Shown: positions 1-30,333 of the stretch, one piece after another
How positions within the stretch are numbered: position 1 is the first letter of the stretch
Layout: every line of letters starts with the position of its first letter
IMG/VR virus record: IMGVR_UViG_3300020442_000240
Span: 1 to 30,333 of that record
DNA length: 30,333 nucleotides
Direction: 5' to 3' (one strand)
DNA from: a virus
Notes under the pieces: generated by a model
Databases searched by the model: none
Told to the model about the DNA's origin: nothing
The model's input: only the letters and a program-made list of their open reading frames with translations
Made by a program: the position numbers and the translations under genes

Positions 1-458
1 CACTGGGTTCCTGCGTCCATCATCGCTTGCCATACACCTTTGTCCTGGCACATTAACGATATTGCAGCTACCTTCATACCTAGTGCATTTAGCAACTTAG
101 ATTTCTTTCTACGTTCACACTGTTCATCATGATAGTATGTACCCATACTGGTACTAAAACCAATGACCGTCATACCTAATGATAGTGGTATCACACAGCT
201 GTCTTGTCCGTATACAGACATAGCTGGAGACGTAGCAGAGTTTACCGCAGTTTCTTGATTAGTGCTGTTATTTGTTGTATTAGTCGTTGTAGTGTTTGAG
301 CTACTACCTGACTGATATGTTGTAGAACTTTCATAGCCACCTGTTATTGCAGTGTTAGATCCTGCATTGTTAGTTTGAGTATTGGTTGTTGCACCAGATG
401 AAGTTACATCCGCTAAAGCTACATTGCACAGTAATAGTAGTGGTAGTAATCTTTTCAT
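1..458 (-). CDS. Secreted conserved phage protein, 3' end outside window (partial)
   Basis: The reading frame is open from the ATG at 458 to the window edge (152 codons seen), so the C-terminus is missing. Residues 1-16 form a signal peptide: MKR, a Leu run, then an ALA cleavage site before Asp17. A Cys at 11 makes a lipoprotein possible, but the lipobox is poor. Residues about 17-75 are Ser/Thr/Asn-rich and low in complexity. They are followed by a conserved-looking block containing DENCER-like HDEQCERRKK, GMKVAAISLMCQD and a WQAMMDAGT stretch. This order (signal peptide, NT-rich linker, Cys-containing C-terminal block) resembles an unnamed secreted family I recall from marine podoviruses and cyanophages; I could not search for it. 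Its ATG overlaps the stop of the upstream holin-like gene (ATGA), so it belongs to the lysis end of the late operon. Function is unknown; an envelope or lysis accessory role is inferred from position. Confidence 0.7.
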   Translation of the reverse strand, partial: MKRLLPLLLLCNVALADVTSSGATTNTQTNNAGSNTAITGGYESSTTYQSGSSSNTTTTNTTNNSTNQETAVNSATSPAMSVYGQDSCVIPLSLGMTVIGFSTSMGTYYHDEQCERRKKSKLLNALGMKVAAISLMCQDKGVWQAMMDAGTQ

Positions 459-889
459 CGTCTAACAAGTGAACCGCCAAAGTATAATCCAATAATACTA
501 GATACAACGTGAGTATCTAATGGGGTAATAACTAATCCTGATAATGGTTTCCATTGTGTCATATCTGTATCACTAGCAAATATCCAGAATCCTTGTTGTA
601 CTGTCTCTGTATAACCTACATAGATAGGCATATTAGGATCTATAAACGGCGCTAGTTTAGGTATAACTAGTATAGATACAACAGCTATAAGGGCTATCCA
701 TCTTCTAGTATTTTTTGTAAATGAGTCAGTAACGTCTCTTGCTTTATCTATTTGTTGTGCTGCAAACTCTGCACGTTGCATAAACATCTTTTGTTTGTCT
801 GCCTCAGCTTGTGATTTCTGAGCCATGATTGATAGTATGCCACCTAGTACAGTACTGGCTAACATACTTAATAGTTCCATTGGTATCAT
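455..889 (-). CDS. Holin-like three-TM membrane protein
   Basis: A 144-residue protein with three hydrophobic segments: about residues 5-21, about 63-80 (after a Lys/Arg patch, NTRRW) and about 126-141. A charged, Ala/Gln-rich amphipathic stretch lies between segments 1 and 2. The motifs RRWIALIAVVSILVIPKLAP and TPLDTHVVSSIIGLYFGGSLV fit the phage/GTA three-TM holin family as I remember it. A holin makes the lethal inner-membrane holes that release endolysin and time lysis. It is joined by 4-base ATGA overlaps on both sides, to a 53-residue coiled-coil/TM protein upstream and to a secreted protein downstream, which supports a lysis cassette. No endolysin is visible; it may lie beyond the left edge. 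Family assignment is by pattern memory only. Confidence 0.6.
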   Translation of the reverse strand: MIPMELLSMLASTVLGGILSIMAQKSQAEADKQKMFMQRAEFAAQQIDKARDVTDSFTKNTRRWIALIAVVSILVIPKLAPFIDPNMPIYVGYTETVQQGFWIFASDTDMTQWKPLSGLVITPLDTHVVSSIIGLYFGGSLVRR

Positions 890-1047
890 TTGCTATAAAA
901 GTATCCTGCTATGATGGCAACAATACCACCTAGCCACATTAAAAAACTCACAGCACCCTTGCCGCGAGACACATCATCTTGTAAATGTTCAACCTTAGAT
1001 TCCAGTCTATCTATCTTTTCTGCTAGCTGTTCTAAGGTTACTTTCAT
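886..1047 (-). CDS. 53-aa coiled-coil plus single-TM protein, XhlA-like (small gene)
   Basis: The frame reads MKVTLEQLAEKIDRLESKVE..., 53 codons with TGA at 886-888. Residues about 5-29 have a heptad pattern (L-I-L-V-L), followed by a basic hinge (SRGKG) and one hydrophobic helix, about residues 34-50. A short N-terminal coiled coil followed by a C-terminal membrane anchor is the layout of XhlA/BhlA-type haemolysin or holin-associated phage proteins. Its ATG overlaps the stop of the upstream desaturase and its stop overlaps the ATG of the holin-like gene, both as ATGA, which is strong evidence that it is a real translated gene despite its size. Probable role: holin partner or second membrane component of lysis (inferred). 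Confidence 0.7.
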   Translation of the reverse strand: MKVTLEQLAEKIDRLESKVEHLQDDVSRGKGAVSFLMWLGGIVAIIAGYFYSK

Positions 1048-1790
1048 TTAAAGAATCTCTCTATAAAAAAAGCAGGAGGATCTAGTTCCCACCACTTATG
1101 TCCATGTCTATAATCTTTTGATTTAGTGTGGTGGTAGTTATGCCAGCCCTCACCCCAGCTTATTAACGAGGTTAGGGGACTGTTGACCGCGGTACAATGC
1201 GGTTTAGACTCGACTACTTTATACCCAAAGTATTTACTGTGGGGTATCACGCCAAATGCTCCAGCAGCTATATAGATACAAGCAGCAGGAAATGAGAATA
1301 GATATATTCCGACCATAGGGTCTATTGTATACAGAACTAGTATATATGTGAATAACAGTTTCCAGTAATTACGGGTAATAAACATATAATCTTTATCTTG
1401 TAGTATATCTTTTACCATAACTTTAGGTACAGTTATGTGGTCATATAATGTGAGCCATGCTCTTATGTACCCTATTCTAGCAGGTGATTGGTTGTCATCT
1501 ACAGGATGACCTGAGTATCTGTGATGATATCTATGCTGCGCTGTCCATGATAGTGGACTACCAAATGCTGCTATGATTGTAAGATATTTTAAGATCTTAG
1601 CTTTTACTGGGGTCGTGGTAAATGATCTATGGCTCATGAACCTATGTATAGCTATATTAGCAGAAAAGATATTTACAAATGCCCAAGCAATTAAGCCGTA
1701 TATAATATACTGAGGATAATATATACAAGCCCAAACAGATATTAGAATATTAGTAAGTGCTAGTAATTGTACTTTGATTGCGTGTTTCAT
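1044..1790 (-). CDS. Membrane fatty acid desaturase (delta-9 type), copy 1
   Basis: Integral-membrane di-iron desaturase that introduces a double bond into an acyl chain (acyl-CoA, acyl-ACP or acyl-lipid; substrate not decidable here). Numbered from the ATG at 1790, the three histidine boxes are HRFMSH (H49, H54), HRYHH (H86, H89, H90) and HNYHH (H217, H220, H221); a further His (about H184, in VIPHSKYFGY) sits where delta-9 enzymes carry an extra iron ligand. The C-terminal SWGEGWHNYHH followed by RHGHKWWELDPP matches the stearoyl-CoA/delta-9 signature. Hydrophobic segments surround the boxes as expected. I chose the ATG at 1790 over the ATG at 1823 because it has a GAGGTGG ribosome-binding site and overlaps the previous stop as ATGA, like its neighbours. 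No cytochrome b5 domain is fused, so electrons must come from the host. All catalytic histidines are intact. Confidence 0.9.
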   Translation of the reverse strand: MKHAIKVQLLALTNILISVWACIYYPQYIIYGLIAWAFVNIFSANIAIHRFMSHRSFTTTPVKAKILKYLTIIAAFGSPLSWTAQHRYHHRYSGHPVDDNQSPARIGYIRAWLTLYDHITVPKVMVKDILQDKDYMFITRNYWKLLFTYILVLYTIDPMVGIYLFSFPAACIYIAAGAFGVIPHSKYFGYKVVESKPHCTAVNSPLTSLISWGEGWHNYHHTKSKDYRHGHKWWELDPPAFFIERFFK

Positions 1791-2485
1791 GTCCACCTCA
1801 ATTTTTTGATCATCCAAACCCATGGATCAAACCAGCAATGTTTAAGCATAGGTTTAATATGATGTTGTTTATGAAATGATTCTGAGAATGCTACTGGATA
1901 CATATACGGTACGTCACATGGTTCATCTTTTCCATATGAATGACACATAATACCTGTAACAGTCATCACCCAAAATGTTGTCCAAGCTACTGCAGTAGCC
2001 CACATTAAAAACCAGTCAATAGGTAGTAATAAAAATAATAAACCGTTTAATATAAAGACAAGTTGTACTTCATATAAAGTTAACCACATTTGCCATTTGT
2101 TTCTCATCCTATCAGCTGCTCTCTTTGGTTCAGTACGTTGATGATGAGGTGCAAATATAATATATAACCAGTTAGAATACTTAGGACTATGAGGATCTTT
2201 AGGTGTGTCTGATGTAGCGTGGTGTGTCCTGTGCCAAGCACTATAAGATATAGGTGTACCTAGTAATGCTGTCATAGATACTACACTCATTATGTTTTGA
2301 AACCATACTGGTGGATTCCAAAGATTATGTGTAGCCCACCTATGTAGAAATAAGCTCATTGCTACTTCAAGTAGCAAGTAAAATATGATATACGTTATAA
2401 CAATTTGTGTCCACGACAACGAATATAAAGCATACAAAGATAATGCAAAATAAAAAGAGTATAACGCCGAAATATATTTTCCCAC
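1787..2485 (-). CDS. Membrane fatty acid desaturase-like protein, copy 2 (divergent)
   Basis: A second membrane di-iron desaturase of 232 residues with its own histidine boxes: HRWATH (H48, H53), WHRTHH (H85, H88, H89) and FHKQHH (H205, H208, H209), plus an extra His about position 182 in MCHSYG. Four hydrophobic segments lie about 8-25, 28-47, 64-78 and 140-180. It is clearly related to copy 1 in architecture but shares little sequence outside the boxes (third box SESFHKQHH against GEGWHNYHH), so it is not a recent duplicate and may differ in substrate or double-bond position. The start appears to be GTG at 2485, one base after the TAA of the preceding gene, with no good ribosome-binding site, suggesting re-initiation. 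Its stop overlaps the start of copy 1. Bacterial delta-9 enzymes are usually longer (about 270-300 aa), so this is a compact form. Confidence 0.87.
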   Translation of the reverse strand: MGKYISALYSFYFALSLYALYSLSWTQIVITYIIFYLLLEVAMSLFLHRWATHNLWNPPVWFQNIMSVVSMTALLGTPISYSAWHRTHHATSDTPKDPHSPKYSNWLYIIFAPHHQRTEPKRAADRMRNKWQMWLTLYEVQLVFILNGLLFLLLPIDWFLMWATAVAWTTFWVMTVTGIMCHSYGKDEPCDVPYMYPVAFSESFHKQHHIKPMLKHCWFDPWVWMIKKLRWT

Positions 2486-2486
2486 T

Positions 2487-2978
2487 TTAATATGTCCATT
2501 TCATTATTTTCATGTTGTTATCCATATTAGTTTCACTTAGAGTTCCTAAACAGATTCCGTTATTATTCATCATTGTAAAGAAGGTATCGATAGCTGTACC
2601 TATAATAGTTTCTATAGCCCATGAATTACCACCTAATGATAGTATCCAGTCTTTATTAGCTTGATGAAAGTCTGCATGTGTTGTCCATGCTTTACTGTTA
2701 TTGATCTTAGCTACAATACCGTTGTGCCATGTGTAACAACCATCAACAAATGTTCCCTGTATATACATACAAGGCGTACCATCTCTAGCTATGATAATGT
2801 TTTTCATGTTGTGGACGTTTTGTCCATTAACTAATTGAATTAATCTTTGTTTCTTTTCTTCAGCTGTACCATTAGTAACTATTGTTCCACCGTTTAGATC
2901 ATCTAAACTATCGGCGTATAGTGAATCAAAGTCATCATCTATATTGAATGTTTCTACTTCTGTGAATGTATATGCCAT
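2487..2978 (-). CDS. Hypothetical protein between fibre genes and desaturases
   Basis: A 163-residue soluble protein, MAYTFTEVETF..., acidic at the N-terminus (DDDFDSLYADSLDDL). The middle has alternating hydrophobic residues (NIIIARDGTPCMYIQG, GIVAKINNSKAW) that suggest beta structure, and the end is Asn/Met-rich (MMNNNGICLGT, MKIMKWTY). No signal peptide or TM segment. It sits two bases after the last fibre gene and one base before copy 2 of the desaturases, so it is co-transcribed with both. The beta-rich central part with a hydrophobic C-terminal tail could be a small acyltransferase-like fold or a fibre-associated protein, but I see no catalytic signature. Unknown function. Confidence 0.65.
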   Translation of the reverse strand: MAYTFTEVETFNIDDDFDSLYADSLDDLNGGTIVTNGTAEEKKQRLIQLVNGQNVHNMKNIIIARDGTPCMYIQGTFVDGCYTWHNGIVAKINNSKAWTTHADFHQANKDWILSLGGNSWAIETIIGTAIDTFFTMMNNNGICLGTLSETNMDNNMKIMKWTY

Positions 2979-2980
2979 AA

Positions 2981-3535
2981 TTATAAGAAAGTTATTGTTC
3001 TAGTTCCACCTGTACCTATTACGTTACCGCCGACGTTTCTTGTAAATCTATAAGTTCCATTATTTACTGCGCCAGTAAATGTGCTTCTGTCATAAGACGC
3101 ACTATCTATTTTCATAGTTGTCCAGTTAGTAAAAGCACTAGTACCACCAAATACCACTCTTAATTGTCTGCTATTAGATACTGCTGTATCAACGTAACAA
3201 ACAATAGCAGATATATTTCTACCATTAACTGTTTGTGCAGACGGTGTGGTAGAGCCATAGTTACTTGTTCCCATACCCGTTGCACCATAAGCAGTAGTCA
3301 TAAAGCCGTATTCATCTTGACCAGCTTTAATGTTTCTACTTCCTATATTTAGAGTAAATAGAGCTAGGTTAGTAACAGCAGATACACCATGAAAGTGTCC
3401 GCCCATAAGCACAGCTCCACTAGCTGGTGCATTACCTTTTGTTCGTAATTGAGACATAGCTATTTGACCTGAGCCTAAGCTAAACTCGTTTCTTATTTGA
3501 CTAAGACTGATAGACCCTGATGATGGTAAAGGCAT
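2981..3535 (-). CDS. Tail fibre/adhesin-type structural protein
   Basis: A 184-residue protein beginning MPLPSSGSISLSQIRNEFSLGSGQIAMSQLR. I recall this SISLSQIRNEF N-terminal motif from marine phage tail or baseplate adhesins. The rest is Gly/Ser/Thr-rich (GGTSAFTNWTTMKI, YRFTRNVGGNVIGTGGTRTITFL), typical of beta-structured receptor-binding tips. Its ATG overlaps the stop of the preceding fibre fragment as TAATG. It is the most distal of the fibre-type genes in the run and so may be a small host-recognition subunit. No enzymatic motifs. Receptor-binding role is inferred from composition and position. Confidence 0.65.
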   Translation of the reverse strand: MPLPSSGSISLSQIRNEFSLGSGQIAMSQLRTKGNAPASGAVLMGGHFHGVSAVTNLALFTLNIGSRNIKAGQDEYGFMTTAYGATGMGTSNYGSTTPSAQTVNGRNISAIVCYVDTAVSNSRQLRVVFGGTSAFTNWTTMKIDSASYDRSTFTGAVNNGTYRFTRNVGGNVIGTGGTRTITFL

Positions 3536-3912
3536 TAGACAGTACCAAAGGCTGTGACGTCACCAACGCAAGTAAGGTTACCTGAAGCGTCTAGTTTCAT
3601 CTTGTTTGTACCACCTGTAGCAAAGTATAATACTCCGCCTGATTCTGTAATTGTCCAGTTTCCTAAATCTACTGTAGTAGCATTTAAAGTTGTAAACGTA
3701 GCAGCACCATTTTCTGCTGCATAGTTAGAATCATTAGTCCATTGAGATATGTTCCCTGATTTGTTTGTGAATGTAGAAGTACTACTTGCTGTTACATAGT
3801 TAGCTAGATCTACTGTACCTGTAGGTAATGTAACTTCACTAGATCCTGCAACGGCTGGTGCTTTTAGTATTACCTCACCTGATGTTTCACCTATTAATTT
3901 AATACTACTCAT
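3535..3912 (-). CDS. Short tail fibre protein
   Basis: A 125-residue protein, MSSIKLIGETSGEVILKAPAVAGSSEVTLPTG..., rich in Thr, Ser, Ala, Gly and Asn. The opening motif (SSIKLIGETSGEVILKAPA) and the later MKLDASGNLTCVGDVTAFGTV repeat the N- and C-terminal style of phage fibre proteins that carry a DASGNL element; the same element occurs in the 5240-5980 fibre (VSFDASGNMTTSG). A Shine-Dalgarno AAGGA lies seven bases before the ATG. It follows a small XkdW-like gene by three bases. Probably a trimeric fibre subunit or adaptor; too short to be a full distal fibre. Confidence 0.65.
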   Translation of the reverse strand: MSSIKLIGETSGEVILKAPAVAGSSEVTLPTGTVDLANYVTASSTSTFTNKSGNISQWTNDSNYAAENGAATFTTLNATTVDLGNWTITESGGVLYFATGGTNKMKLDASGNLTCVGDVTAFGTV

Positions 3913-3915
3913 AGT

Positions 3916-4227
3916 TTATTCCTTTGGATATTTATCTTTAATTGCTTTAATTGTTGCTTTCCAACCATCAATACCATTGTGATATAGATCGTCTAATTGT
4001 GATTCAATGCTTGGATATTCTGCTGCTCTATTATGTTGATACATTTTAGCTTGATACAATGCAGTTAATTCAGCTAGTTTAGTATTACATTCTTCTAAGG
4101 TTGGTTGTGCATTTTCTGAGTCATTCCATTCAATAGTAGAATAATCTTGTTCTCTCATTGTAAACGAAGAAGTAGGTCTTAGGGCTACTATTGCTTCCAT
4201 CAATTCAGGTTGTTTACTATAATCCAT
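3916..4227 (-). CDS. XkdW-like / fibre-associated small protein, copy B
   Basis: A 103-residue charged protein. The N-terminal half has LRPTSSFTMREQDYSTIEWNDSENAQPTLEE, the middle an amphipathic helix (CNTKLAELTALYQAKM), and the end EYPSIESQLDDLYHNG followed by IKAIKDKYPKE. The tail motif (YPS...QLDxLYHNG...IKxxKDKYPK) is typical of a small protein next to phage fibre genes, related to XkdW of the PBSX prophage; it is thought to be an assembly factor or minor tail protein. It is paralogous to the 99-residue protein at 4944-5243. A ribosome-binding site AGAGGT precedes the ATG. Confidence 0.7.
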   Translation of the reverse strand: MDYSKQPELMEAIVALRPTSSFTMREQDYSTIEWNDSENAQPTLEECNTKLAELTALYQAKMYQHNRAAEYPSIESQLDDLYHNGIDGWKATIKAIKDKYPKE

Positions 4228-4235
4228 TTTTACCT

Positions 4236-4940
4236 CTATGTAGTAATCGTTGTGTTTGAACCAGCTAGTTCTATTGCATATAAATATGTAGACGCTCTAG
4301 AGTGTGAAGCGTCGGTACTGTTGTTATCATTCCATGACCTGTTTAAATACCATGTACCATTACTTTCAGCTTGAAATTCTACTCTATAAGTTAATGCACT
4401 TGTTGAGTTAGGTGACAATATACATGAACCCGCAAATAAAGCTGAATGGTTATTATCGTGTGGTCCTCTAATTTTGAAGGACGCTCTAGGTCTTGAACCA
4501 CTTGGGTCACCTATACCTACAGCAGCATTGTTTTCTGTAAATCTTGCAGCCACAGTATTTTTATCTGTACCAATAGTTCCTGTTACAAACAATAATATTT
4601 TGTTAGATGTAGAAGCTGGTGTAATCGTAGCTGCCACTCCTATACTTGAAAATGCTCCTGAACCACTAGCTGTTCCTGTGTGTTCATATGCTGACATTTT
4701 TACTATAGTTCCTATAGATGATATGCCTGTAAGAGCAGAACCGTCAATAGCTGGTAAAGCTCCAGTAAGTTGAGCAGATTGTAAAGCTGTTAAAGAAGCA
4801 CCACTACCACTAAACAAGTTACCTGTGATTGTACCTGTGCTAGTTAAGGTTCCAGAACCAAGGTCCACGTTCCCTGTGCTAGTTTCCTTAGTTACAAGAT
4901 CTGTATTACTTGCTTTAGTTCCAAATATGCTTATTGCCAT
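4236..4940 (-). CDS. Tail fibre protein, middle cassette
   Basis: A 234-residue fibre protein. Residues 1-35 are a Thr/Ser-rich shaft start (FGTKASNTDLVTKETSTGNVDLGSG). The linker ALQSAQLTGALPAIDGSALTGISS recurs in the neighbouring fibre at 5240-5980 (LTGALPALDGSSLTGIS). The C-terminal about 140 residues form a predicted beta domain (ATITPASTSNKILLFVTGTIG ... YRVEFQAESNGTWYLNRSW ... ASTYLYAIEL), which resembles globular fibre-tip modules of marine phages. The ATG has AAGGAG seven or so bases upstream. It is flanked on both sides by XkdW-like genes, giving a repeated fibre/XkdW arrangement. Confidence 0.75.
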   Translation of the reverse strand: MAISIFGTKASNTDLVTKETSTGNVDLGSGTLTSTGTITGNLFSGSGASLTALQSAQLTGALPAIDGSALTGISSIGTIVKMSAYEHTGTASGSGAFSSIGVAATITPASTSNKILLFVTGTIGTDKNTVAARFTENNAAVGIGDPSGSRPRASFKIRGPHDNNHSALFAGSCILSPNSTSALTYRVEFQAESNGTWYLNRSWNDNNSTDASHSRASTYLYAIELAGSNTTITT

Positions 4941-4943
4941 ACT

Positions 4944-5243
4944 CTACTCCTTAGGTATATCCGATTTAATTTGATCTACAAACTCAACCCACTTATTAGT
5001 ACCGTTCTTTTTGTCCCAATACAATAAATCTAATTGAGCTTCAAGAGAACCATAAGCCTCTCTTCTTTTACCTTTATATAAGTTAGATTCTCTTTCTGCT
5101 GTTACTTCTGTGATAGCTTGATTAACTTCAGCTTCAGTTGGTTTAGTTTCGTTTTCATCTAACCATTCAATATCAGCATAGGTATCACCATTGACTTTCC
5201 ATAGTGCATTTGGTTTAAGTTTTATAAGTGCTTGTACTATCAT
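4944..5243 (-). CDS. XkdW-like / fibre-associated small protein, copy A
   Basis: A 99-residue protein paralogous to the one at 3916-4227: LKPNALWKVNGDTYADIEWLDENETKPTEAE aligns with LRPTSSFTMREQDYSTIEWNDSENAQPTLEE, and AYGSLEAQLDLLYWDKKNG...IPKE with EYPSIESQLDDLYHNGIDG...YPKE. Composition is acidic and helical, without TM segments. Its ATG overlaps the TGA of the preceding fibre gene. Likely role is assembly or decoration of the fibre encoded beside it; XkdW homology is from recalled motif only. Confidence 0.7.
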   Translation of the reverse strand: MIVQALIKLKPNALWKVNGDTYADIEWLDENETKPTEAEVNQAITEVTAERESNLYKGKRREAYGSLEAQLDLLYWDKKNGTNKWVEFVDQIKSDIPKE

Positions 5244-5980
5244 TCTATCTCCATTGCATAAATCATTGAGTAACCATTGGTATTAATACCTAAACCATCA
5301 TAACTGTTTTCGTTAAAGTTAACGACATACTGAACACTAGAAGTATCTCCTCTACCCATTGCAGCATTAAAGGTATGGTTACCAGCAGATAATCCTGTCC
5401 ATCTAGCTACATATGTGTGGTTAACTTGTGATTGTGACTGATGATAAGGGTCATGATGAGTTGCTTGAAACAAAGATGTATTGTTACCAGCGTCACACCA
5501 CATAGCAAATGTATGAGGGTTACCACTTGTTGCTCTAGCACAATAGTGGAAGTATACCACCATAGTAGTAGAAGCAGATTGCTTATTAAATGTTCCTGAT
5601 ATGTTTCCAGCAGATGGATATTTAAACTCTTGAAACAAAGTTATTTGTGTACCGCCACTATTTACTGTACTTGTACTGTGATATATAACTTCTGATTTTA
5701 CTATAGGTGTAGATATACCAGTTAATGATGATCCATCAAGTGCTGGTAATGCACCTGTTAAATTAGGTGCCGATAAACTTGTTAATGCTGATCCATTTAA
5801 TGCTGGTAAGTTACCAGTCAATGCAGATGATGGTACAGTACCTGATGTAGTCATATTACCACTAGCATCAAAAGATACTTTAGTTACACCGTTTGATTGT
5901 AGATCGATAACACCACTGCTATCTGATTCTAATTTTAATCCGCCAGAACCCGTAGTACTAGCATTAATTTTACATGTCAT
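5240..5980 (-). CDS. Tail fibre protein, proximal cassette
   Basis: A fibre protein of 246 residues from the ATG at 5980. I prefer that ATG over the GTG at 5992 because an AGAGGTGG site lies eight bases upstream and the ATG overlaps the preceding TGA as ATGA. Residues 1-45 form a shaft with a DASGN element (VTKVSFDASGNMTTSGTVP). Two tandem linkers follow (SALTGNLPALNGSALTSLS, then APNLTGALPALDGSSLTGIS). The C-terminal 150 residues look like a beta-sandwich tip (VKSEVIYHSTSTVNSG ... TMVVYFHYCARATSGNPHTFAMW ... MIYAMEIE). It comes directly after the T7-gp17-like fibre, so it may attach to or extend it. Confidence 0.75.
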   Translation of the reverse strand: MTCKINASTTGSGGLKLESDSSGVIDLQSNGVTKVSFDASGNMTTSGTVPSSALTGNLPALNGSALTSLSAPNLTGALPALDGSSLTGISTPIVKSEVIYHSTSTVNSGGTQITLFQEFKYPSAGNISGTFNKQSASTTMVVYFHYCARATSGNPHTFAMWCDAGNNTSLFQATHHDPYHQSQSQVNHTYVARWTGLSAGNHTFNAAMGRGDTSSVQYVVNFNENSYDGLGINTNGYSMIYAMEIE

Positions 5981-7548
5981 AAGACTAACCACCTCTGCCC
6001 AGTTGGGATTGTTATAGTTACGCCAGTATTTATTGTTAATGGTCCGACTGACATAGCATTTTTACTTGTATTCAATGTATAATTTGTTGTTACTGTCTGA
6101 TCTGTTTCTACAAATACCTGATCAGAACCACCGCCTGTAGCACCACCGCCACCGCCGATTGCACCCCAAGCAGATCCATCATAACCTTCAAAAGAAGTAT
6201 CAGTGGAATTGAACCTTATATAACCAGCTGATGGACTACCATCTCGTTGACCTGTAGTTCCTACTGGTAAATATGCAGAACCTGTATTACTTGATTTTTC
6301 AACAACAGTAGTTGTACTTGTGTATGTATCTACCCAAGCAGAACCTGTATAAACTCTTAACTTATCACTTGTTGTATTAAAATATAAGTCACCAGCTGTT
6401 AATGCATCACCGTCATTATCAACTGAAGGATCTGAAGTCTTAGCTCCTAAATATGTATCATCAAAAGTATCAGCACTTGCCGCTGCTGCTGCCGCTGAGT
6501 TAGCTGCTGCAGTCGCAGAGTTAGCCGCTTCAGTAGCTTTAGTAGTTGCAGTAGACGCTTGAGTCGTTGCAGTAGTTGCAGAGGTACCTGCATTAGTTTC
6601 TGAAGTTGCTGCTGCTGTAGCACTATTAGCTGCTGCAGTCGCAGACGATGCTGCCGCTGTAGCACTATTACCTGCATTAGTTTCTGAGGTACTAGCCTCA
6701 CTAGCTTTAGTTGATGCGGTTGATTCAGAGCTAGCTGCTGCAGTTGCACTATTAGCTGCGTTAGTCGCGCTTGTAGCTGCTGCAGTTGCAGAGTTAGCTG
6801 CGTTAGTTGCAGCTGTAGGAGCTGCTTGTATATCTGATATATTTGTAACACAGGCATTTATGTTACTAGTGTTACCTGCTACTGTTGTAACATTACCACT
6901 GATACCGGCAACCGTTGTGACGTTAGACGAGATGCCGGCGACAGTTGTGACGTTTGAGGAAATTCCTGCGACAGTTGTAACATGGCTTGTTATTCCAGCA
7001 ACTGCTACAATCTCTGATGTAATACCCGCTAAGGTTTCAAGTTCCGCGGTTGTTGGTCCCATAACCAAACCATCGCCTGTAGCGTTAACTTTAACAACTT
7101 TATCAGCTACAAGTTCTGACATACTAATATTAGATGTAGCTGATGATTCCTGTACTTTGACAGATCGATCAGCAACCTCAGATATTTGAGCTGCCATTGT
7201 CGTTAACTTATCTAGTGCCGCTTCATGTGTTTCAGCAGAGAAAGGATCTCCTGCTACATAATCTGTTGTTTGTGTAAATGGTACGTTACGTATAATTACA
7301 ATTCTATGTGTTGATGGTAACGCGTTATTTAGTGTAATAGTTGCAAACTTAGTTGCTGTGTTAATTGTAACACTGTAGTCATATGTACCACCACCACCTT
7401 TTGTTTGTAGTGTTTGTACACCAGTTGATATTACAACTGTAAAAATCTTTAATTCTGTATCTGCAGCAACTGGCGCATTAAAAGCAAAAGCCGTCGTGCT
7501 GCCATTTCCTGTATATACCTGTCTTCCTAAAGAACTGCCTATTGTCAT
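5977..7548 (-). CDS. T7 gp17-like tail fibre with repeat shaft
   Basis: A 523-residue main tail fibre. Residues about 1-140 resemble the T7 gp17 N-terminal, virion-attaching domain (GRQVYTGNGSTTAFAFNAPV, RIVIIRNVPFTQTTDYVAGDPFSAETHEAALDKLTTMAAQISEVADRSVKV). Residues about 180-225 are four near-perfect 10-residue repeats (ISSNVTTVAG), and residues about 243-357 are Ala/Ser/Thr/Asn-rich pseudo-heptads (NSATAAA, TSETNAG), probably a trimeric coiled or collagen-like shaft. Residues about 358-523 hold a globular tip with GDLYFNTTSDKLRVYTGSAW and a Gly-rich hinge (GGGGGATGGGS). The ATG overlaps the stop of the ejection protein gene upstream. Length is close to T7 gp17 (553 aa). Confidence 0.88.
   Translation of the reverse strand: MTIGSSLGRQVYTGNGSTTAFAFNAPVAADTELKIFTVVISTGVQTLQTKGGGGTYDYSVTINTATKFATITLNNALPSTHRIVIIRNVPFTQTTDYVAGDPFSAETHEAALDKLTTMAAQISEVADRSVKVQESSATSNISMSELVADKVVKVNATGDGLVMGPTTAELETLAGITSEIVAVAGITSHVTTVAGISSNVTTVAGISSNVTTVAGISGNVTTVAGNTSNINACVTNISDIQAAPTAATNAANSATAAATSATNAANSATAAASSESTASTKASEASTSETNAGNSATAAASSATAAANSATAAATSETNAGTSATTATTQASTATTKATEAANSATAAANSAAAAAASADTFDDTYLGAKTSDPSVDNDGDALTAGDLYFNTTSDKLRVYTGSAWVDTYTSTTTVVEKSSNTGSAYLPVGTTGQRDGSPSAGYIRFNSTDTSFEGYDGSAWGAIGGGGGATGGGSDQVFVETDQTVTTNYTLNTSKNAMSVGPLTINTGVTITIPTGQRWLVL
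6478..6822 (-). repeat. Ala-rich pseudo-heptad coding repeat in fibre shaft
   Basis: About 115 codons (residues 243-357 of the fibre) of degenerate 7-residue units such as NSATAAA, TSATNAA and TSETNAG, corresponding to 21-bp DNA units rich in GCTGC/GCAGT on the plus strand. The repeats are degenerate at DNA level, so recent slippage is not obvious, but unit number could vary between relatives. On other frames the same DNA gives spurious Leu/Gln-rich open frames. Confidence 0.8.
6876..7005 (-). repeat. Tandem 30-bp coding repeats in fibre
   Basis: Four consecutive 30-bp units encode I(S/T)(S)xxVTTVAG repeats in the T7-like fibre. On the plus strand each unit contains an ACNGTTGTNAC core spaced 30 bases apart. 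Synonymous differences between units show that the protein period, rather than the DNA, is maintained. Confidence 0.8.
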
Positions 7549-10289
7549 TGTTCATCTATCCCTAAAAACGAAGCATTTCTACTCGGCGGTATAAAATACC
7601 GCTGGTTATAATGCTCCATTATACTCTGTTCTCTACGGCGAAGATACCCTGGATTTGTCATTTCATTAAGGTAGTGTATGACATAATAGTCTAAAGCCCA
7701 TCTGGACCAGAATATATTGGCTCCAGGAGTAACACCCGATATAGTCCTTAAGGCCTGATTAAGGGCCTTGGTTCCTTCTCCTTGTTTAGCTTGGCTATAT
7801 ATACCCATAATATCCTCAGCCATACCAGCCGTAGGACCCATAGCAAACGGTATAAATTGGTTACTGTATCTATTGTAGTTACCAAATAATAGATCGCCAT
7901 ATAAACCAAAACCACCACCTTGTGATATAGCTCTTGTTATTTGTGCTTTAAGCACGTCTGGATTTGATTCAGCAAAAGCATCTGGTATAGTATAAGGTTC
8001 CTTACCTTTAGATACATCTTTTAACATAGTAGATAACCAACCAAAACCTGTTTGTGCAACAATTAATGATGCAAGTAATTTACCATTTACTTGACCGCCA
8101 GATCTTACTGAGTTAACTTGTGCACCAGCTGCTTTACGAATTACTGTAATTGGAAATGATTTAAACAAGGTAATATGTCTCATCATTTCACCTACAAATG
8201 TACCTGATTGTGTACCTTGACTTAATGCAGCACGTTCCCAAGCACCTGGCATAATAATACCTGAGTTTACAGAATCAGTATACATTGTAGATAGTCTTTG
8301 TCTAAGTAAATGACGAGCTTGTTTATTTGTAATACCAGTAACTTTGGCTGTATCTACTGGTATGAAAGATAGTTCTTGTATTCTACCTTCATCTTTTAAT
8401 GCTTGAATATATCTACCTACTTCAACATCATCTAAGTTATCTACAAAATCAGCAAGTAACATTTCACCTTGATCAGATTTTTGTATACCATATTTACGAT
8501 AAATATTCCATTCAGTTTCACTAATACGATACTGTAGCATTGTATTACGTATACCTTCAGGTAACTTATTAAATGCTTTATTTTTATGACTTGCTATATT
8601 GTGTGATAATTGAAAAGCAAGACCTACACGATGAGAATCATTCCACCAGTTCATTAAGTTATATTTAAAGAAGATCTGCATGGCTTTAGTTAATTTACCA
8701 GGTACATTATCATTAGCACCAAAACGTGCATATGCAGCACCTCTAAATCCGTCAAGAGCTATACCCATACTATTTGCTCTCATACGATCAGCTTTACTAA
8801 TACCACCAACGCCTTTAAATATATTACTAAATGTATCTAGATAAGCTTTTACTGGGTTTACATTTTGTGCAATAAGTACATGAGCAGCTATAGGTACGTC
8901 TGATACAGCAGATAACATTGCACTTCCTAATTTACCCATAGTTTGTAGAGCTCGTAAACCACGGGAGTAAAAACCAAGAGTTATATTTTGAGTTATGTTA
9001 GCTGAGTTGTCAAGCTCATTCATCCAGTCATTTACTTTTTTAGGTAGTTTAGTTCTTAGATCTTTCCTACTAAATTCATCTATCTGTTTTTTTAATGCTT
9101 TTTCTTCTGCACCTGATGCATCTTTATATCTTTGTTTTGCAGTTTTTTCTGCAGCATCAGATAGTTTTTTAAGCATAACTCTAGGGTTTGTACCTAAACG
9201 TCTCATAAGAACTGTATTTCTAATAGTATGTTCCATATCATAAATATGGCTTTCTAGAAAATCTTTTGTACCATATTTTTCGTTGTATTTAATTCTGCTG
9301 TCAGCATCTTTAAAATAGATTTGTGGGTCTTGAGATAATTTTCTAGCTATATTACCAGCGCCTGTAAAACCTGTTTTTAACTTACCGCCACGTAGCATAA
9401 AGCTTCCTTTTCTATCTCTATATACAGCACCACCGTACTGTATATTTTTACCCTCGGTTAATGCTTCCCATAATGCGTATAGTCTATCATTAAAATCTTT
9501 ATCTGTTCTTCCAACATCTACTAGTGTTCTATCTATATCTATTAGAGGAACTATTGTTTTTTTCCATTCTTTATAGCTTTTAAATATTGCTTCACGGTTA
9601 TGACTTACACTAAAGATTGCATCAAAATCATTTTCAGGTCTCATAGAACCTAATTGATTTGCTTCTCTTGCTAGTTCATTATAGTTGTCAATTAAGGCTT
9701 GTGCCATTTCACCAGCTTTTTTATTTTGTACTGGTAAACCATTTATTAAGTTATAGCCTTCTTTTATTATATCGTCGTGGTATTTTTTCTGCCAGATCAG
9801 ATCATCTAATTTACGTTGCTTAAGAGTGTTATCTAATCTACCTAGACGATCGGCTACTTGTTGCATTTGTTCAGCATCAATAGAATCTTTTTGTCCATAG
9901 CCTATAGTCTTTTTACCTCTTGCATCCATAGATTCAATACTACCAACCATAAGTTGTTTTAAATATAACCAAGGATAAGGGTGTTCTTCTATATTTTTTA
10001 TATGCTGAGCTTCAACTTGTGCATCAATAAATGCATTACGTTCACGTAGTGCTTTTGCAATTTGTTGTTCTTCTATTAATTCATTTTTTATTTCTTTAGT
10101 TAGTGTAGATAATTGACTTGCAGGTATAGCTCCTTTACCTTTTTTAGTCATAGTTAATTTGCTAGACAACGCACGATATACTGTTTCAATAAACTCGTCT
10201 ATTTGCTCGCCTGTCATTTTTTTATTAACGTCAGGATAGTACCTAAGTATTATTTTTTTAATATCTAATAAACACTGTTCTTTTGCCAT
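7545..10289 (-). CDS. Internal virion/DNA-ejection protein, gp16-like C-terminal part
   Basis: A 914-residue, highly charged, mostly helical protein. It lies immediately before the T7-like fibre gene, the position of T7 gp16, whose product forms the ejection tunnel that carries DNA across the cell envelope. Visible features include a Lys-rich helical N-terminal third and a basic middle. In the region about residues 460-540, hydrophobic stretches (GKLGSAMLSAVSDVPIAAHVLIAQNV) suggest a membrane-interacting segment. Tyr/Asn-rich patches lie near the end (LFGNYNRYSNQFIPFAMGPTAGM). I see no lysozyme (SLT) catalytic motif. It is coupled by TAATG to the 598-residue gene upstream; together they total about 1,512 residues against about 1,318 for T7 gp16, so the job seems divided between two proteins. 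Assignment rests on position and composition. Confidence 0.72.
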   Translation of the reverse strand: MAKEQCLLDIKKIILRYYPDVNKKMTGEQIDEFIETVYRALSSKLTMTKKGKGAIPASQLSTLTKEIKNELIEEQQIAKALRERNAFIDAQVEAQHIKNIEEHPYPWLYLKQLMVGSIESMDARGKKTIGYGQKDSIDAEQMQQVADRLGRLDNTLKQRKLDDLIWQKKYHDDIIKEGYNLINGLPVQNKKAGEMAQALIDNYNELAREANQLGSMRPENDFDAIFSVSHNREAIFKSYKEWKKTIVPLIDIDRTLVDVGRTDKDFNDRLYALWEALTEGKNIQYGGAVYRDRKGSFMLRGGKLKTGFTGAGNIARKLSQDPQIYFKDADSRIKYNEKYGTKDFLESHIYDMEHTIRNTVLMRRLGTNPRVMLKKLSDAAEKTAKQRYKDASGAEEKALKKQIDEFSRKDLRTKLPKKVNDWMNELDNSANITQNITLGFYSRGLRALQTMGKLGSAMLSAVSDVPIAAHVLIAQNVNPVKAYLDTFSNIFKGVGGISKADRMRANSMGIALDGFRGAAYARFGANDNVPGKLTKAMQIFFKYNLMNWWNDSHRVGLAFQLSHNIASHKNKAFNKLPEGIRNTMLQYRISETEWNIYRKYGIQKSDQGEMLLADFVDNLDDVEVGRYIQALKDEGRIQELSFIPVDTAKVTGITNKQARHLLRQRLSTMYTDSVNSGIIMPGAWERAALSQGTQSGTFVGEMMRHITLFKSFPITVIRKAAGAQVNSVRSGGQVNGKLLASLIVAQTGFGWLSTMLKDVSKGKEPYTIPDAFAESNPDVLKAQITRAISQGGGFGLYGDLLFGNYNRYSNQFIPFAMGPTAGMAEDIMGIYSQAKQGEGTKALNQALRTISGVTPGANIFWSRWALDYYVIHYLNEMTNPGYLRRREQSIMEHYNQRYFIPPSRNASFLGIDEQ

Positions 10290-12085
10290 TATGATTTACT
10301 CTTTGTTATACAGTTTGCTATGTCATCGATCATCTCGGTATCGGCTTTATCATCTTTACCTAGAATCATTTCATCATTTATTTTTTCTAATTCTGCATCT
10401 CTATTTTCTTTTATACGATCTGCATCAGCTTTATTTATTTTAGTTAGTAGTACATCTGTTGATGCTTTATAATCAGCATTTGATTCATCAATTGCTTCTT
10501 TCATTTCAGGACCTTTGTCTTTATCTACAATAACAGTACCATCGATATCTGTGTCTACTTCATCTACTTTACCATCTTGTAGTCTTTGTCTTAATTCTTT
10601 TAGTTTTTGTTGTATCTGTGGTTGTAGCTTTTGTACTTGAGCTGATCTTAATATCTCTACAAACTTACGTTTATCTGCTTCTGTAACTAATTTCTTACGT
10701 GTAAGTTTTAAAATATCTCTTATTGTTAACTCATCGTAACCAATCTCTCTTAACAAAGATTCTAGTTTTTGTTTTTGTTCGTCTGCAATAGCTGCAAATT
10801 TACCAAGTGACTCTTCAGTAAAGTCGCCTAAATTATCTTTTTCAAAGTCTTTATAATGTGCTCTTACTCTGTATTTGTCCTTACCTTTTGTTACTGTAAC
10901 ACCTTCTCTAAGTTTTACAAATATTTCAAAAGCGTCCATGTTTTTTTGTATGTTACCCATTTTTTTCATGGACTCATCTAGTAACTTAATTTCTTTATTT
11001 AGTTTTACTTTTCTACGCTCTATTAATTCTAATTTTTTGATAAGACTTTCAGATCCTGAAATATCTTCCATAGCTTCCATTTTAGCGTTTAGAGCTTTTT
11101 CATCTCCTTCTAGTTTTTTAAGTTTTCTTTTTACATCTTTTTGAGCTTCTAAAGTATCTCTTATTTTTACAAAATCTTCTTCTAGTATAATTTTACTTTC
11201 TAATTCTTTTATTTCATCCATTATATTATGTACTGGACCAGGGTCTCTACCTGCTTCTGTTTCTGCTATTTCTATTTTCTTATGTTGGTTTGCTGTTTCT
11301 TCGTCAATATTCTTTGAATTTTTAATTTCAGTTTCTAGTTCTTTATAAGGTGTAGGTTTATATGCACGAGTAATAGCACCTGCTATAGAACCAAGACCAC
11401 CTGATAAAATGGTACCAGCACCTACATTTATAAGAGAATGATACATGTTATAGTCAAGTTGTTCAGCTTGTGCTTGAGCATAAATCCAAGGTTCTGTTAC
11501 AGATGTCGCAGCAAAACCGCCAGCAGCTCCTATGATACCAAACTTCTTAGCACCATCTTCCATTCTTCTAATATTTTTAGTAACTAAGTTAGCACCAGTT
11601 ACAGGTATAAGAGCTAGGTTAAATGGATCAATCATTGCCATTCCCATTTCTATAAACATACCTTTAAAAAATCTTCCGCCCGTAGCTTTAGCTAATATGT
11701 AATCTTGTTTTTTAAATGCATCGTGCCTACGTCTTGTTTCTGCAGCTCTTACATTAGAAATAGGTTCGTCAAATTTAAGTGTATCTGAACCATATAGATT
11801 ATTAGCTTCTGTAATATCTAACATTTCAAACTGATCAAATTCAGAGTTATCTAAGAAATACTGCATTGATTGAGGACTTATATACTTATTGTTTTGCATA
11901 GAGTATTCTATTCTTTTTAAACTAGTGTCTGCTGACATACGTTGGAAAGTATCAGTTGGTGATAATCCCCAACCTCTTCTTGTAGCAGCTTCTGTTACGG
12001 ATTCAGCACTAGGTTGTAGTACATCAAATGCTCTACTAGAAAATGTGGGATCTTGATAATGCTCTTTTTTTCTAAAGAAGTTCAT
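10289..12085 (-). CDS. Internal virion/DNA-ejection protein, gp16-like N-terminal part
   Basis: A 598-residue protein. Residues about 1-130 are charged (NFFRKKEHYQDPTFSSRAFDVLQPS). Residues about 140-240 contain glycine-rich hydrophobic segments (GMFIEMGMAMIDPFNLALIPVTGANL, FGIIGAAGGFAATSV, INVGAGTILSGGLGSIAGAI) of the kind expected for a protein that inserts into the envelope during DNA ejection. Residues about 245-480 are Lys/Glu-rich coiled coil, and the C-terminus is acidic. It sits between gp15-like and gp16-like genes and overlaps both by a few bases. No peptidoglycan-cleaving motif is visible. Could also be described simply as an internal core protein of a marine podovirus. Confidence 0.68.
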   Translation of the reverse strand: MNFFRKKEHYQDPTFSSRAFDVLQPSAESVTEAATRRGWGLSPTDTFQRMSADTSLKRIEYSMQNNKYISPQSMQYFLDNSEFDQFEMLDITEANNLYGSDTLKFDEPISNVRAAETRRRHDAFKKQDYILAKATGGRFFKGMFIEMGMAMIDPFNLALIPVTGANLVTKNIRRMEDGAKKFGIIGAAGGFAATSVTEPWIYAQAQAEQLDYNMYHSLINVGAGTILSGGLGSIAGAITRAYKPTPYKELETEIKNSKNIDEETANQHKKIEIAETEAGRDPGPVHNIMDEIKELESKIILEEDFVKIRDTLEAQKDVKRKLKKLEGDEKALNAKMEAMEDISGSESLIKKLELIERRKVKLNKEIKLLDESMKKMGNIQKNMDAFEIFVKLREGVTVTKGKDKYRVRAHYKDFEKDNLGDFTEESLGKFAAIADEQKQKLESLLREIGYDELTIRDILKLTRKKLVTEADKRKFVEILRSAQVQKLQPQIQQKLKELRQRLQDGKVDEVDTDIDGTVIVDKDKGPEMKEAIDESNADYKASTDVLLTKINKADADRIKENRDAELEKINDEMILGKDDKADTEMIDDIANCITKSKS

Positions 12086-13611
12086 TCCGTACTATTCATC
12101 CACTTATGAGTATTTGCAAATTTTGCTTGCCTGATCTTATCTCGTTCTGCTTCAGATTTTCTAAATGGCCAAACACCATATATGTCGCCTTCTGGTTTAA
12201 TTGAAAGTTCATTTGGGTCATTAAGTAATTCCCAAGGTATTACAATATCTGAACCATCAACATCTAACCAAGGTTGTGCACCAAATGGGGTATTAACAAA
12301 TATTTGTATACCTTCTCTACCATCAGGAGCATTTCTTAAAACTAATTCTTCTTCTACTAATCTTAGAGTTTCTCTTCTTTTATCTGCATCATCTAGTGGT
12401 GAGTCACTCATACTTTCAAAAACTTGTGGATTATATACACTAAAAATATATTCTTGAAGCATTGCATTAACACTAGGTATTTGTTTAATGTTTAACAGAT
12501 TATTTTTTATTGTATCTGCTTGTAGTCTTTGTCCACCTACCTCAAAATTTTGATCAACAATAATTTTTACACCGTCAATATCACTAGTTCCAATTATTTC
12601 CTTACCACCTTTTAATGAATTAAATGCAGTCTCCATGGCTGTTGTAATGTCTTGTCCTGATAGGTTATGTTGTAAAATACCCATTTTTACGATTCTGTCT
12701 TGTAATTCTGTTTTTATCATACCTTTATAAAATGGGTCACCACCAGAAAGTGCATCAGTAAAATCTTCTATAAGAGCTTCAGCAGCTGTTTCTATATCTC
12801 CTTTTTCTAGACCGTCGATCTTTTTATCTCCACCCAGCATAGCGTCAACATTTATTTTCTCAGCTTCAAAAAATAAGTTCTGTTGATCTGGTAGCATACC
12901 TAAGCCTAATTGATCAATAAGTGGTAGGTCTAATTCTTTAAAAAAATCTGAAGCTTCTTCTACACCACCTAGTTCCATTTCTTTTTGTTTTAAGTACATA
13001 CCTTTTTGTTGACCCCTTAATGAATCATATTTAGCTTTTTCTCCTAGTATATATGATTGAGGGTATATACTTTTAAATTTTGTACCAGATACTGTTTGTG
13101 TGTCTTTCATTTGCTGTGTATACGCTGCAAGGTTTGTAGAAGGATCTATATCTGTAAAGTCGTCTGTATAATCTAAATGGTATTGAGCTTGGTCATTATT
13201 ATAAGCAGTTATATATGTATTTCCAAGAGTATTACTTGTACCAAGTATACTCATTAAATCCTCATCGTTATATTTATTATAATCAGGAAACGCTTTTGAC
13301 AAAGTACTACTTGCAAATTCTTGTTTTAAATTACCATCAAGATAAGCTTGTTTAAAATTAATTTGATCAGCTTCGTATTTTTGTTTAAATTCTACATCAT
13401 TTATATTATCTTTTACTGTAGTAGCTAAAGCACCAGCAGCTTTATTCATATCTCTTTTTTTGCTTGCATCAAGTAAAGTACTACTTAAACTTAATAATGA
13501 AGCACCAAGACTTGAACTACTTGATGAGCCCATAGTCGGAGCTCCACCTTGAATACCACCTACACTAATACCTGTAATACTTTTTTTAGCTGTATACGTT
13601 TTAATCGCCAT
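12082..13611 (-). CDS. Internal virion protein, gp15-like
   Basis: A 509-residue protein. The N-terminus is Gly/Ser-rich (GGIQGGAPTMGSSSSSSLGASLLSL); the remainder is acidic and helical, with repeated patterns such as FKQKYEADQINFKQAYLDGN. In T7 order, gp14-gp15-gp16 follow the tail tubular genes, and this gene occupies the gp15 slot together with the 360-residue gene before it. The start ATGGCGATTAA overlaps the end of that gene by 11 bases, so the two are translationally coupled. Probable role: ring or tunnel component ejected with the DNA. Recognised by gene order, not by motif. Confidence 0.62.
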   Translation of the reverse strand: MAIKTYTAKKSITGISVGGIQGGAPTMGSSSSSSLGASLLSLSSTLLDASKKRDMNKAAGALATTVKDNINDVEFKQKYEADQINFKQAYLDGNLKQEFASSTLSKAFPDYNKYNDEDLMSILGTSNTLGNTYITAYNNDQAQYHLDYTDDFTDIDPSTNLAAYTQQMKDTQTVSGTKFKSIYPQSYILGEKAKYDSLRGQQKGMYLKQKEMELGGVEEASDFFKELDLPLIDQLGLGMLPDQQNLFFEAEKINVDAMLGGDKKIDGLEKGDIETAAEALIEDFTDALSGGDPFYKGMIKTELQDRIVKMGILQHNLSGQDITTAMETAFNSLKGGKEIIGTSDIDGVKIIVDQNFEVGGQRLQADTIKNNLLNIKQIPSVNAMLQEYIFSVYNPQVFESMSDSPLDDADKRRETLRLVEEELVLRNAPDGREGIQIFVNTPFGAQPWLDVDGSDIVIPWELLNDPNELSIKPEGDIYGVWPFRKSEAERDKIRQAKFANTHKWMNSTE

Positions 13612-14683
13612 AGCTTAACATCCTCGACATCTTATTACTTATGTTGTTTCCTTGCTGTAAATCTTTAACTCTTACAGCATCACCATTTACTAAAGCAAGG
13701 TCTAATGCAGTACGGTTACTATATCTTTCATAGTTTTTACCATCCCATCTTATTGTAGGAACTATATACCAATTACCATATTGATCCTGTTCTACAGCTG
13801 TTCTTTGTGATTCACCATACTCTGTTCTTCTAGTTTTATCAGTCATATTTTTTCCAAACCAGTCTGACATCACAGCTATTTTCATTGCAACGTCATCTGT
13901 ATAATAATCTTCCATAGTAAGTGTTTCAAGATTATCTGGAACTCCCATTGCTATTTTAGCTAATTCATCATTTACAAATTGGTGGAGCTGTTTTATTTCA
14001 GTTCTTGCTTGTATTCTATAATTTTTAAAAGCTTGATAGAAGTGTTTTTGTACTTCTTCTTTATCCATCTTATTATGTTTACCTGATAATATTTCTTCCA
14101 TCAGTTTCATTGGAGATGTTTTTGCAGATCCTTTCATATAAGCAGTATGATAACCTTTTTCAGCTTTATCTTTTAATTCAAAACTAGTATTTGTAGACAT
14201 ATATTGTTGTGCACCTTCAAAAGCAAAAGCTGTTTGTGCTTGTTTTAATTCATATGAATCTGGGTTTTCTTCAATGCTTTTTATATTTTCATTTATTGTA
14301 TTTGTCAGTATTGATTTTCTACCGTTCATATTAATAGCAGATTCTGAAACAATAGCTTTTGTTAACGATTGCTCTTTATATTTATTTGTGTAAGCTGACC
14401 ATAAATCTTCTGCTGTTTTATTAGGTGGTACAAACTCATCTTGTTGTAGTAATGAATCTATATTATCCTTTACTTGATTTGTATAAGTATTAGGATTGTC
14501 TCTATCGCTGCTAAGAGGATTTCTTGCATATTCTTCAGGTACTATAGATCCATTTAAATCTTTTTCAAAACCAGTTTGTGCTTTTTCAAAGGCAGCTGAT
14601 TTATTAAATACCCATGCTTTAGCCTCTTCTACTTCTAGTTGGCTTGTTTGTTTTGTTTGTGAATAACCTGGTACTATCGGCAT
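13601..14683 (-). CDS. Internal virion protein, gp15-like (N-terminal partner)
   Basis: A 360-residue charged helical protein, MPIVPGYSQTKQTSQLEVEEAKAWV.... I chose the ATG at 14683, which forms TAATG with the preceding stop and has a GGGGGA site upstream, over a TTG at 14695. Composition is Lys/Glu/Gln/Asn-rich with a C-terminal WYIVPTIRWDGKNYERYSNRTALD segment. Located between gp14-like and the 509-residue protein; these two together probably replace a single gp15. No TM segment or enzymatic motif. Confidence 0.62.
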   Translation of the reverse strand: MPIVPGYSQTKQTSQLEVEEAKAWVFNKSAAFEKAQTGFEKDLNGSIVPEEYARNPLSSDRDNPNTYTNQVKDNIDSLLQQDEFVPPNKTAEDLWSAYTNKYKEQSLTKAIVSESAINMNGRKSILTNTINENIKSIEENPDSYELKQAQTAFAFEGAQQYMSTNTSFELKDKAEKGYHTAYMKGSAKTSPMKLMEEILSGKHNKMDKEEVQKHFYQAFKNYRIQARTEIKQLHQFVNDELAKIAMGVPDNLETLTMEDYYTDDVAMKIAVMSDWFGKNMTDKTRRTEYGESQRTAVEQDQYGNWYIVPTIRWDGKNYERYSNRTALDLALVNGDAVRVKDLQQGNNISNKMSRMLSYGD

Positions 14684-15147
14684 TATGTCCCCCAATATCC
14701 TTCTGATTTACCAGCGTCATAAACTTTCTTACCGCCGCCTAGTAAAGTTTCCATCATTGCAAGATCTGAGGCAGCTTGCATAGACTGACCTCTAAATCTC
14801 TCTGTTGCTTTTTGTGAATCTAAGCTAGCTTTTTTAACGTCAGCACCATATACAATAGCAAGTCGATCAATCTCACCTTGTGTTGCAGTATCCATAGCTA
14901 CGTTCATTGGTGTACCTTCCATTGTAACACCAGATGCACCATATCCTGCTCGTTGACTTCCTAGTACTCGTTGTACACTATCTACGTGTCTAAATACAGC
15001 AAAATCAGTCTGATCATCGACCATCTGTTTATTTTGCTCGGCCATTGCAATATTATAGTTTACAGCACTTTGGTTAGCATCATTTTTTATTTGGTTAGAA
15101 CCTAAAGCTAAGGTAGTACCGGCTATTGCTAAAGCTGTTACGCACAT
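14683..15147 (-). CDS. Internal virion protein, gp14-like
   Basis: A 154-residue protein. The first 20 residues are hydrophobic (CVTALAIAGTTLALGSNQI); the rest is a long Ala/Gln-rich helix region (VNYNIAMAEQNKQMVDDQTDF, AGYGASGVTMEGTPMNVAMD). The SQRAGYGASGVTMEGTP segment is a hallmark of T7-type internal virion protein B (gp14), which inserts in the outer membrane during ejection. Size and position directly after tail tubular protein B agree. An AAAGGAG ribosome-binding site lies nine bases before the ATG in a 37-base gap. Confidence 0.8.
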   Translation of the reverse strand: MCVTALAIAGTTLALGSNQIKNDANQSAVNYNIAMAEQNKQMVDDQTDFAVFRHVDSVQRVLGSQRAGYGASGVTMEGTPMNVAMDTATQGEIDRLAIVYGADVKKASLDSQKATERFRGQSMQAASDLAMMETLLGGGKKVYDAGKSEGYWGT

Positions 15148-15176
15148 TAAGACATTCTCCTTTTATGTAATAGTAT

Positions 15177-15205
15177 ATTATATATCATCTGTCGGACACC
15201 ACCAA
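15177..15205 (-). promoter_or_regulatory. Possible sigma70-like promoter before internal virion genes
   Basis: On the minus strand TTGGTG (15205-15200) is separated by 17 bases from a perfect TATAAT (15182-15177). The -35 box overlaps the end of the tail tubular B gene and the -10 lies in one of the few gaps in the late operon. AT-rich sequence makes chance matches common, so this is a weak call. Confidence 0.3.
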
Positions 15206-17194
15206 TGCGTACATTAAAGCCAATACCGTACATGGTTGTGGCTTATTATGTTGTATAACTAGGTTAAATTTACGGTCTGGCTGATGATTAATCAGAATAC
15301 GTTTATCCCCTGTAAATAGTGTAATAGTGTCCATAGGGTCACCAGCGGCTCTAAATGGTATCTCTTCTATCGTACCACCTTCAGGACCTACTTGTAAAGT
15401 ATAAGTATCTACAACACGTATACTTGTACGTTCTACACGTCTTGTCTTACCTTGAGATGTACCAAATTGATCAGGTATCTCAGGGTCTAGTGTAGTAGCA
15501 GAAGCTGTATAACCAAGTCCTGCGTGTATTTTAGTAGCAGTTCTTGTCAATGTAATACCACCTGATGAAACAGTAACATCAGGATGTGTAGCACCATCTG
15601 CTAGTACTTTTACTGTTTGACCTTCTAAGTGACTTAGTCCAGTAACTGAAGATGTAGCTGAACCTGTATATGTTAATCCTGAATCTACAAAAAATGCATC
15701 TGATACTGTTTTACCTTCGTTTGTATCAAATACTTCTTCTAAAAATTCTACATAGTGTTTTGTAGCACCATTAATTGTACGACTTACAATTAAGTAAAGT
15801 TGATTCTCTGTTTCTGTTGAGTTAGGTATTGTAGCAATAGATTTTATAGATACGTCTGTACCACCTAAAACATGACGATGAAATGCTACTACATTTTGAT
15901 CGCGTTCATATGTCATACCACGTAAACTACCATCTTCTAATAACATCCATACAATGTTGTTAGGAGATCTGGCATATGCAAGACTTTTAATTGTAGAGCC
16001 TGTTGTAATATGCTCTGCAAGTAAAGTTAAATCATTAGTTACAAAACCATCTACCTCTAATTTATATCCTAGTTCTCTAATACGTCTTTTATTTGAATCT
16101 GTATATATTGTAAATTTACTAGCACCTACTGGTTTTTGTGCTGCTGAACCATCAGTTGATTCTCTATTTACTGTTACGTTTGTAGGTGTTAATGCTAAGT
16201 TATCAGAACCTGATGACATTAAAAATGGACCGTCTGATGTACCTATTTCTAATTGTTTTGCACCATACATCCAACGTATTGCATTTACCTGATCTGTAGA
16301 CAATGTAAAGATAAGAGCTGAATCATCAGCAACTGCACCAGTTGAAATATCATTTGCTGCAAAGTTTTCAAAGTCACCTGACTTACTACTAAATACTGTA
16401 TTTGGTTGATTTGTTGTATTACCAAAGAATAAACGATCTTGATAGAATGTAGCACATGCTGGCCAACCGGTAGTACCTGACCACGCACCAAGTGCCCAAT
16501 CTGTAGAATGTGATGCAGAACCTGTATCAACAAATATTTCTACAGTAACAACAGTCGCTGAAGTATAACCTGTAATTAAACCCCAACCAGTACGAAATCT
16601 AAAAACACGATCAACATCAGTACTTGCAAATGTATCAGCATCGGCTGTTAATGTTCTACCAGCACCTACTGTATGAGCAGATAAATGAAATTGTGTAGCT
16701 GTTGTATTGTCTGTTAAGTATGGACCGTCTTGTGGTTCAAACTTTGTAACTGTCCATGTTGTATGACCTGTTCTTGTTATCTTTCTAGTTTGATAATTAG
16801 GATGTGTTACATATAAAACATCAGCAGATTGTGTAAAAGATAAACCATCTAAATCACCGTGTGCATATGGCGATGATATTTCATATGGTGAACCAGAAGA
16901 TTCTATTTGACCTTCATTACGATAGAAACGAATATATGTATTACCAAACTCTAATATATAAGCTTGTGTTGTACTAAATATAAATGGTATAAGTCTTTTA
17001 TTATTTGTACTATCTTTACATTCAGCTACAAATCTTGTGCCAGATCTTTTTGTTAATCCACCATGTGGGAATACAATATAGTTTTGTATATTCTTACAGC
17101 TTTGTGAATATTTTTCTAGATCAACCCGACCTAGTAGTTTAGGACTGATTTCACCACCAGTGAAATTTGTTTGTATCGGCGTACCTTTAGCCAT
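15185..17194 (-). CDS. Tail tubular protein B (T7 gp12-like)
   Basis: A 669-residue tail nozzle protein. The N-terminus MAKGTPIQTNFTGGEISPKLLGRVDLEKYSQSCKNIQNYIVFPHGGLTKRSGTRFVAE is the strongly conserved opening of the podovirus tail tubular/stabilization protein family. The rest is beta-rich with Tyr/Thr, consistent with the propeller of T7 gp12 (794 aa); this one is shorter. It forms the distal end of the tail tube through which DNA leaves. It follows tail tubular A by two bases, with an AAGGAAAT site. Confidence 0.92.
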   Translation of the reverse strand: MAKGTPIQTNFTGGEISPKLLGRVDLEKYSQSCKNIQNYIVFPHGGLTKRSGTRFVAECKDSTNNKRLIPFIFSTTQAYILEFGNTYIRFYRNEGQIESSGSPYEISSPYAHGDLDGLSFTQSADVLYVTHPNYQTRKITRTGHTTWTVTKFEPQDGPYLTDNTTATQFHLSAHTVGAGRTLTADADTFASTDVDRVFRFRTGWGLITGYTSATVVTVEIFVDTGSASHSTDWALGAWSGTTGWPACATFYQDRLFFGNTTNQPNTVFSSKSGDFENFAANDISTGAVADDSALIFTLSTDQVNAIRWMYGAKQLEIGTSDGPFLMSSGSDNLALTPTNVTVNRESTDGSAAQKPVGASKFTIYTDSNKRRIRELGYKLEVDGFVTNDLTLLAEHITTGSTIKSLAYARSPNNIVWMLLEDGSLRGMTYERDQNVVAFHRHVLGGTDVSIKSIATIPNSTETENQLYLIVSRTINGATKHYVEFLEEVFDTNEGKTVSDAFFVDSGLTYTGSATSSVTGLSHLEGQTVKVLADGATHPDVTVSSGGITLTRTATKIHAGLGYTASATTLDPEIPDQFGTSQGKTRRVERTSIRVVDTYTLQVGPEGGTIEEIPFRAAGDPMDTITLFTGDKRILINHQPDRKFNLVIQHNKPQPCTVLALMYALVVSDR

Positions 17195-17196
17195 AT

Positions 17197-17802
17197 TTAT
17201 TTCCTTGGAGGTGTTTCAATATTTGGTCTATTTAGTCCTTGTCTTGATTCAATCCAGTAATCTGCTTCTAATGTATCATAACAATTTTCTTGTGCATCTA
17301 CATATCTAGCTTCTTTTAATTTACTTTCATATAAAGTAAACATGTCTGACATTGCACTAGTACTTTGTAATAAAGGTTGTGCTAATTCGTATGCAAGTCT
17401 TGCTGCTAATGCATCTTTTAATAATGGATCATATTTTGTAACATCTGTATCTAGTGCTACATATTTAATATTTAATGTATCTTCATCATATAGGATAAAG
17501 CCATTTTCAATTTGAAATAATTCTGTACCATTTTCTATATTTACAAGTCTTAGATAATCTGCTGGTAATGCATATTTATATGTAAAGCCATAAGCAGGTG
17601 CTACGACATCTTGTGCTAATGAAGCACGTTTAATTAAACAATTCCATGGGTGAGCTCTAAATACTGAAGCTCTTGTATCATCAAATAAAACACTAGCTGC
17701 TGAAGCTGGTTTACTTGTATCTGCTAATGAAGTAATAGCCTCAACACCTAAAAGTGCTAAAGCTCTATTTACTAAATCAACGTCTGCCGCTGCTGTTGCC
17801 AT
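17197..17802 (-). CDS. Tail tubular protein A (T7 gp11-like)
   Basis: A 201-residue protein matching the gatekeeper/tail adaptor family: DVDLVNRALALLGVEAITSLAD near the N-terminus, then FRAHPWNCLIKRASLA, YKYALPADYLRLVNIE and the C-terminal KDALAARLAYELAQPL. T7 gp11 (196 aa) forms the ring between portal and nozzle. Preceded by a strong TAGGAG site and by an unusual UUCG hairpin. Confidence 0.93.
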   Translation of the reverse strand: MATAAADVDLVNRALALLGVEAITSLADTSKPASAASVLFDDTRASVFRAHPWNCLIKRASLAQDVVAPAYGFTYKYALPADYLRLVNIENGTELFQIENGFILYDEDTLNIKYVALDTDVTKYDPLLKDALAARLAYELAQPLLQSTSAMSDMFTLYESKLKEARYVDAQENCYDTLEADYWIESRQGLNRPNIETPPRK

Positions 17803-17818
17803 CTTTTGCTCCTAAGGT

Positions 17819-17838
17819 GGGGGTACCGAAGTACCCCC
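17819..17838 (-). promoter_or_regulatory. 8-bp hairpin with UUCG tetraloop between capsid-associated and tail genes
   Basis: A perfect 8-bp inverted repeat (GGGGGTAC / GTACCCCC) closes on a four-base loop. In the minus-strand transcript the loop is C(UUCG)G, the extra-stable tetraloop; in the plus strand it is CGAA. The minus-strand RNA has no U-tract after it (ACCTTAGG follows), whereas the plus strand does (GTTTTATT). It therefore looks like an mRNA-stabilising or processing hairpin for the late message, or a terminator against opposing transcription, more than a late-strand intrinsic terminator. Confidence 0.75.
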
Positions 17839-17844
17839 GTTTTA

Positions 17845-18330
17845 TTAGTCTACAACATACATGATGTAGCCGACTAGGTCATCGCCATCAGCGATTGCTG
17901 TGTCTTGAGAAGTAGCACGAAGAACAACTCCGTCCTGACTTTCAAAAACCCAGGTTCCGCCAGTAGCAGATTGATCTGCTCCAAAAGCGAATTGACCTGC
18001 TGTATCCACGTTAAGACCATTTACTAGTCCATCTGGATCAGCAGCAGTAGTTGTACCATCAACCGCTGTATAAGCGTCCCATCCAAGATCTAATGTAGCT
18101 GAACTTGTAGTCCAGTTAACATAAGCATTAGATGAAGATAATAGTACACGTACTCTACCACCTGGTAGTTTACCTAGCGCTACACTTGATGTAGCATCTC
18201 CTGCGCCATCTTGAGCATGAGTAAAGAACATAATACGTACTCTACCGTGAGCCTCAGTTGGTTGAACAAATGACGGAGGTACAGCAGTAGCGTTAGTATG
18301 CTCTGTAGATTTTTGTGTTGTTACAGCCAT
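17845..18330 (-). CDS. Capsid-associated (head decoration-like) candidate
   Basis: A 161-residue Gly/Ala/Thr/Asp-rich protein with no TM segment: FFTHAQDGAGDATSSVALGKLPGGRVRVLL, TLDLGWDAYTAVDGTT and FAFGADQSATGGTWVFESQDGVVLRAT suggest all-beta structure. It has a strong ribosome-binding site (AAGGAGGT) and follows the major capsid gene by 11 bases, so high expression is expected. Position and beta composition suggest a head decoration or capsid-stabilising protein, but I do not recognise a named family. Confidence 0.6.
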   Translation of the reverse strand: MAVTTQKSTEHTNATAVPPSFVQPTEAHGRVRIMFFTHAQDGAGDATSSVALGKLPGGRVRVLLSSSNAYVNWTTSSATLDLGWDAYTAVDGTTTAADPDGLVNGLNVDTAGQFAFGADQSATGGTWVFESQDGVVLRATSQDTAIADGDDLVGYIMYVVD

Positions 18331-18341
18331 CTTCTACCTCC

Positions 18342-19226
18342 TTATTCTGCGCATTTAATTTCAAGTACTTTTTCTTCTTCCATACGGACAGCGCCGAATG
18401 AAGCAGAGCAATATACTTGTGTTGAATTACGTTTATCACGTCTTGGACCGATGTCTACATTTACATCCGCACCTACTGCAAGCAATAGACCAGATTTAGA
18501 GTAGCAAATAACTCTTCTGTAAGAGTTTGCATCTGTCGCAACGAGCTCAGTTCTAATGAACTCAAAGCCCATGAACGAGTTAACGTCCCCTTGTACCAAA
18601 GCTTTAACAGAGTTAAAGTCAGCGCTTGTTACTTCAGTTGATTGTAGCAAATCATTAATTTGTTTTGCTGTTACAATGATGTAACGAGGATCACCTGGAT
18701 CTGTTTCGTTTTGGTCTAATATTTGTTTAGCTCTTCTTAGTTTACCAATTGTAAGACCAGAGTTAGCTGCTGAACCACTTTCAACATAGTTGACCGGGAT
18801 TACCTGGCCTGCTGGATGTGTTACAGAGCTAGAACCAGTTTTACCTGTGTAAACTGTTCCAAAAGCTGATTCGATAATAATCTCATCCATTTTTCTACCT
18901 AAAGCAAAACCTGCGTTTTGACTGTATGGAGAAGTAGGATCGATTAATAATCTAATACGATCGGTTCTATCAATTAATTCAGCCCAATCAAAGTCACGTA
19001 GTGAGACACGTCTTCTATCGTGTGGTACTGTGATGAGCGGAGTATCTTGATGACGACCTGTCACCTCTAATGCAGAAGTAGCACCTATTCTATCGTAAAA
19101 TTCGTACTCAGCGTTCTGAGATTCGACTCTTACGTATGGACGTAGGCGAGAACCTTTTTGTTGCAAGAGATGCTCAACGTTTGCTTTGTACTGTTGCACA
19201 AAAGCTGTCGTTATTTGAGTTGACAT
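18342..19226 (-). CDS. Major capsid protein
   Basis: A 294-residue capsid protein starting MSTQITTAFVQQYKANVEHLLQQKGSRLRPYV. The ATG at 19226 is chosen because a consensus AGGAGG site precedes it; the open frame continues to 19301 through non-coding-looking sequence. The motifs ALEVTGRHQDTPLI, RRRVSLRDFDWAELIDRTDRIRLLIDPTSPYSQNAG and ALGRKMDEIIIESAFG match the phage capsid family found in many marine podoviruses, which differs in sequence from T7 gp10 but has the same HK97-type fold (family knowledge). C-terminus FGAVRMEEEKVLEIKCAE is typical. It follows the scaffold gene, separated by a 134-base structured gap. Confidence 0.93.
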   Translation of the reverse strand: MSTQITTAFVQQYKANVEHLLQQKGSRLRPYVRVESQNAEYEFYDRIGATSALEVTGRHQDTPLITVPHDRRRVSLRDFDWAELIDRTDRIRLLIDPTSPYSQNAGFALGRKMDEIIIESAFGTVYTGKTGSSSVTHPAGQVIPVNYVESGSAANSGLTIGKLRRAKQILDQNETDPGDPRYIIVTAKQINDLLQSTEVTSADFNSVKALVQGDVNSFMGFEFIRTELVATDANSYRRVICYSKSGLLLAVGADVNVDIGPRRDKRNSTQVYCSASFGAVRMEEEKVLEIKCAE

Positions 19227-19360
19227 AAATGTCCTCCTGTTATAGTTAAACTTCTCGCAAAGGCTACCCTTCCGGACCTCCACTACCCTAAGCCTGGGCA
19301 CACAGCTACGGACTCAGTGAGCTACCCGTAATTCGGATTATATACTTTATTTATTTATAG
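19227..19360 (-). promoter_or_regulatory. GC-rich structured leader of capsid gene, possible late promoter
   Basis: A 134-base gap between scaffold and capsid genes. About 19250-19340 is clearly richer in GC than its surroundings. In the minus-strand RNA it can form TACGG/CCGTA (19330-19326 with 19311-19307), enclosing CTC/GAG, and AAGG-GUAG-CCUU (19271-19260). The hexamer GGGTAG occurs three times (plus-strand CTACCC at 19264, 19283 and 19322). The upstream end reads GTATATAATCC...ACGGG, loosely like the promoter repeats at 24.9 kb. No tRNA or riboswitch that I know fits. Confidence 0.5.
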
Positions 19361-20206
19361 TTACACTGCCTCGTTAGGTTCAGGATAAGCATAATCATAT
19401 AAATATTGCATCTTTTTAATAGCTTCAGCATGACCTTGTGATTCTTTATCAGTATATTGATTCATAAAGTTAGGGTCACGTTGTAGCCTAGCGATCTCTT
19501 GTTGAGCAGCTTGTGGTGTTAGTTCGAATGATCTGACTTCACCAGGTTCAGCACCTGCTTCAGACATCATCTTACCTACCTTAGCAAATAGCTTAACAAA
19601 CATAGGATTATCACCTTGTCCTGTTTCATCAAACCATTTTAATAGCTCATCACCACCTAATTCCTTAGCAGCACGTTGTGATAAGTCTACAGACTCATCA
19701 TAAGCTTTACCAAGATCTTTTTTAAGTTGTGTTGACCACTCAGATCTCATTTGATCGTTATTACCCATAGCTTCTTTATATTCATTACCTAGAAACTGTA
19801 AGTATCCTGAATATAGTTTATTAGCTTGAGCATTAGTTAAACCAGTTTCATGCATGAGTTGTTTCATTGCAGTATCCATAGATTCAGAATGTTCAAAACC
19901 TTCTGGTACATCAACTTTATCAAACTCATATTGTTCTGGACGTCCTAAACGATTATAAAATTCGTTCATTTCATCTGGCGATGCATCAGCTCCTGGTAAT
20001 ACTATTTTATCAGCACCCACCATTTTCTGTGCATTGACATATGACTTAGCAAGTCCATTTATATCTTTTATATCCGCTAGACTTGGGTCGCCCTGTAATT
20101 CTTGATCTATTCCAGATCTCCAATCAGCTGAGCTACCCGCTGCTTCTGCAACTGTTTCAGTTGCTTCTGCGTTAACTTCTGCGGACCCTGTTGATTCTTC
20201 AACCAT
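19361..20206 (-). CDS. Capsid assembly scaffold protein
   Basis: A 281-residue acidic, helical protein immediately before the major capsid gene, the usual place of the scaffold. Features: Glu/Ala-rich N-terminus (EESTGSAEVNAEATETVAEAAG), the conserved scaffold motif SLADIKDINGLAKSYVNAQKMVGADKIVLPG, then LPGADASPDEMNEFYNRLGRPEQYEF, and a helical C-terminus. The start at 20206 (third codon of the longest frame) has AGGAG seven bases upstream; the ATG at 20212 is too close to it. The gene overlaps the preceding 84-residue gene by eight bases. Confidence 0.88.
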   Translation of the reverse strand: MVEESTGSAEVNAEATETVAEAAGSSADWRSGIDQELQGDPSLADIKDINGLAKSYVNAQKMVGADKIVLPGADASPDEMNEFYNRLGRPEQYEFDKVDVPEGFEHSESMDTAMKQLMHETGLTNAQANKLYSGYLQFLGNEYKEAMGNNDQMRSEWSTQLKKDLGKAYDESVDLSQRAAKELGGDELLKWFDETGQGDNPMFVKLFAKVGKMMSEAGAEPGEVRSFELTPQAAQQEIARLQRDPNFMNQYTDKESQGHAEAIKKMQYLYDYAYPEPNEAV

Positions 20207-20453
20207 TGTCATTCTCCTGCATTAGTTGCATTATTTCTCTAGGGTCTCTATCACAAAACCTTAGAATTGATAGTATAAGTCTACGTTGACCTTCACGGTG
20301 TGCAGACTCGTAAGGATCGCCTTGTACATAAGTTGAATCATGTATAAAGGCTATTTTACATAGATGTTCTAGTACGCGTTCTCCATCTTTAGTAGAAAAT
20401 ACAGCTCTATAAGCATCATGTAATTCGTTAAGTTTCGGTTGTTTCTGTGCCAC
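20199..20453 (-). CDS. Bbp19-like small phage protein
   Basis: An 84-residue protein with the pattern LHDAYRAVFSTKDGERVLEHLCKIAFIHDSTY then DPYESAHREGQRRLILSILRFC, which matches the Bbp19-like family of short phage proteins found between portal and capsid genes. Function is unproven; head morphogenesis is likely. GTG at 20453, seven bases after AGGA, is preferred to TTG at 20456. It overlaps the portal gene's 3' end by 26 bases. Confidence 0.75.
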   Translation of the reverse strand: MAQKQPKLNELHDAYRAVFSTKDGERVLEHLCKIAFIHDSTYVQGDPYESAHREGQRRLILSILRFCDRDPREIMQLMQENDNG

Positions 20454-22050
20454 CAATTAATCCTGCCGCACTGGCGTCTTTAGCAGCTCCTGCAAGTTGT
20501 TGAGCTTGTTCAGCTTGAGCAGCAGCTTCTTGTTGTTCTTGTCGTTGTTGTCTCACTTGTGCTACACCTTCTTCTGACATCAATGTTTCCATTGGAGCAT
20601 CTAGTGTACCATGCGCCCATTTGAACGCACCGTCAGCATCTAAGTTATCAAATATTTCTGGTCTGATATTAGCTAACGGCATTATTTGTTCCATGAAACG
20701 ACTAAAGTTAAATACTGATTGTGACCTTTGAGCTCTTGCTACAGGTGACACGTATTCAACTTTTAGTTTCGCGCCTTGTATCTCTGGTGGCGGAGATGCA
20801 ATAGCATTTCTTCTTGCCATAACGGCAAACACACGATCGATCAATGGTCCTAAGAACTCGGTTTGTAGACGACCTACCATCGGGCCTAGGAGTCGCATCT
20901 TTTCTTCTTGACGTTGTAAAACTTCTGTTGCGGTCATTTGTGGACCGTCTTGTCTCATTTGTAACCAATCAACATGGAATGTTTTTAAGATATGGTCACG
21001 TCTTGATTCAATGAAATCTAAACCAATATCTGGTCTTGCACCATTCATTAATGGCTCAATCTTATCTTGAGTACCAGATCTATAGTAATTCAATCCCCCC
21101 GGAACCGTTCTCAGCGGTAGCATGAAACCGTCATCAGGTACTAAGAGTGGGGGGTCAGTGAGTTTCTGAGCAGCCCTAATGACGGTCTTGGTCATTTCGT
21201 TTACCATTCGTATATCTGGTAAACATGTCATTGCGGGGGAACGACCATAAATTTCGCCAGCGGTCTTAGACCATCTAGGTACTAAATATGGAAACTCGTT
21301 AAAACCTGATTCATCTAGTAGTATCTTTTCTTCCATTAAGACATAACAACTGCTATATGGCATTTGTGTATTCATCTTAGTTTTAGGTGAATATGTCTCT
21401 CTTGGTTCTACTGCATGTATACAAGTAAATTCTTGATGTGGTTGTTTATAAGCTGTTTCAATAAATTTTTCAGGTAGTACATCACCATACATTTGTACAA
21501 GTTGTCTTGCTGTATGTTTATACTTACGATATAATGTATCTACTCTACCTTCTGAATCTTCAGCTACATAACATTCAGCTAAGTGGAATGTTCTAAAGTT
21601 TATAGGTCTACCTGGTCTATCTTCAACGTACATAACAGCTGTACCATAAGATCCAAGGTCTAAATATAGTTCATGTACTGCTGTAGTAAAGTTAGATTCA
21701 GGTGTATTAAACACATCATCAAACATTGTCTCAGTTGTACCTTGTAACCAGTTACGTACTGATTGGCTAAGTATATCATTGACTTGTGGTATAGTTAGAC
21801 TAAACCATTGTTCTGCAGATGATGTTAAAAATCCGTGTAGTCCACTTGCTAGTTGTTCATTTGCTAGTGGTGCTGTTGAGTCGTAGACTTTATCATAACG
21901 TGTACGATCGCCTCTATGACGATCAATAGAAAAGTCACCACGTCTTGGGTTTACAAAGTCTGTACAATCTTGCCATAGACTTTCCCAAGGTGCTCTCATT
22001 GATTCAAGCTGGCCTTGGCGTTTTATAATATGATCTACTTTAGTATCCAT
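20428..22050 (-). CDS. T7-type portal (head-tail connector) protein
   Basis: A 540-residue portal forming the dodecameric ring at the DNA entry vertex. Typical blocks: LWQDCTDFVNPRRGDF near residue 27, DSTAPLANEQLASGLHGFLTS, SYGTAVMYVEDRPGRPINF, RWSKTAGEIYGRSPAM, VPGGLNYYRSG, and MTATEVLQRQEEKMRLLGPMVGRLQTEFLGPLIDRVF. The last about 45 residues are Gln/Ala-rich. Size matches T7 gp8 (536 aa). The start overlaps the preceding 49-residue gene's stop as TAATG. Confidence 0.95.
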   Translation of the reverse strand: MDTKVDHIIKRQGQLESMRAPWESLWQDCTDFVNPRRGDFSIDRHRGDRTRYDKVYDSTAPLANEQLASGLHGFLTSSAEQWFSLTIPQVNDILSQSVRNWLQGTTETMFDDVFNTPESNFTTAVHELYLDLGSYGTAVMYVEDRPGRPINFRTFHLAECYVAEDSEGRVDTLYRKYKHTARQLVQMYGDVLPEKFIETAYKQPHQEFTCIHAVEPRETYSPKTKMNTQMPYSSCYVLMEEKILLDESGFNEFPYLVPRWSKTAGEIYGRSPAMTCLPDIRMVNEMTKTVIRAAQKLTDPPLLVPDDGFMLPLRTVPGGLNYYRSGTQDKIEPLMNGARPDIGLDFIESRRDHILKTFHVDWLQMRQDGPQMTATEVLQRQEEKMRLLGPMVGRLQTEFLGPLIDRVFAVMARRNAIASPPPEIQGAKLKVEYVSPVARAQRSQSVFNFSRFMEQIMPLANIRPEIFDNLDADGAFKWAHGTLDAPMETLMSEEGVAQVRQQRQEQQEAAAQAEQAQQLAGAAKDASAAGLIGGTETTET

Positions 22051-22199
22051 TACTTCTTAGCAGTTTTAGCAGATCGTTTAAAATCAGCTTTTGAAGGTGC
22101 TCCTTTAGCTCCTGGTTTTCTCATCTTCTCACCTGAGCCTGCTTTGATTCTTTTACGTTTTGCATGTATGTTTGCGTATAGTCCTGGTTTTTTTGGCAT
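22050..22199 (-). CDS. 49-aa basic conserved phage protein (small gene)
   Basis: Reads MPKKPGLYANIHAKRKRIKAG, then SGEKMRKPGAKGAPSKADFKRSAKTAKK. About one third Lys/Arg. Strikingly similar peptides are common just upstream of portal genes in podoviruses, always with the PGLYANIHAKRKRI and GSGEKMRKPG motifs; their function is unknown and they may bind DNA or act in packaging. The stop overlaps the portal ATG as TAATG, and the ATG follows the preceding stop by one base with a GGAGA site. Confidence 0.85.
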   Translation of the reverse strand: MPKKPGLYANIHAKRKRIKAGSGEKMRKPGAKGAPSKADFKRSAKTAKK

Positions 22200-22200
22200 A

Positions 22201-22467
22201 TTAGCTCTCCGTACCTAGTAGTTTTTTCTTAGAAATATCCTCTTCAGATTGTAGTCCTTGAGGTGAAGTCATTATAGTAGAACGTCTGCCACGTTTTGAG
22301 GCATATTGTTTTTTAACCATACCTGCTGCATCTTGCATCGCAGCTTGAGGTTTAGGAGCTTCAGGAGTTGGTGGGGGTGCTGGCATCTTTGGTGCCTTAG
22401 GTAAAATACCTAATGATTGAAGTGGTCTTGTAACTAACCTTGTAACTGATCTAACTGCACTACCCAT
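22201..22467 (-). CDS. Pro/Arg-rich small phage protein
   Basis: An 88-residue protein: basic N-terminus (VRSVTRLVTRPLQSLG), a proline-rich linker (PKAPKMPAPPPTPEAPKP), then KRGRRSTIMTSPQGL and a terminal KKLLG. The RGR-STI-MTSPQGL...KKLLG pattern recurs in unnamed podovirus proteins near terminase and portal. A GGAGG site precedes the ATG. No known domain; probably a minor head protein. Confidence 0.75.
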   Translation of the reverse strand: MGSAVRSVTRLVTRPLQSLGILPKAPKMPAPPPTPEAPKPQAAMQDAAGMVKKQYASKRGRRSTIMTSPQGLQSEEDISKKKLLGTES

Positions 22468-22912
22468 TATTTGCCTCCTTATTGTATGTATGCCCTGTCA
22501 TTGTATATCCCATCTTTTCATAGAACTTCTTAGTTCTTTCAGGGTTAATTCCAGTTGATGTTGCCGGGTTTATTCTTTTTGCGCCCTTTTTTATAGCCCA
22601 TGTTTCAAAATCTCTAAATAGTTTAACCGCAGCAGCAGAGCCCCTTAATGTCTTATCGACGTAGTATGTGAGGTCTGACGCATACAGGTCTTTACCAAAA
22701 TAGTACTCTGTTATGAAGCCAATGAACACCCCTATTATCTGATTATTATGGACAGCTATCTGTACGAACTGCATATGTATAAATTGAGCTACTAGCTCTT
22801 TAAGTTTTTCTGGATCAAAATCAAGGTTCTTGAAATGCGATTCTTGGTGCATACGATACCCAAGTTCAATGATTTCCTTGATATCACCAGGCTCAGCTGG
22901 TCGTGTTATCAT
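22460..22912 (-). CDS. GNAT-family N-acetyltransferase
   Basis: A 150-residue GNAT fold: N-terminal RPAEPGDIKEIIELGYRMHQES, strand IIGVFIGFI at 59-67, acetyl-CoA-binding loop around RGSAAA at 90-95 followed by helix VKLFRDFETWAIKKGAK, and the C-terminal FYEKMGYTMTGHTY (130-142). Acetyltransferases at this position between terminase and portal are common in marine podoviruses; the substrate is unknown. ATG overlaps the terminase stop as ATGA. Confidence 0.88.
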   Translation of the reverse strand: MITRPAEPGDIKEIIELGYRMHQESHFKNLDFDPEKLKELVAQFIHMQFVQIAVHNNQIIGVFIGFITEYYFGKDLYASDLTYYVDKTLRGSAAAVKLFRDFETWAIKKGAKRINPATSTGINPERTKKFYEKMGYTMTGHTYNKEANNG

Positions 22913-24204
22913 GCAAGTATTGAATAATCTCCGTCTGCTAGACGAGGTAGGTCCTTCATCCTCGAGTCCTGCTTATGTCTCATACCTAATGCTAAATATC
23001 TAAAAGCATCACAGGCATGACTTGTCCAATCATGTAGAGGTTTATCCTTAAACGTCTTGTTCTTATCGTCATAGTCTTTACGGTATTGTCTCATAGCTTC
23101 AATAAGTAAGCTACACTTGTCTTCATCAAAGTAACAACGAGGTATAATAGTCCTTGCAGCTTCAATACCATCATCTATCCTTAGATTCGGTGTTACTCTA
23201 AATCTTATACCGAGTTCACGGGCAGATTCTAATCTTGATCTACCAGTACTCATTTCACGTACTTTAATGTCGTGTGGGGCGATATGTTCCCCGTATACAT
23301 ATTCTTTTTCTCTTAATACTTTTGCGTAGTGAGCTAGACCTTCTCCTGAGTTTTCGTAGTAGTCGATAATACGTATCTCGTTATAATGATGTTGAAAGAA
23401 GATTATACTGGTCGAGTCTCCCATACCGAGGTCCCACGAGGTGTGGACATCGAGTAACGGATCGTACGGTACTTTAGTAATTCGTTGATCTGCTAGTGCC
23501 TTGGCCATAAGGTTACCGTAGTATGAACCTACTAAAGGAGCATCAAATGAGCAGTAAAACTCTTGTTGGATCATCTCTTCAGGCATACCAGAATCTCGTT
23601 CATCGTCGATTGCTTGTTGTGATACAGCTCTTGTATCTTCTACAGAGAGACTTTGACTAAACCATTTTTCATTCTTACGAGCCATAGTCATCAAATCATA
23701 ACCGTGGTTACGACCCCTAGCTGTATATATAAATACGGCCCAGCCGTCGTTTTCAGCAAGTATCGGTCTAATATATTCCCAGGCCCTTGGGTCTTGTACC
23801 GAGTACTCAGAGAATATTACTCCGACTGGGTTGGCACCTATCAGTCTGTCAACGTTGTCGGTACCAACAACTTGGTAGATAGAGCCATTTTTCAGTGTTA
23901 ACCTCATCTCCGTATTGTTCTTGCTTTCTACAAGTTCTGATGGAAAGTGGTCAATAAACTTGCGACCGTCCCTGGTCATACCGTCCCACGCGATCTTTCG
24001 TCCTTGGTTATATGTGGGAAATAAATGCCAGTATAATCCTGGTCGTTTAAGTGCAGAGACTGCACACCAGTTAATACTCGCTAAATCTTTGCCAGCACGG
24101 CGATGCCATACGGCTACAGCTCGTTTACCGCCTTCTTCTAAAAATTTCCACAGAGGTAATTGATAGGGACGCGGTTTCCAGTTAAGTGGTACTCTGATCT
24201 TCAT
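22909..24204 (-). CDS. terL: Terminase large subunit
   Basis: A 431-residue ATPase/nuclease that packages DNA into the prohead. Walker A WHRRAGKD at 33-40, Walker B VGVIFSEY at 127-134 with catalytic Glu133, coupling motif IYTARGRNHG. Nuclease acidic residues are in SWDLGMGDST (D258, D263), IIDYYE (D281), HDIK (D312) and HDWTSHACDAFRYL (D392, D399). All key residues are present. It is shorter than T7 gp19 (586 aa) and closer in length to terminases of many siphophages, although the portal and tail are T7-type. It overlaps the small-subunit gene by 23 bases. Confidence 0.95.
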   Translation of the reverse strand: MKIRVPLNWKPRPYQLPLWKFLEEGGKRAVAVWHRRAGKDLASINWCAVSALKRPGLYWHLFPTYNQGRKIAWDGMTRDGRKFIDHFPSELVESKNNTEMRLTLKNGSIYQVVGTDNVDRLIGANPVGVIFSEYSVQDPRAWEYIRPILAENDGWAVFIYTARGRNHGYDLMTMARKNEKWFSQSLSVEDTRAVSQQAIDDERDSGMPEEMIQQEFYCSFDAPLVGSYYGNLMAKALADQRITKVPYDPLLDVHTSWDLGMGDSTSIIFFQHHYNEIRIIDYYENSGEGLAHYAKVLREKEYVYGEHIAPHDIKVREMSTGRSRLESARELGIRFRVTPNLRIDDGIEAARTIIPRCYFDEDKCSLLIEAMRQYRKDYDDKNKTFKDKPLHDWTSHACDAFRYLALGMRHKQDSRMKDLPRLADGDYSILA

Positions 24205-24475
24205 CTAAGTCAGCGTAGTTGACAACTTCTATTGTCACATCTCCTGTACTATGTTGTTCTACGGCTTTACGTTTAGGGGCTATGTATTGAGCTAATTCCT
24301 TAAAGCACTGGAATTTTAACTCAGGGCTTGTAGTAGGATCTGCACTAATCATGGCCATACCCTCAATAGGGTCTACACCTAGATCATCTAGCTTTTCTGT
24401 AAGTTCTTTAGACCTCTTGTTGATAGCACCTTTCGGTCTACCCGCACCTGGTCTCTTGCCGCCTTTGTCTGCCAT
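24182..24475 (-). CDS. Terminase small subunit-like protein
   Basis: A 97-residue protein from the ATG at 24475: MADKGGKRPGAGRPKGAINKRS. The basic GKRPGAGRPKG element near the N-terminus is an AT-hook-like DNA-contact motif common in small terminase-type proteins. It is followed by LGVDPIEGMAMIS and ELKFQCFKELAQYIAPKRKAV, and an acidic tail. Position directly before terL supports this. An alternative start at 24514 would add 13 unlike-family residues. Neither start has a clear ribosome-binding site; the one at 24475 follows a TATAAA by seven bases, so the message may be almost leaderless. Confidence 0.8.
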   Translation of the reverse strand: MADKGGKRPGAGRPKGAINKRSKELTEKLDDLGVDPIEGMAMISADPTTSPELKFQCFKELAQYIAPKRKAVEQHSTGDVTIEVVNYADLDEDQSTT

Positions 24476-24481
24476 ATATGT

Positions 24482-24510
24482 ATTTATAACACTTATTAGA
24501 CGTGTTGTAC
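24482..24510 (-). promoter_or_regulatory. Possible late/packaging operon promoter
   Basis: On the minus strand TGTACA lies 17 bases before TATAAA, whose end is seven bases from the terminase small-subunit ATG. The same stretch contains inverted repeats (AACAC/GTGTT and outer ATAACA/TGTTAT), so it could also be an operator. Weak matches in AT-rich DNA; low confidence. Confidence 0.3.
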
Positions 24511-24598
24511 ACATTTGTTATCGGATTATGTCTGATGGCAAAATGGCCCCGATAGAATTTCTGGGTTAGAAGAAAGAAGAAACAGGGGTGTATATAGC

Positions 24599-24619
24599 GC
24601 CCCCGGGGGCCCTTCGGGG
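24599..24619 (+). other. GC palindrome with UUCG hairpin
   Basis: GCCCCCGGGGGC is a perfect palindrome; its right half overlaps CCC-TTCG-GGG, a cUUCGg hairpin on the plus strand. CCCCG (24601-24605) can instead pair with CGGGG (24615-24619). No U-tract follows on the plus strand. It may insulate the two divergent units. Confidence 0.6.
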
Positions 24620-24651
24620 AATAGTAAAACATCTGATATAGGAGGTACATC

Positions 24652-24717
24652 ATGTGGTCACATATATTGTTACTAGTATTATGGTTCATGATTGCGATCA
24701 TCGCAATACATGGATAG
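24652..24717 (+). CDS. 21-aa membrane micropeptide (micro-ORF)
   Basis: ATG at 24652 preceded by AGGAGGT at seven-base spacing, a near-perfect ribosome-binding site. It reads MWSHILLLVLWFMIAIIAIHG then TAG. About 16 of the 21 residues are strongly hydrophobic, exactly one membrane helix. Too short for homology. If real it would be a tiny early inner-membrane peptide, or a leader peptide whose translation acts on the RNA structures downstream. The strong ribosome-binding site and coherent hydrophobicity favour translation; no coupling to another gene is visible. Confidence 0.5.
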   Translation: MWSHILLLVLWFMIAIIAIHG

Positions 24718-24742
24718 GTAACTAACAGGACAACAGTATACC

Positions 24743-24762
24743 AGGAGGTGCTTATGCACTAG
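24743..24762 (+). promoter_or_regulatory. Strong ribosome-binding site with two-codon mini-ORF
   Basis: AGGAGGTG is followed three bases later by ATG CAC TAG. A GTG two codons earlier is in frame. Such minimal start-stop frames are known in phage lambda bar sites, where they titrate peptidyl-tRNA; here only the sequence arrangement is seen. A chance origin is possible. Confidence 0.35.
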
Positions 24763-24873
24763 GTAATGACAATTAGGCACAGTACAACATGAAACCGCTG
24801 CGGCGTATGGACTACAGGTCCGCAGTGAAGGGCGCGGAATCTGGAGACCTGGAAAAGGGGCGCCCGAAGCGGA

Positions 24874-24908
24874 GAAAAATGTGTTATAAATCAATAACTT
24901 AGGGCCCT
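24874..24908 (+). promoter_or_regulatory. Phage promoter-like repeat, copy 1
   Basis: Contains TATAAATCAA (24885-24894) followed at two bases by ACTTAGGG (24897-24904) and CCCT. It aligns without gaps over about 24 bases with copy 2 at 24943-24977, and with copy 3 at 26725-26760. An A-run precedes and a GG(G) follows, as in promoters of T7-like single-subunit RNA polymerases, where transcription starts at the G run. The polymerase gene is not in this window. Confidence 0.55.
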
Positions 24909-24942
24909 GCTGCCTCATGCTTGGGCTGTTGCCCTTGTCCGT

Positions 24943-24977
24943 GAAAAAGTGTATATAAATCAAACACTTAGGACCCT
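24943..24977 (+). promoter_or_regulatory. Phage promoter-like repeat, copy 2
   Basis: GTGTATATAAATCAA then ACACTTAGGACCC. It shares TATAAATCAANNACTTAGGNCCCT with copy 1, 69 bases upstream. If transcription starts at the GG at 24971, the RNA begins with GGACC, which can pair with GGUCC at 24985-24989, and would have a leader of about 190 bases before the first early gene. Confidence 0.6.
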
Positions 24978-25009
24978 CGCCTTTGGTCCAATCACCCTAA
25001 TCCAAGGCG
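24971..25009 (+). other. Mutually exclusive hairpins in early leader
   Basis: GGACC (24971-24975) pairs with GGTCC (24985-24989). Alternatively CGCCTTTGG (24978-24986) pairs with CCAAGGCG (25002-25009) with one bulged base. The two share bases 24985-24986, so only one can form. This is an attenuator-like arrangement; no ligand or function is known. Confidence 0.45.
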
Positions 25010-25026
25010 CCTGCGCCCGATAAAAC

Positions 25027-25041
25027 TTGATTTTTAATCAA
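25027..25041 (+). other. AT hairpin TTGATT-TTT-AATCAA
   Basis: A 6-bp perfect inverted repeat with a three-base loop in the early leader. It has no U-tract, so it is not a clear terminator; it could be an operator or simple structure. Confidence 0.4.
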
Positions 25042-25103
25042 TTCCAGGTGTTGTAAAAAATATGCTCCAATGTGCACTTTTTTGTGTACTACTGATTAAT
25101 TCC

Positions 25104-25126
25104 GTTATACAATTCTCTTAACGGTT
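25104..25126 (+). other. Inverted repeat CCGTTA/TAACGG before first early gene
   Basis: CCGTTA and TAACGG are separated by about ten bases and end some 35 bases before the first early ATG. TATACA within the loop region could be a -10 box with TTGTGT upstream. Candidate operator overlapping a weak promoter. Confidence 0.35.
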
Positions 25127-25160
25127 AAAATTAATTAGCCGCTTAGAAAGGAGAAAAAAT

Positions 25161-25523
25161 ATGGAAACTAAAATCGTAAAACCAAGCAGCAACGTAATAG
25201 CTGCTGTAAAAGCTGCAGCACCGGTTAAAAAACCAGTAAAGCAGAAAAAAGTTAAGCAATTCACGCTTAATAACTACACAAAAATAGATAAGTGGGACAG
25301 AGCTTTGCCACCACAAGCTAAGGATATCGCAACTAAGTTGCATAGCTACGGCATTGAGTATGGTAAACCATATACCCGTGAGAAAATCTCGGATGCAATG
25401 AAATTCCTAGCTGCTGCCATTACGGAATCTTCCGGTAAAAAATGGACTAGGCAGGAACCATACAGGATATTTGCGTACTACGTAAAACCACTACGTGAAA
25501 ACGGAGTTCTTACAATATCGTAA
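25161..25523 (+). CDS. Hypothetical basic early protein
   Basis: A 120-residue protein with an N-terminal Lys/Ala/Val-rich tail (residues 4-35: VKAAAPVKKPVKQKKVKQ) resembling a disordered nucleic-acid-binding extension. A helical domain follows (KIDKWDRALPPQAKDIATKLHSYGIEYGKPYTREKISDAM...). The last 45 residues (ITESSGKKWTRQEPYRIFAYYVKPLRENGVLTI) could form a winged-helix-like unit. The ribosome-binding site is AAAGGAG. It is the first normal gene of the rightward unit and ends in its own strong terminator, so it is probably an abundant early protein. No named family recognised. Confidence 0.75.
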   Translation: METKIVKPSSNVIAAVKAAAPVKKPVKQKKVKQFTLNNYTKIDKWDRALPPQAKDIATKLHSYGIEYGKPYTREKISDAMKFLAAAITESSGKKWTRQEPYRIFAYYVKPLRENGVLTIS

Positions 25524-25537
25524 GACTTTCCTCATGG

Positions 25538-25575
25538 AGCTGCAGTGTTATGAGCACTGCAGCTTTATTTTTTAA
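25538..25575 (+). terminator. Intrinsic terminator
   Basis: A perfect 10-bp stem, AGCTGCAGTG (25538-25547) with CACTGCAGCT (25555-25564), a seven-base loop and a following TTATTTTTTAATTTT. Textbook Rho-independent terminator 14 bases after the first early gene. Confidence 0.92.
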
Positions 25576-25641
25576 TTTTCGATTTAGATCTAGAGATCAG
25601 GGAACGCAACATATTCCCAGAGAGCAGTAAAACAGGTTTAT

Positions 25642-25667
25642 ATTTCGGATGATATCTGTGATATAAT
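25642..25667 (+). promoter_or_regulatory. Extended -10 sigma70-like promoter
   Basis: TGATATAAT (25659-25667) is a perfect extended -10 element (TGN-TATAAT). The -35 is weak (TTATAT region). It lies after the terminator and 30 bases before the next gene, so it restarts transcription. The same TGTGATATAATRG sequence recurs before the DUF932 gene. Confidence 0.65.
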
Positions 25668-25696
25668 GGTAATATAACGTAAGAAAGGAGAAAACT

Positions 25697-25918
25697 ATGT
25701 TAGAACAAACAGGAGCTTGCTACTCAACAGATGAGGACGAATTTACTCTCTGCTGTTATGCAAGTACAAAAGGTTGTGATGGGTACATCGGCTGTAGATC
25801 TTGCTATGCACCTATTACGTATTATACATCTGACCCAGTAGAAGCTAAATCACTGGCGACACACCCAGAAGCAGTAAATGCTCTGGACGAGATAGTTAAC
25901 GGTACAGACGACAGATGA
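25697..25918 (+). CDS. Cysteine-rich small protein
   Basis: A 73-residue acidic protein with six cysteines in the first half: C8, C19, C20, C27, C33, C36, arranged CC-x6-C-x5-C-x2-C. This spacing could bind zinc or form a small knuckle. The C-terminal half is helical (SDPVEAKSLATHPEAVNALDEIVNG). Ribosome-binding site AAAGGAG. Its TGA overlaps the next ATG. Unknown function; a small early host-takeover protein is possible. Confidence 0.75.
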   Translation: MLEQTGACYSTDEDEFTLCCYASTKGCDGYIGCRSCYAPITYYTSDPVEAKSLATHPEAVNALDEIVNGTDDR

Positions 25919-26397
25919 ATATATTTGTATTAGATGAGCATCCATATGCAGCAGCTAAGTATCATTGCGACAAACACGTAGTCAAAATGCTACTCGAGTC
26001 TGCTCAGATGCTCTGTACAGTAAACAGGCGATACGGTTTATATGCACCATACAAGCCAGTACACCAGAAGCATCCATGTACATTATGGGTAGGCGAGTCT
26101 GTACAGAACTACAGTTGGATGATACTATTAACACATGCACTACAGCAACAATATGCTATACGCTACGGCAAGGTACATAGATCTTATGAGGCTGTCATGA
26201 AGCTATCAACTGTCGAAATATACCAGCGTCTACCAGATATCGGCATGACACCATTTGCACAGGCTATGCCTGATCAGTACAAGCATCGTGACCCTGTTGT
26301 AGCTTACAGGCTGTATTATGTTATGGAAAAAGCTAAGTTCGCACAATGGAACCACAGCGACACACCACAATGGTATAAGGAGGCAATGGCAGTATGA
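25915..26397 (+). CDS. Conserved phage protein with HCDKHVVKM motif
   Basis: A 160-residue protein. The block VLDEHPYAAAKYHCDKHVVKMLLESAQML (residues 5-33) and the later KPVHQKHPCTLWVGESVQNYSWM (47-69), RYGKVHRSYE (83-92) and FAQAMPDQYKHRDPVVAYRLYY (114-135) belong to a widespread, mostly unannotated cyanophage and marine-phage family. The invariant H17/C18/D19/H21 plus H50/H53/C55 look like a metal or catalytic site, so an enzyme is likely. I am not certain of any assigned activity. Coupled by ATGA on both sides. Confidence 0.8.
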   Translation: MNIFVLDEHPYAAAKYHCDKHVVKMLLESAQMLCTVNRRYGLYAPYKPVHQKHPCTLWVGESVQNYSWMILLTHALQQQYAIRYGKVHRSYEAVMKLSTVEIYQRLPDIGMTPFAQAMPDQYKHRDPVVAYRLYYVMEKAKFAQWNHSDTPQWYKEAMAV

Positions 26398-26651
26398 AAA
26401 ACAAGAACAGCATAGATTATTTCAGCTGGATTGCAGATCATTGTACTTCAGATGATCTAGATAACAGATGCCTCGAAAGAGACTTAGAAGAGCAGGGTAT
26501 GAGAGCAGTACATAAACTGATCGATGATCCAGATCCTGCATGGCTACCAGATGTCGACCAAAGAGTCGGCAAGGGTGGCAGGAACAGTAAGAATTATTCA
26601 TACGATAGCAAAATACCAGAGGATTACAGGAAGAAATGGTATGAAGATTAG
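26394..26651 (+). CDS. Hypothetical acidic protein
   Basis: An 85-residue protein, rich in Asp/Arg/Lys: DYFSWIADHCTSDDLDNRCLERDLEEQGMRAVHKLIDDPDPAWLPD, then a flexible basic tail (RVGKGGRNSKNYSYDSK). The ATG overlaps the stop of the preceding gene. No recognised domain; followed by an AT-rich promoter-bearing gap. Confidence 0.65.
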   Translation: MKNKNSIDYFSWIADHCTSDDLDNRCLERDLEEQGMRAVHKLIDDPDPAWLPDVDQRVGKGGRNSKNYSYDSKIPEDYRKKWYED

Positions 26652-26724
26652 TCCTCTATATAAGGAATTTTTTAGAAAAAAATATTTTTTTTATGTTAAA
26701 CGGTCCAATAAATACAATAACCCA

Positions 26725-26760
26725 ATAAAGTGTATAAAAATCATATATATAGGGACCCCG
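26725..26760 (+). promoter_or_regulatory. Phage promoter-like repeat, copy 3
   Basis: AAAGTGTATAAAAATCATATATATAGGGACCCCG style sequence; GTGTATA starts at 26730 and the G run at 26752. Ungapped comparison with copy 2 matches at about three quarters of 31 positions, including GTGTATA, AAATCA, TAGG and CC. It lies in the gap before the 73-residue gene, about 55 bases from its ATG, where a new promoter would be useful. Confidence 0.6.
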
Positions 26761-26806
26761 AAATCATATTGGCCTTTTGACCCCAATACATTTACAGGAG
26801 AAAATT

Positions 26807-27028
26807 ATGTCAGCTGACATCGAATTAGTACGTTGTGACATCAGTTACGACGAAAGTGACAAAGATCCAGGAGTCGTGATCAAAATTATATATCGCGAGA
26901 ACGGTAACCTGATCACCATGTCTCCCATAGTAGGAGACGTAGACCTACTTACAGAAATCGTAATAAGAGAACTATCTGACATAGGAGTTATAAAAGATGG
27001 ACGAAAAGACAAAGAGACGCGCCACTAA
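26807..27028 (+). CDS. Hypothetical small acidic protein
   Basis: A 73-residue protein from the ATG at 26807, which has AGGAG six bases upstream; the longer frame from 26777 lacks a ribosome-binding site. Sequence MSADIELVRCDISYDESDKDPGVVIKIIYREN, then a strand-helix-like NLITMSPIVGDVDLLTEIVIRELSDIG. A compact beta-alpha fold is plausible. The 3' end overlaps the next gene by 32 bases. Function unknown. Confidence 0.75.
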   Translation: MSADIELVRCDISYDESDKDPGVVIKIIYRENGNLITMSPIVGDVDLLTEIVIRELSDIGVIKDGRKDKETRH

Positions 27029-27245
27029 ATACCAGAAAGAGAAGCGTGCAAGCCTAAATATACCGAAGAGGCTACATAAAGCCTTGAAGATAGCGGCACA
27101 GAGAGAATGTCGTACTATTCCTGGCTTACTCATGTCAATGCTTATGAGATGTAAGCATGAACAAAAGAATTTGCTGACACCGAAACAAGATCAAATGAAT
27201 GAGGTGTCTGTAAATCAGAGTAAATCTGTTTTCACTCGTGATTAA
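26997..27245 (+). CDS. Ribbon-helix-helix-like DNA-binding protein
   Basis: An 82-residue basic protein. A Lys/Arg-rich arm (residues 3-17) precedes a predicted ribbon (ASLNIP, 18-23), helix A (KRLHKALKIAAQREC, 24-38) and helix B (TIPGLLMSMLMRCKHEQ, 40-56): the order and lengths of the Arc/MetJ ribbon-helix-helix fold. Probably a dimeric repressor or modulator of phage or host promoters; the inverted repeats in the control region are possible targets (inferred). Confidence 0.7.
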   Translation: MDEKTKRRATKYQKEKRASLNIPKRLHKALKIAAQRECRTIPGLLMSMLMRCKHEQKNLLTPKQDQMNEVSVNQSKSVFTRD

Positions 27246-27259
27246 CGATGTGATATAAT
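27231..27259 (+). promoter_or_regulatory. Extended -10 sigma70 promoter before DUF932 gene
   Basis: TTCACT (27231-27236), 17-base spacer, TATAAT (27254-27259) with TG one base upstream, giving TGATATAAT. The best host-type promoter in the window; the -35 matches four of six consensus bases. It overlaps the 3' end of the ribbon-helix-helix gene. Confidence 0.72.
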
Positions 27260-27298
27260 AGGTTTACTAAGTAATAATTGACAATAAAGGAGAAAGTT

Positions 27299-28258
27299 AT
27301 GTCACATATGGTAGAAACTATGGCTTATGCTGGCAAGACACCTTGGCACGGTCTGGGCAAGAAGGTCAAAGACGGGTTAACACCTGACCAAATGCTCAAA
27401 GAGGCTGGCCTTGACTGGCTTGTAGCTAAAAAGCCTGCTTACTATAAAGGCAAGACTGATTATCATATCTCTCCTGACTGGAATCTACTAGTCAGAGAAT
27501 CAGATAATACGGTCCTAGGTCCTTGTGGTAAGAACTACACACCTATCCAAAACAAGGAGGTCTTTAAGTTCTTTGATAAGTTCTGTAAGGCTGGTGATAT
27601 GTTTATGGATACAGCAGGCTCCTTAGACAACGGTCGTATGGTATGGGGCCTTGCTAATATTCGCAAGGGATTCACATTACCAGGCGGTGATGATGTTGAA
27701 GGACATTTGCTAATCTCACACCCTCATATATGGGGTAAGGCGTTAACGATTATGTTTACACCGATCCGTGTGGTTTGCAACAACACACTTACTATGGCAC
27801 TCAACGATGCTAAGTCTAATAACCGTTTTCGTGTAGCTCACGTTACTGAGTTCAGTGAAGACGTTATGAGTAAAGCAGAGCATGCTCTAGGACTAGCTGA
27901 TGTACAGCTAGCAACTTTCAAGGAACAATCACAGTTTCTTGCTAAGAAAAAGTACAAAGAACCTAAGGTTGAAGAGTTTATCGCTCGCTTGTACCAGCCA
28001 TCGGCTATACATGAGAAAAGTAAACTTGATAAGTTCAATCGTGCGGCTAAAAACGTACATGAGCTTATAGCTACACAACCTGGTGCTAATATGTCAGAAG
28101 GTACGTGGTGGTCTGCATTTAATGCAGTTACGTACTATGTTGATCATGTTAGTGGTAACGATCGCAGTGCGACTTTGAACTCGGCTTGGTTTGGTGCTAA
28201 GTCAGTACAGAAACGTAAGGCGTTAAACTTGGCGTTGGAATATGCAAAGGCTGCATAA
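27299..28258 (+). CDS. DUF932 / phage-plasmid-like protein
   Basis: A 319-residue protein starting at the ATG at 27299, after AAAGGAG at six-base spacing. Family motifs: TPWHGLGKKV (14-23), NYTPIQNKEVF (79-89), LLISHPH and RVVCNNTLTMAL (157-168). These match DUF932 (TIGR03299 group), common in phages and plasmids, with unknown biochemical role; it is often near DNA-replication or anti-defence genes. Own promoter suggests expression separate from the genes before it. Intact. Confidence 0.9.
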   Translation: MSHMVETMAYAGKTPWHGLGKKVKDGLTPDQMLKEAGLDWLVAKKPAYYKGKTDYHISPDWNLLVRESDNTVLGPCGKNYTPIQNKEVFKFFDKFCKAGDMFMDTAGSLDNGRMVWGLANIRKGFTLPGGDDVEGHLLISHPHIWGKALTIMFTPIRVVCNNTLTMALNDAKSNNRFRVAHVTEFSEDVMSKAEHALGLADVQLATFKEQSQFLAKKKYKEPKVEEFIARLYQPSAIHEKSKLDKFNRAAKNVHELIATQPGANMSEGTWWSAFNAVTYYVDHVSGNDRSATLNSAWFGAKSVQKRKALNLALEYAKAA

Positions 28259-28526
28259 GTACTACATATTTGTACAACGTAAAGGTGGTAACGTGGGTCT
28301 GCCAACACAGGCCCACGCACTACTGACGATTATTGAACAACATTCAGTAATAGAACAGCGTAAGTTGTTGAAATGTATGGCGTTTAATAACCAGTTGAAG
28401 ACGAAACAAAGTTCCTCGCGTATACTCACGTACTACGCGGGGTTCTTAGCTAAACAAGGCTGTATCGAGATACTGACTACAGCTCACAAGAAAGGAGAAA
28501 CAAATGAACGACAAATTAAATGCTAG
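28242..28526 (+). CDS. Hypothetical small protein, winged-helix-like
   Basis: A 94-residue basic protein. The region LPTQAHALLTIIEQHSVIEQRKLLKCMAFNNQLKTKQSSSRILTYYAGFLAKQGCIEIL reads like three helices plus a wing, the pattern of a winged-helix DNA-binding domain. The ATG overlaps the DUF932 gene by 17 bases and has no strong ribosome-binding site; a GTG 17 codons later (28293) follows AAAGGTGG and may be the real start. Overlaps the next gene by 23 bases. Confidence 0.6.
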   Translation: MQRLHKYYIFVQRKGGNVGLPTQAHALLTIIEQHSVIEQRKLLKCMAFNNQLKTKQSSSRILTYYAGFLAKQGCIEILTTAHKKGETNERQIKC

Positions 28527-28698
28527 TACATACGTAACTAAAGATGAGTTTCACAGATTCATTCGTGTACAACGCGAAGGTTCTGTAAATATGATCTCAC
28601 CAGAAGTACAGATGCTAGCGTGTCTAGATAAAAATACACACATGCACATACTAAATAATTATGAACAATTAGAGGAGGAATATGGCCAACCCAAATAG
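28504..28698 (+). CDS. Small conserved phage protein
   Basis: A 64-residue protein, MNDKLNASTYVTKDEFHRFIRVQREGSVNMISPEVQMLACLDKNTHMHILNNYEQLEEEYG. The pattern F-x-V-Q-R-x-G-x-x-N-M followed by I-x-x-NY is shared by short phage proteins of unknown role. AAAGGAG precedes the ATG. It overlaps both neighbours. Confidence 0.75.
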   Translation: MNDKLNASTYVTKDEFHRFIRVQREGSVNMISPEVQMLACLDKNTHMHILNNYEQLEEEYGQPK

Positions 28699-29524
28699 AA
28701 AGATCGACAAGACGCATCTATCTATTGATAACGCTGAGCAACGTGGTTTCTTACACAGAGACTACATTGCTCACTGTTTGAGATGGACGCATGTCGCTAA
28801 ATTTTTAAACGATCGCAAACGTTATGCAACAGCACGTATCTTAGATATAGGTTGTGGTAAAGAGATACCAATGGCAAAGCTTATGCACTCAAGCAGAATG
28901 CAGCCACACGTATACTACGCTTGCGATGTCAATAAACTAACAATGCCAAAGCAATTTGAAAATGCTAAGTGGAAACCTACTCTTGCAGGTAGTACAGACG
29001 TCTGTGATCTGACACCTGATAATTTTGAAGAAGGAGTCCCTAACATTATCTCTTGCTTTGAAGTATTAGAACATGTAGCACCTGAACACGCAAGACGTAT
29101 GCTCGGTAAGATATACGAGCTACTTGAAGACGAAGGTACTGCATTTATTAGTACACCTTGCTGGGACCCTGATGTGGGAGCTGCGGCTAATCATATCAAT
29201 GAAATGACTTATGAAGCATTAGGCGGCATGATTGAAGATGTCGGCTTTGCTATCGAAGGTCATTGGGGTACGTTTGCAAGCATTAAAGACTATAAAGATG
29301 AGCTTGGTGAACATGCTGAAACATTTGAGCAACTACGTAACTACTATGATACTAATTATCTAGCTACTATATTTGCTCCTCTATTTCCGCATAGATCTCG
29401 CAACTGTATCTGGCAGCTTAAGAAGCTAAGGTCTAATGAGACATGGAGCAGACTGTTTCCATCACTTAAAGACGTAGATACTCGTTGGTCAAGCTCTGAA
29501 GATTGGAGGCAATTACAACCATGA
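28682..29524 (+). CDS. Class I SAM-dependent methyltransferase
   Basis: A 280-residue methyltransferase. Motif I is ILDIGCG (53-59), the acidic residue that binds SAM ribose is D82 (YACDVN), motif around ISCFEVLEHV (123-132), then STP at 157-159. No TM segment. The central FEVLEH is typical of methyltransferases acting on small molecules, lipids or nucleic acids; substrate not predictable. A GAGGAGG ribosome-binding site lies before ATG. Coupled to the MazG-like gene by ATGA. Confidence 0.9.
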   Translation: MANPNRKIDKTHLSIDNAEQRGFLHRDYIAHCLRWTHVAKFLNDRKRYATARILDIGCGKEIPMAKLMHSSRMQPHVYYACDVNKLTMPKQFENAKWKPTLAGSTDVCDLTPDNFEEGVPNIISCFEVLEHVAPEHARRMLGKIYELLEDEGTAFISTPCWDPDVGAAANHINEMTYEALGGMIEDVGFAIEGHWGTFASIKDYKDELGEHAETFEQLRNYYDTNYLATIFAPLFPHRSRNCIWQLKKLRSNETWSRLFPSLKDVDTRWSSSEDWRQLQP

Positions 29525-29880
29525 TAAAAGACGTTGATGCTTTTCTAGCTAAGTTTAGCTTAAAGTATGACGGTTTACCACGTAGCTTAGATATAGCTAC
29601 ACGTGATGAACGTATACGTCATATGCAAGAAGAACTTAATGAGTATTCTGAAGCCACAAACGTAGCAGAAGAGTTCGACGCATTAATTGATCTGATATAC
29701 CTAGCAATAGGTACTGCACGCATGCAGGGTCTCGACCTTGAGGCTGGTTGGGACCGCGTGCATCAGGCCAATATGCGTAAAGAAAGAGTAGTAGACGATG
29801 CCGGTTATTTTAAATCCGGTATTAAGAAACCAGAAGGCTGGAAGAAACCAGACCTTACTGATCTAACTAACGGAGACTAA
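29521..29880 (+). CDS. MazG-like nucleoside triphosphate pyrophosphohydrolase
   Basis: A 119-residue protein from ATG at 29521 (a TTG at 29503 is less likely because the ATG overlaps the preceding stop as ATGA). The MazG-type metal-binding glutamates are EELNEYSEA (E37, E38, E41) and EEFDALIDL (E50, E51, D57). The VHQANMRK (80-87) and KPEGWKKPD (103-111) tail is that of the phosphoribosyl-ATP-pyrophosphohydrolase-like branch common in marine phages. It hydrolyses NTPs/dNTPs or (p)ppGpp in other systems; the actual substrate here is unknown. Confidence 0.9.
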   Translation: MIKDVDAFLAKFSLKYDGLPRSLDIATRDERIRHMQEELNEYSEATNVAEEFDALIDLIYLAIGTARMQGLDLEAGWDRVHQANMRKERVVDDAGYFKSGIKKPEGWKKPDLTDLTNGD

Positions 29881-29881
29881 T

Positions 29882-30115
29882 ATGACACCAGAAGAGTACA
29901 AGGTAGCACACGATTTAGGCGTACAAATGCTTAATATGTGCAAAGACCACTATAAACAAAGTGAAGATATTTTTACAGCTGCTCATAAGACAGCTGAACA
30001 TTTTGTTGAATCAGGTATGATGAGATGTTCTGCTAAAGATCTAGCTGGACAGTTAGTAATGGAAATGCAACATCATATAAGACCAAATGGAGAATTAATT
30101 GATAATAATACTTGA
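29882..30115 (+). CDS. Hypothetical small helical protein
   Basis: A 77-residue, probably all-helical protein (EEYKVAHDLGVQMLNMCKDHYKQSEDIFTAAHKTAEHFVESG...). It begins one base after the MazG-like stop with a GGAG site, and overlaps the kinase start by 17 bases. Part of a nucleotide-metabolism operon; no domain recognised. Confidence 0.75.
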   Translation: MTPEEYKVAHDLGVQMLNMCKDHYKQSEDIFTAAHKTAEHFVESGMMRCSAKDLAGQLVMEMQHHIRPNGELIDNNT

Positions 30116-30333
30116 GGGACCAGATGGTGCAGGTAAGACGACGCTTGCAAAAGAAATAGTCAAGCAGACAAACGGAATTTACTTACATCTTAGCTATAGG
30201 TGGCCACAAAAGATATTTTTATATCATACTGCGGCCATACGCTATGCTGCACGTCAAAACAGACCTGTTATTATCGATCGATGGTGGCCGTCAGAAGCTG
30301 TATATGCTACAAGCTATAGAGGACAGTCACCAT
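30099..30333 (+). CDS. Thymidylate kinase-like dNMP kinase (partial, runs off window)
   Basis: Frame opens after a TAA at 30096-30098, so the start must be the TTG at 30099; GGAG lies six bases before it. The 78 complete codons seen contain the P-loop GPDGAGKTT (7-15) and VIIDRWWPSEAVY (57-69) with the DR motif of thymidylate-kinase-type enzymes. It would phosphorylate dNMP to dNDP for phage DNA synthesis. C-terminal lid and LID-loop are beyond the window. Confidence 0.85.
   Translation, partial: MIIILEGPDGAGKTTLAKEIVKQTNGIYLHLSYRWPQKIFLYHTAAIRYAARQNRPVIIDRWWPSEAVYATSYRGQSP

Follow-up and report, generated by a model that had tools for sequence, protein, structure and literature searches.

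We identified a conserved, structured RNA element of ~75 nt directly upstream of the major capsid protein gene (MCP) in a 30,333-nt stretch of viral DNA (the window; IMG/VR record IMGVR_UViG_3300020442_000240). The element is a structured phage mRNA leader without an Rfam family or a description in the open-access literature, and is probably recognised by a protein. The phage is an HTVC010P-related pelagiphage that carries its late genes on the minus strand and whose MCP is 54% identical to that of HTVC010P. A first-pass annotation had singled out the 134 bases between the scaffold/protease-like gene and MCP as a GC-rich structured gap with three GGGTAG copies. The gap and all three copies are present (Table 1), and the GC richness holds for the core at 19254-19330 (60% GC vs ~28-45% in flanking windows), the gap as a whole being only moderately GC-rich. 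A coding role was rejected: 74/74 close loci have an in-frame stop in the 108 nt upstream, which makes the leader region non-coding.

Table 1. Features in and around the capsid leader (window coordinates)
Feature	Position	Strand	Remarks
Major capsid protein gene (MCP)	18342..19226	minus	PF19821, phrog_3437; gene that the element would serve
Gap, 134 nt	19227-19360	minus	between scaffold/protease-like gene and MCP start at 19226
Shine-Dalgarno AGGAGG for MCP	19233..19238	minus	by sequence; kept in close relatives
Whole RNA element, model R1	19254..19330	minus	sole match in window, 74.4 bits, E 4.8e-20
Hairpin P3, type R, mirror of P1	19257..19283	minus	conserved as far as Vibrio and Alteromonas phages
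H-type pseudoknot	19284..19307	minus	S1 covariation; S2 variants
Hairpin P1, type F	19308..19329	minus	compensatory changes at outer and inner pairs
GGGTAG copies (n = 3)	19327-19322, 19288-19283, 19269-19264	minus	
-10 element TATAAT	19337..19342	minus	aligned, conserved in close relatives
-35-like hexamer TGTAAC	19360..19365	minus	overlaps end of upstream gene; 17-nt spacer to TATAAT
Scaffold/protease-like gene	19361..20212	minus	upstream neighbour of gap

Read 5' to 3', the element has hairpin P1 first, then an H-type pseudoknot and, third, hairpin P3; a strong Shine-Dalgarno sequence and MCP come next. P1 has the outer pairs ACGGG/UCCGU, a wobble pair G19325.U19312, a UAG bulge (19322-19324) and the inner pairs CUC/GAG. 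In the pseudoknot, stem S1 pairs AGCU (19304-19307) with GGCU (19291-19294) and stem S2 pairs (UG)CCC (19296-19300) with GGG(UA) (19284-19288). P3 consists of the outer pairs GUGGAGG/CCUUUGC, a wobble pair U19276.G19267, a UAG bulge (19264-19266) and the inner pairs CC/GG closed by the GNRA loop GGAA. On the minus strand, the layout shared by the close set reads promoter, ACGGG UAG C..G UCCGU, a middle segment and GG U CC GNRA GG G YAG CC, and continues with GCGA, an A/U-rich spacer, the Shine-Dalgarno sequence and ATG. Two of the GGGTAG copies make the 3-nt bulges of P1 and P3 and the third is paired in the pseudoknot; the GUAG letters, earlier read as lying in loops, are not hairpin loops in the conserved structure.

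The gap is a conserved structured RNA and not a chance fold. Folding of the single sequence was uninformative (MFE -29.5, z = 0.51; 141/200 shuffles fold at least as well), and it is the comparison of sequences that proves the structure of the leader. Across 32 distinct close relatives 90% of cells are standard pairs, and the covariance check with homologous gaps proposed in the first-pass annotation was positive, with a covariation score of 0.247 vs 0.113 in shuffled alignments (0/500 shuffles as high) that collapsed once pairing partners were slid by one column. Compensatory changes support P1, P3 and pseudoknot S1. S1 is paired in 123/128 cells (0/1000 shuffles as high) and takes the forms AGUC/GACU, AGCU/GGCU, ACC/GGU and UGGC/GCCA. 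S2 occurs as CCC/GGG, UGCC/GGCA and CCCC/GGGG and is less clear in the L050-L061 subgroup. An independent alignment of the HTVC010P group gave 11 pairs changed on both sides vs 2.9 after shuffling. The leaders of this group (L083 and relatives; alignment A3 columns 71-83) carry a hairpin AGUCU-AAA-AGACU in place of the pseudoknot, likewise supported by compensatory changes, with a compensated variant in L235. The pseudoknot is naturally absent from L043 (2647-2709) and L044 (3994-4057), which have a short linker instead and keep both bulge hairpins; the hairpins are therefore the core of the element.

P1 and P3 share one internal module, present once in each orientation with the loop at opposite ends. 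It consists of an R.Y pair that is not Watson-Crick (G.U or A.C) and, next to it on the R strand, a 3-nt N-A-R bulge that occurs as UAG, CAA, UAA or GAA. All 32/32 distinct close relatives have G.U as the R.Y pair and the HTVC010P group has A.C; G.U and A.C pairs are isosteric. Watson-Crick replacement of the P1 wobble was found in neither alignment (close relatives; HTVC010P group), the P3 wobble is replaced by G-C in one of the 19 rows of the HTVC010P group, and the more distant loci L078 and L080 apparently have A-U at the wobble site, as judged by eye. Wobble types switch jointly in both hairpins (A.C/A.C, n = 56; G.U/G.U, n = 45; mixed, n = 3), which partly reflects shared ancestry. The middle bulge position is A in 200/200 cases, a position at which the module scanner demands A (as it demands R at position 3) and at which the alignments agree. 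The two modules are arranged forward-reverse (n = 106), reverse-reverse (n = 15, e.g. Baldr) or forward-forward (n = 11, e.g. ZP6), and because orientation varies, the module and not the hairpin is the conserved unit. Such a compact duplicated module, with G.U/A.C exchange and either orientation allowed, is well suited to structural work.

A blastn search of phage records with the gap itself returned nothing real, so that relatives were reachable only by structure-aware or MCP-anchored searches. MCP homologues were taken from viral contigs and phage records, and their upstream regions were searched with a scored module scanner and shuffled controls, an earlier unscored version having been far too permissive, mostly in GC-rich Vibrio/Alteromonas genomes. 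Among 179 non-identical upstream regions, which are related sequences and whose counts are not independent events, 135 (75%) contain the tandem module at a score of at least 30 vs 40/1790 shuffles (2%), and 115 (64%) at a score of at least 36 vs 9/1790 shuffles (0.5%). A DNA pattern blind to MCP matched 57 viral stretches, of which 49 were newly fetched and 48 of these long enough downstream; MCP follows in 48/48, in some loci with only 30-43% identity. A second pattern recovers the two Vibrio phage records. Applied to bacterial genomes, the same DNA pattern yielded ten GC-rich chance matches in coding sequence and no MCP. Linkage to MCP is strict in the phages that carry the element, which come from the ocean, freshwater and Vibrio hosts and also include Alteromonas phages. 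MCP does not universally need it, since inspection by eye shows none in some distant phages whose MCP homologues are recognisable (Yersinia YeP5, Acinetobacter TPWB-05, Alcaligenes Piluca and Vibrio D453).

The element is single-copy by model search, with one match in the window and one in each of 13/13 long contigs, apart from a weak extra match (E 0.25) in one contig. The MCP leader is the top tandem module genome-wide in HTVC010P, ZP6, phiVC8 and the window; in K300 it scores 35, below a chance match of 37. A single copy in a fixed place would suit a signal at the DNA level (an origin, packaging or recombination site) that is palindromic by coincidence, but this is very unlikely, as the compensatory changes include G.U and A.C wobbles and conservation is on a single strand, oriented as MCP is transcribed, and directly after the promoter.

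The late promoter suggested by the first-pass annotation has support at the level of sequence. The -35/17 nt/TATAAT arrangement is conserved, the -35 hexamer being TTTACA, TGTACG or TTTACG in relatives at identical spacing to TATAAT, and this sigma70-type promoter sits 5-9 nt 5' of P1 in most close relatives. A -10-like match of at least 5/6 lies upstream of P1 in 93/119 sequences vs 36% of base-shuffled stretches, a statistic of modest weight by itself, given the A/T richness of the region. In the Vibrio/Alteromonas relatives the promoter at the same place matches the consensus at 12/12 (ZP6), 11/12 (K300) and 11/12 (phiVC8) positions, with an extended -10 TG in all three. Promoter spacing places the expected transcription start at or very near the 5' base of P1, at ~19331-19329 in the window. 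In K300 (L157:5772-5797), phiVC8 (L158:6598-6621) and ZP6 (L156:6775-6790), a terminator-like hairpin lies directly 3' of MCP, and near-consensus promoter, leader, MCP and predicted terminator read as a one-gene capsid cassette. Pelagiphages have no comparable gap after MCP. The -10 of the capsid promoter in phiVC8 is flanked by an inverted repeat, GTTCTCTCTATG ... CATAGGGAGAAC (L158 ~5460-5511, immediately 5' of the capsid leader), which is annotated as a terminator and could be an operator or a 5' hairpin.

A leader that begins within a few nucleotides of the predicted transcription start, on an mRNA whose other end is closed by a terminator hairpin in three phages, could be a passive stabiliser, a compact 5'-terminal RNA that guards the capsid mRNA from 5'-end-dependent decay without any specific ligand. 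Such a stabiliser would not need a wobble pair that is always non-Watson-Crick, an A in the middle of the bulge in every case (a letter that the scanner itself requires) or concerted changes in two hairpins, and we regard it as unlikely.

The closest known layout is that of HK022 put, in which two stem-loops stand at the 5' end of a sigma70 transcript and the RNA contacts the beta' zinc-binding domain of RNA polymerase (PMC9378689). Both HK022 putL and the present element are ~70-80 nt long, 5'-terminal behind a sigma70 promoter and built from two bulged hairpins with wobble pairs. By this equal layout, the nascent leader might bind host RNA polymerase and carry it past pauses and terminators of the late operon; the T7-type RNA polymerase domain (PF00940) also had no match in 17 related records, in a search that gave no positive-control signal, and the absence of a phage polymerase is reported for Skadi as well (PMC10504331). 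The element nevertheless differs from put in its two mirrored NAR-bulge modules and, usually, its pseudoknot. Membership in the put family was rejected: model R1, run on the part of HK022 containing putL, gave no hit at E values up to 10, and put base pairing as seen by cryo-EM, compared by hand, differs from the NAR-bulge module. Moreover, put serves early operons and no particular gene, whereas the present element is tied to MCP only, and antitermination would defeat the predicted intrinsic terminator directly after MCP in K300, phiVC8 and ZP6. An antiterminator of the put kind is accordingly improbable.

No Rfam 15 family was found at the gathering threshold in the window or in ten related loci, and at E <= 10 the gap gave a single chance snoRNA match, located in the upstream gene. 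The element is likewise not described in the open-access literature. Mu-gpT-DE is a structured RNA before a phage head gene and resembles the element in this respect; it and other phage-associated Rfam motifs differ in that no Rfam family matches the window or the ten related loci. The first-pass annotation had further considered a self-processing RNA, and a small conserved RNA with a pseudoknot ahead of a highly expressed gene could in principle be a self-cleaving ribozyme or an RNase III processing site. This we consider scarcely credible: no Rfam ribozyme matches the window, the gap or the ten related loci; the invariant letters lie in paired bulge modules and not in a catalytic core, the two identical modules being present in variable orientation; L043/L044 lack the pseudoknot; and the helices, at 7-10 pairs, are too short for RNase III.

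Two further kinds of system offer partial parallels. The T7 phi10-gene 10 leader-Tphi unit likewise gives a capsid gene its own promoter, a structured leader and a strong ribosome-binding site, followed in the Vibrio/Alteromonas relatives, too, by a terminator right after the capsid gene; the present promoters differ in being sigma70-like, where phi10 is read by a phage polymerase, and the leader in being a conserved covarying RNA with a duplicated module. The MS2/Qbeta/PP7 coat hairpins and the T4 gene 32 leader pseudoknot are also small bulged hairpins or a pseudoknot in the leader of a phage gene or beside the gene, and they serve protein autoregulation, which is also the model proposed here, with a partner that is a candidate only. 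They differ in the gene concerned, here the HK97-type MCP of a dsDNA phage, and in the two copies of one internal module.

We favour, with reservations, the reading that the gap supplies a late, capsid-specific mRNA with its promoter and its 5' untranslated leader, in which the module pair is recognised by a protein and sets MCP output. Transcription would be driven by the sigma70-type promoter where the scaffold gene ends, with the first few bases already part of P1 to judge from promoter spacing, and the transcript would fold into P1, pseudoknot and P3 ahead of the strong ribosome-binding site and MCP. P1 and P3 would thereby present two copies of one three-dimensional module, the wobble pair next to the 3-nt NAR bulge, probably to a dimer or to two copies of a protein, which when bound would set the stability and/or translation of the capsid mRNA. 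A specific recognition partner is suggested because the non-Watson-Crick pair is kept and the modules are duplicated and evolve in concert, with indifference to loop sequence and orientation; action on MCP, in cis, is suggested by exclusive linkage and position. As candidate partner we would put first a conserved phage structural protein, most of all MCP itself acting in feedback, and second a conserved host RNA-binding factor. We infer that MCP or an assembly partner comes first because the element tracks the capsid gene across alpha- and gammaproteobacterial hosts.

Translational control, as raised in the first-pass annotation, is plausible, given a 5' UTR that is folded, conserved and found with the capsid gene only; sequestration of the Shine-Dalgarno sequence did not hold up. 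An alternative fold that would sequester it (GUCC..CUGU with ACAGGAGGAC) was seen in the window sequence and rejected because it is not conserved in relatives. Since occlusion of the ribosome-binding site was not seen in conserved form among relatives, the geometry of a classical translational repressor is not visible. The narrower proposal, in which the HK97-type MCP (or its assembly partner) would bind the leader as an operator via the two mirrored NAR-bulge modules, is tentative, a possibility that we would not call probable. If true, dsDNA phages, including very abundant marine ones, would have capsid feedback control like that by RNA-phage coat proteins. A conserved RNA tied to a single gene, that of the capsid, also bears on the control of capsid output in phages for which no polymerase of their own was detected.

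The element would explain small spurious gene calls and misplaced promoter predictions at this place in published genomes. 'Hypothetical proteins' of ~30 codons are annotated over or beside the leader (L157:4658-4750, L082:1424-1516, L090:1386-1475) and are probably spurious, and for the OVC8 phage a promoter was predicted with its -35 inside the P3 hairpin (PMC4802629). Elsewhere in the window, a predicted fatty acid desaturase (PF00487) at 1044-1823 is a possible auxiliary metabolic gene, and a block of oppositely oriented genes encodes a DUF932 protein (PF06067; 27278-28258) and a methyltransferase-like protein (28682-29524).
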